Positions 1 to 64,000 of a stretch of DNA of 64,000 bases are shown here, piece after piece. Where the stretch lies: the NCBI RefSeq assembly GCF_014211915.1, contig NZ_CP060040.1, forward strand, positions 2,790,001 through 2,854,000. The letters run 5' to 3'. Source of the stretch: Burkholderia cenocepacia (GTDB lineage Bacteria; Pseudomonadota; Gammaproteobacteria; Burkholderiales; Burkholderiaceae). A program made the translations under genes and the position numbers. The notes below the pieces were generated by a model. The model was not told the origin of the DNA. It searched no databases and saw only the letters and a program-made list of their open reading frames with translations. Within the stretch, counting starts at the first letter, position 1, and every line of letters begins with the position of its first letter.

Positions 1-211
1 TGTCGATGGCGTGAGGAGAGGAGACGCACCCCGAGACGTGGAGCGTGAGGGAATGAATGATGGGCGGAAAATCCGCCGGCAGACTGTGTGAATTACTGCT
101 TCGCCGGCGCGGCCGTCGCGATCTTGGGTGGTTGTCGGCCCGGCGTCGCTTCGTTGCAAGCGGACACGACGATCGGACACGTGTCGATCGTCGTGCGTCC
201 TCGTTTCATCG
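1..211. other. Left-edge non-coding stretch
   Basis: No convincing gene is visible. A short 6-bp hairpin (GGCGGA-AAA-TCCGCC, 63-77) lies downstream of the monooxygenase-esterase stop at 212 on the minus strand, but it has no T-run and is weak as a terminator. The open frames here lack good ribosome sites and I treat them as chance. Confidence 0.4.
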
Positions 212-2662
212 TCATGCCGTCGTGGCGACACGTTCCGACGCAAACCCCGCCAACGTCCGCAACGCGTCCCGCGCCGAGCGCAAGTAAAACGCCTGCAGAT
301 GGAACACATGCCAGCGCGCCGCATGGATCTCCAGCCGGCACGGCACGCCGCACGCGTGCGCATGCTCGGCCAGCCGCTGCGCATCGGACAGCAGTACTTC
401 CTGGTCGCCGGCCTGGATCAGCATCGGCGGCAGGCCATGCAGACCGGTGTCGAGCGGCCCGCGCGCCGCGGCGGAGCCCGTGCCGTGACACCAGCGCAGC
501 CCCTGTTCGAGCCAGCCGCGCCGGATCATCGGATCGTCGTGGCGACGCGAGGCCAATGTTGCGCCGCCGAGCGCGGGGTCGGTCACGGGCGAGATCAGCA
601 GCAGTGCGGCGGCGGCCGGCTCGCCGCGCTCGCGCAGCGCGATGGCGAGCGCCAGCGCCAGCGCGCCGCCGGCCGAGTCGCCGGCAATCACGATCCGGTG
701 CGGCGCGTAACCCTGCGTGCGCATCGCGTCGTAGGCGGCCAGTGCGTCGTCGAGCGCGGCCGGGCTCGGATGCTCGGGCGCGAGCCGGTAATCGGGCACC
801 CACACCGGCAGGCCCGCGTCGTTCGCGAGGCGCGTCGTCACGCCGCGATGCGTATGCGGTCCGCCGAGACAAAACGCGCCGCCATGCAGATAGAGGATCG
901 CGCCACCCGTATCGCCGCGTTTCGGCGCGACCACTTCGATCGGCACATGTTGCGCCGACGTGCGGTAGCGCAGTGTGCCACCCGCACCGGGCATCAGCGG
1001 CGACAGCAGCGCGACGACGCGGCGCTGCATGCGCGCGCCGAACGGCGGCCCGATCAGCGGCCGGAACGCGACGCGCAGGAAACCGCGCAACGAAGCGGCC
1101 GTGAAGGCTTCGAATCTGCCGGCGGGCGGCGCGACCACCGTGCCGTGCAGCGGCGCAGCCGCCCCGGACAGCGGCTGCGACAAGCGGTACGCGGACATGC
1201 CGGTGAAGCGCGTGATCCACCGGTAGGTCAGCGTGAAGCCCGGCCAGTTCGTGCTGTTGTGCCCCGATGCATCGACGTACCAGCTCTTGCAACTGCTCCA
1301 CACCGACCCTGCGAGCCGCTGCTGCACGTGCACGTTGAAACGCCGGTAGCGGCGCGCGTCGACGTCGATCTCACGCGCGCCGTCGCGACGCATCGCCTGT
1401 ATGCAGCGCATCACGTGCGCGATCTGGCTCTCGAGCATGTAGACGATCGAGTTGTGACCGAGGTTGGTGTTCGGGCCGTACAGCATGAAGAAGTTCGGAA
1501 AGCCGGGCACGGTGAGCCCGAGATACGCCTGCGCGCCGCGTCGCCACGCATCGTTCAGGTCGAGGCCGCCGCGGCCCGTGATGCGCATCGGCGACAGGAA
1601 TTCCGTTGCCGCGAACCCCGTGCCGTAGACGATCGCGTCGACGGGATGATGCACGCCGTCGACGGTCTCGATCCCGTCCTCGGTCACGCGCCGGATCGGC
1701 TGCGTGACGAGTTCCACATGGTCGCGGCTCATCGCGGCGAGATAGTCGCTCGACAACAGGATGCGCTTGCAGCCGACCGGATAATCGGGCGTGAGCCGTG
1801 CGCGCAACGCGGGGTCCGGCACGTCGCGCGCGAGCAGCTTGCGAAACGGCCGGCCGGCCGCGACCTTCATCAACCCGTGCAGCCGCGTGAACGCGATCGC
1901 ACGCGCTTCGTAGCGCAGGTAGATCGATGCGCGATGCAGTTTCATCGCCGCCGGCAGCTGGCGAAACAGCGCCTTTTCCCACGGGCGATACGCGCGGTCG
2001 GGGCGCGGCATCACATAGGCCGGCGAGCGCTGGAACACGGTCAGGCGCCGCACGTCGCCGGCGATCGCCGGAACGAACTGGATCGCCGATGCACCGGTGC
2101 CGACCACGGCCACCCGTTTGCCGGCGAGTGCGTAATCGTGATCCCAGTGCGCGGAGTGGAACGCACGGCCGCGAAACGTGTCGATGCCGGGCAGGTTCGG
2201 CATGACGGGGCGGCTCAACTGGCCGGTGCCGCTGACGAGCAGCGCGGCGCTCAGCGTCGTGCCGTCGCGCAGCGTGACGTGCCACAGCGCACCGGCTTCG
2301 TCGTAGCGTGCGTGTTCGACTTCGGCGCCGAAGCGCAGATAGCGGGCGAGACCGTACTTGCGCGCGCAGTGTTGCAGGTACGCATGAATCTCGGGCTGCG
2401 GCGCGAACACGCGCGACCACGCGGGATTGGGTTCGAACGAGAACGAGTACAAGTGCGAAGGCACGTCGCACGCGGCGCCCGGATAGCGGTTGTCGCGCCA
2501 CACGCCGCCGACGTCGTGCGTGCGTTCGACGATCACGAAATCGTGAATGCCGGCGCGTTGCAGCGCAATCGCCATGCCGATGCCGGCGAAGCCGGCGCCG
2601 ATGATGATCGCCGCAAGCGGCGTGGGGGAGCCGGCGGAACGGGAAGGATCAGGCGACAGCAT
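212..2662 (-). CDS. Fused Baeyer-Villiger-type flavin monooxygenase and HSL-family esterase
   Basis: An 816-residue two-enzyme fusion. Residues 1 to about 510 are a flavin monooxygenase: FAD motif GAGFAGIG at 22-29, the Baeyer-Villiger fingerprint FxGxxxHxxxWD at 163-174, and a second NADPH-type motif VVGTGAS just after it. Residues from about 540 are an alpha/beta hydrolase of the hormone-sensitive-lipase type: oxyanion motif HGG at 593, nucleophile motif GDSAGG (Ser 663), Asp near 753 and His near 785. Inferred role: oxygenate a ketone to an ester and hydrolyse it in one polypeptide. The start is the ATG at 2662, not the earlier one at 2755, because GAGGAAACCCGCC precedes it and it overlaps the GMC oxidoreductase stop by 14 nt. 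This implies translational coupling in a two-gene operon. The substrate is unknown. Confidence 0.9.
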   Translation of the reverse strand: MLSPDPSRSAGSPTPLAAIIIGAGFAGIGMAIALQRAGIHDFVIVERTHDVGGVWRDNRYPGAACDVPSHLYSFSFEPNPAWSRVFAPQPEIHAYLQHCARKYGLARYLRFGAEVEHARYDEAGALWHVTLRDGTTLSAALLVSGTGQLSRPVMPNLPGIDTFRGRAFHSAHWDHDYALAGKRVAVVGTGASAIQFVPAIAGDVRRLTVFQRSPAYVMPRPDRAYRPWEKALFRQLPAAMKLHRASIYLRYEARAIAFTRLHGLMKVAAGRPFRKLLARDVPDPALRARLTPDYPVGCKRILLSSDYLAAMSRDHVELVTQPIRRVTEDGIETVDGVHHPVDAIVYGTGFAATEFLSPMRITGRGGLDLNDAWRRGAQAYLGLTVPGFPNFFMLYGPNTNLGHNSIVYMLESQIAHVMRCIQAMRRDGAREIDVDARRYRRFNVHVQQRLAGSVWSSCKSWYVDASGHNSTNWPGFTLTYRWITRFTGMSAYRLSQPLSGAAAPLHGTVVAPPAGRFEAFTAASLRGFLRVAFRPLIGPPFGARMQRRVVALLSPLMPGAGGTLRYRTSAQHVPIEVVAPKRGDTGGAILYLHGGAFCLGGPHTHRGVTTRLANDAGLPVWVPDYRLAPEHPSPAALDDALAAYDAMRTQGYAPHRIVIAGDSAGGALALALAIALRERGEPAAAALLLISPVTDPALGGATLASRRHDDPMIRRGWLEQGLRWCHGTGSAAARGPLDTGLHGLPPMLIQAGDQEVLLSDAQRLAEHAHACGVPCRLEIHAARWHVFHLQAFYLRSARDALRTLAGFASERVATTA

Positions 2663-4367
2663 GGCGGGTTTCCTCGGGCTGGTCGCCGGCGTGTGCGGCG
2701 CGGGTTGCAAGGGTAGCGTCACGATCCGTCGTCGTCCTGACGGTTGCGTCGGCATGCGGCTGCGCCGGCACGCGGCATACGCCGCGCATCAGGTCGACGG
2801 CCTTCTCGGCGATCATGATCGTCGGCGCGTTGGTGTTGCCGCCGATGAGCGTCGGCATCACCGATGCATCGACGATGCGCAGCCCTTGCAGGCCATGCAC
2901 ACGCAGTTGCGGATCGACGACGGCGAGCGCGTCGCGCCCCATCCGGCAGGTGCCGACCGGGTGATAGACGGTGTCGGCGCGCCGTCGCAGCACGTCGCGA
3001 ATCTCGTCGTCGGTCGTCACGTTCGCGGTGAACAGGTCGCGCGTGGTCCAGTCGGCGAGCGCCGGCGCCTCCATCAGGCGACGCGTGATGCGGAAGCCCG
3101 CGACCATGTCGTCGAGATCGCGCGGATCGTCGAAGAACGCGGGATCGATGCGGGGCGCCGCGAGCGGGTCGGCGCCGTTCAGCGTGACCGAGCCGCGGCT
3201 GCGCGGCCGCAACAGGCACACGTGGCACGACAGCCCGTGACCGGCATGCGGCTTGCGCGCATGGTCGTCGACGAGCGCGACGACGAAATGCAGCTGGATG
3301 TCCGGTGCCGCCAGATCGGCACGCGTTTTCAGGAAACCGCCGCCTTCCGCGAAGTTCGACGTCAGCATCCCGCGCCGTTCGCGGCGAAAGCGGGCGAATT
3401 CGCGCAGCATGCGCAGCCCGCCGCGGACGGACACGCCCATCGTGTCGACGCTGCGCGTGCGGTAGCCGAAGATGAAATCCGGATGATCCTGCAGGTTGCG
3501 GCCGACGCCCGGCAGATCGGCCTGTACGGCGATGCCGAACTGCTGGAGTTCGCGGCCCGGGCCGACGCCCGACAGCATCAGCAACTGCGGCGTCTGCAGC
3601 GCGCCGGCCGCGAGCACGACTTCGCGCCGCGCGCGCAGCGTGCGGATTTGACCGTGCTGCCGCACCTCGACGCCGGTCGCGCGCGTGCCGTCGAACAGGA
3701 TGCGCAGCACCTGCGCGTGCGCCTCGACCGTCAGGTTGTCGCGGCGGCCGACGTGCGGCAGCAGGTACGCGCGCGCCGCGCTCCATCGTTCGCCGTGCTT
3801 CTGCGTGACCTGGTAGATCCCGATGCCTTCCTGTTGCGCGCCGTTGAAATCGTCGGTGAGCGGCAGGCCGGCCTGTTGCGCGGCTTCCAGATAGCGCGCA
3901 TGAAACGGGTTGCCGGTGCGCAGGTCGCTGACCCACAGCGGGCCGTCGCGGCCGTGCCAGGCATCGTCGAAGCGCTCGTTGTGCTCGCTCAGGCGGAAGT
4001 ACGGCAGCACGTCGTCGTACGCCCAGCCTTCGGCGCCGAGCGTGGCCCAGCCGTCGTAGTCGACGCGATGACCGCGGATATAGACCATCGCGTTGATCGC
4101 CGACGAACCGCCAAGCGCCCTGCCGCGCGGCTGATAGCCGATGCGCCCGCCGAGCCCCGGCTGCGGCACCGTGTCGAATGCCCAGTTGTTCAGGCGGGTC
4201 GGCATCATCGCGACCGCGCCGGTCGGCACGTTGACGACCGCGCTGTCGCCGCGGCCGCCGGCCTCGAGCACGCAGACGGTCACGGCCGGGTCCTCGGTCA
4301 GCCGGCCCGCGACGACGCAACCGCCCGACCCGCCACCGACCACGATGTAGTCGAAAGTCTTGCTCAT
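2649..4367 (-). CDS. GMC-family oxidoreductase (choline/alcohol dehydrogenase type)
   Basis: A 572-residue flavoprotein. It has the N-terminal FAD motif GGGSGGCVVAG, the GMC signature around GRALGGSSAINAMVYIRG, and the C-terminal active-site segment HPVGTCRMG followed by NTNAPTIMIAEKA. Family enzymes oxidise primary alcohols (choline, polyethylene glycol, alkanols) to aldehydes. The start at 4367 has a strong AAGGAGA site 7 nt upstream. It is the first gene of an operon whose second gene is the monooxygenase-esterase fusion, so a plausible job is oxidation of the alcohol released from the ester (inference). The operon is divergent from an AraC regulator. Confidence 0.9.
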   Translation of the reverse strand: MSKTFDYIVVGGGSGGCVVAGRLTEDPAVTVCVLEAGGRGDSAVVNVPTGAVAMMPTRLNNWAFDTVPQPGLGGRIGYQPRGRALGGSSAINAMVYIRGHRVDYDGWATLGAEGWAYDDVLPYFRLSEHNERFDDAWHGRDGPLWVSDLRTGNPFHARYLEAAQQAGLPLTDDFNGAQQEGIGIYQVTQKHGERWSAARAYLLPHVGRRDNLTVEAHAQVLRILFDGTRATGVEVRQHGQIRTLRARREVVLAAGALQTPQLLMLSGVGPGRELQQFGIAVQADLPGVGRNLQDHPDFIFGYRTRSVDTMGVSVRGGLRMLREFARFRRERRGMLTSNFAEGGGFLKTRADLAAPDIQLHFVVALVDDHARKPHAGHGLSCHVCLLRPRSRGSVTLNGADPLAAPRIDPAFFDDPRDLDDMVAGFRITRRLMEAPALADWTTRDLFTANVTTDDEIRDVLRRRADTVYHPVGTCRMGRDALAVVDPQLRVHGLQGLRIVDASVMPTLIGGNTNAPTIMIAEKAVDLMRGVCRVPAQPHADATVRTTTDRDATLATRAAHAGDQPEETRHAVA

Positions 4368-4602
4368 GGAATCGTCTCCTTGCTTCGGTGATCGGTGGGT
4401 CATGCGACGCGTGTCGGCATGCGGGCGCGGCCGGCGCGCCGGCGGGCGAAGTGGGTGAAGTGGGCGGCGGGATCGGTCGGGCGACTCGGTCGCATGGTGT
4501 CTCCTCCTGGGGGATGGCGTCGTTCGGACGACGACTGGATGACGCCGATGGTGCGGGCCGCATGGGAAAACACCAATGCTGGTTGGGGACAATTGTTTTA
4601 GT

Positions 4603-4615
4603 ATTTGGGCCAAAT
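4603..4615. promoter_or_regulatory. Perfect dyad between GMC operon and AraC regulator
   Basis: ATTTGG-G-CCAAAT forms a perfect 6-1-6 inverted repeat in the most AT-rich part of the 271-bp divergent intergenic region, 24 bp before the AraC-type start. It is a candidate operator or autoregulatory site. The binding protein is inferred only from position. Confidence 0.4.
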
Positions 4616-4638
4616 CGGCGCTTCGAGGGTTTCTCCGC

Positions 4639-5670
4639 ATGAGCTTCTGGGATTTCACCCGGAGTCCGGCCAGCGCCCGGTTGCTGGTCGATTTCGGCGA
4701 CGAACGCGGTGTGCCGCATGCCACGCTGCTGGCCGGCACGGGCCTCGCGAGCGCGCAGCTCGACGACCCGAAAGTCGAGGTGACGGCCGCGCAGGAACTG
4801 CGGCTGACCGGCAACCTGCTGCGTGCGCTCGGCCGGGCACAGGGCCTCGGGTTCGAGGTCGGCCGGCGTTACCACTTCTCCGCGTACGGCGTGTGGGGCT
4901 ACGGGCTGATCGCGAGCGCGACCGGGCGCGATGCGCTCGCGCTCGCGATGCGTTTTTTGCCGCTCACGTATGCGTACACCGTCATCACGTACCGCGAGTC
5001 GGCTGACACTGGCGTGCTCAGCTTCGGCGCGCCGGAACTCGACGCCGACCTGAGCCGGTTCCTCGTCGAGCGCGACATGACGGCCGCGGCCGTGCTGCTG
5101 CACGAAATCGCCAGCGGCGATTTCGCGTTGTCGCGCTTCACGCTGCAGGCCGCGCGTTCGCCGGCGCTCGCGGCGCCGCGTATCGCCGGCATCGAGCCGA
5201 CGTTCTCGGCGCGGGCGAACAGCCTCGCGTTCGACCGTGCGTTCCTCGACCGGCCGTTGCCGCATGCGAATCCGCTGACGGTGTCGATGTGCGAGCAGAT
5301 GTGCGGGCAACTCGTCGAAGCACGGCGTGCGCGCGTGGGCACGTCGGAGATGGTGCGCCAGTACCTGAACGCGACGCCCGGCAGCGCGCCGTTCTCGCTC
5401 GAGGACATGGCGCGCCTGATGAACACGAGCCCGCGCACGCTCAAGCGGCGGTTGCAGGAGGAGGGCACGACGTTTCGCGCGCTGCTCGCGCAGACGCGCG
5501 GGGCGATGGCCGAGACGCTGCTCGGCGATGCGCGGCTGTCGCTCGCGGACGTGGCCGAGCGGCTCGGCTTCAGCGATCTGTCCAGTTTCTCGCAAGCGTT
5601 CAAGCGCTGGTACGGCGTGCCGCCGGGCGCGTATCGCAGCGCGGCGCGGCGAGCAGGCGACCGTCGATGA
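4639..5670 (+). CDS. AraC-family regulator with arabinose-binding-like N-terminal domain (VirS type)
   Basis: A 343-residue regulator. The N-terminal 200 residues fit the variable ligand domain seen in OruR/VirS-type AraC proteins. The C-terminal 100 residues carry two helix-turn-helix units (segment MARLMNTSPRTLKRRLQEEG, then LADVAERLGFSDLSSFSQAFKRWYG). The chosen ATG at 4639 aligns with the family start, and a GAGG lies 10 nt before it; the upstream in-frame ATG at 4576 lies within the promoter region. It is divergent from the GMC/monooxygenase-esterase operon and is its likely activator. Confidence 0.85.
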   Translation: MSFWDFTRSPASARLLVDFGDERGVPHATLLAGTGLASAQLDDPKVEVTAAQELRLTGNLLRALGRAQGLGFEVGRRYHFSAYGVWGYGLIASATGRDALALAMRFLPLTYAYTVITYRESADTGVLSFGAPELDADLSRFLVERDMTAAAVLLHEIASGDFALSRFTLQAARSPALAAPRIAGIEPTFSARANSLAFDRAFLDRPLPHANPLTVSMCEQMCGQLVEARRARVGTSEMVRQYLNATPGSAPFSLEDMARLMNTSPRTLKRRLQEEGTTFRALLAQTRGAMAETLLGDARLSLADVAERLGFSDLSSFSQAFKRWYGVPPGAYRSAARRAGDRR

Positions 5671-5734
5671 ATCGCGGTACGATCGCCCGCTTGCCCGTCC
5701 TGCCTGTCGACATCACACTCACGAGAGACCCCGC

Positions 5735-6244
5735 ATGATCACGATTCGCCCGATGACCGACGACGATTTCGTACGCTTCTGGCCGACCTACCGCGCCATC
5801 GTCGCTGCTCAGGAAACCTATGCATTCGATCCCGAACCGACCCAGGAAGCGGCACGCGCACTGTGGCTCGACGCGCCGCTCTGTACGTGGATCGCCGAAG
5901 AAGACGGCGTGGTGCTCGGCTCGTACTTCCTGAAGGCGAACGCCGCCGGGCCCGGCAAGCATGTGAGCAACTGCGGCTACATGGTGAGCGAGGCCGCGCG
6001 CGGTCGCGGCGTCGCGCGCCTGATGTGCGAGCACTCGCAGCAGGTGGCGCGCGAGCGCGGTTTCCTCGCGATGCAGTTCAATTCGGTGGTCGCGACGAAC
6101 GAGGTCGCGGTCGCGCTGTGGCAGAAGCTGGGATTCGAGATCGTCGGCCGGCTGCCGCGCGCATACCGTCACGCGCGGCTCGGCTTTGTCGACTGCTTCG
6201 TGATGTTCAAGTGGCTCGGCGACGCGGCGGCCGCCGAAGCCTGA
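5735..6244 (+). CDS. GNAT-family N-acetyltransferase
   Basis: A 169-residue single GNAT domain. It begins with the typical beta-1 segment MITIRPMTDDDF and has the acetyl-CoA-binding motif A region ending in EAARGRGVARLM, followed by NEVAVALWQKLGFEIVGRLP (motif B). The substrate cannot be predicted. It starts 64 nt after the AraC-type gene on the same strand, so it may be read through from it. It converges on the M29-like gene. Confidence 0.85.
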   Translation: MITIRPMTDDDFVRFWPTYRAIVAAQETYAFDPEPTQEAARALWLDAPLCTWIAEEDGVVLGSYFLKANAAGPGKHVSNCGYMVSEAARGRGVARLMCEHSQQVARERGFLAMQFNSVVATNEVAVALWQKLGFEIVGRLPRAYRHARLGFVDCFVMFKWLGDAAAAEA

Positions 6245-6261
6245 GCAACCTGCTCGCTGCG

Positions 6262-7215
6262 TCAGACGGCGAACGCGCCGTCGAACACGATCCGCTCGTC
6301 GAGCGCGAGCGTGCCGCGCGCGAAGATCAGGTCGAGATGGTGGCTGCCGTTTTCGCCGCCGCCGAGGCCGAGGTGCAGGCCCGGATGGCGTTCCTCGAAC
6401 CCTGCGTTGCGGCCGTACAGGCCGCGGATGCCGAGGTTCGTGCCGATGCCGAATTCCTCGATCCGCCGGTGATTCGCATGCCGGTCGAGATAGGTCGAGA
6501 AATCGCGCCGGAAGCCCGCATCGTCGGTGTCGAAATCGACGATCGTGCTGTGCTCGACATGCAGCGTCGCGAGCCGCTCGGCCACCTTGTACTTGATCGC
6601 GAACGGCACGGTGCCGAGAAAGGTGCCGCTGAACACGACCGAGCCGTTGAGGTCGGTCACGTGCGTCGCGATCTCGCCGGGCACGACGTCGAGGTTGCCC
6701 ATGCCGTCCACGCTCGTCCATTTCTGGTCCGGCGCGAGCGAGCCCGTCAGCGTGTTGCCGGCTTCGTCGATGAAGCGGATCTGCGATGCGCGTGCGGCCG
6801 CGTCGATCAGCCGGCCATTGCGCGCGGCGATGTCGTCGAGCGATTCGGCGAACGCCTCGTCGAGGTGCGGGCCGTAATCCTTGAATAAAACCGATTTGCT
6901 CCAGTGCTCGACGATCGCGGGGCGGATCGCGGCGAGAAAGGGCGGCCCGCTCGGCGACGGCGTCGGCAGGCACGACGAGTCGTACAGCAGCACGAACAGG
7001 TCGGCGGCGTCGAGCGCGGCGGCGATGTCGGCGGGCGGGGTGCTTTCGAGGCAGAGGGTGGTCGCGTCGAGCGAATCGGGCAGGGCGGCAAAGGCGCGCA
7101 ACGCGATGTCGCGGTTGCGGGTGTCATGGCCGACCAGCAGTTTTCCCGATTCGCCGCGGGCCAGCTTGTCGCGCAACGCGGGGTGAAAGCCGAGCGCGCG
7201 GTGCAGGTTCAGCAT
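6262..7215 (-). CDS. M29-aminopeptidase-like protein, partner of the small peptide gene
   Basis: A 317-residue protein with the layout of M29 (aminopeptidase T/AmpS) peptidases but shorter than the usual 370-410. Metal-ligand-type positions are visible: Glu181 in PGEIATH, Glu253/254 in IEEFGIGTN, His281 in GLHLGLGGG, and the HLD pair at 293-295. The N-terminal domain is reduced and divergent. A GGAG lies 7 nt before the ATG. It follows a 40-codon peptide gene by 58 nt with a perfect palindrome between them, a layout used when a precursor is made in excess over its processing or binding protein. The role is inferred: processing or binding the peptide. A stand-alone aminopeptidase is the alternative. 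Confidence 0.65.
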   Translation of the reverse strand: MLNLHRALGFHPALRDKLARGESGKLLVGHDTRNRDIALRAFAALPDSLDATTLCLESTPPADIAAALDAADLFVLLYDSSCLPTPSPSGPPFLAAIRPAIVEHWSKSVLFKDYGPHLDEAFAESLDDIAARNGRLIDAAARASQIRFIDEAGNTLTGSLAPDQKWTSVDGMGNLDVVPGEIATHVTDLNGSVVFSGTFLGTVPFAIKYKVAERLATLHVEHSTIVDFDTDDAGFRRDFSTYLDRHANHRRIEEFGIGTNLGIRGLYGRNAGFEERHPGLHLGLGGGENGSHHLDLIFARGTLALDERIVFDGAFAV

Positions 7216-7232
7216 GCGTATCTCCGGAAGCG

Positions 7233-7256
7233 GCGGAAGGGCCGCGGCCCTTCCGC
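7233..7256. terminator. Perfect 24-bp palindrome between peptide gene and M29-like gene
   Basis: GCGGAAGGGCCG is followed directly by its reverse complement, giving a 12-bp stem with no spacer. It sits between the stop of the 40-codon gene (7274) and the start of the M29-like gene (7215). There is no long T-run, so it may act as a partial terminator or mRNA-stability hairpin that lowers expression of the downstream gene. Confidence 0.5.
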
Positions 7257-7273
7257 GAGAACGGGTGGCCCGC

Positions 7274-7396
7274 TCAGACCGGCCAGAGCGCGGTGCCGAA
7301 CGGCACCACGGCGTCCTCGACCATCATGTCGACGGCCTCGGGGTGCGTGTCTTCCTGCATCCAGTCAAGCAATTCGATCTGCTGGGTTTCCTGCAT
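7274..7396 (-). CDS. 40-residue acidic peptide, candidate RiPP-like precursor
   Basis: The frame starts at the ATG at 7396 with a very good ribosome site (ACAGGAG, then AATTGAC, then ATG) and encodes 40 residues. The N-terminal 29 residues are acidic and leader-like (MQETQQIELLDWMQED at the start, then two further Glu/Asp clusters). The last 11 residues, VVPFGTALWPV, are hydrophobic, uncharged and contain a Trp. No transmembrane segment or zinc motif is seen. Upstream lies a 400-bp AT-rich region with a promoter-like pair. Downstream is the M29-like gene behind a palindrome. Inferred role: precursor of a modified peptide or a small signalling peptide. I do not recognise a named family. Confidence 0.55.
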   Translation of the reverse strand: MQETQQIELLDWMQEDTHPEAVDMMVEDAVVPFGTALWPV

Positions 7397-7802
7397 GTCA
7401 ATTCTCCTGTGGTGAACATGAGTGATTCAACATGAAAGCGCGGAAAAAACATGACCGCTCCTCGTTCGATATTTCGTGAATGCCGGACGAGTGGCGTCGA
7501 TATTAGTCTGACGAATTTTCGAATGCAATGCGTTGCAGTGTTTTTAGCCGTGACGTGCTAAACACGAGGCATTTTCGATTCACATATTGGAAAGGCGGAA
7601 TAAAACGAGCGACAGATCACGCATCATTTTTTTAGCGGAAGGAATCCGGATCGACGAAATGAATTCGGTTATTTTTAATTTGAATTCAATTGACCGGATT
7701 GCTGCGCTTTATGTCATTCGAGAGAGCCGCATGAGCGAACGCCCGGCGCTTGAACCGGTCCGCATGATTTCATGCGTCACGCAGTCGATCCGCATCCGCA
7801 CG
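7397..7802. promoter_or_regulatory. AT-rich intergenic region upstream of the peptide gene
   Basis: About 400 bp without a supported gene, much richer in A/T than its surroundings (for example 7617-7700, with runs of T and A). On the minus strand TTGCAT (7528-7523) and TAATAT (7505-7500) are spaced 17 bp, a plausible sigma-70-like pair about 100 bp before the peptide start. The base composition suggests foreign origin or binding by an H-NS-like silencer (inference). Confidence 0.4.
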
Positions 7803-8258
7803 TCATCCAAGCAACGCCTTTCCGATCGCCTTGGTCGGTTCGGAGCGCAGCACCAGCGAAGTCGTGACCGCGCCGAAGCGCGCAATCGCGTCGACGAGCG
7901 TTTCGAGCTGGCCCGGTGTCGGCACCAGCACCTTCAGCAGAAAGCAGTCCTCGCCGGTCATGCGGTGGACTTCGATGACATGCGGCATCTCGGCGAACGC
8001 GCGCAGCGCCGGTTTGATGTGCTCGTGAGTCGTTTTCAGCCGGATGATGGCCATCATGCCCAACCCGAGCGCCGCCGGATCGATGCGTGCGCCGTAGCCG
8101 GCGATGATGCCGCGTTCTTCCAGCCGCTTGACGCGCTCCGAGGTGGCGGGCTGCGACAGCCCGATGCGCCTGCCGACTTCCGACAGCGGCGTCCGCGCGT
8201 TCTCCTGCAGCGCTTCGAGAATGGCAAGATCGAGGCGATCCAGCGCTTCGTCCGGCAT
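7803..8258 (-). CDS. Lrp/AsnC-family transcriptional regulator
   Basis: A 151-residue regulator. The N-terminal winged helix-turn-helix is LDRLDLAILEALQENARTP followed by LSEVGRRIGLSQPATSERVKRLEERGII. The C-terminal RAM ligand domain contains HVIEVHRMTGEDCFLLKVLV. The start at 8258 is preferred over 8291 because GGAGGA lies 5 nt upstream and the alignment begins there. Lrp proteins sense amino acids and often control transport or catabolism genes nearby. The divergent RBBP9-like hydrolase and the AT-rich peptide locus are the nearest candidate targets. Confidence 0.9.
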   Translation of the reverse strand: MPDEALDRLDLAILEALQENARTPLSEVGRRIGLSQPATSERVKRLEERGIIAGYGARIDPAALGLGMMAIIRLKTTHEHIKPALRAFAEMPHVIEVHRMTGEDCFLLKVLVPTPGQLETLVDAIARFGAVTTSLVLRSEPTKAIGKALLG

Positions 8259-8373
8259 GACGGTCCTCCGGTACCGTTGATTCATCGGCATTTTGTCTCA
8301 ATAACCGATGACTTGCCATTCCATGCCGACTGGCGCGTGGTCACACTCCGGGTTTCAGTTGACGGAGGGCGTG

Positions 8374-8919
8374 ATGGATCAGGCGATCGTGATCGTGCCG
8401 GGTATCGGCAATTCGGGACCGGATCATTGGCAGAGTCATTGGGAGACGGCGTTTCCCCGCGCCGCGCGCATCGCGCCGGCTTCGTGGGAGGCGCCCGACC
8501 TCGCCGACTGGACGGCGGCGCTGGACGCGGCCGTCGCGAACGCCGGGGCGCCCCCGCTCGTGATTTGTCATTCGCTGGGCTGCCTGTTGTTCGCGCATTG
8601 GCATGCGCGGTCGGCGCGCGCGGTGCGCGGCGCGTTTCTCGTGGCCGTGCCCGATCCGGCAGGGCCACGTTTTCCGGTTGCCGCCGCCGCGTTCGCGAAC
8701 CTGCCGGGCGGTCGGTTCGGGCGCGTGCCGGTGCTGGCGATCGCGAGCGCGGACGATCCGTACGATCCGGCGGGGCGAGCGCTCGAATGGGCCACGGAAC
8801 ACGGCGCGACGCCGCTTCTGCTCGGCGCACGCGGCCATCTGAACGCGGCGTCCGGGTTGGGCGGATGGCCCGAAGGGCGCGCGCTGCTTGCGGCGTTTGC
8901 GGCCGGACTCGGGCGGTAG
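8374..8919 (+). CDS. RBBP9/YdeN-family serine hydrolase
   Basis: A 181-residue small alpha/beta hydrolase. It starts MDQAIVIVPGIGNSGPDHWQ, has the nucleophile elbow CHSLGC (Ser near residue 68), Asp in ASADDPYDP and the family His segment GHLNAASGLGGWPEG. RBBP9-type enzymes are cytoplasmic serine hydrolases with aminopeptidase or esterase activity. GGAGG precedes the ATG by 6 nt. It is divergent from the Lrp regulator. Confidence 0.88.
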   Translation: MDQAIVIVPGIGNSGPDHWQSHWETAFPRAARIAPASWEAPDLADWTAALDAAVANAGAPPLVICHSLGCLLFAHWHARSARAVRGAFLVAVPDPAGPRFPVAAAAFANLPGGRFGRVPVLAIASADDPYDPAGRALEWATEHGATPLLLGARGHLNAASGLGGWPEGRALLAAFAAGLGR

Positions 8920-9101
8920 TGCGTGCCGGCCCGGCCGGCATTCCGCGTTTTCCGGCCGTCGCGCGCGTCGCGCCGGGGAGCGGAACCCGGGCGCGACGGC
9001 CGGCGGGTTTCTGCCGCCGGCGCGCACCGGTTTCACGGCTCCAGTATGATCGACCGACGGCGGCGAACGCCCCGGAATCGAACAACGAAGGAGACACCCC
9101 G

Positions 9102-10352
9102 ATGCGTGCAGTGCCGCAACCGGAGCGTGCCGGCCGCTCGCGGCCGGACGCCGGCGCAACCGATCCCGGCCGCATGGCCGCGTGGCGGCTCGCGATCTGC
9201 CTGTCGCTGGGCAGCGCGATCGCGCTCGGCCTCGCGCGTTTTTCATATGCGCTGCTGCTGCCGCCGATGAAGGCCGACCTCGGCTGGACGTTCGCGCAGG
9301 CCGGCGCGCTGAACACGGCGAACGCGGCCGGTTACCTGATCGGTGCGCTGGCCTTTCCATTGCTGTCGCGGCGCTGGCGCGCGGGCACGCTGCTCGCGGT
9401 CGGCTGCGCGCTGACCGCCGTGCTGATGGCCGCGGGCGGGCTCACGTCGGACATGCACGCGCTGCTCGCGCAGCGGCTCGCAACGGGTGTCGGCAGCGCG
9501 CTGATCTTCATCAGCGGCGGCGTGCTGGCCGCGCGGCTCGCATCCGCGTCGCCGCGCGACGCAGGGCTGCTGCTCGGCCTCTATTACGGCGGCACCGGAT
9601 GGGGCATCGTCGCGTCGTCGCTGCTCGTGCCGGCGACGCTCGTGCACCGTGTACACGGCTGGCAGCCGGCATGGTTCGCACTCGCGGTGGCGTGCGTGCT
9701 GTTCTCGGCGGTGGCCGTGTCGGCTGCGCGCCGCATCGAGCATGCACATGCGGCACCGCCCAAGCAGGCCGACGGCGCGAAACCGGCGGCGACCGCGAGC
9801 CCCGTTCGCTTCGCACTCGCGCTGGCCGGCTACGGCCTGTTCGGCGTCGGCTATATCGGCTACATGACGTTCATCGTCGCGCTGCTGCGCGGCGCGGGGA
9901 TGAGCGGCACGGTGGTCGCCGCGTTCTACGTGATGCTCGGCGTTGCGACCGTCGTGTCGGCGCGGTTGTGGTCGGGGCTGCTCGACCGGATGCGCGGCGG
10001 CCAGGCGCTCGCCGTGCTCAACGCGCTGCTCGGCGTCGCGACGCTGATGCCTGCTCTGTTCGTGCATCCGGCTGCGGCGTTCGCGTCGGGCTTGCTGTTC
10101 GGCGCGACGTTCCTGTCGGCGGTGGCCTCCACGACCGCCTTCGTGCGGCACAACCTGCCGCCCGACGGCTGGGCGAAGGGCATCAGCGCATTCACGACGG
10201 TCTTCGCCTTCGGGCAGATCGCGGGGCCGGTCGCGATCGGCTGGGTGTCGGACAGCGCGGGGCTCGCGCGCGGGCTCGTGTATTCGGCGCTGACGCTGTT
10301 CGCGGGCGCTGCACTTGCGGCCGGGCAGCGCGCGTTGCGGGCATCCGCGTAG
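9102..10352 (+). CDS. YbfB/YjiJ-type MFS transporter
   Basis: A 416-residue major-facilitator protein with about 12 hydrophobic segments, beginning after a 25-residue Arg/Pro-rich tail. The first membrane helix LAICLSLGSAIALGLARFSY and the LLPPMKADLGWTFAQAGALNTANAAGYL region match the YbfB family, whose substrates are unknown. The start has AAGGAGA 8 nt upstream. A longer in-frame opening back to 7587 has no ribosome site and crosses two other genes. Confidence 0.85.
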   Translation: MRAVPQPERAGRSRPDAGATDPGRMAAWRLAICLSLGSAIALGLARFSYALLLPPMKADLGWTFAQAGALNTANAAGYLIGALAFPLLSRRWRAGTLLAVGCALTAVLMAAGGLTSDMHALLAQRLATGVGSALIFISGGVLAARLASASPRDAGLLLGLYYGGTGWGIVASSLLVPATLVHRVHGWQPAWFALAVACVLFSAVAVSAARRIEHAHAAPPKQADGAKPAATASPVRFALALAGYGLFGVGYIGYMTFIVALLRGAGMSGTVVAAFYVMLGVATVVSARLWSGLLDRMRGGQALAVLNALLGVATLMPALFVHPAAAFASGLLFGATFLSAVASTTAFVRHNLPPDGWAKGISAFTTVFAFGQIAGPVAIGWVSDSAGLARGLVYSALTLFAGAALAAGQRALRASA

Positions 10353-10394
10353 CCGGCACGGGCTCGCACCCGGCGTGGCGGCGCGCCGGCATCG

Positions 10395-10940
10395 TTACCG
10401 CACGCACGCGGTGCGCGACACGCGATGAAACGCGCGGCTGAAGTAGATCAGGCTGTCGCCGTCGTCGCGCACGCGAATCGACGTCGCCTCGATGAACATC
10501 ACCGAATGCGAGCCGACTTCCTTCATCTCGGCGATCGTGCCCTGCAGGCTCGCGAGCGCATCGCGCAGCACCGGCACGTCCTGTTCGCCGCGATCCCACA
10601 CGGGCAGCTCGAAGCGCTGTTCCATCGGCAGGTCGGTGAGTCCTGCGAAGTGTCGCGCGAGCAACTCGTGCTCGGCCGGCAGCACGTTGATGCAGACCTG
10701 GCGATTGCGCTCGAAGGTCGCATGCATCGCGCTCGACCGGTTCAGGCACACGAGCAGCGTCGGCGGCGCGTCGGTGACCGAGCACACGGCGCTCGCGGTG
10801 ATCCCGCAGCGGCCGTGCGGCCCCGCGGTGGTGATCACGTTGACGGCCGCGCCGAGGTGGGCCATCGCCTGGCGGAAGGCCTTCTGCGCGTCGGTCGGCT
10901 CGACGCGCGCCGGTCGCTGGATATCGGTCGTGGAAGACAT
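10395..10940 (-). CDS. iacG: Flavin reductase component (IacG-like) for indole-3-acetate oxidation
   Basis: A 181-residue flavin reductase domain (HpaC/RutF type) with the FMN-binding region CGITASAVCSVTDAPPTLLVCLN and the C-terminal YFSRAFHRV. Such enzymes use NAD(P)H to reduce free FAD or FMN for a separate monooxygenase. The assignment to IacG rests on its place at the edge of an iac cluster that encodes the acyl-CoA-dehydrogenase-like monooxygenase IacA but no other flavin reductase of this type. It is separated from the iacABIHE block by the response regulator on the other strand. Confidence 0.75.
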   Translation of the reverse strand: MSSTTDIQRPARVEPTDAQKAFRQAMAHLGAAVNVITTAGPHGRCGITASAVCSVTDAPPTLLVCLNRSSAMHATFERNRQVCINVLPAEHELLARHFAGLTDLPMEQRFELPVWDRGEQDVPVLRDALASLQGTIAEMKEVGSHSVMFIEATSIRVRDDGDSLIYFSRAFHRVSRTACVR

Positions 10941-11293
10941 GGGCGCTCCTGATTGGACGAAAGCGGCGAACCGCGCAGCGCTGCAACGGCAGCGCCGGAT
11001 CGCCGACGATGACCCGAGCGTACGTCGCGAAAATGCGGCCGACCATTCGCACGATTGGCGATCGGGATGGCGTTCCTGCCGACGCGTCTAAAGGTTCTAC
11101 CTAGATGCGTGCCGCCGCGTGCGAAAAAAGCGCGATTGCGCGTTCGTACGGCACGTGCAGGGGTTTGCAGCGGATTTTCGGCTCGTTATGATGTGCCGCA
11201 CATCCCCAGCGAACGACGCGCGCGACACACCGGCCACCGGCGTTGCGCGCGGCGCGTGCGACCCCGATACCGATATTCAGCGAGACACCCGCG
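10941..11293. promoter_or_regulatory. Divergent promoter region, flavin reductase / response regulator
   Basis: 353 bp with no gene supported. It contains CTAAAG (11088-11093), nine bases, then AGATGCG (11103-11109). The same two blocks, spaced by eight bases, recur before the histidine kinase gene (16647-16667). A short AGGT-TCT-ACCT dyad overlaps it. This is a candidate target of the response regulator. Confidence 0.35.
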
Positions 11294-11926
11294 ATGACGT
11301 CACCCGCACCGATCGTATACATCGTCGACGACGACAGCGGCATGCGGACGTCGCTCGCGTGGCTGCTCGAATCGGTCGGCATCGCGTCCGAAGGGTTCGC
11401 GAACGCCGCCGACTTTCTCGCACGTTTCGACGTGAACCTGCCCGCGTGCCTCGTGCTCGACGTGCGGATGCCGGAGAAAAGCGGCTTCGACGTGCAGGCC
11501 GAACTGAATGCGCGCGGCGCGACGCTACCGGTGATCTTCGTCAGCGGGCACGGCGACATTCCGATGTCGGTGCGCGCGCTGCAGAACGGCGCGATCGATT
11601 TCGTCGAGAAGCCGTACAACTCGCAGCAGATGCTCGAGCGCGTGCAGCGTGCGCTGCGGCTCGCGCAGCAGCGGCACGCGGTGAGCCAGCGTCACCGCGA
11701 GCTGCGCCAGCGGCTCGATGCGCTGACCGCGCGCGAGAAGGAAGTGCTGCGCGGCGTCGTGGACGGCAAGGGCAGCAAGCAGATCGCGTCCGATCTGTCG
11801 ATCAGCGTGAAGACCGTCGACGTGCATCGCGCGAGCATCAAGGAGAAGCTCGGCGCGACGTCGATCGCCGCGCTGGTGCGCGACGTGATGGTCGTGTGGG
11901 GCGACGACGGGGAGTCGTCGCGCTAG
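11294..11926 (+). CDS. FixJ/NarL-type response regulator of the iac cluster
   Basis: A 210-residue regulator. The receiver domain (1-120) has the acidic pair in VYIVDDDSG, the phospho-acceptor Asp in CLVLDVRMPEKSG and the conserved Lys in VEKPYN. The C-terminal LuxR-type helix-turn-helix is LTAREKEVLRGVVDGKGSKQ onward, with ISVKTVDVHR. The likely partner is the PAS kinase at 16738. The iacEHIBA genes lie between them on the opposite strand. Two-component regulation of iac genes is known in Paraburkholderia (from memory), so it probably controls this pathway. Confidence 0.88.
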   Translation: MTSPAPIVYIVDDDSGMRTSLAWLLESVGIASEGFANAADFLARFDVNLPACLVLDVRMPEKSGFDVQAELNARGATLPVIFVSGHGDIPMSVRALQNGAIDFVEKPYNSQQMLERVQRALRLAQQRHAVSQRHRELRQRLDALTAREKEVLRGVVDGKGSKQIASDLSISVKTVDVHRASIKEKLGATSIAALVRDVMVVWGDDGESSR

Positions 11927-12067
11927 CGGTCGGGGCTGCTTGCGGACGGGCTTGCGCAGGCACGCCACGGCACACGAAGCACGTGAAGCAGGCGAGGCAC
12001 GCGCCACGCGTGCCCTATACGCGACACGTATTGCGCACGGCACCACACGCCCGATGCGGGCCGCCGC

Positions 12068-12811
12068 TCAACGCATGTACAGCCCGCCATTGATGTCCCA
12101 GCACGCACCGTTCGCGAAATGCGCGTCGCCCGACGCGAGCAGCACGGCCGCATCGGCGACGAAGCCGGCCGATCCGAGCTTGCCGCCCGGCAGGCTCGCG
12201 AGCACCTGACGCAGTTTTTCGGGCGCGACGCTTTCGTACACGATCGGCAGATCGAGCGGGCCCGGCGAGATCGCGTTGACGGTCACGCCCTGCGCGGCGA
12301 GATCGCGCGCGAACACCTTGGTCAGCGTCAGCGTGCCGCCTTTCGCGGCCGCGTAGTGCGCGCCCGTGGCGGAACCGCCGTTCTGCCCGGCGAGCGACGC
12401 GATGTTGACGATGCGGCCCGCGCCGCGCTGCGCGAAGTACTGGCCGAACACCTGGCAGCCGAACAGCACGCTGCGCAGGTTCACGTCGATCACCTGGTCG
12501 AACTGCTCGGCCGTGATCTCCATCGCCGGCACGACCTTCGATGCGCCCGCGTTGTTGACGAGCGCGTCGATCGTGCCCCAGCGCGCGACGAGCGTATCGC
12601 GCGCCGCTTCGAAATCGCGTTTCGACGTGACGTCGAGCGGCAGCGCGAGCGCGCGTTCGCCGCTCGGGTCGAGGTCGCGCGCATGCGCGTGAATCGCGTC
12701 GGCGGCGATGTCGGCCAGCGCGACGCGATAGCCGGCCGCATGGAAGCGTTCGGCGATGACGGCGCCGAGCCCGCGCGCGGCGCCGGTGACGAGGACGACT
12801 CGATCTGACAT
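12068..12811 (-). CDS. iacE: Short-chain dehydrogenase IacE
   Basis: A 247-residue SDR with the cofactor motif VTGAARGLG, NNAG, and the active-site Ser with Tyr-x3-Lys in IASLAG and HYAAAKGG. In characterised iac pathways IacE acts just after the IacA monooxygenase on the oxidised indole ring toward dioxindole-acetate. The start at 12811 matches the usual SDR N-terminus. An ATG at 12874 would overlap the amidase stop as ATGA and add 21 residues, so the longer form is possible. It is the last gene of the iacA-B-I-H-E operon. Confidence 0.82.
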   Translation of the reverse strand: MSDRVVLVTGAARGLGAVIAERFHAAGYRVALADIAADAIHAHARDLDPSGERALALPLDVTSKRDFEAARDTLVARWGTIDALVNNAGASKVVPAMEITAEQFDQVIDVNLRSVLFGCQVFGQYFAQRGAGRIVNIASLAGQNGGSATGAHYAAAKGGTLTLTKVFARDLAAQGVTVNAISPGPLDLPIVYESVAPEKLRQVLASLPGGKLGSAGFVADAAVLLASGDAHFANGACWDINGGLYMR

Positions 12812-12870
12812 GGTGTGGAATTCCGTGGTTCGCGGGCGCACGCCGGTGGCAGCGGCGCCCGCATCGTGGT

Positions 12871-13995
12871 TCATGCGGCGAGTGCCGCCTCGAAGTGTGC
12901 CGCGATCGCGCAGACCTGTTCGTCCGCGCCCTTGCGTCCGACGATCTGCAAGCCGGCCTTCAACGGCGAACCGGCGAGCGGCAGCGGCAGGCTGAGCGCC
13001 GGATGGCCGCTCAGGTTGAACGGCCGGATCAGCGACGACATCGCGATCACCGATACGCCGTCGCGTGCCTGCCGCAGCGTGATCGGCAACGCGGGCAGCG
13101 TCGGCAGCACCAGCACGTCCGCGTGTTCGAGCGCGGCGTCGACCTGCGCGGTGAAGCGTGCGCGCACGGCTTCGGCTTCCTTCAATGCCGCAGGCGCGGT
13201 CGTTGCGGCCGCACGCAATCGCGCATCGAGGTCGGCGCCGAGCTTGCCGGTCGCGACCAGATGACCGAACGCGCGCGACGTTTCCGCGTTGATCACGGTG
13301 AGCCCCGCCGCGAACGCGGCCGGCATTTCATCGAGCACGACCGTGTGCGAACGCAGGCCCGACGCGCAAACGGCCGCATCGAGCGCGGCGGCGATCGCCG
13401 GATCGGCTTCGACGGCGAGTTGCGCGACCGTGCAGCCGGCCGCGGAAGCCGTCGCCCGCGCGCGGTCGAAGCCCGGCGCGATCGCGGCCATCACCGCGAC
13501 GAGCGTGCGGATTTCGCGCGCGAACGGTCCGACGCAGTCGAGCGTGGTATCGGCGGGCGCGACGCCGCGGCGCGACACGCGGCCGAACGTCGGCTTCAGC
13601 CCGGCCACGCCGCAGCAGGCGGCCGGCCCGCGAATCGAGCCGCCGGTATCGGTGCCGAGCGCCGCGTCGACCGCGCCGAGCCCGACGAGCGATGCGGAGC
13701 CGCTCGACGAGCCGCCGGGAATGCGCGCGGCGTCCTGCGGATTGACGGGCGTGCCCGTGTAGTCGTTGATGCCGGTCATGCCGAACGCGAGTTCGTGCAT
13801 GTTCGCCTTGCCGGCGATCTGCCAGCCGGCGTCGAGCAGCAGGCGGACCACGTCCGCGTGGTGTTCGGCGGGCGGCGCATCGGCGAGCGCGCGACTCGCC
13901 GCGCGGGTCGGGTGACCCGCGATGTCGATCGTGTCCTTGATCGCGATCGTCGGGCCGGGGCCGCCGAGCGTGAAGGTGTCGATGAAGCCTGTCAT
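12871..13995 (-). CDS. iacH: Amidase-signature protein IacH
   Basis: A 374-residue amidase-signature enzyme with the catalytic triad visible: Lys in TIAIKDTID, cis-Ser in GGSSSGS and nucleophile Ser in GTDTGGSIRGPA. IacH homologues are present in iac operons but are not strictly needed for indole-3-acetate degradation in tested strains; hydrolysis of indole-3-acetamide or conjugates is the usual suggestion. It is shorter than GatA (about 480). It lies 31 nt after the SnoaL-like gene in the same operon. Confidence 0.85.
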   Translation of the reverse strand: MTGFIDTFTLGGPGPTIAIKDTIDIAGHPTRAASRALADAPPAEHHADVVRLLLDAGWQIAGKANMHELAFGMTGINDYTGTPVNPQDAARIPGGSSSGSASLVGLGAVDAALGTDTGGSIRGPAACCGVAGLKPTFGRVSRRGVAPADTTLDCVGPFAREIRTLVAVMAAIAPGFDRARATASAAGCTVAQLAVEADPAIAAALDAAVCASGLRSHTVVLDEMPAAFAAGLTVINAETSRAFGHLVATGKLGADLDARLRAAATTAPAALKEAEAVRARFTAQVDAALEHADVLVLPTLPALPITLRQARDGVSVIAMSSLIRPFNLSGHPALSLPLPLAGSPLKAGLQIVGRKGADEQVCAIAAHFEAALAA

Positions 13996-14026
13996 GGTCG
14001 GTATCGTGCGAAAGCAGCGGGAAACG

Positions 14027-14548
14027 TCAGGACCGTGGCGCGGCGGCGAGCGGCCACGGGCCGTCGAGCACGCGTTCGGTGCGGAAATGGTGGATCAGCC
14101 ACGCGGCGCCGTTGGCGGCCGGCGCGAAATCGATCGTGAGCCGCGCGGCGATCAGCTCGGCCGCGCCGTCCGCGTAGCGCGACGCCTGCAGCATGATCCA
14201 GCGGCCGCGCGCACTTGCGAGATCGGAGGCGACCTCGATCGACTCCGACGTCAGGAAGTGCAGGTTCGCCGAGAAATGCGGATCGGGCGGCAGATAGCGG
14301 CCGAGCATCGCGACGATCGCGGCGGTGCCTTCGAGACGGCCGAACTTCTTCGCGTACTGCGGGCCGATGCCTTCCCATACGGCGTCGGGCGTGAACAGTG
14401 CGGCCAGCGATGGGCCGTCGCCCGCATTTTCGGGCACGTCGCACAGCGCCATGTAGCGCGTGATCGTTGCGCGCACCGCGCGCTCGGCGTCGAGCGCCGC
14501 GATGCGCTGCGCGAGTGCGTCGATCGCGGCGGGTGACAGGTCGGTCAT
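14027..14548 (-). CDS. iacI: SnoaL/NTF2-like protein IacI
   Basis: A 173-residue protein of the SnoaL-like (NTF2 fold) group: an N-terminal helix with RAVRATITRYMALCD, then LAALFTPDAVWEG and a C-terminal IHHFRTERVLDGPW. The family covers small-molecule isomerases, hydratases and ring-hydroxylating-dioxygenase beta subunits. In iac operons this position is occupied by iacI, whose step is not firmly established. It starts 8 nt after the iacB stop, so it is probably co-translated. Confidence 0.8.
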   Translation of the reverse strand: MTDLSPAAIDALAQRIAALDAERAVRATITRYMALCDVPENAGDGPSLAALFTPDAVWEGIGPQYAKKFGRLEGTAAIVAMLGRYLPPDPHFSANLHFLTSESIEVASDLASARGRWIMLQASRYADGAAELIAARLTIDFAPAANGAAWLIHHFRTERVLDGPWPLAAAPRS

Positions 14549-14556
14549 CGCGCGCC

Positions 14557-14934
14557 TCACGCCGCGGGCTTCGCGGCCGGCGGCACGGTCAGCGCGCGGC
14601 CGACGCGTGCCTCGATCTTGCCGTAGCGCCACAGGTTGTATTCGCCGACGGGTGTCGTGCGGTACAGGTTGCACACGGCGACCGTCGTGTCGAAATCGGC
14701 GACGTCGGCCATGATGTAGAAGGTCCACGGCGCGCCGTCGGCCTGGCCGACCACGAGGCGGTCGTCGTCCATCACGCCGAGCACGCGCACGCCGGGCATC
14801 GCCTCGACGGCCGCGAGCATCGCGCCGTACGCCTGCCACACTTCGCCGATCTGCTCGCGAGGCAGGTCGAAGAAATTTTGCGACACGCCGCAGCAGAACA
14901 GGACGCGCAGCGGCAGCGGATTCGAATCGGACAT
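14557..14934 (-). CDS. iacB: Conserved small protein IacB
   Basis: A 125-residue protein without a recognisable catalytic motif, starting MSDSNPLPLRVLFCCGVSQN. It contains a ferredoxin-like alpha/beta pattern (FYIMADVADFDTTVAVCNLY) resembling dimeric alpha-beta-barrel proteins. The start at 14934 has TGGAGAA 8 nt upstream. Assignment comes from its position between iacA and iacI, as in characterised iac clusters. Its biochemical role is unknown. Confidence 0.75.
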   Translation of the reverse strand: MSDSNPLPLRVLFCCGVSQNFFDLPREQIGEVWQAYGAMLAAVEAMPGVRVLGVMDDDRLVVGQADGAPWTFYIMADVADFDTTVAVCNLYRTTPVGEYNLWRYGKIEARVGRALTVPPAAKPAA

Positions 14935-15036
14935 ATCGGGTTCTCCAGGGGAATCGGTCGGGCGCATGAAGCGGCCGGCGATGCTCCGTCGGGTTCGGCT
15001 TCATGCGCGTTCGTCAAAAGCGTCGAGCGACGCGGG

Positions 15037-16230
15037 TTACAGATGGCCGGGAAACGGCGTGACGCCGGTGAACACCGCGCCCGCGCCGTCGAAGTTGCCC
15101 TCGGCGAGGAACGCGTGCTGCGTGACGACCATCGCATCGCGCAGCAGCCGCTGCAGCGGATGCGACCGGTAGATCGCCGCCGTGCCGCCGAGGCGGTACG
15201 CGCGTTCGACGACGCTCGCGCCTTCGCGGGCGATCTGCGTGGCCGCGAGCCGCAGCAGGCTGACCTGATCGGGCGTGACCGGATTGCCGGCGAGGATCGA
15301 TTGCCAGACCGAATCGGTCGCGTCGTAGAAGAACGCGCGCGCCGAACGCAGTTGCGCCTCGGCCTTCGCGAGCTCGATGCGGAAATACGCGCGATCGGCG
15401 AGACGCGGCGCGCCGGTCGTCGTCTGGCGGCCGCCCGACATGCGGTTCACGACGTCGAGCGCCGCACGCGCGAGGCCGAGGTTGACGACGGCCAGCACCT
15501 GCGCCGCATACGCGACGGTCGGATAGCGGTACAGCGGCTCGTCGACGGTCGGTTCGCCGCCGCGCACGAAGGTCCACGCCTCGGGCACGAAACGGTCGTT
15601 CACGCGCAGGTCGTGGCTGCCGGTGCCCTGCATGCCGACCACGCTCCAGTTCTCGACGATCTCGACCTCGGCGGCGCGGAACACGGCCGTGCGCGGCTTG
15701 TTCGGCGCGGCGTCCTGCGCGCCCGGCACGGCGATGCCGACGCCGAGCCAGTCGGCGCCCTTGCAGCCGCTCGCGAATTTCCACGTGCCGTTCACCCGCC
15801 AGCCGCCCGGCGCGTCCTGCGCGGGCTGCACCGGGAACAGGCCGCCCGCGAACACCTGGTCAGGGCCGTTCGCGTACAGCTCGGCCTGCGTGTCGAGCGG
15901 CAGCGCGGCGAGGTAGACGTTCGCGGAGCCGAAGCTCGCGACCCACGCGGCCGAGCCGTCGGCGGTCGCGATCCGCTCGATCATGTCGAGGAATGCGGTC
16001 GGCGCGAGCGCATCGCCGCCGAAGCGGCGCGGCGTGCCCGCGCGATAGATGCCGGCCTGCTTGAACAGCGCGATCACGTCGCGCGGCACGTGCGACAGCC
16101 GGTCGAATTCCTCGCGGCGCGCGGCGACGGTTTCGATCACCGCGTCGAGCGGCGACAGCTGCCCGGCCGCGGGACGCGCCGCGGGCGGCGAGGTCGGCGC
16201 GGATTCGATGGCGAGAGCGGCTTGCGGCAT
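15037..16230 (-). CDS. iacA: Indole-3-acetate monooxygenase IacA (acyl-CoA-dehydrogenase fold)
   Basis: A 397-residue flavin-dependent protein with the acyl-CoA dehydrogenase fold used by group D monooxygenases (HpaB/HsaA/IacA): the VPRDVIALFKQAGIYRAGTP region, the middle-domain WRVNGTWKFASGCKGADWLG and the C-terminal four-helix bundle. IacA with reduced flavin attacks the indole ring of indole-3-acetic acid, the first step of the pathway. The start has AGGAGAC 5 nt upstream. It leads the iacA-B-I-H-E operon; the 5' region contains a nested inverted-repeat element from 60 bp upstream. Confidence 0.88.
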   Translation of the reverse strand: MPQAALAIESAPTSPPAARPAAGQLSPLDAVIETVAARREEFDRLSHVPRDVIALFKQAGIYRAGTPRRFGGDALAPTAFLDMIERIATADGSAAWVASFGSANVYLAALPLDTQAELYANGPDQVFAGGLFPVQPAQDAPGGWRVNGTWKFASGCKGADWLGVGIAVPGAQDAAPNKPRTAVFRAAEVEIVENWSVVGMQGTGSHDLRVNDRFVPEAWTFVRGGEPTVDEPLYRYPTVAYAAQVLAVVNLGLARAALDVVNRMSGGRQTTTGAPRLADRAYFRIELAKAEAQLRSARAFFYDATDSVWQSILAGNPVTPDQVSLLRLAATQIAREGASVVERAYRLGGTAAIYRSHPLQRLLRDAMVVTQHAFLAEGNFDGAGAVFTGVTPFPGHL

Positions 16231-16737
16231 GAAAGTCTCCTGGGGATGGGGGCGATTCCGGTGTCGGTTGCGGGGGGCAAGACGATGCAAGGGTCTGTTT
16301 GCATATGAAACGCGCATGTGTTGCCACGAGAACGGCCGCTCGCGAGGCGCGCGACGCCGCGAATATGACGTGTTCGCCAAGGAGCGCAACGCGGCGAGCG
16401 GCCGTTCTCGTGGCAACCCCAAAATTAAAAAAAGACTTTCCACGGGAATGCCCGAAATCGCCCGCCTGGCGGCGTCGCTCGTCGCTTGTTTGGCTCGCCA
16501 AACGGCGCTCCTCGCTTCTTGCCAGGCGGGCGATTTCGGACATTCGCATGTGCGTTTCATATGCAAACAGACCCTAGTCTAGAAACGCCGAAAACACGCA
16601 GCAATTGGTGCGTTGGGCCGCGCGACTGGTGACGCTCCGTGCCGGCCTAAAGAAATCTTCAGATGCGATCGGCGCGCGCCGGTGCTATGTTGGGTTTCCG
16701 GCCGCGCGATGCCGCGCGCCTTCCTCCGAATCCGATC
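16231..16737. other. Intergenic region iacA / histidine kinase
   Basis: About 507 bp without a supported gene. It holds the nested inverted-repeat element (16290-16575) and, beyond it, CTAAAG-N8-AGATGCG (16647-16667), which matches the site before the response regulator. The frames read through the repeat on both strands look like chance translations of the repeat arms. Confidence 0.6.
16290..16575. mobile_element. 286-bp MITE-like element with nested inverted repeats
   Basis: The termini are perfect 24-bp inverted repeats (16290-16313 and 16552-16575; left end AGGGTCTGTTTGCATATGAA). Inside are two more hairpins: a perfect 22-bp pair (16321-16342 with 16395-16416) and a pair of about 27 bp with few mismatches (16444-16470 with 16521-16547), the latter enclosing GTTTGGC-TC-GCCAAAC. 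No transposase is encoded. Target-site duplications are not clear. This architecture fits a non-autonomous miniature element or a compound intergenic repeat. Confidence 0.6.
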
Positions 16738-18210
16738 ATGAGTTTTCCCGACGAAGACGATTTCCACCGGCTGCTCGACGCGCTGACCACGTGCGTGCTG
16801 CTGCACGACGCGCACACCCGGGCGATCGTGTGGGCGAATCGCGCCGCGTGCATCGCGCTCGGCTTTTCCGTCGAGGAATTGCTGCCGCTGAAGGCGCCGG
16901 ACATGACGCGCCCCGAGCCGAAGTACCGCCGCGAGATCGCGGTGAGCGCATGGGATCGTGCGCGCGCCGACGGGCCGCAGGTGTACGAATGGTGCTATCG
17001 ATCGCGCACGGGCGTCGACATGCTGTCCGAGGCCACCGCGACCTACGTGCCGCTGCGCGGGCGCGACGTCGTGATGGTGCAGTTCCGCGACATCAGCGCG
17101 GAAGAGGCGGTCCGCCAGCAGTTGCGCCGCTACGAGGCGCGGCTGCGCGAGTTCATGCAGGATCTCGACGAAGGCATCGCGGTCGTGACGCCGCACGGCG
17201 GCGTGCAGTTCATCAGCGAGTCGGGCCGCCGCGTGCTCGGGCTCGCGCCCGACGAACCGCTCGGCGAGGTGCTCGACTACTGCTCCGCGGCCGATCGCGA
17301 CCGGCTCATTGCGCAACTGCGCGACGCGCCGTCCGCGTGCCCGTCCGCACCGCAGCGCTACCGGATCGTGCGGCGCGACGGCTCGGCATGCTGGCTGCGC
17401 ATCCTGTGCCGGCAGGTCGAGATAGAAGGCGATCTCGACGGGCTGCTCGTGCAGTTCCGCGACGTGAGCGACGAAGTCGCGATCGAGGAGGCCCGGCGCG
17501 CGGAGGCGCGGATGCTCGAATACGCGGGCCGCTACAACGCGATGGGCGAGATGGCGACCGTGATCGCGCACGAGCTGAGCCAGCCGCTCGCCGCGGTGCG
17601 CAATTTCATCGAAGGCGCGGTGCGGCGGCTGAACGGCAACGGCGCCGTCGACGACGCGATCTGGGGGCTGCGCAGCGCGGACCGGCAGGCCGAGCATGCG
17701 GCGCTGATCATCAAGAGCGTGCGCGAATTCATCGTGAAGCGCGAGCCGGTTGTCGCGCGCGCCGACCTGCGCGACATCCTCGCGGACGTCGCGTACTTCA
17801 TCGAGCTGCGCGCGAAGGAGGCCGGCGTGACGGTCGCGATCGTGCAGGCCGACGCGCCGCTGCCGATCCGCTGCGAGCGCGTGCTGATCGGGCAGGTGAT
17901 CCTGAATCTCGCGTTCAATGCGATCGAGGCATTCGCCGGCTGCGAGCGCCTGCCGCGCACGCTGACGCTCGGCACCGCGAACGTGGCCGGCCACGCGGAG
18001 TTGCGGGCGATCGACAATGGCCCGGGGATCGAGGCCGGCGCGCACGACCGGCTGTTCGACGGCTTCTCGTCGTCGAAGGCCGGCGGCAACGGGATCGGGT
18101 TGTCGCTGTGCAAGAGCATCGTCACGCGCCACGGCGGGCGGATCGCCGCGGCCCCGGTCGCGGGCGGCGGGCTCGACTGCCGCGTGACGCTGCCGCTCGC
18201 CGACGGTTGA
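16738..18210 (+). CDS. Cytoplasmic PAS histidine kinase of the iac cluster
   Basis: A 490-residue sensor kinase without membrane segments. Two PAS-like regions (about 10-125 and 140-260) precede the H-box EMATVIAHELSQPLAAVRNF, the N-box NLAFNAIEAF, the G1 box DNGPGI and the G2 box GGNGIGLSLCKSIV. The soluble layout resembles FixL/TodS-related kinases that sense cytoplasmic ligands. The start is uncertain: no strong ribosome site is seen at 16738, and the ATG at 16687 is an alternative. It is the probable partner of the response regulator at 11294. Confidence 0.87.
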   Translation: MSFPDEDDFHRLLDALTTCVLLHDAHTRAIVWANRAACIALGFSVEELLPLKAPDMTRPEPKYRREIAVSAWDRARADGPQVYEWCYRSRTGVDMLSEATATYVPLRGRDVVMVQFRDISAEEAVRQQLRRYEARLREFMQDLDEGIAVVTPHGGVQFISESGRRVLGLAPDEPLGEVLDYCSAADRDRLIAQLRDAPSACPSAPQRYRIVRRDGSACWLRILCRQVEIEGDLDGLLVQFRDVSDEVAIEEARRAEARMLEYAGRYNAMGEMATVIAHELSQPLAAVRNFIEGAVRRLNGNGAVDDAIWGLRSADRQAEHAALIIKSVREFIVKREPVVARADLRDILADVAYFIELRAKEAGVTVAIVQADAPLPIRCERVLIGQVILNLAFNAIEAFAGCERLPRTLTLGTANVAGHAELRAIDNGPGIEAGAHDRLFDGFSSSKAGGNGIGLSLCKSIVTRHGGRIAAAPVAGGGLDCRVTLPLADG

Positions 18211-18260
18211 GCGCAACCGCGTCGGCGCAGCATGGCGGGGCAGCGACGCGCGACGCATGG

Positions 18261-18647
18261 TCAGCGCCCCAGCGCCCGCGCGGTCTGGCCGCCGATGCCG
18301 AAGTCGGTGTTCGGAATGTCCTTGATGATCACGCGCGTGGCTTGCAGCGGCGCGTCGAGCACGTTCGCGCCCGCGTCGGACAGCGCGGCGATCAGCGCGC
18401 GTTTCTGTGCGTCGGTGCGGCCGGCGATCAGGATCGCGACGATCACCGGCAGCGACGGCGGCGCGCCGTCCGCGGCGCTGCGGCCGCCGAGGCCGATATG
18501 CGTCGCGGGCAGTTCGGTGAGCAGCACGCGCACCGAATCGATCGGTGCGCCGATCGCGTCGACGGTCGCGTGGCTGAGCCGGGCGATCAGCTCGGCCTTG
18601 CGCGCGTCGTCGTGGCCGGCCGGCAGGAAAACTTCGAGTGTGGGCAT
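18261..18647 (-). CDS. Fused two-domain 4-oxalocrotonate-tautomerase-like protein
   Basis: A 128-residue protein made of two tautomerase-like halves: PTLEVFLPAGHDDARKAELI near the N-terminus and LPVIVAILIAGRTDAQKRAL from about residue 67. The catalytic N-terminal Pro is present after Met in the first half; the second half has an internal Pro. Family enzymes isomerise unsaturated keto acids from aromatic ring cleavage. It is downstream of iacD on the same strand, separated by three 57-bp repeats. A role in the indole-acetate or catechol branch is inferred. Confidence 0.75.
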   Translation of the reverse strand: MPTLEVFLPAGHDDARKAELIARLSHATVDAIGAPIDSVRVLLTELPATHIGLGGRSAADGAPPSLPVIVAILIAGRTDAQKRALIAALSDAGANVLDAPLQATRVIIKDIPNTDFGIGGQTARALGR

Positions 18648-18657
18648 GGTCGTCCGG

Positions 18658-18828
18658 AAAGGTGAAGGTGACGGGCTCACCGTTGCGCGAATGACGGCGA
18701 AGCGGTCGCCGCTCAAAGGTGAAGGTGACCGGCTCACCTTTGCGCTGGCGATCGCGAACCGGCAGCCGCTCACAGGTGAAGGTGCCCGGTTCACCATTGC
18801 ATTGGCGACGGTGAACCGGTCACGGCTT
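18658..18828. repeat. Three 57-bp tandem repeats between iacD and the tautomerase gene
   Basis: Units begin at 18658, 18715 and 18772, each with a form of AGGTGAAGGTG, then a GGCTCACC-like block and a CGGT..CCGCT block. They fill almost exactly the gap between the two genes. The 57-nt period is a multiple of three and stays open on the minus strand, but no ribosome site was found, so it is treated as non-coding. Copies are imperfect. Confidence 0.8.
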
Positions 18829-19327
18829 ACAGCAGGAAGCCGATCGCGCTGAGCGCTTCGGTCGAGTCGATCAGGCGCACGACTTTCTCGGCAATGCGCA
18901 TCTCGCCTTCGGCATCGACGTGCAGCTTGTGCGTGACGTCGGCCGCGAACAGTGTCGCGACGCCGCGCTTGTACGCGACCACGACCTGCGCCGATTTCAG
19001 CTCGACGGTATCGGCGCTGCCGCTCTCCAGCGTGAAACGCGACACGGTGCGCACCGTGCGCGCCGCGTCGGTGGCCGACGCCGAATAGCCGGACACCATC
19101 CGCTGCACGCGCTTCTCGCGCATGTCCTGGTCGTCGAACACGTAGTTCAGCGTCGCCGCGAAATCGGTCGTGTCCGGATCGATCGGCACCACGTAGTGGC
19201 CGGCCCGGTCCCACAGGTCGAGCCACGCACGATAGTCGCGGCGGTCGAGCACCTCGGCTTCGCGCCACACGAATTCGACCGCGCGGGCGAAGGTCTGCTC
19301 GGAAAAGAGGGCGTTGCGGTCGTCCAT
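18827..19327 (-). CDS. iacD: Ring-hydroxylating dioxygenase small subunit IacD
   Basis: A 166-residue beta subunit of the Rieske dioxygenase family (NTF2-like fold), with EFVWREAEVLDRRDYRAWLD near the start and DMREKRVQRMVSG in the middle. Beta subunits are structural partners of the catalytic alpha subunit. Its ATG shares one base with the iacC stop (TGATG), which shows translational coupling and subunit stoichiometry. It works with IacC on the oxidised indole-acetate intermediate. Confidence 0.88.
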   Translation of the reverse strand: MDDRNALFSEQTFARAVEFVWREAEVLDRRDYRAWLDLWDRAGHYVVPIDPDTTDFAATLNYVFDDQDMREKRVQRMVSGYSASATDAARTVRTVSRFTLESGSADTVELKSAQVVVAYKRGVATLFAADVTHKLHVDAEGEMRIAEKVVRLIDSTEALSAIGFLL

Positions 19328-20610
19328 CACTGTTGCTCCATCATCTTGCGCCATTGCTGGTAGGCCTCGCGCATGCCGGTTTCGTCGGTCGCATGCGCGG
19401 TCTTTTCGCCGTTCGCGGCGGTCGTCTCGCGATTCAGCCCGCGATTCACGAGGATCGGTACGTCGGGGCCCGCATGCGCACCGCGCTGCACGCGCTCCCA
19501 GGCTTCCGCGTCGTCGGGGCTGCCGAAGCCGAACGGGCCCTGGAAGTGCTCGTGGATGCGCAGCCGCTCGCGGTTCGCTTCGTCGGGGCCGCCGTCCATT
19601 GCGAGCGCGACGTGGCGGATCTCGGTTTCGTTCGCGGAGATCGGCCGCAGCACGCGGAAGAACGCCATCGACAGCGCGAGGTTCGGGAACAGGTTCAGGT
19701 TGAAGCCGACGCCCATCAGCGAGCGCACGATGCGGCGCACTTCGTCCGGCGCATGGCGCTCGGCGAGCTTCGCCGCGAGCGGCGCGAAGCGTTCGGGCAG
19801 CGGTGCGCCGTCGTCCTCGTCGAGATCGATCAGTTCGGGCATCAGCACCGCGAGGCTGTGGCCGTTGCCGAGCCCGCGGCAGAACGCGTCCTCGCTCGTC
19901 ATGAAGCTCGTGATCGCGGCGGCCGTCTCGTCGTCGATCGACTTCATCCACGACTTGTGCACGACCGGGAAGTGGTAAAGGTCGGTGGTGTTCTCGAGCT
20001 GGATCTTCCAGTTGCCCTTGAACTTGAACTTGTGTTCGCCGTTCGCCTTGATCGGGTAGCCGGCGCCCTGTTTCATGAACAGGTCGATCCACGGCTTCGC
20101 GCCGCCGAGGAAATCTTCCAGCGACTCGATCGCGTCGTTGAAGCTCGCGAAGATCAGTCCCTGATACACGCCGACGCGCAGCTTCACGAGCGGCAGGTCG
20201 CCTTTGTCGCACACGCCTTCGTAGCCGTCGCCGTACGGCAGCGCGCGCAGCGTGCCGTCGAGCGCATACGACCAGCTGTGATACGGGCACGTGAAGCCCT
20301 TCGCGTTGCCCTTGTGCGCTTCGCACACGGTTGCGCCGCGATGGCGGCAGCGGTTCTGCAGCACGTTGATCTCGCCGGTCTTGTCGCGCACGACGATCAC
20401 CGGCTGGCGGCCGATCGTCGTCGTGACGAAGTCGCCCGGGTTCGGCAGTTCGCTGTCGTGCGCGACCCAGATCCAGGTGCGGTAGAAAATGCGGTCGAGC
20501 TCGGCTTCGAACAGCGCGGGGTCGTGATACATCGCGGGCGCGATGCGGTCGGGCTGCGCGAGGCCATGCAACGCGCGGGTGTCGATCGTCTGGTAGGCAA
20601 TGTCGCTCAT
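19327..20610 (-). CDS. iacC: Rieske dioxygenase large subunit IacC
   Basis: A 427-residue alpha subunit. The Rieske [2Fe-2S] ligands are in CRHRGA and CPYHSW, and the mononuclear iron motif is in DLYHFPVVHKS with the later acidic ligand. In iac pathways IacCD with reductase IacF converts the dioxindole-acetate intermediate toward catechol. The start at 20610 is the first Met. A conserved 26-bp element lies 85 bp upstream, and LysR is transcribed divergently. Confidence 0.9.
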   Translation of the reverse strand: MSDIAYQTIDTRALHGLAQPDRIAPAMYHDPALFEAELDRIFYRTWIWVAHDSELPNPGDFVTTTIGRQPVIVVRDKTGEINVLQNRCRHRGATVCEAHKGNAKGFTCPYHSWSYALDGTLRALPYGDGYEGVCDKGDLPLVKLRVGVYQGLIFASFNDAIESLEDFLGGAKPWIDLFMKQGAGYPIKANGEHKFKFKGNWKIQLENTTDLYHFPVVHKSWMKSIDDETAAAITSFMTSEDAFCRGLGNGHSLAVLMPELIDLDEDDGAPLPERFAPLAAKLAERHAPDEVRRIVRSLMGVGFNLNLFPNLALSMAFFRVLRPISANETEIRHVALAMDGGPDEANRERLRIHEHFQGPFGFGSPDDAEAWERVQRGAHAGPDVPILVNRGLNRETTAANGEKTAHATDETGMREAYQQWRKMMEQQ

Positions 20611-20694
20611 CGTCGTCGTGGGGAAAGAGTCGCGAAAATCGGGCCGCGCCGTGCGCAGCGTCCGGGGACCAGTCTCGTCTTCTGCTACATATCG

Positions 20695-20722
20695 GTCAAA
20701 TTGATCTAAAATCGATGATCAA
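20695..20722. promoter_or_regulatory. Conserved operator-like element upstream of iacC
   Basis: A 26-bp element (20695-20720) shares 20 of 26 bases, orientation and exact distance (85 bp from the start codon) with an element before iacF. Within and beside it TTGATC (20701-20706) and GATCAA (20717-20722) form a perfect 6-10-6 dyad. The position between iacC and the divergent LysR gene fits a LysR-type binding site. Confidence 0.6.
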
Positions 20723-20750
20723 ATAAATGCGGCAAATGACGGAGGTCACG

Positions 20751-21668
20751 ATGACATCGGTCGATCATCTCGATCTGAACCTGTTGCGCGTATTCCAGGC
20801 GATCGTCGAGGAACGCAGCCTGACGAAGGCCGGCGAGCGGCTCGCGCTGTCGCAGCCGGCCGTCAGCTATTCGCTCGGCCGGCTGCGCACGCTGTTCGAC
20901 GATCCGCTGTTCGTGCGGACGCGCTCGGGCATGCAGCCGACGCCCGTCGCGCTCGAACTCGCGAGCATCGTCGGCAAGGCGCTCGACATGGTGCGCGTGG
21001 CGCTGCGCTACGCGGAGCGCTTCGATCCGGCCACCAGCACGCGCACGTTCCGGCTGTCGCTGTCGGATGCGGGCGAGATGGCGTACCTGCCGGCGATCTG
21101 CCAGGCGCTGCGGGAGCGCGCGCCGCGCGTGACGTTGAGCGTGCAGCCGCTGCCGGTGGAGGAGATCGAGGAAGCGCTGCGCGCGAGCCGGCTCGATTTC
21201 GCGATCGGCAACCTGCCGGAGCTGATGCCGCGCACGCGCCACCAGGTGCTGTTCGAGGAAACCTACGTGTGCATGACGGGGCGCCGGCGCGGGCTGCCGA
21301 CGGCCGCTGCGCTGAGCCTCGAGCAATTCGTCCGCGCCGCGCACGTCAACGTGAAATCGGTCGAGCACAGCCACCACGCGCTCGACGACGCGTTGCGCGC
21401 GCAGGGCGTGGGCCGCAACATCGCGCTCGAGGTGCCGCACTTCGTCGCGCTGCCGAGCGTGCTGTCGGTCACCGATCTGTATGCGACGCTGCCGAGGCGG
21501 CTCGCGCGGATCCTGAACCGCGACAACGCATTCCGCCTGTACGACCTGCCGGTCACGCTGCCGCCCGCGCCGGTGACGATGCACTGGCACGAGCACTTCC
21601 ACGAGGACGAGGGCAACGCGTGGATGCGCGCGCTGCTCGCCGAGATCGTCGAGCGTTTCGACGAATGA
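20751..21668 (+). CDS. LysR-family regulator of the iac genes
   Basis: A 305-residue LysR protein of the NodD/PcaQ-like group that begins LDLNLLRVFQAIVEERSLTKA, with the winged helix-turn-helix containing LALSQPAVSYSLGRLR. The start at 20751 is fixed by GGAGGT 4 nt upstream; in-frame ATGs at 20727 and 20736 lie in the operator region. It is divergent from iacCD. A LysR regulator is also part of the Paraburkholderia iac locus. The likely inducer is indole-3-acetate or an intermediate. Confidence 0.88.
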   Translation: MTSVDHLDLNLLRVFQAIVEERSLTKAGERLALSQPAVSYSLGRLRTLFDDPLFVRTRSGMQPTPVALELASIVGKALDMVRVALRYAERFDPATSTRTFRLSLSDAGEMAYLPAICQALRERAPRVTLSVQPLPVEEIEEALRASRLDFAIGNLPELMPRTRHQVLFEETYVCMTGRRRGLPTAAALSLEQFVRAAHVNVKSVEHSHHALDDALRAQGVGRNIALEVPHFVALPSVLSVTDLYATLPRRLARILNRDNAFRLYDLPVTLPPAPVTMHWHEHFHEDEGNAWMRALLAEIVERFDE

Positions 21669-21801
21669 CGATCGGCGGTGCGCGATGGCGTGCCGATGCG
21701 GGTCGCCAGCGGTGGTCGGCATCGGCCTTCAGTGCATCGGTGCCTCGGTGCCTCGATCAAGCGCTAGATCGGCGCCGCGGCATGGCGGCGGACTCGGCGC
21801 A

Positions 21802-22782
21802 TCAGAGATCGAGCACGAGCACCGCCGAGCGCGCACGCGACACGCAGCAGCAGATCACCGTGTTGCTCGCGCGCTCGGCCTTGCTCAGGCAGTGGTCGCG
21901 GTGATCGGGCTCGCCGTCGAGCACCGGCACCATGCAGGTGCCGCACACGCCTTCGCCGCATGACGTATCGACCTCGATGCCGATCTGCGCGAGTGCGTCG
22001 ACGATCGACGTATCGGGGGTGACGCGTACCGACTGGCCGCTGCGTTGCAGGCGCACTTCGAAGCCGTCGGCCGGAGCCGCATTCGCGGCGGTGACGGCCC
22101 CGGACGGTTCCGCCGCGAAGCGTTCGAGATGAATCGCGTCTTCCGGGATGCGCCGGGCCGCGGCCGCGACGACGGCATCCATGAACGGCCCGGGGCCGCA
22201 CGTATAGACATGCGCTGTCGGGTCGATCGATTCGACGCAGCGGCCCAGTTCGGCCGCGAGTGCATCGGGCTCGACGCCGTAATGGAACGTCACGTGCGAC
22301 GCGAACGGTTCGGCCGACAATGCGTCGACGAACGCGGCATGCGCGCGGCTGCGTGCGAAGTAATGCAACCGGTAGCGCGCGCCGCGCTTGTGCAGCGCAT
22401 ACGCCATCGACAGCAGCGGCGTGATGCCGATGCCGGCCGCGATCAGCACGTGCTCGCTCGCGTCATCGGCCAGACGAAACAGGTTGCGCGGCGTGCCGAT
22501 CGACAACTCGGCGCCGACGTTCACGTCGTCGTGCAGCGAACGCGAGCCGCCGCGCGACTGCGCTTCCTTCTTCACCGCGAACAGATAGCTGCCGCGTTCG
22601 TCGGGGTTGCCGCACAGCGAGTACTGCCGCGTGACGCCGGATGGCGCGGTGACGTCGATATGGGCGCCCGGTTCGTACGCGTCGAACGGCTGGCCGTCGA
22701 CGCGCGAGACCCGGAAACAGCGGATGTCCTGCGCCGCGTCGATCAGCGCGTCGATCCGGACCTGGTGGCGGTTCGCTTGCAT
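21802..22782 (-). CDS. iacF: Dioxygenase reductase IacF (phthalate-dioxygenase-reductase type)
   Basis: A 326-residue electron-transfer flavoprotein. The FMN-binding region contains RQYSLCG, the NAD-binding motif is AAGIGITPLLSM with CGPGPFMDAV, and a C-terminal plant-type [2Fe-2S] domain has CGEGVCGTC and a later Cys in DHRDHCL. This order (flavin, NAD, ferredoxin) is that of VanB/phthalate dioxygenase reductases. It passes electrons from NADH to IacCD. It carries its own promoter region with the conserved element at 22867. Confidence 0.9.
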   Translation of the reverse strand: MQANRHQVRIDALIDAAQDIRCFRVSRVDGQPFDAYEPGAHIDVTAPSGVTRQYSLCGNPDERGSYLFAVKKEAQSRGGSRSLHDDVNVGAELSIGTPRNLFRLADDASEHVLIAAGIGITPLLSMAYALHKRGARYRLHYFARSRAHAAFVDALSAEPFASHVTFHYGVEPDALAAELGRCVESIDPTAHVYTCGPGPFMDAVVAAAARRIPEDAIHLERFAAEPSGAVTAANAAPADGFEVRLQRSGQSVRVTPDTSIVDALAQIGIEVDTSCGEGVCGTCMVPVLDGEPDHRDHCLSKAERASNTVICCCVSRARSAVLVLDL

Positions 22783-22866
22783 GGGAGATTCCGTGGGATA
22801 GAGAAAAGCGGCGCGGCAGAGCCCCGCGCCGTCATGCGATCGAGAATAGGGATGGGCATCGCATAA

Positions 22867-22892
22867 ATCAAATCGATTAAAAAGCGATGATG
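22867..22892. promoter_or_regulatory. Conserved operator-like element upstream of iacF
   Basis: This 26-bp stretch matches the element before iacC at 20 of 26 positions and ends 85 bp from the iacF start, exactly as at iacC. It contains ATCG-N9-CGAT (22872-22888). It is AT-rich relative to its surroundings. A common regulator, most simply the LysR protein, is inferred. Confidence 0.6.
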
Positions 22893-22996
22893 GAATAAAC
22901 AGGATGGATGATGGTGGCGTGCCGATTGTCGCCGGTCAGTGTGGCGGCGATCGCGCGGCCGGTGCGCCGACCACGCGATCGGTGAACCGCGCGACT

Positions 22997-24400
22997 TCAG
23001 CGAGCGGCAATGGCGTTGCCGCCGTCGACGGCCGTGTCGGCCGAAGCCGATGCCGCCGCGTGACCGCGCTCGCGCTCGAGGCTGCGCCGATAGTGGCGGC
23101 AGCCGGCGGCGAGCAGCAGCGCGGCGAGCGTGGCCGCCGCGACGTTGACGATCGACATCGAATGGCCGACCGCGGCCGGCGCGCCGAACACGCGATCGGT
23201 GAACAGCGCGACGACGGTCGTGCCGATCCCGAGCGCGATCAGGTTCGATACCAGCAGGAACAGCGCGGAGATCTGCGCGCGCATCTGGTTCGGCGCGAGC
23301 GTCTGCATCGCGGCGGTCGACGTCGGCATCGGGAACGACGCGAAGAACATCGCGACGACCAGCATCGCGAGCGACGCCGGCAGGCTGTCGAGCTGCGTGA
23401 ACAGCGTCGCGGGAATCGCCATGCACGCGGCGCCGATCGCGCCGGCACGCATCGGCGCATCGCCGCGGCCGCGCCGCAGCAGCCAGTCGTTGAGCCAGCC
23501 GCCGCAGAACACGCCGGCCGTGTTCGCGACCAGCAGCACGATGCCGAGCGTGTAGCCGGCTTCGACGGCCGTCATCCCGAAGCGGCGGATATAGAACGCG
23601 GGCGTCCAGCTCAGCAGGCAGTACAGCGCCATCGCATAGAACGAGAAGCCGAGGTAGTGGCACGCGAAGGTCGCGCGGTGCGTGCCGACGAAGCGCAGCG
23701 AATCGCGCATCGATACGCGCCGCACGGCGCCTGAACGGTCCTGCGCGAGCCCCTTGCGCTGCGGGTCGCGCACGGTCGCGGCGAACAGCAGTGCGACGAG
23801 GATGCCCGGCAGCCCCACGATCAGGAACGTGACCTGCCACGCATGCACCTGTCCGACCACCGGCAGCGTGAACGCGCTCGCATGCTTGAGCAGCGCGATC
23901 ACGTAGCCGCCGATCAGGAACGCGATGCCGCCGCCGATGAACGAGCCGAGCGAATACACGGCGACCGCGCGCCCGAGCTTCTCCTTCGGGAAGTAGTCGG
24001 CGAGCATCGAATACGCGCCGGGCGATAGCGCGGCCTCGCCGACGCCGACGCCCATCCGCGCGATGAACATGTGCATGAAATGCTGGCTGAGCCCGCACGC
24101 GGCGGTCGCGACGCTCCACAGCGCGATGCCGAGCGAGATGATGCGCGGGCGCGCATAGCGGTCGGCGAGATACGCGACGGGTAGCCCCATCACCGCATAG
24201 AACAGCGAAAACGCGAAGCCGTTGAGCAGGCTGAACTGCGTGTCGGACAGATGCAGGTCGCGCTTGATCGGTTCGATCATCAGCACGAGGACTTGCCGGT
24301 CGACGAACGAGAAGATGTACGCGAGCATGCAGATGACGACGACATACCATTCGTACGTATAGCGCTTGCCGTCGGCAGCGCGGGCCGTGGATGCGGACAT
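22997..24400 (-). CDS. MFS transporter of the iac cluster
   Basis: A 467-residue major-facilitator protein with 12 hydrophobic segments. It has FVDRQVLVLMIEPIKRDLHL in the first loop and VGEAALSPGAYSMLADYFPKEK, typical of aromatic-acid or organic-anion symporters of the ACS/spinster-like type. The start at 24400 has TGGAGAA 8 nt upstream. It ends 214 bp before iacF on the same strand, so uptake of indole-3-acetate is a reasonable inference. A 17-bp dyad lies about 250 bp upstream. Confidence 0.82.
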   Translation of the reverse strand: MSASTARAADGKRYTYEWYVVVICMLAYIFSFVDRQVLVLMIEPIKRDLHLSDTQFSLLNGFAFSLFYAVMGLPVAYLADRYARPRIISLGIALWSVATAACGLSQHFMHMFIARMGVGVGEAALSPGAYSMLADYFPKEKLGRAVAVYSLGSFIGGGIAFLIGGYVIALLKHASAFTLPVVGQVHAWQVTFLIVGLPGILVALLFAATVRDPQRKGLAQDRSGAVRRVSMRDSLRFVGTHRATFACHYLGFSFYAMALYCLLSWTPAFYIRRFGMTAVEAGYTLGIVLLVANTAGVFCGGWLNDWLLRRGRGDAPMRAGAIGAACMAIPATLFTQLDSLPASLAMLVVAMFFASFPMPTSTAAMQTLAPNQMRAQISALFLLVSNLIALGIGTTVVALFTDRVFGAPAAVGHSMSIVNVAAATLAALLLAAGCRHYRRSLERERGHAAASASADTAVDGGNAIAAR

Positions 24401-24652
24401 GCGGGTTCTCCAGGAGCGGGCGGTGGAAAAGCGCGGCATCGGCCTGGCGGGCCGGGCGCCGTCGCGGCGCGAAAGCGTGCGGGTGACACGATCGGAAACG
24501 CAGCGTAGTCGGCCAAATTCGGCCGCCATAGCCGGAGTGACAGCCGCGCCACACGGACATTTACCGACCCGGATAAAGAAAACACCGAGACCGTGCGCGC
24601 GGGCCGCCGCGCGGCGCGCGTGCGGCGGGGCCCGCGCGCGTCATGCGGCGCA

Positions 24653-24669
24653 TCTATAAGCGTTATAGA
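24653..24669. promoter_or_regulatory. Perfect 7-3-7 dyad TCTATAA-GCG-TTATAGA
   Basis: A perfect inverted repeat in the promoter region shared by the MFS transporter and the porin, unusual for its AT-rich arms in GC-rich sequence. It is a strong candidate binding site for a dimeric repressor or activator. The regulator cannot be named from the sequence. Confidence 0.5.
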
Positions 24670-24728
24670 GCGCATTGCGTCGACGTCCGAAATTGTCGTT
24701 CCTAGACTCGGCCCGGTTTTGATCGGCA

Positions 24729-24752
24729 GCGTTCGCCTCTGAAAGCGAACGC
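24729..24752 (+). promoter_or_regulatory. Porin leader hairpin
   Basis: GCGTTCGC and GCGAACGC form an 8-bp perfect stem with an 8-nt loop, 59 bp before the porin ATG. Being in the probable 5' leader, it may affect message stability or small-RNA binding (inference). Confidence 0.35.
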
Positions 24753-24810
24753 GCTTCACATCAAGCGGCGCGATGCCGACAGGTGCCGCAACTTCTACGG
24801 GACGACGCAG

Positions 24811-25928
24811 ATGAACCATCCGAACGGGCGGGCCGACCGGCTTGCCGTACCGCTTGCCGCGCTGCTGGCATGCATGACGCTGCCGGCCGCCGCGCAATCG
24901 AGCGTGACGCTCTACGGCCGCATCGACACCGCGATCGAATACGCGAACACCGGGCCGAACCACGTGACGCGCATGGGCAGCGGCAACCTGTGGGCGTCGC
25001 AGTGGGGGCTGAAGGGCGTCGAGGATCTCGGCGGCGGCTACGCGACGATCTTCAAGCTCGAGGACGGTTTCAACGCGGCGAGCGGCGCGCTGTCGAACAG
25101 CAGCGCGCTGTTCGGCCGCGAAGCGTGGGTCGGCATCACGGGGCCGTTCGGCGGCGTGCAGTTCGGCGAGCTCTACACGATCCTGCATACGACGCTCGTC
25201 ACGTACAGCCTGCCGGGGCTCGGCGCGGGCTTGCATGGGGGAACGCGACCAACAACTTCGTCGGGCCCGCGTTCCTGCGCGTACGCAACTCGATGCGCTA
25301 CACGTCGCCGCGCTACGCGGGCTTCCTGTTGCGCGCGATGGCCGCGCGCGGCACCAACGGCGCGGCCGGGCAGCCGGCGACGCTCGGCGATACCTACGGC
25401 GCCGGCCTCAACTACGTGCGCGGCGGGTTGTCGGTCGACGTCGACTACATGCAGCAGAAGTTCAGCCCGGTGGCCGCATCGACGCTCGGCGCCACGAGCA
25501 CGGCCGCGAACGGCAACTACACGCTCGGTGCGATTTCGTACGACTTCAGCGTCGTGAAGGTGGCCGCGCTGTACCTGCGTCATCGCGGCGGCCCCGATGT
25601 CGCGACCGCGATCGACAGTCAGAGCGCCTATCCGCACAGCGACATCATGGAGCTCAGCGCGACGGTGCCGATCGGGCGTGCATCGCTGCTGCTGAGCATC
25701 GGCCATTACCGGAAGGTGGCCGACAGCGACGGCAATGCCGATTCGTACGGCATTCGTTTCGACTATCCGCTGTCGAAGCGCACGGTGCTGTACACGGGCG
25801 CCGCGATGGTGCGCAACGGCGCGCATGCCCGCTTCGTCGTCAACGGCGCGGCCGGCGGCGGCGTCGCGGTGGCCAAGCCGGGCGCGACCGCGAGTTCGCT
25901 CGTCGCCGGCATCCTCACGTCGTTCTGA
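24811..25928 (+). pseudogene. General porin (OmpC/Omp38-like) interrupted by a frameshift
   Basis: The first frame gives a signal peptide (cleavage after AAA before QSSVTLYGRID) and the N-terminal part of a Burkholderia trimeric porin up to GLGAGL, near 25233. The rest (WGNATNNFVGPAF through LVAGILTSF) is in another frame and ends with the porin-typical C-terminal Phe. Adding one base near 25233-25238 would restore about 372 residues, the usual length. Either the gene is inactivated or the base is a sequencing error. As read, the frame-1 product continues through unrelated codons to 25557. Confidence 0.82.
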
Positions 25929-25966
25929 GCGTTTCGGCGAGCCCGCGCCCGTGTCCGCTCGCGCCG

Positions 25967-27004
25967 CTACGCGCAGGCGGGCGGCTGCGGCGCGAGCCAT
26001 GCGTCGAACGGCGCCTGCTCGCCGATATTGAACAGTTCGAGCAGCAGCGCGCGCAGCCAGCGATGGCCGGGGTCCGCATCGAAGCGGCGGTGCCAGTACG
26101 CGTTGACGGCCCATTCGCCGGCGCCGGCGATCTCGTACAGCACGCACGGCTGGCGTGCCGCGAACGTGATCGCGATCGTCTCCGGCAGGATCAGCGCGTA
26201 GTCGCCGTCCTGCAACAGCGCCGGCACCACCAGAAAATCGGGCAGCGCCGCGCGCACCCGCGGCATCAGTTCGTGCCGCTCGAGCAGTTGCATCGACTGC
26301 GGATGCGACGTGACGGCGACGAAGCGCAGCGTGTCGGGCGCCGCGCCGTCGAGCACGAAGTCGGCGGGCAGCCCGACGCGCTGCGCGGTGCGGCGCGGCA
26401 TCAGCAGCACGCAGCGCTCGTGCAGCAGCGCGGTGCGCTGGAAGTGGCTCGACGCATCGGCGAAATGCCCGAGCGCGAAGTCGATGCGCCCCGATTCGAG
26501 CGCGACGTTGAGCTGGCATTCGTCGACGTGCAGCGTCTCGATCACGGCGCCCGGCGCGCGCCGGTCGAACGCGGCGAGCAGCGTCGGCAGGAACGCGCTC
26601 GCCGCGAAATCGCTCATGTGCAGGCGGAACACGCGCTGCGTGCTGTCGGGCGCGAAGCGCGAGCCTTCGTCGAGCACGTCCTGCAGGATCGCGAGCGCCT
26701 TGTCGACCGAGATCGCGAGCCGCTGCGCGCGCGGCGTCGGCTCGACGCCGGTGCCGGTGCGCACGAACAGCGCGTCGCGGAACATCAGCCGCAGCCGGCC
26801 GAGCGCGTAGCTGACGGACGGCTGCGTGACGCCGAGCCGCAGCGCCGCGCGGCCGACGTGCCGCGCTTCATACACCGCGCGAAACGTCTTCAACAGGTTG
26901 AGATCGAGATCCTGCACGCGCAGTCCGTCGGACGCGTCGCCGTCGTGCGGCGCGGGGTCGGGTCGGGCCGTGGCCACGGGGCGGCCGGGAGCGGAGAGCG
27001 TCAT
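25967..27004 (-). CDS. LysR-family regulator coupled to an AraC regulator
   Basis: A 345-residue LysR protein with a 33-residue N-terminal extension before LDLNLLKTFRAVYEARHVGR, helix-turn-helix LRLGVTQPSVSYALGRLR, and a substrate domain. Its ATG at 27004 overlaps the stop of the upstream AraC gene as ATGA, and GAGG lies 9 nt before it, so the start with the extension is well supported. Two regulators in one transcript are unusual. The divergent octopine-dehydrogenase-like operon or the porin are candidate targets. Confidence 0.85.
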   Translation of the reverse strand: MTLSAPGRPVATARPDPAPHDGDASDGLRVQDLDLNLLKTFRAVYEARHVGRAALRLGVTQPSVSYALGRLRLMFRDALFVRTGTGVEPTPRAQRLAISVDKALAILQDVLDEGSRFAPDSTQRVFRLHMSDFAASAFLPTLLAAFDRRAPGAVIETLHVDECQLNVALESGRIDFALGHFADASSHFQRTALLHERCVLLMPRRTAQRVGLPADFVLDGAAPDTLRFVAVTSHPQSMQLLERHELMPRVRAALPDFLVVPALLQDGDYALILPETIAITFAARQPCVLYEIAGAGEWAVNAYWHRRFDADPGHRWLRALLLELFNIGEQAPFDAWLAPQPPACA

Positions 27005-27975
27005 CGTGTCTGCCTCGCGGTGACGGAAGGCGTGTGGCCGTAACGCCGTGCATACGCCTTCGCGAAATGGCCGAAGCCATGGATGCCGTGCGCGATCAAT
27101 ACGTCGGTCACGCTGCGCGCGTCGCCGCGCTGTAGCGCCGCGTGTACGGCGGCGAGCCGGCGCTCGCGCACGTACGCGGCCGGCGACGTGTGCAGGAACG
27201 CGCGGAACGCGTGCTGCAGCGTGCGCGGCGCGACCCCGGCGACGGCCGCCAGCGCGGCGAGCGCGAGCGGTTCGCCGAGGTGCGCATCGACGTGAGCGCA
27301 CGCGCGGCGCACGTGCGCGGGCAGCGGCGGCGTGCCGCGTCGCAGCGCGTCGCTGTACGAATGCGGCAGGTGCGTGAGCAGCAGCGACATCAGCCACGCG
27401 GTGAGGTCGGCGCCGAACACCGGCGACGCCGCACCGATGCCCGGCTGCGCGCCGAGCCGGCACAGGTATTCGAAGGTCGGCCGTACGAGCGCGGCGCCCG
27501 CGCCGGCACCGCCGGCCGCGAGATCGAATTGCAGCGGCCGCGTGAGCGTCGCCTGCAGCATGTCCTGCAACTTGCGCTCGAGCGCGCCGCGTTCGAGCCG
27601 CAGCACGAGGTTGCGGCAATCGGGGCTCGTGCGCAGACGGCTCGGAAGCGCGGGCGACGATACGGTCAGCGCGCCGGGGCCGGCGCGCGCGACGACGTTG
27701 CCGGCCTGCAGTTCGCACGCACCGGCGAGCGTCAGCCGGAACAGGAAGTGATCGGCATCGTCGCCGAACTCGATGCGCGTTGCGCGGCCGTAGCAGAGTT
27801 CGAGCAGCGCGCCGTGATGCAGCGGCACCTCGTACAGCTCCGCGTGAAACGGATCGCGGCCGGCCGCGGCCATCCGGTGCGGCCCGAGCCGGTGCGCGAC
27901 CGCGCGTTCGACTTCGTCGGGCGCCTGCAGCGTGCCGAGCCGGTTCGGCGCATGGCGGGAAAGGGCGATGTCCAT
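27001..27975 (-). CDS. AraC-family regulator (AraC_binding_2 / FeaR-like)
   Basis: A 324-residue regulator. The N-terminal cupin-like sensor half contains HFLFRLTLAGACELQAGN and the C-terminal double helix-turn-helix contains ALAALAAVAGVAPRTLQHAF and VTDVLIAHGIHGFGHFAKAY. The start at 27975 has GAGGT 6 nt upstream. It is divergent from the octopine-dehydrogenase-like gene (149-bp gap) and translationally coupled to the downstream LysR gene. Confidence 0.85.
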   Translation of the reverse strand: MDIALSRHAPNRLGTLQAPDEVERAVAHRLGPHRMAAAGRDPFHAELYEVPLHHGALLELCYGRATRIEFGDDADHFLFRLTLAGACELQAGNVVARAGPGALTVSSPALPSRLRTSPDCRNLVLRLERGALERKLQDMLQATLTRPLQFDLAAGGAGAGAALVRPTFEYLCRLGAQPGIGAASPVFGADLTAWLMSLLLTHLPHSYSDALRRGTPPLPAHVRRACAHVDAHLGEPLALAALAAVAGVAPRTLQHAFRAFLHTSPAAYVRERRLAAVHAALQRGDARSVTDVLIAHGIHGFGHFAKAYARRYGHTPSVTARQTR

Positions 27976-28124
27976 TCGTAGACCTCGTGGCGGATGCAGG
28001 GGCGCGGCGGCATCCGCCGCACCGCGATTGCGTTGCGCGAACGGGCGTGTCGTTGCGCGTTTTGAAGCGACGCGGTGCAAGTGCCCGCGTAGTCTCGGAC
28101 ATACTCGATCACCGGGAGAAAACG

Positions 28125-29231
28125 ATGAAGGTATGTGTTCTGGGCGGCGGCCACGGCTGCCATGCGGCGGCCATCGACCTGCTCGAAAAAGGCCACGACG
28201 TGACGTGGTGGCGGCGCGATCGCGAGCCGCATGCGCGGCTGCGCGAGCTTGGCGTGCTGAACGTCACCGACTATCGCGGCAAGCGGGCGGTGCCGCTCGG
28301 CGATGCGCCGGGCGCGATCCGCCTGACCGACGATCTCGCCGCCGCGCTGCGCGGCGCGCGGCTCGTCGTGGTGCCGCTGCCGGCCACGTCGCACGACGCG
28401 CTCGCCGCGCAGGTCGCGCCGCTGCTGGAGGATGGCCAGGTCGTGTTCCTGCCGCCCGGCACGTTCGGCAGCGTCGTGTTCGCCCGCGCGGCCGCCGACG
28501 CCGGCAACCGTGCGCGCGTCGCGTTCGCCGAAACCGGCACGCTGCCGTATCTGGTGCGCAAGCATGGCGACAACGACGTCGTGATCAGCGCGTACGCGAC
28601 GCGCCTGCCGACCGGCGTGTGGCCGGCGAACGCGGCCGGCTGGGCGTTCGACGTGCTGCGCGCCGGCTATCCGTCGGTCGAGCCGGTCGAGGATGCGTTG
28701 TCCGGCGCGCTGATGAACGCGGGCCCCGTGATCCATCCGCCGCTGATCCTGATGAACGCCGGGCCGCTCGAACACTTCGACGCGTGGGACATCCACAACG
28801 AAGGCACGCAGCCGTCGATCCGCCGAGTGACGAACGCGCTCGACGCCGAACGCATCGCGGTGCGCGAAGCGCTCGGCTACCGCGCGCCGCATTTCCCGCT
28901 CGCCGATCACTACGCGACCGACGGCGACCAGTGGATGTACGGGCGCGGCGCGCACGGCAAGCTGACCGATAGCGGCGACTGGCGCGAGAAGATCGATCTG
29001 CGCACGCATCGCTACATGCTCGAGGACACCCGGCTCGGGCTGTCGTTCATCGTGTCGTGCGGGCGCTGGGCCGGCTTGCCGACGCCCGTCGCGCAGGGGC
29101 TGCTGAGTATCGCGAGCGCGGTCGCGGTGCGCGACCTGTATGCGGAAGGGCGCACGCTGGAGCGGCTCGGGCTCGCGGCGCTGTCGAAGGACGCGCTGCG
29201 CGCGCTGCTCGACGCGGGGTACATGGCATGA
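28125..29231 (+). CDS. Octopine/nopaline-dehydrogenase-like NAD(P) oxidoreductase
   Basis: A 368-residue protein with an N-terminal Rossmann motif VLGGGHGCHAAA and the C-terminal domain of opine dehydrogenases, including HNEGTQPS and YMLEDTRLGLSFIVSCGRWA followed by GLPTPVAQG. The family reduces or oxidises the C-N bond of opines, or acts on related 2-hydroxy acids. GGGAG precedes the ATG. The stop overlaps the next gene as ATGA. The nearby three-subunit opine-oxidase-type enzyme and ABC importer support a role in secondary amine or opine metabolism (inference). Confidence 0.8.
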   Translation: MKVCVLGGGHGCHAAAIDLLEKGHDVTWWRRDREPHARLRELGVLNVTDYRGKRAVPLGDAPGAIRLTDDLAAALRGARLVVVPLPATSHDALAAQVAPLLEDGQVVFLPPGTFGSVVFARAAADAGNRARVAFAETGTLPYLVRKHGDNDVVISAYATRLPTGVWPANAAGWAFDVLRAGYPSVEPVEDALSGALMNAGPVIHPPLILMNAGPLEHFDAWDIHNEGTQPSIRRVTNALDAERIAVREALGYRAPHFPLADHYATDGDQWMYGRGAHGKLTDSGDWREKIDLRTHRYMLEDTRLGLSFIVSCGRWAGLPTPVAQGLLSIASAVAVRDLYAEGRTLERLGLAALSKDALRALLDAGYMA

Positions 29232-30238
29232 AGGCGGCCGCCGATGTGACGCGCATCCACGTGCTCGGCGCGGGCCGGATGGGGCAGGGTATCGCGCTCG
29301 TGTTCGCGTTCGCGGGCCTCGACGTGACGCTGATCGACTTCAAGCCGCGCGATGCGGCCGGCTGGCACGCGTTTGACGTGCGCACACGCGACGAGATCAT
29401 CCGGCCGCTGCATGCGCAGGTCGCGCTGGGCCGCATCGATGCCGTGCAGGCGGATGCCGTCGTCGCGCGAATCGCGCTCGTCGTGCGCGACGGCGCGGCC
29501 GATGCGGTGCGCGATGCCGACATCGTGTTCGAAGCGCTGCCGGAAGTGCTCGATGCAAAGGCCGACGCGCTGCGCTGGCTCGGTGAACACGTCGATGCGC
29601 ACGCAACGATCGCGTCGACCACGTCGACGTTCGTCGTCACCGAATTGCAGCGCCACGTCGCGCACCCGGCACGGATGCTGAACGCACACTGGCTGAACCC
29701 CGCGCTGCTGATGCCGCTCGTCGAGGTGAGCCGCAGCGACGCAACGGATCAAGCCGTCGTCGACGCGCTCGCGGCGCTGCTCGAACGCGTGGGCAAGAAG
29801 CCGGTGATCTGCGGGCCGGCGCCCGGCTACATCGTGCCGCGCATCCAGGCGCTCGCGATGAACGAGGCCGCGCGGATGGTCGAGGAAGGCGTGGCCAGCG
29901 CCGAGGACATCGACACGGCGATCCGCACCGGCTTCGGCCCGCGCTTCGCGGTGCTCGGGCTGCTCGAATTCATCGACTGGGGCGGCTGCGACATCCTCTA
30001 CTACGCGTCGCAATACCTGGCCGGCGAGATCGGCCCGCGCTTCGCGCCGGCCGCGAGCGTTGTGCGCAACATGGAAGCCGGGCGCGACGGCGTGCGTACG
30101 GGCGCCGGCTTCCACGACTATGCGGCGGTCGACGTGCCCGCGTACATGCGCCAGCGACTCGGCGAATTCGCGCGGCTGCTCGACCATCTCGGGCTGGCGC
30201 CGGCGTTCGGCAGCGCGCGGCGCGACGCCGGGCGCTGA
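29228..30238 (+). CDS. 3-hydroxyacyl-CoA-dehydrogenase-family protein
   Basis: A 336-residue two-domain protein: Rossmann domain with LGAGRMGQGIALVFAFAG, active-site His in LNAHWLNPALLMPLVEV, NAD-domain end VICGPAPGYIVPRIQALAMNEA, and the C-terminal dimer domain. Family members act on 3-hydroxyacyl-CoA, L-gulonate or carnitine. The start codon overlaps the stop of the octopine-dehydrogenase-like gene, so the two are a coupled pair. It converges on the MHS transporter gene. Confidence 0.85.
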   Translation: MKAAADVTRIHVLGAGRMGQGIALVFAFAGLDVTLIDFKPRDAAGWHAFDVRTRDEIIRPLHAQVALGRIDAVQADAVVARIALVVRDGAADAVRDADIVFEALPEVLDAKADALRWLGEHVDAHATIASTTSTFVVTELQRHVAHPARMLNAHWLNPALLMPLVEVSRSDATDQAVVDALAALLERVGKKPVICGPAPGYIVPRIQALAMNEAARMVEEGVASAEDIDTAIRTGFGPRFAVLGLLEFIDWGGCDILYYASQYLAGEIGPRFAPAASVVRNMEAGRDGVRTGAGFHDYAAVDVPAYMRQRLGEFARLLDHLGLAPAFGSARRDAGR

Positions 30239-30249
30239 GCGGCGCGCGC

Positions 30250-31587
30250 TCATGCCGGGTCGCCGCGCGAACCTTCGGCGGGCGGGGTGCGCGTCTCGCG
30301 CATCACGCACAGCGTCGCGACCGTGACGAGGTCGAGCGCAATGAGGAACAGCGACACCGGCCACGACGCGTGATAGCGCGCGAGCAATGCGGTCGCGATC
30401 AGCGGCGACATCCCGCCCGCGAAGATCGACGCGACTTCGTGGCCGAGCGCGACGCCCGAATAGCGCACCTCGGTGCTGAACAGCTCGCCGACGAGCGCGG
30501 GCAGCGTGCCGATCATCGCGCCGTGGCTCACCGCCGTGCCGACCGTCAGCGCGAGCCACACGAGCGGCGTCACGCGCGTATCGAGCAGCCAGAAGAACGG
30601 AAACGCGCATGCGACGAGGCTCAGCGCGCCGATCAGGTACACGGGCTTGCGGCCGATCCGGTCGGACAGCCGGCCCCAGGCGAGCATCGCGCCCATCTCG
30701 ACGATCATCGCGATCATCACGCCGGTCAGCATCGTGCCGTTCGGAATCCCGAGATATTTTCCGTAGACGAGCGAGAACGCGAGGAAGATGTACGCGCCGC
30801 CGTTCTCGGCCACGCGCAACCCCATCGCGAGCAGGATTTCCTTCGGGTGGCGGCGGATGCACTCGACGATCGGCAAATGCGCGTGTGCGCCGCGCTTGCC
30901 GGCCTGCTCGAAGTCGCGGCTTTCCGGCAGATGGCGGCGGATATAGATGCCGATCGCGAAGATCGCGACGCTCGCGAGGAACGGCAGCCGCCAGCCCCAC
31001 GTGCGGAACGCGTCGTCCGGCAGCGCCTGCGCGGCGAGAAACGCGGCCGACGACAGCACGAAGCCGCCGCCCACGCCGAGCTGGCTCCACGCCGCGTAAT
31101 AGCCGCGCTGCTCGGGCGGCGCGTTTTCGCTGATCATCAGCACGCCGCCGCCCCATTCGCCGCCGGACGCGATGCCCTGCAGCAGGCGCAGCACGACGAG
31201 CGCGGCCGGCGCCCACAGGCCGACCTGCGCATAGGTCGGCAGCAGGCCGATCGCGAAGGTCGACGCGCCCATGATCAGCAGCGTCCAGACGAGCGATGCC
31301 TTGCGTCCGTAGCGATCGCCGACGTGCCCAAACACGATCCCGCCGAGCGGCCGCGCGACGAAGCCGAGCGCGAACGCCGCGAATGCGGCGAGGCTGCCGG
31401 CGAGCGGCGATGCGCCGGGCGGGAAGAACACGTGGCCGAACACCAGCGCCGCGGCCGTGCCGTACACGAAGAAGTCGTACCACTCCATCGCGTTGCCGGC
31501 GACGGAGGCGATGACGATCCGGCGCAGTTGCCGGTCGGCGAGCGGCCGGACGGCGCTCGGGGATTGCACGGTGTCGGTCGGGTACAT
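30250..31587 (-). CDS. MHS-family metabolite:H+ symporter
   Basis: A 445-residue major-facilitator protein of the MHS group: ASVAGNAMEWYDFFVYGTAA at the first helix, HVGDRYGRKASLVWTLLIMG in loop 2-3, and RLLQGIASGGEWGGGVLMISE in helix 5, all characteristic of ShiA/KgtP/ProP-type symporters. It imports an organic acid or osmolyte; which one cannot be told. It converges on the 3-hydroxyacyl-CoA-dehydrogenase-like gene. Confidence 0.88.
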   Translation of the reverse strand: MYPTDTVQSPSAVRPLADRQLRRIVIASVAGNAMEWYDFFVYGTAAALVFGHVFFPPGASPLAGSLAAFAAFALGFVARPLGGIVFGHVGDRYGRKASLVWTLLIMGASTFAIGLLPTYAQVGLWAPAALVVLRLLQGIASGGEWGGGVLMISENAPPEQRGYYAAWSQLGVGGGFVLSSAAFLAAQALPDDAFRTWGWRLPFLASVAIFAIGIYIRRHLPESRDFEQAGKRGAHAHLPIVECIRRHPKEILLAMGLRVAENGGAYIFLAFSLVYGKYLGIPNGTMLTGVMIAMIVEMGAMLAWGRLSDRIGRKPVYLIGALSLVACAFPFFWLLDTRVTPLVWLALTVGTAVSHGAMIGTLPALVGELFSTEVRYSGVALGHEVASIFAGGMSPLIATALLARYHASWPVSLFLIALDLVTVATLCVMRETRTPPAEGSRGDPA

Positions 31588-31763
31588 GGCGGAACTCTGA
31601 AGGGGGAGGCGGGCGCGTGCCGTCTTCGCGATGCATGCGGCACTGCGGGCTAGTGTTGTCGGCCCCGCCGGCCCCGGTCAAATCCGCAGAAAAAGGGGAG
31701 TGTCATCACTCCCGCAAATGATGGTCGGGGCGCGCGTGGCCGTGCCAGCGCGCGCCGGGCCCG

Positions 31764-32810
31764 TCACCGCTCGATCTGCCGGTTCCACCGCGTATCCCAC
31801 TGCGCGCGGCGCGCATTGATCGCGGTCCAGTCGACCACCGTCACCTTGCGCACCAGGTCGTCGACGTTGCCGAGGCTCTGCTGCATCGGGGCCGGCATCT
31901 TCGCGAGGCGGTTGGTCGGAATCTGCTTGCCGGCCTCGGCCGCCTTTGTCTGCGCGGGCGCGGACAGCAGGAACTGCGCGAGCTTCTGCGCGAGTTGCGG
32001 ATCGGGATTGTTCGCGACCACGCACAGGTCGACGAGCAGCAGCACCGGGCCTTCCTTCGGGTTCGCATACGCGACGGGGATGCCCTTGTCCTGAAGGTCG
32101 CCGACGCCGGTCGGCGTGAGCGGGAACAGGCCGGCCTCGCCGGTCTGCACCATCTCGGAGATCTTCGCCGAGTTCGGGATGTACTCGACGACGTTCGGCC
32201 CGACCGTGCTCGCCCACTTGCCGAAGCCGGGCTCGACGTTCTGCTCGTTGCCGCCGAGCAGCCGGTTGATCGCGAGGAAGCCGTGCAGCCCGAACGTGCT
32301 GCTCGACGCCGACTGGAACACGACCTTGCCCTTGTATTTCGGATCGGCGAAATCCATCCACGAGGTCGGCGGCGCCCAGCCTTTCTCGGCGAACAGCTTC
32401 TTGTTGTACGCGATGCCGGTCATCCCGAGCTGCACGCCCGCGCCGACGTCGTCCTTCATCCGCGCGAACGGGTACAGCTCCTTGAGCACCGGCGAATCGT
32501 CGAGCTTCTGGCACACGCCGAGGCTCACCGCGCGCGCCATCACGCCGTCGTCGAGGAACGCGACGTGGATCTGCGGCTTGTTGCGGTTCGCGAGCAGCTT
32601 CGCGAGCACGTCCGACGACGTGCCGGGCACGATCACCACCTTGACGTTGTTCGCCTTCTCGAAGTCGGGCAGCACCTGGCTCGTATAGGCCTTCTCCATC
32701 GGCCCGCCGTTCATGCCGACGTAGATCGTCTTCGTTTGCGCGAACGCGGGCGCGCCGGCGCCTGCGATGCAGAGGGCGGCGGCCGCCGCGATCGTTCCGA
32801 GCAGTTTCAT
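31764..32810 (-). CDS. ABC transporter periplasmic substrate-binding protein
   Basis: A 348-residue exported binding protein of the PotD/iron-type extracellular group. The signal peptide is cleaved after APAFA before QTKTIYVGMNGG. Central segments ITGIAYN-like (MTGIAYNKKLF) and WMDFADPKYKGKVVF are typical of polyamine/opine binding proteins. The start codon overlaps the oxidase subunit stop (ATGA), placing it last in a seven-gene operon. It delivers the substrate to the permeases upstream. Confidence 0.88.
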   Translation of the reverse strand: MKLLGTIAAAAALCIAGAGAPAFAQTKTIYVGMNGGPMEKAYTSQVLPDFEKANNVKVVIVPGTSSDVLAKLLANRNKPQIHVAFLDDGVMARAVSLGVCQKLDDSPVLKELYPFARMKDDVGAGVQLGMTGIAYNKKLFAEKGWAPPTSWMDFADPKYKGKVVFQSASSSTFGLHGFLAINRLLGGNEQNVEPGFGKWASTVGPNVVEYIPNSAKISEMVQTGEAGLFPLTPTGVGDLQDKGIPVAYANPKEGPVLLLVDLCVVANNPDPQLAQKLAQFLLSAPAQTKAAEAGKQIPTNRLAKMPAPMQQSLGNVDDLVRKVTVVDWTAINARRAQWDTRWNRQIER

Positions 32811-33958
32811 CTTTGGGTTTCCTCTTGACGGAAAGGGGCGGTCGGCACGGCTTGCGGGAAGAAGCGGCCGATCGAGAATGCATCGAGTGGCGTCGCGGTT
32901 TCGCCGGTGGTGATGAGATCGGCGAGCACGTCGCCGACGCCCGGCGCGAGCAGGAAGCCGCCGCCGGAAAAGCCGAACGCATGCAGCAGATTCGGCGTGG
33001 TGCGGCTCGCGCCGATGATCGGGTTGTGGTCGGGTGTGCAGCCCTCGACGCCGCTCCACGTGCGGATCAGCAGTGCGTCGCGCAGCGCGGGCAACAGCGC
33101 GCACGCATCGCGCATCACCGCGCGCGTCGTATCGACCGACGGCTGGCCGAACTCGCCGTCGCCGCGGCCCCGGCCGCCGCCGATCACGCAGTTGCCGCGC
33201 GCGACCTGCCGCGCGTACACGCCGCCGCCATACACGCCGAGGTTGTGCGCGATGAACGGCGGCAGCGGCTCGGTCACCCACATGTTCGGGTAGATCGGCT
33301 CCATCGGTACGGCCTCGCCGAAGCGTTCGGCGATCGTGTTCGCCCATGCGCCCGCCGAATTGATCAGCCACGTCGCGGTGCGCGCGCGGCCACCCGCCTG
33401 CAAGTGAAAACGCGTGCCGTCGTGATGGACCGCGTCGACGGGCGTGTGCTCGAACACGTCCGCGCCCGCCGTGCGGGCCGCGCGCGCGAACGCGGGCGAC
33501 ACGATGCGCGGGTTCGCATGGCCGTCGGTCTCGCACAGCGAGCCGCCGAGCGCCGCGCGGCCGAGCCACGGGTAGCGGCGGCGGAACGCGTCGCCGCGCA
33601 TCACCTGCAGCGGCAAGCCGTGTTCGCCGGCGAGCACGGCGTACGCGTCGAGCGCATCGAGATCGGCGTCGCTGCGTGCGAGTCGCAAGTGGCCGGACAC
33701 GACGAATTCGCCATCGATGCGGATCAGCTCGGGCAGGCGATCCCAGATGCGCCGCGCCCGCAGTGCGAGCGGTAATTGCTCGACCGGCCGGCCCTGGCAG
33801 CGCACGCCGCCGTAGTTCACGCCGCTCGCCTGCGCGCCGCAGTCGCGCCGTTCGAACAGCCCGACGCGCAGCCCGCGGCGCGTGAGCGCGAGCGCGGCCG
33901 ACGCGCCGACGAGGCCGCCGCCGACGATCGCGACGTCGTAATGCCGGATCTCACTCAT
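32807..33958 (-). CDS. HcnC/OoxB-like FAD oxidase subunit (DAO family)
   Basis: A 383-residue FAD protein of the D-amino-acid/sarcosine-oxidase group with VAIVGGGLVGASAALALTRR at the N-terminus, GVNYGGVRCQGRP, and the C-terminal TPDHNPIIG and FSGGGFLLAPGVGD. With the two upstream genes it makes a three-subunit oxidase of the HcnABC/opine-oxidase/glycine-oxidising type. It overlaps the HcnB-like gene by 8 nt. Catabolic amine or opine oxidation is favoured over cyanide synthesis by the ABC transporter in the same operon. Confidence 0.82.
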   Translation of the reverse strand: MSEIRHYDVAIVGGGLVGASAALALTRRGLRVGLFERRDCGAQASGVNYGGVRCQGRPVEQLPLALRARRIWDRLPELIRIDGEFVVSGHLRLARSDADLDALDAYAVLAGEHGLPLQVMRGDAFRRRYPWLGRAALGGSLCETDGHANPRIVSPAFARAARTAGADVFEHTPVDAVHHDGTRFHLQAGGRARTATWLINSAGAWANTIAERFGEAVPMEPIYPNMWVTEPLPPFIAHNLGVYGGGVYARQVARGNCVIGGGRGRGDGEFGQPSVDTTRAVMRDACALLPALRDALLIRTWSGVEGCTPDHNPIIGASRTTPNLLHAFGFSGGGFLLAPGVGDVLADLITTGETATPLDAFSIGRFFPQAVPTAPFRQEETQR

Positions 33959-35393
33959 CGCGTGCCTCGTCGGGAATCGCCGCGACGTCGTCGCCCGCGA
34001 GCGCGGCCGAGATCGGGAACGGCTTCACGGGTGGTTGCGCACGCAACCGGCCGACGTCGGCGAGCGGCCGGCCGGTTTCGGCGGCCAGCACGAGAGCGGC
34101 CGCATCGCCGCACATGCGGCCCTGGCAGCGGCCCATGCCGACGCGGGTCAGCGCCTTCAGCCGGTTCAATTCGGTCGCCGCGCCGTCGCGCACGCAGCGG
34201 CGCAGCGTGCCCGCGTCGATCTCTTCGCAGCGGCACACGATCGTGTCGTCGGGGCAGCGGGCAGCCTGTTCGGCCGGCGGCGCGAACGCGGCTTCGAGGC
34301 CCGCGCGGAATGCGCCGATGCGCGCGAGCGTGCGTTCGAGCGCCGCCGCGTCGGGTTGGCCGGACGGCGAGCGCGATGCGATGCCGGCATCGTCGAGCAG
34401 CGCGAGCGCCGCACGCCGGCCCGACGCTTCGGCCGCGTCGGCGCCCGCGATGCCCGCGCCGTCGCCGGCGACGTAGAGGCCGCGCACCGACGTGCGCCCG
34501 GCCGCGTCGCGTTCGGGCAGCCACGCGCGGTTGAGCGGGTCGAAGCCGAACCGGCAGCCGGCGAGATCGGCAAGCTGCGTTTCGGAACGCAGGCCGAAGC
34601 CGAGGCCGAGCGCATCGCAATCGAGCACGCGCGGCGGCGCGGGCTGCGCCGAGTCGCCGGCGGCGCGCCATGCGAGCCCCGTCACATGTTGATCGCCGAG
34701 CACGCGCTCGAGCGTGACGCCCGTTTCGATCGCGACGCCATGCGCGCGCAGCCAGCCGTGGTAATAGAGCCCTTTCGCGAAGATCGACGGCATGCGCAGC
34801 AGCGCGGGCGCTGCGCCGGCCTGGCGGCGCAGCGGGCTCGTGTCGAGCACGGCCGCGACGTGCGCGCCCGCCTTCGCATACTGGTAGGCGACGAGGTAAA
34901 GCAGCGGCCCCGTGCCCGCGAACACGATGCATCGGCCGATCGCGCAGCCCTGCGCCTTCAGCGCGACCTGCGCGCCGCCGAGCGTATAGACGCCCGCGAG
35001 CGTCCAGCCGGGCACGGGCAGCATGCGGTCGGTCGCGCCGCTCGCGACGATCAGGTGCGAGTACGGTACCGTCACTTCGCGGCCGTCCTGCAACGTGTCG
35101 ACGCGGCCCGCGCCGCATGACCACGCAAGCGTGTTCGGCCGATAGTCGACGTGCGGCAGCAGCGTGGCCATCGTCCGGTGCACCGCGTCGGCCTTCGCGG
35201 CCTCGAAGCCGTACAGCGTGCGCTTGCCGCGCACGAACGCGGCGTTGGCCGGCGGCTGACGATAGATCTGTCCGCCCCAGCGCGCGTTCTCGTCGATCAC
35301 GACCGGGCGCAGCCCGGCGTCGACCAGCGCCTCGGCCGCGCGCACGCCGGCCGGCCCCGCGCCGACGATCACCGGTTGCAGTGCGGCGCTCAC
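33951..35393 (-). CDS. HcnB/OoxA-like FAD/NAD oxidoreductase with BFD-type [2Fe-2S] domain
   Basis: A 480-residue protein with the FAD motif VIVGAGPAGVRAAEAL, a second dinucleotide region VFAGTGPLLYLVAYQYA, and a C-terminal bacterioferredoxin-ferredoxin-like cluster domain with Cys in VCRCEEI and GRCQGRMCG. It matches the alpha subunit of HcnABC-type and opine oxidases in size (464-500). The GTG start at 35393 overlaps the upstream stop as GTGA, and no ATG fits better. Confidence 0.85.
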   Translation of the reverse strand: MSAALQPVIVGAGPAGVRAAEALVDAGLRPVVIDENARWGGQIYRQPPANAAFVRGKRTLYGFEAAKADAVHRTMATLLPHVDYRPNTLAWSCGAGRVDTLQDGREVTVPYSHLIVASGATDRMLPVPGWTLAGVYTLGGAQVALKAQGCAIGRCIVFAGTGPLLYLVAYQYAKAGAHVAAVLDTSPLRRQAGAAPALLRMPSIFAKGLYYHGWLRAHGVAIETGVTLERVLGDQHVTGLAWRAAGDSAQPAPPRVLDCDALGLGFGLRSETQLADLAGCRFGFDPLNRAWLPERDAAGRTSVRGLYVAGDGAGIAGADAAEASGRRAALALLDDAGIASRSPSGQPDAAALERTLARIGAFRAGLEAAFAPPAEQAARCPDDTIVCRCEEIDAGTLRRCVRDGAATELNRLKALTRVGMGRCQGRMCGDAAALVLAAETGRPLADVGRLRAQPPVKPFPISAALAGDDVAAIPDEARDE

Positions 35394-35737
35394 GATGCGT
35401 CTCCGGTCGCGGCCGGCCGGGCGGTCGTGAGAATCCGCATGCCTTCGGCGATCGGCGTCGAGCATGCGCGCATGCGTGCGCCGGCTTCGGTGCGCACCCA
35501 GCAGTCCTGGCAGGCGCCGATCAGGCAGAACCCCGCGCGCGGCTGACCGCCGAATTCGCTGACGCGCACGCGACGCTGCGCGACGAGGATCGCGGTGAGC
35601 ACGGTGTCGCCGGCAAGCGCGTGCGCGGGGCGGCCGTCGAGCGTGAACGCGACGGCGGCGCGCTCGCGTTCGGCGACCCGCACGAACTGCGCGCCGTCGT
35701 CCGCGACGTCGGTGGAAAGGGAAACGGGAGTCGTCAT
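35390..35737 (-). CDS. HcnA-like [2Fe-2S] subunit
   Basis: A 115-residue single ferredoxin-like domain (2Fe-2S, Fer2_4 type) with FCLIGACQDC and a later MRACSTPI supplying the four cysteines. It is the small subunit of the three-part oxidase. The ATG shares one base with the permease stop (TGATG), so it is made in step with the transporter. Confidence 0.85.
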   Translation of the reverse strand: MTTPVSLSTDVADDGAQFVRVAERERAAVAFTLDGRPAHALAGDTVLTAILVAQRRVRVSEFGGQPRAGFCLIGACQDCWVRTEAGARMRACSTPIAEGMRILTTARPAATGDAS

Positions 35738-36531
35738 CAATGTTGGCCGATCAGGATGCGGTTCAGGCCGTACACGCGATCGAGCAGCAGCATCGCGCCG
35801 GCGGTGATGAAGATGACGAGCGCCGACACCGACGCCATCATCGGGTCGATCGATTCGGTCGCATACATGTACATGCGCACGGGCAGCGTGACCGTCTGCG
35901 GCGACGTGACGAAGATCGACATCGTCAGCTCGTCGAAGCTGTTGATGAACGCGAGCAGCCAGCCGCCGGTGATGCCCGGCACGATCATCGGCAGCGTGAT
36001 GCGGCGGAAGGTCGTCCATGGGTCCGCGCCGAGCGAGCACGCGGCCTGCTCGATGCTGCGGTCGAGGCCGGCAACGGACGCGAGCACGAGCCGCATCACG
36101 AACGGCGTGATGACGATCATGTGCGCGAGCACGAGCCACGCGAACGAGCCGGTTGCGCCGATCAGCGCGAAGAAGCGCAGCAGCGCGATGCCGAGCACGA
36201 GGCCGGGAATCACGAGCGGCGACAGCAGCAGCCCGTTCAGGAATGCGCGGCCGGGGAACGTCGCGCGGCCGATCGCGAGGCCGGCCGGCAACGCGATCGC
36301 GAGCGACAGCGTCGCCGACGCGAACGCGAGCTTCACGCTGTTGACGAATGCGGTGACGAAGTCGGGATAGTCGAGGATCGCGCGGAACCAGCGCAGCGAT
36401 ACGCCATGGGTCGGCAGCGTCAGCGTTTCGTCGGGCGTGAACGCGACCAGCACGACGATCGCGAGCGGCGCGAGCACGAACAGGATCACGAGCGTGTGGA
36501 AGGCCAGCGCAAAGGGGCCGTTCTTTCTCAT
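35737..36531 (-). CDS. ABC transporter permease (PotC-like)
   Basis: A 264-residue inner-membrane protein with six hydrophobic segments. The EAA loop is EQAACSLGADPWTTFRRITLP, which contacts the ATPase. It is the second permease of a spermidine/putrescine/opine-type importer. It overlaps the first permease gene by 4 nt. Confidence 0.9.
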   Translation of the reverse strand: MRKNGPFALAFHTLVILFVLAPLAIVVLVAFTPDETLTLPTHGVSLRWFRAILDYPDFVTAFVNSVKLAFASATLSLAIALPAGLAIGRATFPGRAFLNGLLLSPLVIPGLVLGIALLRFFALIGATGSFAWLVLAHMIVITPFVMRLVLASVAGLDRSIEQAACSLGADPWTTFRRITLPMIVPGITGGWLLAFINSFDELTMSIFVTSPQTVTLPVRMYMYATESIDPMMASVSALVIFITAGAMLLLDRVYGLNRILIGQH

Positions 36532-37508
36532 CGCGATGCGCCTCCGAGGCTGCGCGCGTAGCGGCGTTCGAGCACGCGGTAGTAAGTGAGCATCACGACG
36601 AGGTTCGCGGCGAGCAGCAGCACGGCGATCGTCGCGCCGAGCGGCCAGTTCAGCGAGCCGAGGAATTCGTCGTAGACGGCCGTGGCCGCGACCTTCAATC
36701 GCCGTCCGCCGAGCAGGCCCGGAATCGCGAACGCGCTCGCCGACAGCCCGAACACCATCAGGCTGCCCGACAGCACGCCCGGCATCAGTTGCGGCACGAC
36801 GATGCGGCGCAGCGTCGTGAACGGCGATGCGCCGAGCGACAGCGCCGCGTGTTCCGTCTGCGGATCGAGCCGCTGCAGCGCGGTCCACACCGGAATCACC
36901 ATGAACGGCAGCATCACGTGCACCAGCGCGATCACGATCGCGAACGTCGTGTATTCGAGCTTGTACGGCCCGAGGCCGACGAGCGCGAGCGCCTGGTTCA
37001 CGAGGCCGCTGGTGTTCAGCAGCATGCTCCAGCCGAACGCGCGCACGACCACCGACACGAGCAGCGGCGCGAGGATCGCGAGCAGGAACAACGAACGCCA
37101 CGGGTCGCGCATCTTCGACAGCACGTACGCTTCCGGCGTGCCGATCGCGACGCAGATCGCGGTCGTCAGCGCGGCGATGCCGAACGTGCGCGCGAAGATC
37201 GTGTGGAAGTACGACGAGCCGAGCACTTCCGCGTAGTTGCCGAACTGGAACGCGGCGATCGGGCCGGTGGCCGGGTCGAAGCGGTAGAACGTCAGCACGA
37301 ACGTCATCGCGAGCGGCACGAGCACGAGCGCGGCGAACAGCGCGAAGGCCGGCGCGCACATCAGCCACAGCGGCGCGTACGCGCGCCAACGCGCGCGCGG
37401 CGCGTTGCCGCCGACGGCGCGCGGCGACATTGCGTCGGCGGCGGCCGGGGCGGCCGCGAGCCCGGCTGGCGCGCCGTCGGTCGAGAGCGGGCGGGAAGGC
37501 TGTCCCAT
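36528..37508 (-). CDS. ABC transporter permease (PotB-like)
   Basis: A 326-residue inner-membrane protein with a 45-residue Ala/Pro-rich cytoplasmic tail before the first membrane segment. The EAA loop is EHAALSLGASPFTTLRRIVVP. It starts directly after the ATPase stop and pairs with the PotC-like permease. Confidence 0.9.
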   Translation of the reverse strand: MGQPSRPLSTDGAPAGLAAAPAAADAMSPRAVGGNAPRARWRAYAPLWLMCAPAFALFAALVLVPLAMTFVLTFYRFDPATGPIAAFQFGNYAEVLGSSYFHTIFARTFGIAALTTAICVAIGTPEAYVLSKMRDPWRSLFLLAILAPLLVSVVVRAFGWSMLLNTSGLVNQALALVGLGPYKLEYTTFAIVIALVHVMLPFMVIPVWTALQRLDPQTEHAALSLGASPFTTLRRIVVPQLMPGVLSGSLMVFGLSASAFAIPGLLGGRRLKVAATAVYDEFLGSLNWPLGATIAVLLLAANLVVMLTYYRVLERRYARSLGGASR

Positions 37509-38591
37509 TCAGGCCTCCCGGCGCATCACGCGCACGGCGTCGCTGTGCCAGTCGATGCCGACCGGCGCACCTTCCGCGAGCGGCTCCGTGCCTTCGTTCT
37601 GGCAGCACACGAGCACTTCGCCGAGCGCGCTGTCGACGCGGTACAGCCACTGGCTACCGAGGAAGAAGCGGCTCGTGACGGTCGCGGCGAAACGGCCGGC
37701 GTCGGGCGCGCACAGCCGGAGCTTCTCGGGGCGGATGCAGACCGACACCGCATCGCCCACGTGCATGTCGCGTTCGCGTGGCGGCAGGTGCGCCGTGCGG
37801 CCGGTCTCGGCGAGATCGTGCCCGAGATCGATGCGGATCGCGTCGCCGTCGTGCGCGACGATCGTGCCGGGCAGCAGGTTCGCCTTGCCGATGAACTGCG
37901 ACACGAAATGATTCTCCGGGCGTTCGTACGCGCGGTACGGCGTATCGGTCTGCGTGATGCGGCCGGCTTCCATCACGACCACGCGGTCGCTGATCGACAG
38001 CGCTTCCGACTGATCGTGCGTGACCATGATCGTCGTCGTGCCGATCTTGCGCTGGATTGCGCGCAACTCGAACTGCATGTCCTCGCGCAGCTTCGCGTCG
38101 AGGTTCGACATCGGCTCGTCGAGCAGCAGCACAGGCGGCTCGATCACCACCGCGCGCGCGATCGCCACGCGCTGCCGTTGGCCGCCCGACAGCTCGCGCG
38201 GAAAGCGGTGCGCGAGCGCATCGAGCCGCACGAGCGCCAGCGCCGCGCGGATGCGCTCCGCGCGCTCGGCCTTGTCGACGCCGCGCATGTCGAGGCCGAA
38301 GCCGACGTTCTCCGCGACGCTCATGTGCGGAAACAGCGCATAGCTCTGGAACACGATGCCGAGCCCGCGGCGGTTCGGCTTCAGGTGCGTGATGTCCTGC
38401 CCGTCGAGCGCGATGCGGCCGCGCGTGACGTCGACGAAGCCGGCGATCATCTGCAGCGTGGTCGTCTTGCCGCAGCCGGACGGCCCGAGCAGCGACACGA
38501 ATTCGCCTTGTTCGACCGACAGGTTGACGTCCGCGACGGCGGTGAGCTCGCCGAAGGTTTTCGTCAGATCCGTAAGCGTGAGAAACGACAT
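37509..38591 (-). CDS. ABC transporter ATP-binding protein (PotA-like)
   Basis: A 360-residue ATPase with Walker A GPSGCGKTT, signature LSGGQRQRVAIARA, Walker B LLLDEPMSNLD, the switch His in MVTHDQSEAL and a C-terminal TOBE domain from about 290. It is the first gene of the seven-gene importer and oxidase operon, divergent from an IclR regulator. Confidence 0.92.
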   Translation of the reverse strand: MSFLTLTDLTKTFGELTAVADVNLSVEQGEFVSLLGPSGCGKTTTLQMIAGFVDVTRGRIALDGQDITHLKPNRRGLGIVFQSYALFPHMSVAENVGFGLDMRGVDKAERAERIRAALALVRLDALAHRFPRELSGGQRQRVAIARAVVIEPPVLLLDEPMSNLDAKLREDMQFELRAIQRKIGTTTIMVTHDQSEALSISDRVVVMEAGRITQTDTPYRAYERPENHFVSQFIGKANLLPGTIVAHDGDAIRIDLGHDLAETGRTAHLPPRERDMHVGDAVSVCIRPEKLRLCAPDAGRFAATVTSRFFLGSQWLYRVDSALGEVLVCCQNEGTEPLAEGAPVGIDWHSDAVRVMRREA

Positions 38592-38707
38592 GGGGAGCTC
38601 CGGGTTCGCGCACCGCCTGGCCGGTGCGCCGATGACGCGGACTCTAGCCAGCCATATTTCGGCGCGTCAATTTGGAATTCTGCTGAACGGGATGAATTTC
38701 TGAAAAA

Positions 38708-38722
38708 TTCCATTGAATGGAA
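38708..38722. promoter_or_regulatory. Perfect dyad TTCCATT-G-AATGGAA in the IclR / ABC operon promoter region
   Basis: A perfect 7-1-7 inverted repeat in a 294-bp AT-enriched divergent intergenic region. IclR-family operators often have this size and symmetry, so it is the candidate binding site of the neighbouring IclR protein, controlling both directions. Confidence 0.5.
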
Positions 38723-38885
38723 CGAACAGGAAAATCGCGTGCGAATCGTTCCGCTGGATGAGGGGCGGCCAACCCGCGAAATGAGCGCGTCAATCCCGTG
38801 CACACCCGGATGCCTGCGGATTTTCGGCCGGACGACAATGGCGGCTACCGTATTCCGTTCAGTGAAATCGTCGAGGAGAGCCGGC

Positions 38886-39788
38886 ATGCAGGAACCCCAT
38901 TTGCCCGGAACGTCGTCGGCTGAGCGCATGCCGCACCCGGACGAGGACGCTGTCCCGGCTGATTCGGCCGATGCGGCCGGCGCGCCCGGCACCGGCATGC
39001 TGCAGCGTGCGTTCGCGATCCTGCGCGCGCTGGCCGGCATGCAGCAGGACGGCGTGCGCGTCACGCATCTCGCGAAGGCCGTCGGCCTCACGCAGGGCAC
39101 CGCGCACCGGATCCTGCAATCGCTGATCGCCGAAGGGATGGTCGAACAGGACGAGCAGTCGAAGCTGTACCGGCTGAGCGTCGACTTCTTCGCGCTCGCC
39201 GCGCTGGCCGGCAACCCGAGCAGCATGCGCACGCTGTGCCGACCCGCGCTGCTGCGGCTGTGCGCGAGCCTCGGCGAAACCATCTTCCTGCTCGTGAAGA
39301 GCGGCTTCGACGCGGTGTGTCTCGACCTGTGCGAAGGGCCGTTCCCGATCCGCTCGTTTACCGGCGACATCGGCGGCCGCATCGCGCTCGGCGTCGGGCA
39401 GGGCAGCCTCGCGATCCTCGCGTTCCTGCCCGAGGCCGAACGCGAGGAGGTGATCCGCTTCAACGTGCCGCGCATCCGCGGCTACGGCGTGCTCGACGAG
39501 GTGTATTTGCGCACCGAGATCGAACGCGTGCGACAACTCGGCTACGCGGGCCGCAACAGCGGCGTGCTCGACGGGATGGCCGGCGTCGCGGTGCCGATCC
39601 TCGATCGCACCGGTTATCCGGTCGGCGCGCTGAGCGTCGGCACGCTCGCGTCGCGGCTCGGCGACGACCGGATGCCGATGGTAGTCGAACTGCTGCGGCG
39701 CCAGGCCGACGCGATCGGCCCGCGCACGAATCCGTTCGACGCCGCGTTGCGGCGGCCGATGCACGGGTTATCGGGGAAAACCATCTAG
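38886..39788 (+). CDS. IclR-family transcriptional regulator
   Basis: A 300-residue IclR protein: N-terminal winged helix-turn-helix with VTHLAKAVGLTQGTAHRILQ, then the effector domain with FTGDIGGRIALGVGQGSLAI and GVLDGMAGVAVPILDRTGYP. The start at 38886 is set by GAGGAG 8 nt upstream. It has an unusually long acidic N-terminal tail of about 35 residues. It is divergent from the ABC/oxidase operon and is its likely regulator. Confidence 0.88.
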   Translation: MQEPHLPGTSSAERMPHPDEDAVPADSADAAGAPGTGMLQRAFAILRALAGMQQDGVRVTHLAKAVGLTQGTAHRILQSLIAEGMVEQDEQSKLYRLSVDFFALAALAGNPSSMRTLCRPALLRLCASLGETIFLLVKSGFDAVCLDLCEGPFPIRSFTGDIGGRIALGVGQGSLAILAFLPEAEREEVIRFNVPRIRGYGVLDEVYLRTEIERVRQLGYAGRNSGVLDGMAGVAVPILDRTGYPVGALSVGTLASRLGDDRMPMVVELLRRQADAIGPRTNPFDAALRRPMHGLSGKTI

Positions 39789-39849
39789 CGCGCGTCACGC
39801 GTTGCCGTTTCATCGGCTTGCTTGCGCAAGTCATTTACGTTCGATCGAG

Positions 39850-39888
39850 GCGCGCAGGGTCCGGCGGACCTGCGCGCTTTTGTTTTTT
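39850..39888 (+). terminator. Rho-independent terminator of the IclR gene
   Basis: GCGCGCAGGGTCC pairs with GGACC-TGCGCGC (one bulged base) around a 3-nt loop, followed by TTTTGTTTTTT. It lies 60 bp after the IclR stop. Confidence 0.8.
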
Positions 39889-40060
39889 AGCGGTGCCGCC
39901 TGCGCACCGCGAATGGCGTTTTTCGAGGGTTATACGACCTTTGAGTCATTTGCGTCCCGTTCCATACTACACATGAACGATCAAGCCGGAACCCGCATGC
40001 AAACGCGATGACGCGTCGCCTATCCGGCCTGGTCAACCACGACATGAAAAGGAACGGAAG

Positions 40061-40807
40061 ATGCGACTCAAGAGCAAATCGGCGTTGATCACGGGCGGTA
40101 CCAGCGGCATCGGTCTGGCCACCGCGAAGCTGTTCGTTGCAGAAGGCGCGCGCGTCGCAGTGACGGGGCGCGACGAACGCGTATTCGAGCGCGTGAAGGC
40201 GGAACTCGGCGAGCAGGCGGTCGTGCTCAAGGGCGATGTGCGGTCGCTCGACGACATGCGGGCGATTGCCGGCGAGGTTAACGACAGGTTGGGCGGTCTC
40301 GACGTGGTATTCGCCAATGCCGGCTGGGCGTTCCCGTCCGCCGTCAACGACATCGACGACACGCTCTACGACGACATCATGGACGTCAACGTCAAGGGCG
40401 TGGTGTTCACGCTTCAAGCGGCGCTGCCGTACTTGCGCGAAGGTTCGTCGGTGATCCTCAATACCTCGTTCGTCGCGCAGACCGGCAAGCACGGCATCTC
40501 GCTGACCGCCGCGGCGAAGGCCGCCGTGCGTTCGCTGGCCCGCAGCTGGTCGTACGAATTTCTTGACCGGAAAATCCGCTTCAACGCGATCGCGCCCGGC
40601 GCGATCGATACGCCGCTGCTCTCGAAGTGGGGCAAGCCCGACGAATGGGTGCGCGACCGCAAGGCCGAATTCGCCGAAACGATTCCGGTGGGTCGCATGG
40701 GCCACGCCGACGACATCGCGTACGCGGCGCTCTATCTCGCCAGCGACGAATCGTCGTTCGTCGTCGGCACCGAGCTGGTGGTCGATGGCGGGGCGTCGCA
40801 GCTTTGA
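40061..40807 (+). CDS. SDR-family protein with altered catalytic tyrosine
   Basis: A 248-residue classical SDR scaffold: TGGTSGIG cofactor motif, Asp in LKGDVRS, NAG in FANAGWAF and C-terminal VDGGASQL. In the Y-x3-K position it reads T-A-A-A-K (GISLTAAAKAAV), so the usual tyrosine appears to be Thr, while the Ser (NTSFVAQ) and Lys are kept. It may use another residue, or be non-catalytic. GGAACGGAAG precedes the ATG. Confidence 0.85.
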   Translation: MRLKSKSALITGGTSGIGLATAKLFVAEGARVAVTGRDERVFERVKAELGEQAVVLKGDVRSLDDMRAIAGEVNDRLGGLDVVFANAGWAFPSAVNDIDDTLYDDIMDVNVKGVVFTLQAALPYLREGSSVILNTSFVAQTGKHGISLTAAAKAAVRSLARSWSYEFLDRKIRFNAIAPGAIDTPLLSKWGKPDEWVRDRKAEFAETIPVGRMGHADDIAYAALYLASDESSFVVGTELVVDGGASQL

Positions 40808-40958
40808 GCCTGCGCGTCACGCTTCCTGGGCCGGCACGCCATCCCGGCTCATCCCCATACCGATTTGACGTCCGCCACCCCGTTCGCGGTGGCGGTTATT
40901 CGATCCGGCCCGGCGTGGTCGCGCTCGCCCATGGGCCGAAGTGCAAGGAGCAATCATC

Positions 40959-41813
40959 TTGACCGACAGTAGCGACAATCATGCCCCGGGCGGGCAACTC
41001 ACGCGGGCAGGCCGTTCGCGCCGCGATGCCCTGAAGTTCGGCAGCGCCGCCACCCTCGGCGCCGTGCTGGGCGGCGGCGCGTTGCTCGGGCACGCCGCGC
41101 CTGCGCCGGCACCGACGGGCAGCGCAGGACTGCTTGCGCCAAACGAGCCGCTCAACATCCTGATCGTCAATTACGACGGCGGCACGCTGCTCGACTTCGC
41201 GGGCCCGAGCGAGATTTTCCACCGGCTGCCGAATACGAACGTTCGCTACGCGAGCCTCGACGGCGGCAACGTGACGCTCGAATTCGGCGTGGTGTACGGG
41301 AAGACCGAACGGCTGGCCGATATCGACCGGACCGACTTGATCCTCGTGCCAGGCGGGTCCGATTTGTCGGCGCCGATGCGTCCGGCGTATCAGGCGCAGA
41401 TCCGGCGTCTGGCGGAGAGCGCCAAACACGTGACGTCGGTGTGCAACGGCTCGCTCGTGCTCGCCGCGACGGGCGTGCTCGATGGCAAGCGCAGCGCCTG
41501 CCATTGGGCGTTCGTCAACAAGCTGGCCGAGTACGGCGCGATTCCCGTTCCCGATCGCTTCGTCGAAGACGACGACGGCCGCTTCATGAGCGGCGGCGGC
41601 GTGACGGCGGGCATCGATTTCGCGCTGCGCGTGGCGGCGAAGCTGCGCGGCCGGCAGGCTGCCGAATACACGCAGCTCGTCGTCGAATACGATCCCTATC
41701 CGCCGTTCCACTCGGGTCATCCGAGAGAGGCGCGGCCCGAACTCGTCGCGATGGTCGACAAGAAACTGCCCGGCGCATCGAAGGGACTCGCGCGCGTTCC
41801 CGGCGTCCGCTGA
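40959..41813 (+). CDS. Tat-exported DJ-1/PfpI-family protein
   Basis: A 284-residue protein. A twin-arginine signal (GRSRRDALKFGSAATLGAVL, then Ala-rich and Pro-rich residues) is followed by a DJ-1/PfpI domain with the nucleophile-elbow Cys in SVCNGSLVLAATG and the conserved His and Asp region in HWAF. The TTG at 40959 is preferred because AAGGAG lies 8 nt before it; a GTG at 40941 lacks a site. Exported members of this family are unusual. The function is unknown; isocyanide-hydratase-like chemistry is one possibility. Confidence 0.75.
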   Translation: MTDSSDNHAPGGQLTRAGRSRRDALKFGSAATLGAVLGGGALLGHAAPAPAPTGSAGLLAPNEPLNILIVNYDGGTLLDFAGPSEIFHRLPNTNVRYASLDGGNVTLEFGVVYGKTERLADIDRTDLILVPGGSDLSAPMRPAYQAQIRRLAESAKHVTSVCNGSLVLAATGVLDGKRSACHWAFVNKLAEYGAIPVPDRFVEDDDGRFMSGGGVTAGIDFALRVAAKLRGRQAAEYTQLVVEYDPYPPFHSGHPREARPELVAMVDKKLPGASKGLARVPGVR

Positions 41814-41880
41814 CACGCTGGCCGGCGACGCGTACAGGGTCGCCGCCTCTTCAATTTAAACCCGATTCGGAAATCATACG

Positions 41881-42354
41881 ATGCGACGGATTCATCTTTG
41901 TACGGCCGCGCTTGCAGCGTGCGTGTCCTTTTTTGCACTCGCGGCGCCGGCTGTCGCCGGTGGTGCGCAACGCCTGCCGGAAGCGGCGATCAAGGCCGAA
42001 AACGCACGGTGGGCGGATGCCTTTGCGCGAGGGGACTACGACGCGATCGGCCGCCTCTATACCGACGACGGCACGCTCTTGCCGCCGGGCGGCGACAAGG
42101 TCACCGGGCGCCGCGCGATCACCGAGTACTTCACCAGCGGGTATGCTGGATCGAAGCCCGGCACCGTTTCGTTCAGCAATGACGAGTTCTACGGTAACGA
42201 CCGGGTCGTGACGGAGGTATCGGATGTGGAGGTTCGCGACGGTGACGGAAAGCTCAAGATTCGCGCGAAGCAGACGCTCGTCTTCCTGAAGCAGGGCGGC
42301 ACGTGGAAGCTGCATCGCGACATGTGGAACGCTTACCCGCCCGTCAAGGACTGA
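41881..42354 (+). CDS. Exported SnoaL-like (DUF4440-type) protein
   Basis: A 157-residue protein with a signal peptide (cleavage after APAVA) and an NTF2-like domain: ENARWADAFARGDYDAIGRL, YTDDGTLLPPGGDKV and a C-terminal WKLHRDMWNAYPP. It follows the exported DJ-1 gene by 67 bp on the same strand. Both products are periplasmic, which suggests a shared task that I cannot identify. Confidence 0.8.
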   Translation: MRRIHLCTAALAACVSFFALAAPAVAGGAQRLPEAAIKAENARWADAFARGDYDAIGRLYTDDGTLLPPGGDKVTGRRAITEYFTSGYAGSKPGTVSFSNDEFYGNDRVVTEVSDVEVRDGDGKLKIRAKQTLVFLKQGGTWKLHRDMWNAYPPVKD

Positions 42355-42466
42355 CGGTCGTCGACGTCCGGCGAAATGGCGCGTTGCGTAATCACGCTAC
42401 GCGCGCGCCCATCATCCGTTAGCGAGACGTCGACCACGCAGGGCGTTGTAATCGGCAGGCGTTCGA

Positions 42467-43414
42467 TCAGCGCGCTGCGTTCGACCTGCTCTCGCGCCGA
42501 ATCGCTTGCGGCGGGTGTCCGAGCAGCTTGATGAAGGCTCGGCGCATCCGCTCCGGATCGGTGAATCCCACTGCCAGCGCAATCTGTTCGATCGGTTCGC
42601 TGCCGCCCTGCAGGCGCAGTCTCGCCGCTTCGACGCGCAAGCGCTCGACCGCCCTCGCCGGCGTTTCACCGGTTTCCCGGCGAAATGCGCGCCCGAACTG
42701 TCGCACGCTCAAGCTCGCTGCATCGGCGAGCCGTTCAACCGGCAACGCTTCGGCCAGGTGCTCGCGGGCGAAATTCAGTGCGATGCGGATGCGATCCGAT
42801 TCCGGCTCCATCTGCGACATCGCCGAGAATTGCGATTGCCCGCCGGGTCGCCGATACGGCACGACCAGCAGCCGCGAGACCTCGCGCGCGATCTCCGCGC
42901 TCATGTCCCGTTCGATCATGCCGAGCGCCAGGTCGATGCCGGAGGCGATGCCTGCCGATGTCCAGACGCGGCCATCGACCACATAGATACTGTCGCCGTC
43001 GACCCGCGTGCGAGGGAAGCGCGACTGCAACTGCGCGGCGTATCGCCAGTGCGTCGCGGCTCTCAAACCGTCGAGCGAACCGGTTTCCGCCAGCAGAAAT
43101 GCACCCGTACACACGCTGGCCACTCGCGACGCCTTGGCGGCCAGCTTGCTGGCCGCGGCAATGTTTTCCGAGGTCTGCATCGGGGCGATATCGCCGCCGA
43201 CGAACACGATGGTGTCGAACGCGCGCCGTCCGACCGGCTTCGTGTCGATCGAAAGGCCGGTATTGCCGGGAATCGGGCCGCCGAACGGCGAGACGACGTG
43301 AAGATCGTAGGGCGTATGGCCGGCGGCAGTGGCCACCTGATTGAAGGCCGACAACGGGCCGCCCAGATCGAGCGCGTCGTAGCCGCGGCAAACGAAAAAT
43401 CCAATGCGATGCAT
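42467..43414 (-). CDS. GlxA-type regulator: DJ-1/PfpI domain fused to AraC helix-turn-helix
   Basis: A 315-residue regulator. Residues 1-180 are a DJ-1/PfpI domain with SVCTGAFLLAETG; residues 210-310 are an AraC DNA-binding domain with LADAASLSVRQFGRAFRRET and IEQIALAVGFTDPERMRRAF. It converges on the exported DJ-1 and SnoaL-like pair. GlxA-type proteins are activators of amine or amide catabolism. The target here is unknown. Confidence 0.87.
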   Translation of the reverse strand: MHRIGFFVCRGYDALDLGGPLSAFNQVATAAGHTPYDLHVVSPFGGPIPGNTGLSIDTKPVGRRAFDTIVFVGGDIAPMQTSENIAAASKLAAKASRVASVCTGAFLLAETGSLDGLRAATHWRYAAQLQSRFPRTRVDGDSIYVVDGRVWTSAGIASGIDLALGMIERDMSAEIAREVSRLLVVPYRRPGGQSQFSAMSQMEPESDRIRIALNFAREHLAEALPVERLADAASLSVRQFGRAFRRETGETPARAVERLRVEAARLRLQGGSEPIEQIALAVGFTDPERMRRAFIKLLGHPPQAIRRESRSNAAR

Positions 43415-43574
43415 GACGAAGCAATTGATCGAGAACCCCGGAATGGCGAATTTTACCGGGAACCCTCGAATTGTGTCGTTTGACTGGAAACGAGGGAAAA
43501 ACGTCGTTTACGCCGCCTTCGATCGACTGTATTCGTTTGCGCCGCGCTGATGCGATGCCGACGGAAAGCGACGC

Positions 43575-44096
43575 TCAGCGACGATAGATGAACTCCAGAT
43601 CGGTCGATTCGCCGACCTTGAAATCGTACGTACCGACCCGCTTGAAGCCCGCCTTCTCGTAGAACGCGATGGCCTTCGCATTGCCTGACCACACGCCCAG
43701 CCATACCGGGCCGGGGCGCGTCGCGGCGAGATACGCGAGCGCGGTGTCGAACAACGCCCGTCCGGCGCCGGTACCTTGCGTGCCGCGTCGAAGGTAGATC
43801 TGATGGATCTCCCCCGAGCCGTCCGCCACGTCCGGATGCGGAAGCTTGCACGGCCCCGCGTGCGCATATCCGACCAGCGTGCCGTCGTCGCCTTCTGCTA
43901 CCCACGTGCGGCACTGCGGGTCGGTGAGCTGTCCGGTGATCGCTGCCACCGAGTAAGTCCGGGCTTCGTATTCGGCCAGATCGTGCGGCGGGTAGTCGAT
44001 GCCGAATCCGTCCTGCAGAAAGGTTTCGCGAAACGTATCGCGCTTCAATTCGGCAAGCGGGACGGCATCGGCCAGGGTCGCAACGCGGATCAACAT
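43575..44096 (-). CDS. GNAT-family N-acetyltransferase
   Basis: A 173-residue GNAT domain with IHQIYLRRGTQGTGAGRALF (acetyl-CoA pyrophosphate loop) and NAKAIAFYEKAGFKRVGTYD. Size and the final motif resemble PaiA/RimI-like polyamine or peptide acetyltransferases. The start at 44096 is the family-like MLIRVATLADA; an upstream in-frame opening is longer but unsupported. Confidence 0.85.
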   Translation of the reverse strand: MLIRVATLADAVPLAELKRDTFRETFLQDGFGIDYPPHDLAEYEARTYSVAAITGQLTDPQCRTWVAEGDDGTLVGYAHAGPCKLPHPDVADGSGEIHQIYLRRGTQGTGAGRALFDTALAYLAATRPGPVWLGVWSGNAKAIAFYEKAGFKRVGTYDFKVGESTDLEFIYRR

Positions 44097-44373
44097 GACG
44101 CTTCTCTCGGTTCGATATCGGGCCGACAGTTTATCCCGGGTGATGTCGGGCAGCCGCTTCGTCGCTTGCCAACCGGCGACCGTCGCGGTCGTGCAGGCGG
44201 CTTCCCGATGCGGGAAAAAGCGCCGATTTTGCAGCGCAGCGAAAGGCGCCGACGCTTGCCTGACCGGGCCTCCGTAACCAGCCGAAACTGTCAGCACGGC
44301 AATCATGCGGATGCCGATGGTTGACCGCCGGCGGACATGCTAGGATTTCCGTCAAACAACTCCGGAGACTGCG

Positions 44374-44757
44374 ATGCCGTTCATCTGCGAAAACGTTGAA
44401 TGTCGTGCCGTGCTGGCTCGCGGGCAGGTCAGGCACCATCAGGAGGGCGCCGGCTGGTGCTTCTACTGCCCGGACTGCAACACCAGAAACGAGTTGATGA
44501 ATATCGGCACGCTCAGCGGCCCTGTCGAGCTGGTTCAGCCGGAGCGGGCGAGCCCGCCGCACAAGGTGGTCGCGACGGCCCGGCCGCTGGACGACGGCCG
44601 ATACGCGGCGCAGTTGAGCGTCCAGCGGGCGCTCGCCGTGAAAGGCACCTATGCGGCCGAAGAGCACTGGGATGAACTCGGCGTATTCGGCGACGCGCAG
44701 GAAGCCGTCGCGCACGCGAAGTCGTTCGCCACGGATCTGCTGCAGCGTGCCGCGTAG
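44374..44757 (+). CDS. Small zinc-ribbon-like protein of unknown function
   Basis: A 127-residue protein with two Cys pairs near the N-terminus (CENVEC and CPDC, residues 5-35) suitable for a zinc ribbon, followed by an alpha/beta region (YAAQLSVQRALAVKGTY and FGDAQEAVAHAKSFA). CCGGAGA lies 7 nt before the ATG, and a strong terminator follows 23 bp after the stop, so it is a real monocistronic gene. I do not recognise the family. Confidence 0.75.
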   Translation: MPFICENVECRAVLARGQVRHHQEGAGWCFYCPDCNTRNELMNIGTLSGPVELVQPERASPPHKVVATARPLDDGRYAAQLSVQRALAVKGTYAAEEHWDELGVFGDAQEAVAHAKSFATDLLQRAA

Positions 44758-44780
44758 CCGGCGCTTTTCCGTAAACGAAC

Positions 44781-44816
44781 AAAGGGGCGTCGCGCATTCG
44801 TGCGCGACGCCCCTTT
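44781..44816. terminator. Strong hairpin terminator
   Basis: A perfect 16-bp stem (AAAGGGGCGTCGCGCA and its complement) with the stable loop TTCG. It lies just after the zinc-ribbon-like gene and before the convergent XRE gene. The A-run and T-run at the stem ends make it usable in both directions. Confidence 0.85.
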
Positions 44817-44925
44817 GCGTATTCCGCCCGCGTTCGTCAGCGGTGGATACCGAACGACGAGGTCTGCCTCGTGATCCGCTGATACGTGTCGTCCTGAATC
44901 AGGCTCCCGGGAAAGCCGCGTAAGG

Positions 44926-45783
44926 TCATACAGCCGGCGCCTGCGCCGCGCGCGCCTGTTCGCGGGCCGCGACGAGTTCCCGGATCCGCGCGCGATCGGC
45001 CGGCGTCACCGGCGTGAAGATCACGAGGCTCAGGTCCGGGCTGCCGGTGACCGAGAACGCCGAATATTCGAGCGCGATCCGGCCGGCTTGCGGATGGCGG
45101 ATCTCCTTCGTGCCTTCGTCGTGTGTACGGATATCGTGGTCGCGCCACATCGCGTCGAATTCGGCGCTCGTCGCGCGCATCTCGTCGACGAACGCCTGCA
45201 CCGCCTGCGTCGCGCCACTGCGCGCGATGTCCGCACGAAACGCGCCGACCGCGAATCGCGCGACACGCTCCCAGTTCGGCTGCGCGTAACGCACGCCCGC
45301 GTCGACGAAGATCAGCCGCAGGATGTTGCGCGCGGCCGGCGGCAGCGTCGCATAGTCGGTCAGCGTCGCGGCCGCCGCGTCGTTCCAAGCGGCGACGTCC
45401 CACGTCGCGGTGCGGATGATCGCGGGGCTCGCGTCGAGCGAATCGAGCACGTGCTGCAGGCGCGGCGTCACGCCGGCCGGCGCGTGATAGCGCACCTCGG
45501 GCGGATGGCCGACGCCGATCAGGAACAGGTGCTCGCGTTCGGCCTCGTTGAGCATCAGCGCGCGGGCGAGCCGGTCGAGCACGTCGGCCGACGGCGCGCC
45601 GCCGCGCCCCTGTTCGAGCCACGTGTACCACGCGGCGCTCACGTGCGCGCGCTGCGCGACTTCCTCGCGCCGCAGGCCCGGCGTGCGGCGGCGCGTCGCC
45701 GGCAGCCCGAGCGCGACCGGGTCGAGTTTTTCGCGGCGGTCCCGCAGGTACGCGCCGAGCAGGTTGTCGGGGGCGTCAGCCAT
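44926..45783 (-). CDS. XRE-family regulator with MmyB-like ligand domain
   Basis: A 285-residue regulator: helix-turn-helix with [20 protein letters not shown] and [10 protein letters not shown], then an MmyB-like PAS-related domain (about 105-270) with [14 protein letters not shown] and VFTP-like end. It is divergent from an SDR/epimerase gene across 95 bp holding a perfect 14-bp dyad. Proteins of this type commonly repress an adjacent dehydrogenase gene. Confidence 0.88.
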
Positions 45784-45796
45784 ATCCTGTTAGTTC

Positions 45797-45810
45797 GTTT
45801 ACCAGTAAAC
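45797..45810. promoter_or_regulatory. Perfect dyad GTTTAC-CA-GTAAAC between XRE regulator and SDR gene
   Basis: A perfect 6-2-6 palindrome 13 bp before the XRE start codon and about 70 bp before the SDR start. It is a likely operator for the XRE protein acting on both genes. Confidence 0.6.
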
Positions 45811-45878
45811 CGTCACGACTTCACCGCGAGCGGCGCTCGACAGATAGTAAGCCTCCATTTCATCCGGAGGTGCTGAAC

Positions 45879-46772
45879 ATGCGTGTCTTTGTTACGGGAG
45901 CATCGGGATTCGTCGGCTCGGCCGTCGTGGCCGAGCTCGTGGCCGCCGGGCACTCGGTGCTCGGGCTGGCGCGGTCCGACGCGGCCGCGGCGTCGATTGC
46001 CGCGGCCGGCGCCGACGTTCATCGCGGGTCGCTCGAGGATCTCGACAGCCTCACGCGCGGCGCCGAAGCCGCCGATGCGGTGATCCATACGGGATTCAAT
46101 CACGACTTCTCGCGCTTCGCGCAGAACTGCGAACTCGACCGCCGCGCGATCGAGACGATCGGCGCGGCGCTCGTCGGCTCGGCGCGGCCGCTGATCGTCA
46201 CGTCGGGCCTGGCGCTCGTCGCGCCAGGCCGCGCGGCGACGGAGGACGATCCGCACGTGCCGGTGTCGGCGAACTATCCGCGTGCGTCCGAAGCGACGGC
46301 GGTCGCGCTCGAAGCGCGCGGCGTGCACGCGTCGGTCGTCCGGCTGCCGCCGTCCGTGCACGGCGACGGCGATCATGCGTTCGTGCCGCGCCTGATTGCG
46401 TTCGCGAGGGAGAAAGGGGTGGCGGCGTACATCGGTGACGGTGCGAACCGCTGGCCGGCCGTGCACCGGCTCGACGCGGCGCGCGTGTACCGGCTCGCGA
46501 TCGAGCGCGGCGCGGCCGGCGCGCGCTATCACGCGGTCGACGATACGGGCGTGCCGTTTCGCGCGATCGCCGAGGTGATCGGCCGGCGGCTGAACGTGCC
46601 GGTCGTCGCGAAGTCGGCGGCGGAGGCCGGCGAGCACTTCGGCTGGTTCGCGATGTTTGCGGGGATGGATGCGCCCGCAACCAGCGAGCGCACGCGGGCA
46701 TCGCTCGGCTGGGCGCCGACGCAGCCGGGGTTGCTGGCCGACATCGACCGGCCGCGGTATTTCGAAAGCTGA
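45879..46772 (+). CDS. Extended SDR / NAD(P)-binding epimerase-like protein
   Basis: A 297-residue protein beginning [20 protein letters not shown], an atypical extended SDR. The substrate region includes [20 protein letters not shown] and [20 protein letters not shown]. No clear Tyr-x3-Lys is seen at the usual place: YPRASE keeps Tyr but the Lys is Glu. The ATG at 45879 has CGGAGG 8 nt upstream. It is divergent from, and probably controlled by, the XRE regulator. Confidence 0.85.
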
Positions 46773-46810
46773 CGAGCGGCGCGTGCCGCTCGCCATGGGG
46801 GCGGCTCGGA

Positions 46811-47206
46811 CAACGGCTGGTCGCTCGCGCCGAGCACGACTTCGATCTGCGGATAGCGCTGCTGGAAGTCGGGTAGCGCCGGAATCACGATCGTCTTCGC
46901 GAGCGCGAGCGCAATGTCGATCCGCAGCCGGCCTTTCGGCACTGCGCGCTGCTTGGGGAACGATGCGAACGCATCGTCGATGCCGGCGAGCAGTTGCACG
47001 CAGCGCGCATGAAACGCCTCGCCTTCGGCCGTCACGCTGACGCGGCGCGTGCTGCGGTTCAGCAGCCGGACGCCGGGCTCCTGTTCGAGCTGCTGCACGG
47101 CTTTCGTGACGGCCGGCCGATGCAGCTGCAGCGCGTCGGCGGCCTGCGTGAAGTTGCCGCATTCGACGATCTGTACGTAGATCTGCATCGTTTGCAGGCG
47201 GTCCAT
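46811..47206 (-). pseudogene. Truncated LysR-family regulator
   Basis: The frame starts MDRLQTMQIYVQIVECGNFT and follows a LysR protein well through the helix-turn-helix (ALQLHRPAVTKAVQQLEQ) and the first strand of the effector domain (QIEVVLGASDQPL, residue 132). It then runs into unrelated codons 38 bp from the SDR stop. About 165 C-terminal residues are missing. The deletion joint lies near 46810. The DNA-binding half might still be made, but no sensor domain remains. Confidence 0.75.
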
Positions 47207-47285
47207 GGCGTTCCCGGATGGCGTGGCGAGCGGCCATCTTCGCACACCGATGGAACCGGATGCGCGGCCGCCCGCCTGCCATGCG

Positions 47286-48665
47286 TCATTCGACCGGATG
47301 CAGATCCTGCAGCAGCGTCGGCACCAGCTCGGACACGGTCGGGTGGATATGCATCGCGCGGCTGATCGTCGTGTACGGCGCGCCGGCGGTCATCACGTCG
47401 AGTATCCCGTGCACGACTTCGTCGCCGGTCACGCCGAGGATCGACGCGCCGAGGATCGCGTGGCTGTCCGCATCGACGATCACCTTCATGAAGCCCTGGC
47501 TTTCGCCTTTCTCGACCGCCCGGCCGACGCGGGTCATCGGGCGCGTGCCGACCAGCAGCCGGCGGCCCGTCTGCTTCGCTTCCGCGAGCGTCATGCCGAC
47601 GCGGCCGAGCGGCGGATCGATGTACATCGCGTAGGCCATGATGCGGTCGGACACCTTGCGCGGATCGTCGTCGAGCAGATTGGCCGCGACGATCTCGTAG
47701 TCGTTGTACGCGGTGTGCGTGAACGCGCCGCGTCCGTTGCAGTCGCCGAGCGCCCAGATGCCGGGCACGTTGGTGCGCAACTGCTCGTCGACGGTGATGT
47801 AGCCGCGCGCGTCGGTAGCGACGCCCGCGCGGTCGAGCCCGAGATCGTCGGTGTTCGGCACGCGCCCGACCGCGAGCAGCAGGTGCGAGCCCGCGACCTC
47901 GCGGCCGCCGCCCGCGCAGTCGAGGCCGACCACGATGCCGTCGCCGTCGCGGCGCGCACTCAGGCAGTTCGCGTCGAGTTGCACGTCGATGCCTTCCTTT
48001 TCGAGGATCTCGCGCACGGCCTGCGACACGTCTTCGTCCTCGCGGCGGATCAGGCGCGGGCCTTTCTCGACGATCGTGACCTGCGAGCCGAAGCGGCGGT
48101 ACATCTGACCGAATTCGAGCCCGACGTAGCTGCCGCCGACGATCACCAGGTGATCGGGCAGGAAGTCGACGTCCATCATCGTCGAGTTGGTCAGGTACGG
48201 CACCGAGTCGAGGCCCGGCATCGCAGGCACCTGCGCGCGTCCGCCGACGTTGATGAAGATGCGTTCGGCTTCGAGCACGTCGTCGCCCACGCGCACCGCG
48301 TTCGCGCGTTCGAACCGGGCATGACCCTGAAAGACGGTCGTGTTGTCGAGGCCGCGCACCCATTGCTCGACGCCGTGGTTCGAGCGGCCGGAAATCTGGT
48401 CCTTGCGCGCCTTCACGGCTTTCATGTCGACGGTGACGGGGCCGCCGACCGACACGCCGTATTCGCTGGCGCGCCGTGCGAGCTGCGCGGCGTACGCGCT
48501 CGCGATCAGCGTCTTGGTGGGGATGCAGCCGGTGTTCACGCAGGTGCCGCCGAAGCGGCCGCGCTCGACGATCGCGACTTTCATGCCCGCGCCGGCGAGC
48601 CGCGCGGCGAGCGGCGGCCCGGCCTGGCCGGTGCCGATGACGATCGCATCGAAGTGTTGCGTCAT
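47286..48665 (-). CDS. Mercuric-reductase-like pyridine nucleotide-disulfide oxidoreductase
   Basis: A 459-residue flavoprotein with FAD motif VIGTGQAGPPLAARL, redox-active GGTCVNTGCIPTKT, NAD motif VIVGGSYVGLEFGQ, the FAD motif IWALGDC and the dimerisation domain ending AMHIHPTVSELVPTLL. It lacks the extra N-terminal metal-binding domain and C-terminal Cys pair of true MerA, so it is a general disulfide or quinone reductase. AGGAGG precedes the start. Confidence 0.88.
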   Translation of the reverse strand: MTQHFDAIVIGTGQAGPPLAARLAGAGMKVAIVERGRFGGTCVNTGCIPTKTLIASAYAAQLARRASEYGVSVGGPVTVDMKAVKARKDQISGRSNHGVEQWVRGLDNTTVFQGHARFERANAVRVGDDVLEAERIFINVGGRAQVPAMPGLDSVPYLTNSTMMDVDFLPDHLVIVGGSYVGLEFGQMYRRFGSQVTIVEKGPRLIRREDEDVSQAVREILEKEGIDVQLDANCLSARRDGDGIVVGLDCAGGGREVAGSHLLLAVGRVPNTDDLGLDRAGVATDARGYITVDEQLRTNVPGIWALGDCNGRGAFTHTAYNDYEIVAANLLDDDPRKVSDRIMAYAMYIDPPLGRVGMTLAEAKQTGRRLLVGTRPMTRVGRAVEKGESQGFMKVIVDADSHAILGASILGVTGDEVVHGILDVMTAGAPYTTISRAMHIHPTVSELVPTLLQDLHPVE

Positions 48666-48844
48666 GACGTCCTCCTGTGCGGGGGCAACGAGGAAAGGGG
48701 CAGGCGCAAGCCGCATGCCGTGCCGGCGGTCGCGCGGGCGACGAGCGCCTATGGTAGACCTGTTGGCCGGGTGCCGCGAGCGGGGGCGGCGCGTCGTGTG
48801 GCGTTGAAAAACGGCACCGCCGCGGGCGTCGCGGTGCGCAGCCT

Positions 48845-49423
48845 TCAGTCCTTGCGTTTCCACTGCCCGAACGACACCGGCCGGTGCGCGTCGGCGCGCG
48901 TGACGGTGACGTGGTCGGGCTGGTCGTCGAGCGGAAACGATTCGGTGACGATCTGGCTCGAAAACAGCCAGCCGTGCGTGCGCGGGTCGTAGCGGAACGT
49001 GATGTAGTCGGTCCAGTGCTGGCCGCACGCGACGAAGTTCTGCACGGTGAAATAGCGGCCCTTCACCGACAAGCCGTTGTCGGCCGCATCTTCAGGATCG
49101 AACGGGTCGCACTGGCCGCCCTCGTTCGCGCGCAGTACGACCTGGTCGTTGCGGGCGGCGAGCCGATACGTGTGGTCTGCCTGTTCCTCGTAGATCAGCA
49201 GCGGACGCGGCGACGGTTGGTCGCGCGTGTCGACCGCGCGATGCACGACGACGAGAAAGCTGTGGCGTCCGTTGTCGACATCGGGGCCGGCTTGCGCGAG
49301 CAGCGGCTGGTAGCCGGGCGGCAGCTGCGCGGCGATCGATTTCGGCAAGGTGTCGGCGCGGACGCTGAACGAGAGGGCGGCGAGCAGCGGGAGCAGCAGG
49401 GCGGAAAGGCGAAGAGCGCGCAT
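48845..49423 (-). CDS. Exported protein of unknown function
   Basis: A 192-residue protein with a signal peptide (cleavage after SVRA) and a mature domain rich in beta strands: HSFLVVVHRAVDTRDQ, PLLIYEEQADHTYRLAARND, FTVQNFVACGQHWTDYITFR. Two Cys (in GQCDP and ACGQ) could form a disulfide. It belongs to a conserved Burkholderiales periplasmic group I cannot name. Confidence 0.75.
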   Translation of the reverse strand: MRALRLSALLLPLLAALSFSVRADTLPKSIAAQLPPGYQPLLAQAGPDVDNGRHSFLVVVHRAVDTRDQPSPRPLLIYEEQADHTYRLAARNDQVVLRANEGGQCDPFDPEDAADNGLSVKGRYFTVQNFVACGQHWTDYITFRYDPRTHGWLFSSQIVTESFPLDDQPDHVTVTRADAHRPVSFGQWKRKD

Positions 49424-49471
49424 GGCGGGCGGTCTGGTCGAAAGGGGGAAAGGGGGACGAGTCGCGCGGCG

Positions 49472-49936
49472 TTACAGATCGCGCCCGAGAAAGTCCGTGC
49501 CCGGCACCGGATTGAACGCGACGGGCGGCGCGGGCGTGAAGCCGAGCGACGCATACAGTTGCCGGGCAGCGACGAATTCGGGCAGCACGTCGAGGCACAT
49601 GCGCGCGTAACCGGCCGCCTTCGCGTCGCGCAGCAGCCGTTCGACGAGCTGGCGGCCGACGTTCAGTCCGCGCGCCTCGGGCCGCACGTACACGCGCTTC
49701 ATCTCGCAGGTCACCGCGTCGATTTCGCGGAACGCCGCGCAGCCGACCACGCGCTCGCCGCGCCACGCGAGCAGTAGTTGCCCCCGCGGCGCCGCGTATT
49801 TGCCGGGCAGCGCGGCGATTTCGGGCTCATAGTCCTGGAAAGCGAGGCTGACGGTCGGGCTCGCGACGTACTCGCGAAAGATCGCTTCGACGGCGGCGGC
49901 ATCGTCGGGATAGCGGGCGGTGCGGATCGCGATCAT
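49472..49936 (-). CDS. GNAT-family N-acetyltransferase
   Basis: A 154-residue GNAT domain starting MIAIRTARYPDDAAAVEAIF, with MKRVYVRPEARGLNVGRQLV as the CoA-binding loop and ARQLYASLGFTPAPPVAFNP at the end. The substrate is unknown. Confidence 0.87.
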   Translation of the reverse strand: MIAIRTARYPDDAAAVEAIFREYVASPTVSLAFQDYEPEIAALPGKYAAPRGQLLLAWRGERVVGCAAFREIDAVTCEMKRVYVRPEARGLNVGRQLVERLLRDAKAAGYARMCLDVLPEFVAARQLYASLGFTPAPPVAFNPVPGTDFLGRDL

Positions 49937-50085
49937 GGGCGGCGCGAGATGACAGGAAAGAGGGCCAGCATAGCAGCGCACGGCCGCTTTCGGCCATGCG
50001 CGAAGCGTGCCAGAATCAGCGGCTCGACCGTCGGAAACGACACGCAGGCGCCGGCGCAGCGGCGTCGCTCACCCAGGAGACTTCG

Positions 50086-50724
50086 ATGACCGCATCGGCT
50101 GCCGTACTCGCCATCCTCGCTGCGCTGTTTCTCGGCGCGATGATTCCGGGCCCGAGCTTCGTGCTGGTGGCCCGCAACTCGATCGGGCTGTCGCGCCGCG
50201 ACGGGCTGGCCACCGCGCTCGGCATGGGCATCGGCGGCATCGTGTTCGGCGGCGTCGCGCTGGCGGGGCTCTACACGCTGCTGCAGGCCGTCGAATGGCT
50301 GTATGTGGGCCTCAAGGTCGCGGGCGGCGTGTACCTGATCTACATGGCGTCGAAGATCTGGCGCGGCGCCGACCGGCCGATCGCGATGGACGATCCGCAG
50401 GCGATGGCCGGCGGCAGCGCGCGCAAGTCGTTCTGGACCGGCCTCACGACCCAGCTCAGCAACCCGAAGACGGCGATCTGGTACGGCAGCATCTTCGCGG
50501 CGCTGCTCCCGCAGCATCCGCCGCTGTGGTGCTATCTCGCGCTGCCGCCGCTCGTGTTCGCGGTCGAATTCGGCTGGTACACGCTCGTCGCGCTGTGCTT
50601 CTCGACGCGCCGGCCGCGCGAACTCTACCTGCGCGCGAAGAAGTGGGTCGACCGCATCGCGGCCGGCGCGATCACGCTGCTCGGGCTGCGGCTGATCCTG
50701 AATGCGCCGAAAGCGGGGATCTGA
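50086..50724 (+). CDS. LysE/RhtB-family amino-acid exporter
   Basis: A 212-residue membrane protein with six hydrophobic segments. It has the family signature GAMIPGPSFVLVARNSIGLS near the N-terminus and TTQLSNPKTAIWYGSIFAAL in the middle. LysE-type carriers export amino acids or homoserine lactones. CAGGAGA lies 6 nt before the ATG. Confidence 0.88.
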   Translation: MTASAAVLAILAALFLGAMIPGPSFVLVARNSIGLSRRDGLATALGMGIGGIVFGGVALAGLYTLLQAVEWLYVGLKVAGGVYLIYMASKIWRGADRPIAMDDPQAMAGGSARKSFWTGLTTQLSNPKTAIWYGSIFAALLPQHPPLWCYLALPPLVFAVEFGWYTLVALCFSTRRPRELYLRAKKWVDRIAAGAITLLGLRLILNAPKAGI

Positions 50725-51149
50725 GGGCTTCTCTTTCTCTATCAGCACGTGGCGGCGGCCGGCCCTGGCCGCCGCCGGTTAGCGGCGGGAACCGCCCGCG
50801 CCGCTCGCCCGAGCGCGCGTCGGCATCCCGAATTCCAGGATTACCGGTTCATCGTCAGGCCATGGTCAGGCGCGGCTTGCGGAATGCCTGCACCCGTCGT
50901 GGCGGCTCGGTCCCTTCATCGTTCATGCCGGGTCGGCGCTGCAAACACACAACGCATGACTTCCCGATGGCGCGGCCGCTCGCCAGCCGCCGCCTCCCGT
51001 GTTTCCCGCTCGTCACCACCGCCCGCCGAGCCTTGCGCGACGGGCGTTCCCGTGTGCCGCACGGCACGCCGAACCGCGCCGCTTCCCCGATTCTGGCGGC
51101 CGACCACCCGACGACGTGTAAACTGCTGCCTTTTTTGACGGTTTGCAGC
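50725..51149. other. Intergenic region before the DUF3348 operon
   Basis: About 425 bp with no supported gene. A GC-rich hairpin (GGCGGCGGCC, 6-nt loop, GGCCGCCGCC; 50751-50776) follows the LysE gene and may terminate it, although no T-run follows. The last 60 bp, with CTTTTTTGACGG, probably contain the operon promoter. Confidence 0.5.
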
Positions 51150-51935
51150 ATGGTGCAAGCATCTCCGCGCCCGGCGTTGAGCGGTCCGACGCTCGTCCGG
51201 CTGCTCGCGCGCCTGGCCGATGCCGACGTCGCGGAATCCCGGCAGACGCTGTCCGACCGGCTGAGCCAGTGGCTCGGCTGGACCGACGCGATCACACTGT
51301 CGTCCGCGTTGAATGCGAGCCCGCCGGGTGTCGCGGCCGGCGTGCGCGGCTACGACGCCGAGCGCGACTGCGCGCGCGTGCGCCACGACCTCGCGCAGGC
51401 GATCACGGCCACCCAGCGGCCGCGCGCGCGGCGCCGGCCCGGCGACCTGCCGCCGTCGGCCGCCGATACGGCCGATTTCGCGGATTTCCGCCAGCGGTAT
51501 CTGACCCTCCAGCAGGACATGGAAACGGCGATCGGCCAGTTGCGCGGCCGCCTGCGGGTCGCGCTCGCCGCGCGCTCGTCCGGGATGGCGCGGCTCGCGA
51601 CGCTCGACACGATCATGGAGCGCGTGCTCGGCGCGCGCGAGCGCAGCCTGCTGTCGGCCATACCCGCGCTGCTCGGCACGCGCTTCGCGCGGCTGCGCGA
51701 AGCGGAGCGGCAGGCGCTGGCCGAAGCCGAAGCCGCGGCCGCCGCTGCGCCCGACGCCGACGCATCGGCTCCGGCCGATGAAGGCGCGGCGGCCGACACC
51801 CCGACCGTCGCGGCGATCGTGCCCGGCGCATGGCTCGATACGTTTCGCGACGAGATGCACAGCATCCTGCTTGCCGAACTCGAAGTCCGGTTTCAAACGG
51901 TAGACGGGCTGCTCGCAGCCCTTCGCACCTGCTAA
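51150..51935 (+). CDS. DUF3348 protein, first gene of a motor-like operon
   Basis: A 261-residue soluble, largely helical protein with an N-terminal segment LVRLLARLADADVAESRQTL and a central helical region (FRQRYLTLQQDMETAIGQLR). An Ala-rich acidic linker at 188-225 leads to a conserved C-terminal helix with FRDEMHSILLAELEVRFQTV. It matches my memory of DUF3348, found mainly in Burkholderiaceae and without known function. It lies 10 nt before the MotA/ExbB-like gene, so a role as a cytoplasmic partner of that complex is inferred. Confidence 0.75.
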   Translation: MVQASPRPALSGPTLVRLLARLADADVAESRQTLSDRLSQWLGWTDAITLSSALNASPPGVAAGVRGYDAERDCARVRHDLAQAITATQRPRARRRPGDLPPSAADTADFADFRQRYLTLQQDMETAIGQLRGRLRVALAARSSGMARLATLDTIMERVLGARERSLLSAIPALLGTRFARLREAERQALAEAEAAAAAAPDADASAPADEGAAADTPTVAAIVPGAWLDTFRDEMHSILLAELEVRFQTVDGLLAALRTC

Positions 51936-51945
51936 TCAACACGCT

Positions 51946-54900
51946 ATGTCCAGAATTCGCCTTGATCTCGTTGTCTTCGTCGCCGGTCTGCTCGCAGTGG
52001 GCTGGATCGGTGCCGGCTATGTCGCGTCGAACCCGCTGGCGGCGGCCGTTACGCTGCTGATCGGCGCGTGCTACGTCGCCGGCGCATGGGAGCTGCTGCG
52101 CTACCGGCAGGCGACCGCCACGCTGTCGCACGCGATCGCCGGCCTGGGCGCGCCGCCCGCGACGCTCGACCCGTGGCTCGACACGCTGCATCCGGACCTG
52201 CGCGGCGCGGTGCGCGCCCGGGTCGAAGGCGCGCGCGTCGCGCTGCCGGGCCCGGCGCTCACGCCTTACCTCGTCGGCCTGCTGGTGCTGCTCGGCATGC
52301 TCGGCACGCTGCTCGGGATGGTCGTCACGCTGAAGGGCACGGGCGCCGCGCTCGAGAGCGCGACCGATCTCGATGCGATCCGCGCGTCGCTGATCGCGCC
52401 GGTGAAGGGGCTCGGGTTCGCGTTCGGCACGTCGATTGCCGGTGTGGCGACGTCCGCGATGCTCGGGCTGCTGTCCGCGCTCGTGCGCCGCGAGCGGATC
52501 GACGCGGCCCAGCAGCTCGACGCGAAGATCGCGACGACGCTGCGCGTGCATTCGTCCGCGCACCAGCGCGACGAATCGTTCCGGCTGCTGCAGCGCCAGG
52601 CCGACGTGATGCCGGCGCTGGTCGACCGGTTGCAGACGATGATGACGACGCTCGAGGCGCGCAGCGTCGCGTTGCACGATCGTCAGCTCGAAAGCCAGCA
52701 GGCATTTTTCGACCGGACCGAGCGGGCGTATGCGGGCCTGGCGTCGAACGTCGGCGACGCGCTGAAGGAAAGCGCCGCCGAAAGCGCGCGCGTGGCCGGC
52801 GCCGCGCTGCAGCCGGTCGTCGCCGCGACGATGACGGGGCTCGCGCAGGAGATGGCCGCGCTGCGCGATACCGTGACGGGCGCGGTGCAGCGTCAGCTCG
52901 ACGGGCTGACGGACGGCTTCGAGAAGACCACCGGCAACGTGACGGCTGTCTGGAACCACGCGCTCGACGAACAGCGCCGCGCGGGCGACGCGGTCGCGCA
53001 GCAGTTGCAGACGACGCTTGGCCAGTTCACCGACACGTTCGCGCAACGTTCGTCGGATCTGCTCGACGGCGTCGCGACGCGCCTCGAGTCGACCGAAGGC
53101 CGCCTGTCGGACGCATGGCGCGATGCGCTCGCGCGTCAGGAGCAGGTCGGCGAGACGCTGGCCGGCCAGCATGCGCGCGCGCTGGGCGAGGCCGCCGCGA
53201 CGTTCGAACGCCATTCGGCCGCGACGCTCGCCGCGATGCACGAGTCGCACGCGGGTTTGCAGACGCAACTGGCGGCGCGCGACGAAGAACGTCTCGCTGC
53301 ATGGAACGACTCGCTGGCCGCGATGGCCGCGAAGCTCGGCGACGAATGGCAGCGTGCCGGCGCGCATAGCGCGGGCCGTCAGCAGGAAATCTGCGACGCG
53401 CTTGCGCAAACGACGCGTGACCTCGCTGCACAGGCGTCGACGTTTGAACAACGCTCGACCGATCTGTTGTCGACGATCCGCGAGTCGCACACCGGTCTGC
53501 AATCGCAACTGGCGGCGCGCGACGAAGAACGCCTGTCCGCATGGAACGACTCGCTGGCCGCGATGGCCGCGAAGCTCGGCGAAGAATGGCAGCGCGCGGG
53601 CGTGCACAGCGCCGGCCGTCAGCAGGAAATCTGCGACGCGCTTGCGCAAACGACGCGCGACCTCGTCGCACAGGCATCGACGTTCGAACAACGCTCGAAC
53701 GATCTGTTGTCGACGATTCGCGATTCGCACACGGGCCTCCAATCGCAACTCGCTGCACGCGACGAAGAACGGTTGTCGGCGTGGAACGAGTCGCTGGCCG
53801 CGATGGCCACGAAGCTCGGCGAAGAATGGCAGCGCGCGGGCGTGCACAGCGCAGGCCGTCAGCAGGAAATCTGCGACGCGCTTGCGCAAACGACGCGCGA
53901 CCTCGTCGCACAGGCGTCGACGTTCGAACAACGCTCGAACGATCTGTTGTCGACGATTCGCGATTCGCACACGGGCCTCCAATCGCAACTCGCTGCACGC
54001 GACGAAGAACGGTTGTCGGCGTGGAACGAGTCGCTGGCTGCGCTGGCCACGAAGCTCGGCGAAGAATGGCAGCGCGCGGGCGTGCACAGCGCCGGCCGTC
54101 AGCAGGAAATCTGCGACGCACTCGCGCAAACGACGCGCGACCTCGCCGCACAGGCGTCGACGTTCGAACAACGCTCGAACGATCTGCTGTCGACGATTCG
54201 CGAGTCGCACACCGGTCTGCAATCGCAACTGGCTGCACGCGACGAAGCCCGCCTCGCCGCCTGGAACGATTCGCTCGCCGCGATGGCCGCCGCGCTGCGC
54301 GACGAATGGGCGCAGACGAGCGCGCAGGCCGCGGCGCGCCAGCAGGACATCTGCGACACGCTGACCCGCACCGCGAACGACATCACCGCGCAGGCGCAGG
54401 TGCACGCGAGCGACACGATCAACGAAATCGCGCGTCTCGTGCAGGCCGCATCGGAAGCGCCGAAGGCCGCGGCCGACGTCGTCGCCGAGCTGCGCCAGCG
54501 CCTGTCCGACAGCATGGTGCGCGACACCGCGACGCTGGAGGAACGCAGCCGCCTGCTCGCGACGCTGGAGACGCTGCTCGGCGCGGTCAACCACGCGTCG
54601 ACCGAACAGCGCGCCGCGATCGACGCGCTCGTCAGCACGTCGGCCGATCTGCTCGACCGCGTCGGCGCGCGCTTCAACGACACCGTCGATGCCGAAACGC
54701 GCAAGCTCGATTCGGTGGCCGCGCAGGTCGCGGCCGGCGCCGTCGAAGTGGCGAGCCTCGGCGATGCGTTCGGGATGGCCGTGCAGGTGTTCGGCGAATC
54801 GAACGACAAGCTGCTGACGCATCTGCAGCGCATCGAGGCCGCGCTTGAGAAATCGCTCGCGCGCAGCGACGAACAGCTCGAGTACTACGTCGCGCAGGCG

Positions 54901-54993
54901 CGCGAGGTGATCGACCTGAGCGTGATGTCGCAGAAGCAGATCGTCGAGGATTTGCAACAGCTCGCCGGCCGGCGGGCGAGCGTCGGAGCGTAA
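51946..54993 (+). CDS. MotA/ExbB/ZorA-like membrane protein with long repeat tail (DUF802)
   Basis: A 1015-residue protein. Hydrophobic segments lie at about 8-27, 31-50, 107-128 and 153-178. The last two (LVGLLVLLGMLGTLLGMVVT and GLGFAFGTSIAGVATSAMLG) resemble the pore helices of MotA/TolQ/ExbB/ZorA. From about 200 to 990 is a helical cytoplasmic tail. It includes four near-identical 80-residue repeats (446-765), a more divergent copy after them, and a faint one before. The next gene encodes the MotB-like partner with 3 nt between stop and start. Inferred role: stator-type proton channel driving or signalling through a very long tail. DUF802 has no known function. Confidence 0.8.
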   Translation: MSRIRLDLVVFVAGLLAVGWIGAGYVASNPLAAAVTLLIGACYVAGAWELLRYRQATATLSHAIAGLGAPPATLDPWLDTLHPDLRGAVRARVEGARVALPGPALTPYLVGLLVLLGMLGTLLGMVVTLKGTGAALESATDLDAIRASLIAPVKGLGFAFGTSIAGVATSAMLGLLSALVRRERIDAAQQLDAKIATTLRVHSSAHQRDESFRLLQRQADVMPALVDRLQTMMTTLEARSVALHDRQLESQQAFFDRTERAYAGLASNVGDALKESAAESARVAGAALQPVVAATMTGLAQEMAALRDTVTGAVQRQLDGLTDGFEKTTGNVTAVWNHALDEQRRAGDAVAQQLQTTLGQFTDTFAQRSSDLLDGVATRLESTEGRLSDAWRDALARQEQVGETLAGQHARALGEAAATFERHSAATLAAMHESHAGLQTQLAARDEERLAAWNDSLAAMAAKLGDEWQRAGAHSAGRQQEICDALAQTTRDLAAQASTFEQRSTDLLSTIRESHTGLQSQLAARDEERLSAWNDSLAAMAAKLGEEWQRAGVHSAGRQQEICDALAQTTRDLVAQASTFEQRSNDLLSTIRDSHTGLQSQLAARDEERLSAWNESLAAMATKLGEEWQRAGVHSAGRQQEICDALAQTTRDLVAQASTFEQRSNDLLSTIRDSHTGLQSQLAARDEERLSAWNESLAALATKLGEEWQRAGVHSAGRQQEICDALAQTTRDLAAQASTFEQRSNDLLSTIRESHTGLQSQLAARDEARLAAWNDSLAAMAAALRDEWAQTSAQAAARQQDICDTLTRTANDITAQAQVHASDTINEIARLVQAASEAPKAAADVVAELRQRLSDSMVRDTATLEERSRLLATLETLLGAVNHASTEQRAAIDALVSTSADLLDRVGARFNDTVDAETRKLDSVAAQVAAGAVEVASLGDAFGMAVQVFGESNDKLLTHLQRIEAALEKSLARSDEQLEYYVAQAREVIDLSVMSQKQIVEDLQQLAGRRASVGA
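53281..54480 (+). repeat. 240-bp coding tandem repeats in the DUF802 gene
   Basis: Units start at 53281, 53521, 53761, 54001 and 54241, with an exact 240-bp period (80 codons). Each begins with GACGAAG and contains CAGGAAATCTGCGACGC. Units 2-4 differ at only a few percent of positions, and the fifth diverges after about 60 bp. High DNA-level identity indicates recent duplication or ongoing gene conversion. Confidence 0.9.
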
Positions 54994-54996
54994 CGC

Positions 54997-55641
54997 ATGC
55001 ACGACGAAATCGACGGCGGCGCGCCATCGGCGCCGGTGTGGCCCGCGTTCGCCGACCTGATGTCGGTGCTGCTCGGCGCGTTCGTGCTGATCCTCGTCGG
55101 CGTGATCGGCATGCAGCTCCAGCTCACGTCGAAACTCGAGGAAGCGGTGCGCGCGCGCCAGCTTGAAGCGCAGCAGCGCAAGTCGCTCGAACAGGCGCTC
55201 GCCGGGCCGCTCGCGGCCGGCCGCGTGACGCTCGTGAACGGGCGCATCGGCATCAGCGGCAACGTGCTGTTCGCGCTGAACTCCGACCAGTTGCAGCCCG
55301 CGGGCCGTGACCTGCTGAAGACGCTGGCCGGCCCGCTCGCCACGTACTTGAAGACCCGCGACGAGATCCTGATGATCAGCGGCTTCGCGGACGACCAGCA
55401 GGTGCACGCCGGCAACCGCCTGTTCGCGGACAACTGGGAACTGTCGGCCAAACGCGCGCTGACCGTGACGCGCGCGATGATCGATGCCGGCGTGCCGGCG
55501 TCGTCGGTGTTCGCGGCCGCGTTCGGTTCCGAACAGCCGGTCAGCTCGAATGCGGACGATGAAGGCCGCGCGAAGAACCGCCGCGTGGAAATCGCGCCAG
55601 TGCCGCGCAAGTCGGCGTCGAACGGAGGAAAGGCAAAGTGA
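54997..55641 (+). CDS. MotB/ZorB-like OmpA-family protein
   Basis: A 214-residue protein with one N-terminal membrane helix, WPAFADLMSVLLGAFVLILV. Its Asp20 sits where MotB has the proton-carrying Asp (compare the MotB motif YADFMTAMMAFF). A short helical linker leads to an OmpA-like peptidoglycan-binding domain (about 80-205) with FALNSDQLQPAGRDLLKTL, ISGFADDQQ, and the Asp/Arg-bearing NADDEGRAKNRRVEI. The layout equals the B-subunit of stator complexes (MotB, ZorB). It starts 3 nt after the DUF802 gene and overlaps the next gene as GTGA. Confidence 0.85.
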   Translation: MHDEIDGGAPSAPVWPAFADLMSVLLGAFVLILVGVIGMQLQLTSKLEEAVRARQLEAQQRKSLEQALAGPLAAGRVTLVNGRIGISGNVLFALNSDQLQPAGRDLLKTLAGPLATYLKTRDEILMISGFADDQQVHAGNRLFADNWELSAKRALTVTRAMIDAGVPASSVFAAAFGSEQPVSSNADDEGRAKNRRVEIAPVPRKSASNGGKAK

Positions 55642-56264
55642 CGGTCGACGCGACGCAGGTTCGCGCGATGCTCGACGCATGGCGCGAGCAGGGCGCCGAT
55701 CGACTCGACCCGGTAGGTTTTCATCGGATCGATGCGCTCGAACGGCGCGCGGCTGTGCTCGACGGCGCGGCACGCGCGTTGCTCGATGCGCGGCTGGCGA
55801 CGCTGATCGACGGCTTTGCGAAGCGCGTCGCGCGCGCCGACGACGATGCCGAAGTCACGCGCGAGACGGCGCAAGCCACGACGAGCGTGCCCGCGCGCGG
55901 CGCGCTGGCCGCGCTCGTCGAAGGCCTCGCGCGTGATGCGCAGGCTGACCGGCGCGGGCTCGATCCCGAACTGGTCGACTACTTCCGCACGATGTGGTCG
56001 AAAGTCCGCACGGAACAGCAATACCGCCAGTCGCTCGACCAGGTGCCGCGCAACGCGGGGCCGCTCAACTCGAACAGCCTCGTGCACCGCTCGCTCGCGA
56101 CGATGCGCGAGCTGTCGCCGGAATACCTGCAGCAGTTCCTGTCGTACGTCGACGCGCTCGCATGGCTCGAGGATCTCGCCGGCGGCGCGCAGCCCGAGAA
56201 GGAAGCACCGCGTGCGAAGGCGGCGAAGCCGGCGAGAAAGACGACGCGCGCGAAGGCGCGATAA
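55638..56264 (+). CDS. DUF2894 protein, last gene of the motor-like operon
   Basis: A 208-residue soluble protein, helical, with conserved segments YFRTMWSKVRTEQQYRQSLD and NSLVHRSLATMRELSPEYLQ, and a Lys/Ala/Arg-rich C-terminal tail (170-208). The GTG start at 55638 overlaps the upstream stop as GTGA, with GGAGG before it. DUF2894 has no known function. Fixed association with the MotA/MotB-like pair suggests an accessory or effector role. Confidence 0.75.
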   Translation: MTVDATQVRAMLDAWREQGADRLDPVGFHRIDALERRAAVLDGAARALLDARLATLIDGFAKRVARADDDAEVTRETAQATTSVPARGALAALVEGLARDAQADRRGLDPELVDYFRTMWSKVRTEQQYRQSLDQVPRNAGPLNSNSLVHRSLATMRELSPEYLQQFLSYVDALAWLEDLAGGAQPEKEAPRAKAAKPARKTTRAKAR

Positions 56265-56296
56265 CGCCACGCCGCACATTCGGGCGCGCGGCGGAC

Positions 56297-56869
56297 CTAG
56301 CTGCCTGACGCCGACGTTTCGATCGCCGCGCGCAGCGCGTGCAATGCATCGACGAGCGCCGACGCGAACGGCGGATGCGCGGCGATGCCCGCCGCGTCGA
56401 GCCGGCTTCCGAGGATCGGCAACGCGATCGAAGCATCTTCGACGATGCGCGCCGACATCACCGACAGCGTTTCGCGCAGCGCCGCGTCCGCATGCGTCGC
56501 GCGCGGCGACGCGTTCAATACCGCGACCGGTTTGTACACGACGGCCTCGCATCCCACGACCCAGTCCAGCGCGTTCTTCATCACGCCCGTTACGCCGTGC
56601 GCGTATTCCGGGCTGGCGATCAGCACGCCGTCGGCCGTGTTCAGACGGTCGATCAGGTCGCGCACCGCGGCGGGCGTCGGGTATTCGGCATCGGGATTGA
56701 ACAACGGGAATTCGCCGAGACGATCGAAGCGGGCGATGCGAATGCCGCGCGGGGCAACGCGTGCGGCTGCATCGAGCAGCGCCGCGTTGTACGACTGCGC
56801 GCGCAAGCTGCCGCATAGCGCGACGATATCGAGGGCGCGCTCGGAATCGGGTCGGGTTTCGTTGGCCAT
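56297..56869 (-). CDS. NADPH-dependent FMN reductase (ChrR/YieF-like)
   Basis: A 190-residue flavodoxin-fold protein with the FMN phosphate loop LCGSLRAQSYNAALL and ASPEYAHGVTGVMKNALDWV, both typical of the family that reduces quinones, chromate or azo dyes. It converges on the DUF2894 operon with a 32-bp gap. Confidence 0.9.
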   Translation of the reverse strand: MANETRPDSERALDIVALCGSLRAQSYNAALLDAAARVAPRGIRIARFDRLGEFPLFNPDAEYPTPAAVRDLIDRLNTADGVLIASPEYAHGVTGVMKNALDWVVGCEAVVYKPVAVLNASPRATHADAALRETLSVMSARIVEDASIALPILGSRLDAAGIAAHPPFASALVDALHALRAAIETSASGS

Positions 56870-56923
56870 CGCGGAACGGGTGGGTAGGTGGCTCGCGCGG
56901 CGGCGGCGCGCGGCTCCGGCGAA

Positions 56924-57618
56924 TTATCGCATCGGTGCGTGAGTCACATGAGCCACATGAGCGACGGGCCGCGCATGGCCGACGCTTGGCACGGAATGTC
57001 GTTCGTGTTCGCCGCGCCGCACGTTCACGTTCGCATCTTCGGCGGCATCGACGCCGGTCATCCCGGTAGCTTGTGCCAGTTCACCGAGGGTCCATCCGTT
57101 GCCGAGCAACAGCCGCCGCGTATGCAGCGCGCCGTGCACGTCGTCGGCCACGGTTTCGCCGAGATAGCGCAGCGCGCGGCCCTCGACATCGACGAAGCCA
57201 TGCCGGTAATCGTGCGCGAGCGCGGTCCACAGCCGCGCGGCGCCGACCGACTGGCGCGCGCCGCTGATCAGGCACAGGCCCGCGTCGAGCCCCAGCGGTA
57301 CAGCGTCGTCGCGAGGCCCTTGCGTTGGGCCGAGCCGCGCAGCCGCGTGTGCGGCGCGCGCAGGTAGCGGTCGGCGCGGCGCGGCAGTTCGGGCAGGCGG
57401 TTGAACACCGTGTAGCCGGCGAGCTGGCGCGCGGCTGGATCTTCGACGTACAGGAAGTATTCGCCGTCCGCCTCGCGGTGGCGGACGATCAGGCCCGAGC
57501 GGCCGAGCGCGACGGCCGGCAGGCCGTGCAGGCGATGGCCCGGCTGGTGGAGGCGTTCATACAGGGTGTCGAGTTCGTCGTCGATGTCGTGCTGGGAATG
57601 CTGTACGTCGATACGCAT
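56924..57618 (-). pseudogene. Frameshifted acetyltransferase-like gene
   Basis: The first part (MRIDVQHSQHDIDDELDTLY onward, from 57618) reads to GLATTLYRWG near 57289. The continuation LDAGLCLISGARQSVGAARL and the C-terminal half are in another frame, ending at 56924. Adding one base near 57288 would give about 231 residues. The pattern with a glycine-rich loop before ATTLYRWG and later ARLW is GNAT-like. Either a true frameshift or a sequence error; the homopolymer GGGG-like context at the break makes an error plausible. Confidence 0.65.
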
Positions 57619-57685
57619 GGCAAAAGGCGCCCGTCTCGGGCGCATCGAGAAAGGGATTCATGGCAACGGGGAAACGGAAATGGAA

Positions 57686-57721
57686 GCGGCCCCCGGGCTC
57701 GGCGAAGCGAGCCGGGGCCGC
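57686..57721 (-). terminator. Hairpin after the 28-codon gene
   Basis: GCGGCCCC-CGGGCTCG pairs with CGAGCC-GGGGCCGC with small bulges and a 6-nt loop. On the minus strand it begins 3 nt after the stop of the 28-codon frame and is followed by a pyrimidine-rich run, as expected of a terminator. Confidence 0.6.
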
Positions 57722-57724
57722 GAA

Positions 57725-57811
57725 TCAGCTGGGGATGTGCTGGAAACCGGCGGCGATCGCGGCGAGGCCCGCGATGCAGAGTGCGAACAGGATCAGGACT
57801 TTGTGGATCAC
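57725..57811 (-). CDS. 28-residue single-pass membrane peptide
   Basis: A GTG-started frame of 28 residues, MIHKVLILFALCIAGLAAIA then AGFQHIPS, consisting almost entirely of one hydrophobic helix. AGGA lies 7 nt before the start, and a hairpin terminator lies directly after the stop. Both support a real small gene. The function is unknown; small regulatory membrane protein or toxin-like peptide are options. Confidence 0.5.
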   Translation of the reverse strand: MIHKVLILFALCIAGLAAIAAGFQHIPS

Positions 57812-58190
57812 GCCTCTTTCCTCATGAATGCGCGGCGCCGGCGGGCGGCATCGCGGAGACGGTGAGCGGCGGGCACGGCCCGCACGGCCGTCGTGCGGGA
57901 CGACGGTCGGGTGTCCGGCGACGGATCGGACGCGGACGGCGAGCACCATACGCGACGTACCGGGGGCAGGCAATCGGACTGGCGGAGAAAAGCGACGAAA
58001 AGCGGAGAATCGCGGTGTTTCGCGACAATTGGCCGCATGGCGCGCATCGAAACGTTCGGCGCTCCACGCGAACACGCATCATCGAGTGGCGCAGGCCTGC
58101 GTGGAAAAGTGTCGTGGCGGGCGCCAATTCCGCGACAGGCGACATCCGCGCGGCGACCGGAGCGGCATGGAGGCCGCCCCGGTCGCTTCG
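57812..58190. other. Intergenic region, small peptide gene / methyltransferase-like gene
   Basis: About 380 bp. No gene or strong structure is supported. It presumably contains the promoter for the small membrane peptide gene; open frames on both strands have no ribosome sites. Confidence 0.4.
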
Positions 58191-59474
58191 TCATACCGCC
58201 TGCCGCCCACCAAACGCCTGCCTGATCCGCGCGAACAACCCGTGCTGCGCGATCCATTCGGCATACGCGCGATAGTCGGGATCGCGCATCAGGTGACGCT
58301 CTTCCGTCTTCGCGCGCGTGTAGTAGATCAGGTTGACGGCGACGAGCCCGGCGCAGTGCATGAGCCCGAGTTGCCAGCCGAGCGGCTCGACGAACGGCAC
58401 CGACACCATCCAGTACGACAGGTTCTTCGTGATGTAGGCCGGATGCTTCGTGAAGCGGTACGGGCCGGACGTGATGATCCCGCGGTTGGTGAGGTTCGAG
58501 AACCGCAGCCCGAACGAGATCGTGCACAGCGCGTAGGTCAACAGCAGCAGGATGATCACCGTGCCCCAGATCACGCGCAGCGTCGGCGCCGACAGCAGCC
58601 AGTTGTCCCAGAACATCGAGCCTTCGTAGCGGATGTAGTTGTTCGAGATCAGCGACCAGAACGGCTGGTAGCAGATCAGCGCGGCGACCCAGCCGAGCGT
58701 CGTCGGCTCGACGGTGCGCACGTGGCTGTCGAGGATGCGGAACGTGCACAGGTAGCCGACGGTGCCGAACATCAGGTCCATCGTGAACGACAGGTCGTAC
58801 ATGAACACGAAGGTCGCGATCGTCATCGGCGCGTGCATCGCGTTCGCGAGCGACGCGCTCAGGTGATCGGCGTCCTTCGACAGATAGACGGTCATCAGCG
58901 GCAGGAAGAACGCCTTCACGCCCCAGCCGGCCAGCATCTCGCGTACCGGCTTCCAGCTCGCGGGCCGCTCGCGGCGAAACAGGAAGCGGCCCCACAGCAG
59001 GTACGCGTCGTCGGTCTCGCGCTGATGGCGGTCCATCCACGCGAAGTAGAACGGCGCGGCGACGATCACGTACGGCGCGAGCGAGCGCAGCAGCGACCAG
59101 AACGGCAGGTAGAACGCGCCGTGGTATTCGGGCAGCAGCCAGTAGATCGCGCCGATGCCCGCGTAGATCGACGTCAGCGCGCCGAGCCGCGTCGCGACAC
59201 GCGCGATGCCGAGCGGCCGGACGGCCTGCCGCGACAGCCCCGCGCTCGGGCGCAGGTAGACGCGCGAGATGAAGAGTTCGTGCAGCGCGATCGTGCCGAT
59301 GATCGCGAGACTCGCGATGACCGCGCGCGTGGCCGCGTCGAGGGCCGGGTGATCGCGCGTGATCCACAGCGCGAAGAGTCCGGCCGTGATGCCGAGCAGG
59401 CCGGCGCGGAACGGCGTGGCGGAGCGGGGTGGGCGGTCCGGGGCAGCGACGATGCCGTCGAGCGTGGAGTTCAT
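58191..59474 (-). CDS. Integral membrane protein with isoprenylcysteine-methyltransferase-like C-terminus
   Basis: A 427-residue protein with about ten hydrophobic segments. The last 120 residues carry the ICMT/PEMT-type motif SGPYRFTKHPAYITKNLSYW and EERHLMRDPDYRAYAEW, which bind S-adenosylmethionine and a lipid substrate in this family. The N-terminal 300 residues are an added membrane region I cannot assign. The start at 59474 has GAGGATC upstream. A lipid or prenyl methyltransferase is inferred. Confidence 0.75.
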   Translation of the reverse strand: MNSTLDGIVAAPDRPPRSATPFRAGLLGITAGLFALWITRDHPALDAATRAVIASLAIIGTIALHELFISRVYLRPSAGLSRQAVRPLGIARVATRLGALTSIYAGIGAIYWLLPEYHGAFYLPFWSLLRSLAPYVIVAAPFYFAWMDRHQRETDDAYLLWGRFLFRRERPASWKPVREMLAGWGVKAFFLPLMTVYLSKDADHLSASLANAMHAPMTIATFVFMYDLSFTMDLMFGTVGYLCTFRILDSHVRTVEPTTLGWVAALICYQPFWSLISNNYIRYEGSMFWDNWLLSAPTLRVIWGTVIILLLLTYALCTISFGLRFSNLTNRGIITSGPYRFTKHPAYITKNLSYWMVSVPFVEPLGWQLGLMHCAGLVAVNLIYYTRAKTEERHLMRDPDYRAYAEWIAQHGLFARIRQAFGGRQAV

Positions 59475-59601
59475 GATCGGATCCTCGTAGGGATGAGGGC
59501 CGGCGCCCCCGCTTGGCGGGTGACGCCGGCCGTCGGCCGGGCTTTGTATGGATGCGCGCCCGGCCATTGGCCTGTCGTTCTGATACCTGATGCGTTACCG
59601 C

Positions 59602-61923
59602 TTACTTCTTGGTGCCGGCGCCCAGCAGACCGCCGAGCAGGTTGGTCACCGGCGACAGCAGGTTGCCGGTGCCGCCCGCGGCGCCGCCGCCCGTGCTGCC
59701 GGTCAGGCCGGTCACCACGGAGCCGCTGCCGCCCGGCGTCGTCACGGTGCCTGCTGCGCCGCCGGGGCTGACCGTGCCGGTGGCGCCGGCCGAGCCGGCC
59801 GGCGTGCCCAGCGCACCCGTGAGCGTGCCGACCGGGCCGCTGGTCAGCACCCCGCCGAGCGTGCCGGACAGGTTGCCGCCCGGCGTCGTGACGGTGCCGG
59901 TGAGGCTCGCGCCGAGCGGCGTCAGCGCGTTGACGAGATTGGTGACCGGCGCCAGCAGGCCGCCGAGGCCTGCGCCACCCGTACCGCTGGTGCCGCCGGT
60001 CCCGCTCGTTCCGCCCGTGCCGCTGGTGCCGCTCGAACCGATGCCGCCGAGTGCGCCCGTCACCGTCCCGAGCAGGCCGGTGATCGGTGCGAGCGGGCCG
60101 CCGCTGCTGGTGCCGCTGGTGCCGCCCGAACCGCTCGAGCTGCCGCCGCCGAGGCCGCCCGTCAACGTGCCGAGCAGGCCCGTGATCGGCGCGAGCGGAT
60201 TGCTGCCGCCCGTACCGCTGCTGGAGCTGCCCGCGTTGTTGTCGTGGACGAGGCCGCCCGTCGACGTCACCGTGTTGCCGAGCTGCGTCACGACGCCGCC
60301 GAGGCCCGCGCCGACCGGGTTGTCGGTCGCGCCGCCGACCTTCGTGCCCGCGAGCCCGAGGCCATTGCCGAGCGTGCTCAGCAGGCCGTTGAGCGGGGTG
60401 CCGAGCAGCGTCACGCCGCCGAGCGTCTGCGTGGCGCCCGGCGTCGTGACGCCGCCGGTCAGCGTGTTCGTGATCGGGTTGATCACCTTGCCGAGCTGCG
60501 TTTCGAGCTGCTGGACCGGCGAGCTGTTCAGTGCTGTGTTCAGCGCCGATGCGGTCGAGTTGACCGCGGTGCCGACCGTGTTGACGAGGCTGCCGACCAG
60601 GGTCGTCGCGGGCGCGAGCGGCGACAGCGGACCGGTGCCGAGGCTCGTCACCGCATTGCCGAGGTTGTTGACCGCGCCGCCGGCGCCGGTCAGCAGGCCG
60701 GTGGTCGACGTGATCGTCGGCCCGAGCGGATTCGCCGACACGCCGATCGAACCCAGGCCGGCCGCGATGCCGTTGCCGAGCGATTGCACGCCGTTGCCGA
60801 GGCTGCCGACCGCGTTGCCGATGCTGGTGGCCGTCGTCGGGTTCGTGCCGGGAATCTGCACGCCGCCGATCTGACCGCCGCCGTTTACGACCGTCGTGCC
60901 GAGCGCCGTCACGAGGTTGCCGGACTTCTGGAGGACATTGCCGAGCGGGGTAACGCCGGTGCCGGAGGTGCCGGAAGTGCCGGAGGTGCCCGAGGTACCG
61001 GAAGTGCCCGAGGTGCCCGAGGTGCCCGAGGTGCCCGAAGTGCCCGAAGTGCCCGAGGTACCGGAGGTGCCCGAGGTGCCGGAAGTGCCCGAGGTGCCGG
61101 AAGTGCCCGAGGTACCGGAGGTGCCCGAGGTGCCGGAAGTGCCGGAAGTGCCCGAGGTGCCCGAGGTGCCGGAAGTGCCCGAGGTACCGGAAGTGCCCGA
61201 GGTACCGGAAGTGCCCGACGTGCCGGAAGTGCCCGAAGTACCGGAAGTACCCGAGGTGCCGGAAGTGCCCGAAGTACCGGAAGTGCCCGAGGTGCCGGAA
61301 GTGCCCGAGGTGCCGGAAGTGCCCGAGGTGCCGGAAGTGCCCGAGGTGCCGGAAGTGCCCGAAGTACCGGAGGTGCCCGAGGTACCGGAAGTGCCCGAGG
61401 TGCCGGAAGTGCCCGAAGTACCGGAAGTACCCGAGGTGCCGGAAGTGCCCGAAGTACCGGAAGTGCCCGACGTGCCGGAAGTGCCCGAAGTACCCGACGT
61501 GCCGGAAGTGCCCGAAGTACCGGAGGTGCCCGAGGTGCCGGAAGTGCCCGAAGTACCGGAAGTGCCCGAAGTACCGGAAGTGCCCGAGGTGCCGGAAGTG
61601 CCCGAAGTACCGGAAGTGCCCGAAGTACCGGAGGTGCCCGAAGTACCGGAGGTGCCCGAAGTACCGGAGGTGCCCGACGTGCCGGAAGTACCCGACGTAC
61701 CGGAAGTCCCCGACGACCCCGAAGTCCCCGAACTACCGCCGCCCGACGTCCCCGACGAACCGCCGCCCGACGTACCCGACGTCCCCGAAGTGCCGCTCGT
61801 CCCGGACGTGCTCGGCTTGATCGTCGGCGGGGTCGTCGGTCCATCGACCGAGCCGCAGCCGTACAGCGCGAGCAGTGACGAGACGGCCATCGTTACCGTC
61901 GTCTTCTTGAAGAGATTCTGCAT
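59602..61923 (-). CDS. Collagen-like (Gly-Thr-Ser)n surface lipoprotein
   Basis: A 773-residue protein. The N-terminal lipoprotein-type signal is [20 protein letters not shown] then YGCGSVDG, with Cys as the probable lipidated residue. Residues of about 55-325 are Gly-Thr-Ser triplets with near-perfect regularity (roughly 80 copies), a Gly-X-Y collagen-like pattern without Pro. The rest (about 450 residues) is rich in Gly, Leu, Thr and Asn with recurring [23 protein letters not shown] blocks. Proteins of this kind occur in Burkholderia and are proposed to be trimeric adhesins. GAGG precedes the start. Confidence 0.82.
60955..61740 (-). repeat. 9-bp (Gly-Thr-Ser) coding tandem repeat array
   Basis: More than 80 near-identical 9-bp units with a visible 18-bp higher-order pattern, since TCC and TCG serine codons alternate in much of the array. 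Sequence variation is confined to synonymous third positions. Such an array is prone to slippage and copy-number change, always in frame. Confidence 0.9.
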
Positions 61924-62287
61924 GTTGGCCTCGACATTGGAAGTGTGTCCAGGCCTTCTCTGCAAATTCCGCGCCATGACAGGTTTCGCGAAACGGTGTC
62001 GCGATTTGTTGCGGAAATCGGGAATATCGATGCGATTTAAACGGAGGAATGGCGGTTTCGCGCGACAGGCGCGCGCGGTGCGCGAGCGTCGCGGCTGCGA
62101 TGTTCCCGTAAGGCGCCGTAACGCGCGACGGGATGTTACGTAGCGTTCGACCGCCCGTTACGCGACCGGCCGTGAACCGAGGCCCGCATCTTTGACGAAA
62201 CGCGCCGTCCCGCAGAACATGGCGCGACATCCCCCGGCCGCCGGCGGCGCGGCAGCGGCCACGACTTCCAACTACCAGGACACCGAC
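61924..62287. promoter_or_regulatory. Divergent region, collagen-like gene / CMD gene
   Basis: About 364 bp with no gene supported. It contains GGTTTCGCGAAACC-like symmetry near 61980-61995 and repeated GTTACG/CGTAAC blocks between 62108 and 62165, of unknown meaning. It must hold both promoters. Confidence 0.35.
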
Positions 62288-62686
62288 ATGAGCGAACAGG
62301 ACAGGGAATACGGCAAGGCGCGGCGGATCGACGTGATGGGCGAGGCGTTCGTCGAGCGCGCGATGCGCGATCTCGACGGCTTTTCGCGTCCGCTGCAGAA
62401 CTGGCTGAACGAACATGCGTGGGGCAGCACGTGGCAGCGGGGCGGGATCGACCTGAAGACGCGCAGCCTGTGCACGTGCGCGATGCTGGCGGCGCTCGGC
62501 CGCGGCACGGAACTGAAGGGGCATGTTCGCGGCGCGCTCAACAACGGCGCGAGCCTCGTCGAGATTCGCGAGGTATTGCTGCACAGCGCGCTGTACGCCG
62601 GGGCGCCGGCCGCGGTCGAGGCGTTTCGCAGCGCGCGCGAAGTGCTCTCGGATCTCGGGCTGTCGATACCCGACGACGAAGCCTGA
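62288..62686 (+). CDS. Carboxymuconolactone-decarboxylase-family protein (PcaC-like)
   Basis: A 132-residue CMD protein with TRSLCTCAMLAALGRGTELK and the family core GHVRGALNNGASLVEIREVL, then LHSALYAGAPAAVEAF. It resembles PcaC (gamma-carboxymuconolactone decarboxylase) in length and in the His and Asn-Asn-Gly motif. No other protocatechuate-branch genes are nearby. The start at 62288 has AGGA before it; a longer upstream frame is less likely. Confidence 0.8.
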   Translation: MSEQDREYGKARRIDVMGEAFVERAMRDLDGFSRPLQNWLNEHAWGSTWQRGGIDLKTRSLCTCAMLAALGRGTELKGHVRGALNNGASLVEIREVLLHSALYAGAPAAVEAFRSAREVLSDLGLSIPDDEA

Positions 62687-62743
62687 TTCCGTCGCGGCGC
62701 CGGCTGCACGCCACGGAATCAGGCCCCGCTGCGTTGCCGCGAC

Positions 62744-63727
62744 CTACGCGATGCGCACTGGCTGCGCGGCGACGTCGGCCGGCGCGGCGGCGACTTCGAG
62801 CAGCCAGTCGGCCGTCGCTTCGGGAATCGTGACCGGCAGCATGTGGCCGCCCTCGACGACCTTCAGCCGCACGCGCGCCGATTTTTTCGCGAGCGCGTCG
62901 CCGTGCGCGCGCCAGTTCAGGATCGGATCGGCACGGCCGTACAGCACGTCGACCGGCAGCGCGAGTTCCGCATAGCGACGCTCCATCGCGGGCAGGTCGA
63001 CGGGCGCCGACAGCAAGTCCGTCGCCGTTGCGTAGAACACGTGCGGGCGCATCCCGAGCAGGCCGCCGCCCTTGACCGGGAAGTCGCGCGGCACCGCCTC
63101 CGGCGCGAACACCTGGCGCACGGCCTTGCGGCCGGTCAGGATCGTCAGCGGGATCGCGAGGGTCCACGACACGAAACGGCGCACGAGCGGCGACGGCAGC
63201 ATCAGCGGCTTGAACGGCGCGGGCGGCTCGGCCTGCTCGTGCGACAGCGGCGCGATCAGCGCGAGCCGGCTCACGTGGTCCGCATGGTTGAGGCCGACCG
63301 CGAGCGCGATCGCGCCGCCGAGCGAGTGGCCGACCAGCACGGGTTTGTCGAGCTGCAACGCGTCGATGAACGCGGCGACCGTGCGGGCCTGCGCGAACAC
63401 GTTCGCCTGCGAGGCCGCGCCGCGCAGCGAGCGGCCGGCGCCCGGGCGGTCGAGCAGGATCACGCGATGCCGCTGCGCGAGCCGCGTGAGCGGCAGGTAC
63501 GCGAAATTGCGCCATTGCCCCGCGAGCCCGTGGACGAACACGATCGGCGGGCCGTTGCCGTATTCGACGTAGTGGATACGATCGCCGTCGATGTCGACGA
63601 AGCGGCCTTCGGGCGGAAACGCCCGCGTCACGCGACGGGCCACGTAAGCGGAGAACAGCGCGAGCGCGGCGAGCACCGCGACGACGCCGAGCAGTACGTT
63701 CTGGATCAGATGGAGCGTAGGAGTCAT
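62744..63727 (-). CDS. Membrane-anchored alpha/beta hydrolase
   Basis: A 327-residue hydrolase with an N-terminal membrane helix (LIQNVLLGVVAVLAALALFS), oxyanion region VFVHGLAGQWRNF, nucleophile Ser in VGHSLGGAIALA, Asp in YGRADPILN and His in GGHMLPV. It is probably an esterase or epoxide-hydrolase-like enzyme anchored at the inner membrane. It begins 7 nt after the stop of the flavin monooxygenase gene, forming an operon with it. Confidence 0.85.
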   Translation of the reverse strand: MTPTLHLIQNVLLGVVAVLAALALFSAYVARRVTRAFPPEGRFVDIDGDRIHYVEYGNGPPIVFVHGLAGQWRNFAYLPLTRLAQRHRVILLDRPGAGRSLRGAASQANVFAQARTVAAFIDALQLDKPVLVGHSLGGAIALAVGLNHADHVSRLALIAPLSHEQAEPPAPFKPLMLPSPLVRRFVSWTLAIPLTILTGRKAVRQVFAPEAVPRDFPVKGGGLLGMRPHVFYATATDLLSAPVDLPAMERRYAELALPVDVLYGRADPILNWRAHGDALAKKSARVRLKVVEGGHMLPVTIPEATADWLLEVAAAPADVAAQPVRIA

Positions 63728-63734
63728 GTCGGCC

Positions 63735-64000
63735 TCAGCGGGTTTCGAGTGCGGGTTCGGCAGCCGGCGCGGTGGCGGCCGGGCCGGTTTGGGCGCGGCG
63801 TTCGAAGTGCATCGCGGAATCGGCGAGCGCGCTGAACTTCAGCGACGCGAGATCGAGCACGTAGTTCTGGTGGAATTTCCACGGCTTGCGGTGCCCCTGC
63901 TTCGGCAGGATGCCGGCCGCGCGCTGGATGTAGCCCGAGCTCAGGTTGACGGCCGGCACGTCGCCGAGATCGCCCGCGCCGAGCCGCGGCACGCACGTGT
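63735..64000 (-). CDS. C-terminus of a flavin-containing monooxygenase (cut by window edge)
   Basis: The last 88 residues only. The stretch NLSSGYIQRAAGILPKQGHR, then PWKFHQNYVLDLASLKF, is typical of the C-terminal end of bacterial flavin monooxygenases of the Baeyer-Villiger group. The N-terminus and cofactor motifs lie outside the window. The reading frame continues open to the edge. It is co-transcribed with the anchored hydrolase. Confidence 0.75.
   Translation of the reverse strand, partial: TCVPRLGAGDLGDVPAVNLSSGYIQRAAGILPKQGHRKPWKFHQNYVLDLASLKFSALADSAMHFERRAQTGPAATAPAAEPALETR

Follow-up and report, generated by a model that had tools for sequence, protein, structure and literature searches.

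Zorya defence systems are built around a pair of proteins, ZorA and ZorB, and three subtypes are distinguished in a structural paper whose own work concerns types I and II (PMC11890865). In both of these types the pair is reported to form a 5:2 complex, and defence to require the ZorA tail as well as the peptidoglycan domain of ZorB. Type I (ZorABCD; 8VVN) adds the partners ZorC and ZorD to a ZorA with a long tail, and type II (ZorABE; 8VVI) adds ZorE to a ZorA whose tail is shorter, spanning residues 100-378 in the S. kujiense protein according to the same paper. Type III was named by PADLOC in 2021, in a paper that reports 6,401 such loci and in which the type III operon of S. nitritireducens, placed in E. 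coli BL21-AI, reduced the plating of at least one phage (PMC8565338). This subtype has also been predicted by padloc in B. cenocepacia K56-2 (PMC12584637), and it appears among the examples of core or near-core defence in R. solanacearum (PMC13064858). Its mechanism looks little studied in the literature.

We analysed a four-gene operon located in a 64,000-nucleotide stretch of Burkholderia cenocepacia DNA (hereafter the window). All four genes lie on the forward strand: a DUF3348 gene (51150-51935, 261 aa; Pfam PF11828, 7e-85; PADLOC ZorG3, 2.2e-95), single-copy in the source genome; a ZorA3 gene encoding a membrane motor subunit with a long tail (51946-54993, 1015 aa; DUF802 at 5e-26 in four stretches; PADLOC ZorA3 profile PDLC00649, with an E-value printed as 0 and 1574 bits); a ZorB3 gene (54997-55641, 214 aa; PADLOC PDLC00651, 1.4e-113), whose product combines a helix carrying Asp20 with an OmpA-type peptidoglycan-binding domain (2.5e-18); and a DUF2894 gene with a GTG start (55638-56264, 208 aa; PF11445, 1e-57; PADLOC ZorF3, 4.7e-81). 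The names of the two small partners are exchanged between sources, the DUF3348 protein being ZorF in the 2021 paper (PMC8565338) and ZorG3 in PADLOC-DB, and the DUF2894 protein ZorG in the paper and ZorF3 in the database. The genes are separated by 10 nt and 3 nt and then overlap at GTGA; these coordinates and gaps, re-derived here, agree with those of a preliminary description of the sequence. A promoter scan of the operon found none, and terminator-like sites numbered 6 for 3.6 expected. ZorB3 further matched the NCBIfam model PRK09040 (4.3e-116), titled 'hypothetical protein', and the MotB domain structure 3khn (6.8e-17), and neither DUF3348 nor DUF2894 matched an NCBIfam model at E<=1. The Pfam names Synaptobrevin and HXXSHH, returned for the ZorA3 tail, were judged spurious coiled-coil matches.

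Since all four proteins match the PADLOC-DB type III profile sets (ZorA3, ZorB3, DUF3348, DUF2894) and the system has been described in print, the operon is, by its sequence, a member of a known system, Zorya type III. The operon tested in E. coli, that of S. nitritireducens DSM 12575, was recovered as NZ_LDJG01000021.1: it shows the same four families in the same order, on one strand and with genes nearly touching, and differs in its ZorA, which has 798 aa there and 1015 aa with an 80-residue array in the window. Identity between the two operons reaches 70% over ZorA residues 1-230 and 69% for ZorB, and falls to 42% for DUF3348 and 38% for DUF2894; the motor is thus well kept, with the two cytoplasmic partners diverging faster. 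The nearest named homologues come from B. cenocepacia and its complex. With type I the operon shares the ZorA/ZorB pair, the long ZorA tail and the peptidoglycan domain, and the common type III ZorA length of 698 aa is close to that of the 696-aa 8VVN chain; however, neither the ZorC nor the ZorD profile matched any of the four operon proteins (E<=1), nor any of 30 further candidate genes from the window (E<=0.001). The same pair is found in type II, where ZorE takes the place of the DUF pair, and the ZorE profile likewise had no match in these two sets at the same thresholds. MotAB, ExbBD and TolQR have in common with the operon the pore-type helices, the Asp of the B subunit and, for MotB, the type of OmpA domain, whereas ZorA3 has a giant tail, two cytoplasmic partners and no match to Pfam MotA_ExbB at E<=1.

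ZorA3 has hydrophobic stretches at residues of about 1-28, 26-51, 98-132 and 158-180, the last two forming a conserved pore region (52237-52485, forward strand; residues ~98-180) in which T121, T128, T162, S163 and S170 are invariant in 135/135 aligned ZorA3 proteins. T121 and T162-S163 align with T158 and T197-S198 (GT and TS motifs) of 8VVN, in a weak alignment (E 0.056) whose positions were counted by hand. Against family profiles, ZorA3 scored 0.0015 with NCBIfam ZorA_1 and 3.4e-14, in four stretches, with the PADLOC type I ZorA profile; strong matches were confined to the PADLOC ZorA3 profiles. ZorA3 would resemble MotA, ExbB and TolQ in its working by layout and by the PADLOC description, not by family profile. 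ZorB3 has one hydrophobic helix, in which the Asp of the motif FADLMSVLL is D20, kept in all 133 homologues with a residue at this column (134 rows aligned, one gapped). The preliminary description had proposed a stator-like A/B pair with MotA/ExbB-like pore helices, a MotB-like Asp followed by an OmpA domain, and a resemblance to ZorA that extended to a cytoplasmic tail of about 800 residues. The pair is borne out by the ZorA3 and ZorB3 profiles, the Asp by its conservation and the OmpA domain by its Pfam score; nearly 800 residues do follow the last hydrophobic stretch, and the likeness to ZorA is that of a 1574-bit match. For the pore helices, similarity to ZorA3 is clear, but that to MotA/ExbB proved weak.

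Of 219 loci examined, 212 have all four genes on one strand and arranged as in the window. The loci came from three sets: 79 loci (74 in order), made up of 40 genus genomes taken from the 64 with DUF3348 and of 39 other loci chosen from listed matches; 60 loci (59 in order), also chosen from listed matches; and 80 loci (79 in order), which were the top 80 out of at least 564 relatives when GTDB genomes were scanned with a DUF3348 alignment. Three of the misses are weak DUF3348 matches with no operon, three are loci cut by a contig end, and one (L211) has a ZorA without its motor half. This constancy sustains the earlier suggestion that DUF3348 and DUF2894 are partners of the A/B pair.

Within the window's genus, DUF3348 was present in 64 of the 65 genomes, always as a single copy, and DUF2894 in 63; the sole genome without DUF3348 is an 82% complete assembly that has DUF2894, so that all 65 carry one or the other. 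Control families were far patchier: near-full-length type I ZorA in 3/65 genomes (E below 1e-28; most genomes also gave weaker matches, from 1e-3 to 6e-7, several of which fall on ZorA3 itself, and these were not counted), Shedu SduA in 5/65, and the type I restriction domain HSDR_N in 28/65 (27 over the cut-off). On this ground, and on that of the neighbouring genes described below, a mobile defence island was rejected. DUF3348 was found in 207 of 299 sampled genomes of the family, in 11 of 25 genera, and 17 of the 20 genomes listed among the 92 misses are under 3 Mb. Matches were fewer in the order sample (13/250, 12 over the cut-off) and in the phylum sample (20/398, 19 over the cut-off), and the operon was absent from three genomes among the weakest of these matches. 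No DUF3348 match was found among 50,697 phage records or in a scan of viral contigs, and the 26 plasmid matches, out of 72,556 records, all fall on replicons of 0.59-3.5 Mb (19 predicted non-mobilizable, 7 mobilizable).

At least three of seven flanking genes are common to 31 of the 40 genus loci. Genes nearest to the operon are metabolic, transport or regulatory by Pfam, and the 30 other candidate genes of the window gave two general PADLOC matches, to an ABC-transporter ATPase and an oxidoreductase (E 0.0005), with no defence neighbour beyond these. The first is a mad3 match (37509-38591, 1.2e-31) that we rejected, as Pfam identifies an ABC-transporter ATPase; by Pfam, the oxidoreductase is not a defence gene either. 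Sequence identities of rpoB and of the operon are correlated (Spearman 0.86 over 39 genus genomes, and 0.80 over all 50, a figure that includes two genomes outside the genus whose rpoB was read in the wrong frame). In a quick tree, the 30 syntenic genomes that were included group together (SH-aLRT 100), and monophyly of the entire genus could not be rejected (p-AU 0.345); 9 of the 40 genus copies sit at other genomic places and are more divergent, so that transfer or replacement may have taken place. The operon is near-universal and core-like in the genus genomes examined. This part looks new: our literature search retrieved no report, in the portions of the papers it covered, of genus-wide presence of Zorya III in Burkholderia.

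The common length of ZorA3 in beta- and gamma-proteobacterial carriers is about 698 residues: lengths of 697-702 residues were found for 29 of the 133 complete proteins in the first two sets, and lengths of 695-698 for 28 of the 79 in the third. Most longer proteins contain tandem units. In the window, ZorA3 matches itself at a lag of 80 over residues of about 418-790, corresponding to a tandem array at 53234-54290 (forward strand) of 4.4 copies of a 240-bp, 80-aa unit (TRF, 92% matches and 0% indels). To judge from these repeats, its 'giant' tail is the common 698-residue ZorA extended by tandem units. Among the best 120 of 7362 ZorA homologues (representatives of 90% clusters, 0.55-1.75 times the query length), every length equals 695+80n: one protein of 695 residues, two of 775, 13 of 855, 87 of 935 and 17 of 1015, and the two clusters with most members (606 and 56) are of 1015. 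Proteins labelled B. cenocepacia include lengths of 695, 855, 935 and 1015 residues; contigs over 2.8 Mb with this label hold 935 (one protein) and 1015 (two proteins), and records filed as complete for B. cenocepacia and B. multivorans have 1015. Where a genome is a draft, a shorter allele may in some cases reflect collapse of the array during assembly. Other lineages have repeat units of 29, 33, 51, 62, 69, 73, 87, 98, 131 and 149 residues. Type I ZorA frames do not offer a clean control of constant length, since, among 47 listed phylum matches, many measure ~630-800 residues and many others 900-1716.

Across 29 unrepeated ZorA3 proteins, conservation is 0.45-0.62 in columns 241-510, with 30-column means of 0.72, 0.78, 0.79, 0.60, 0.74 and 0.87 over columns 511-690, then 0.52 in columns 691-718. 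The motor is thus well conserved, the middle poorly, and the distal part for the most part well again, a profile that would correspond to motor, spacer and tip. In the window, the mostly well-conserved distal tail (~last 190 residues) lies at 54421-54975 on the forward strand, with coordinates transferred by length. Both in the genus and in most other strong cases, the array begins within the middle section of the tail, where conservation is lower.

Repeat copies evolve in concert. In the 24 genus genes of 1015 aa, copies 2-4 of one gene share 92.6-93.9% DNA identity, whereas copies at the same position in different genomes share 82.1-82.4%, with 93.5% between genomes for the motor region and distal tail; copy 1 is 83.2-84.3% identical to the others of its gene. 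Since identity within genes exceeds identity between genomes, the copies are being homogenised by exchange, which should also change copy number. Yet, of the 31 genus loci with shared flanks, 24 encode 1015 residues, six 855 or 935, and one is cut. The prevalence of 1015 residues in syntenic loci hints at selection on length, shared ancestry being the alternative.

Averaged over the 13 unrepeated tails from the first set, the hydrophobic spectrum has its maximum at 3.666 residues (11/3), with a power of 8.8 against 0.7 at the heptad value of 3.5, as would be seen for a near-straight helical rod. Eleven repeat units with an identity of at least 0.70, picked from listings, several known from one protein each and partly non-independent as events, have lengths that correspond to whole helix turns if 3.636 residues make one turn (mean cosine 0.956; 0/20,000 random sets reached this value, the largest being 0.847). 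A mechanical recount over 215 proteins returned the same 11 units plus one of 58 residues, twice 29, again with a mean cosine of 0.956 and 0/20,000; without multiples the mean was 0.963 (0/20,000, largest random value 0.921). Unit lists that include weaker repeats gave the same phase outcome, but the claim rests on the 11 strong units because helix periodicity could by itself favour units below 0.70 identity. At 3.666, the period of the unrepeated tails, the unit test drops to 0.42, and the best quantum differs at 3.636; blocks of 11 and 7 residues in combination could account for this difference. No significant phase signal emerged from the 78 distinct total lengths of ZorA3 (best R 0.22, null 95% 0.29). 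The plain reading is that the tail must stay an in-register helical rod. As phase would be kept in any functional coiled coil, this indicates that the rod has to stay a rod, not that its length matters. Repeat growth in steps that hold helix phase looks new: our literature search found no publication on tail repeats of ZorA3.

Taken together, we consider it quite probable that the operon, as a Zorya type III system, specifies a wall-gripping, ion-driven ZorA3/ZorB3 motor whose tail acts as a drive shaft on DUF3348 and DUF2894. By analogy, ZorA3 and ZorB3 would form a membrane motor with five A subunits around two B. Upon a disturbance of the envelope such as phage entry, the OmpA domain of ZorB3 would grip peptidoglycan, and ion flow past Asp20 of ZorB and the Thr/Ser ring of ZorA would turn the ZorA ring with its helical tail. 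This shaft would comprise a conserved membrane end, a spacer middle that may gain or lose whole units while helix faces stay in phase, and a mostly conserved tip presenting or activating DUF3348 and DUF2894, which would be placed like ZorC and ZorD in type I or ZorE in type II. For type III, we infer the 5:2 stoichiometry, the rotation, the type of ion, the docking at the tip and the roles of the two partners. Profile searches of the PDB found nothing for DUF3348 and, for DUF2894, a best E of 0.034 to a short secretion protein, so that no effector activity is visible from solved structures; compared as profiles, the two families are unrelated (probability 0.2).

What the operon is for can be read in other ways. 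That it is an undescribed motor operon, as the preliminary description had it, is a reading we dropped as extremely improbable: Pfam does label DUF3348 and DUF2894 as unknown, and no NCBIfam model matches either at E<=1, but type III was named and tested in 2021 (PMC8565338) and PADLOC-DB has profiles for it. The same paper favours the link to defence that had also been suggested, since a homologous type III operon lowers phage plating in E. coli. A more serious contender, although we hold it to be unlikely, is that the operon mainly encodes a machine with housekeeping duties in the envelope of Burkholderiaceae and Xanthomonadales relatives, for which phage protection would be a by-product or a secondary role. 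Single-copy presence in 64 of 65 genus genomes, common flanks, neighbours with just general PADLOC matches, and the size of the plasmid replicons with DUF3348 (all 26 of 0.59-3.5 Mb), with no match in phage records or viral contigs, all fit such a machine; core-like fixation is unusual for a defence system and counts against the defence reading of Zorya III. In B. cenocepacia K56-2, moreover, a CRISPRi study reports that no predicted defence gene altered fitness against phage Bcep176, a result obtained with one phage, with too few guides for 3 of 34 genes and with other reasons listed by the authors; transcription of the first one or two operon genes was changed (PMC12584637). Against this stand the protection of E. 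coli by a homologous operon (PMC8565338) and the defensive function of types I and II, which have the same A/B architecture (PMC11890865). Many relatives also do without the operon, DUF3348 being missing in 92 of 299 family genomes and matched in 13 of 250 order genomes, and in locus L211 the motor half of ZorA is missing. Finally, core status is compatible with defence, as illustrated by the core or near-core type III systems of R. solanacearum (PMC13064858).

The tail raises a question of its own: repeats could be neutral products of ordinary slippage or unequal exchange, tolerated by a permissive coiled coil and of no consequence for the work of the motor, some short alleles being assembly collapses. 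We regard this as plausible, if somewhat less than an even bet. Concerted evolution of the copies, the start of most arrays in the tail's less conserved middle section, the lack of a significant phase signal in total lengths and the difficulty of near-identical 240-bp units for short reads all speak for it. The strong units, however, fall on whole turns at 3.636, the lengths of the best 120 of 7362 homologues all follow 695+80n, contigs over 2.8 Mb labelled B. cenocepacia hold both 935 and 1015 residues, and 1015 residues persist in 24 of 31 loci with shared flanks despite the homogenising of copies; these points count against it.

Both the behaviour of the tail and the genus-wide presence of the operon are worth following. 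At its boldest, and we think it doubtful in this full form, Zorya III could be a rotary machine fixed in the core genome, with the length of its drive shaft tuned by recombination, through units of 29 to 149 residues added or removed in whole turns only, with length alleles within a species differing in the site or target reached; the operon would then be a contingency locus serving either innate immunity or the upkeep of the envelope. Were this true, the conserved tip would keep its angular position relative to the motor because units come and go in whole helix turns, and its reach would shift by ~12 nm per 80-residue unit, for a continuous helix. For all Zorya systems, the question is how the ZorA tail relays a signal from the wall-gripping motor to the cytoplasmic partners. 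Type III offers natural alleles, apparently within one species too, that differ by whole units of shaft with motor and tip much alike, so that the roles of tail length and helix phase become open to direct study. Its near-universal occurrence among Burkholderia species also raises the question of whether some listed defence systems may be core machines with other duties.

The labels ZorF and ZorG are swapped between two sources: the defence-system profile library PADLOC-DB calls DUF3348 ZorG and DUF2894 ZorF, and PMC8565338, the 2021 paper naming Zorya type III, gives ZorF as DUF3348 and ZorG as DUF2894. Public names of ZorA3 are also misleading, as its homologues P0025 and P0037 are recorded as 'chemotaxis protein' or 'synaptobrevin family protein', probably because the coiled-coil tail misdirects annotation.

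At locus L211 (genome G277, about 3785-7032), DUF3348, ZorB and DUF2894 accompany a shortened ZorA that retains its tail and lacks the first ~370 residues, which form the motor end; this reflects either decay or an assembly fault. A record titled Bacillus subtilis SK7B5 (locus L283) carries a Zorya III operon near those of Xanthomonadales, and is probably a mislabelled or contaminated assembly. Corynebacterium glutamicum, a control genome, gave a DUF2894 (PF11445) match above the cut-off, far beyond the range found in this analysis.

Within the window, a frame of 791 aa on the minus strand (59602-61977) contains a very long tract of (TSG)n repeats. This frame had no match in a PADLOC profile search; one of its inner starts gives a sequence resembling a lipoprotein signal (LLALYGC). 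Outside the window's class, frames of about 1100-1716 residues were found among the listed matches to the type I ZorA profile, in families such as f83, f87, f100, f103 and f106. Judged by sequence, these are other giant-tailed stator-like proteins.
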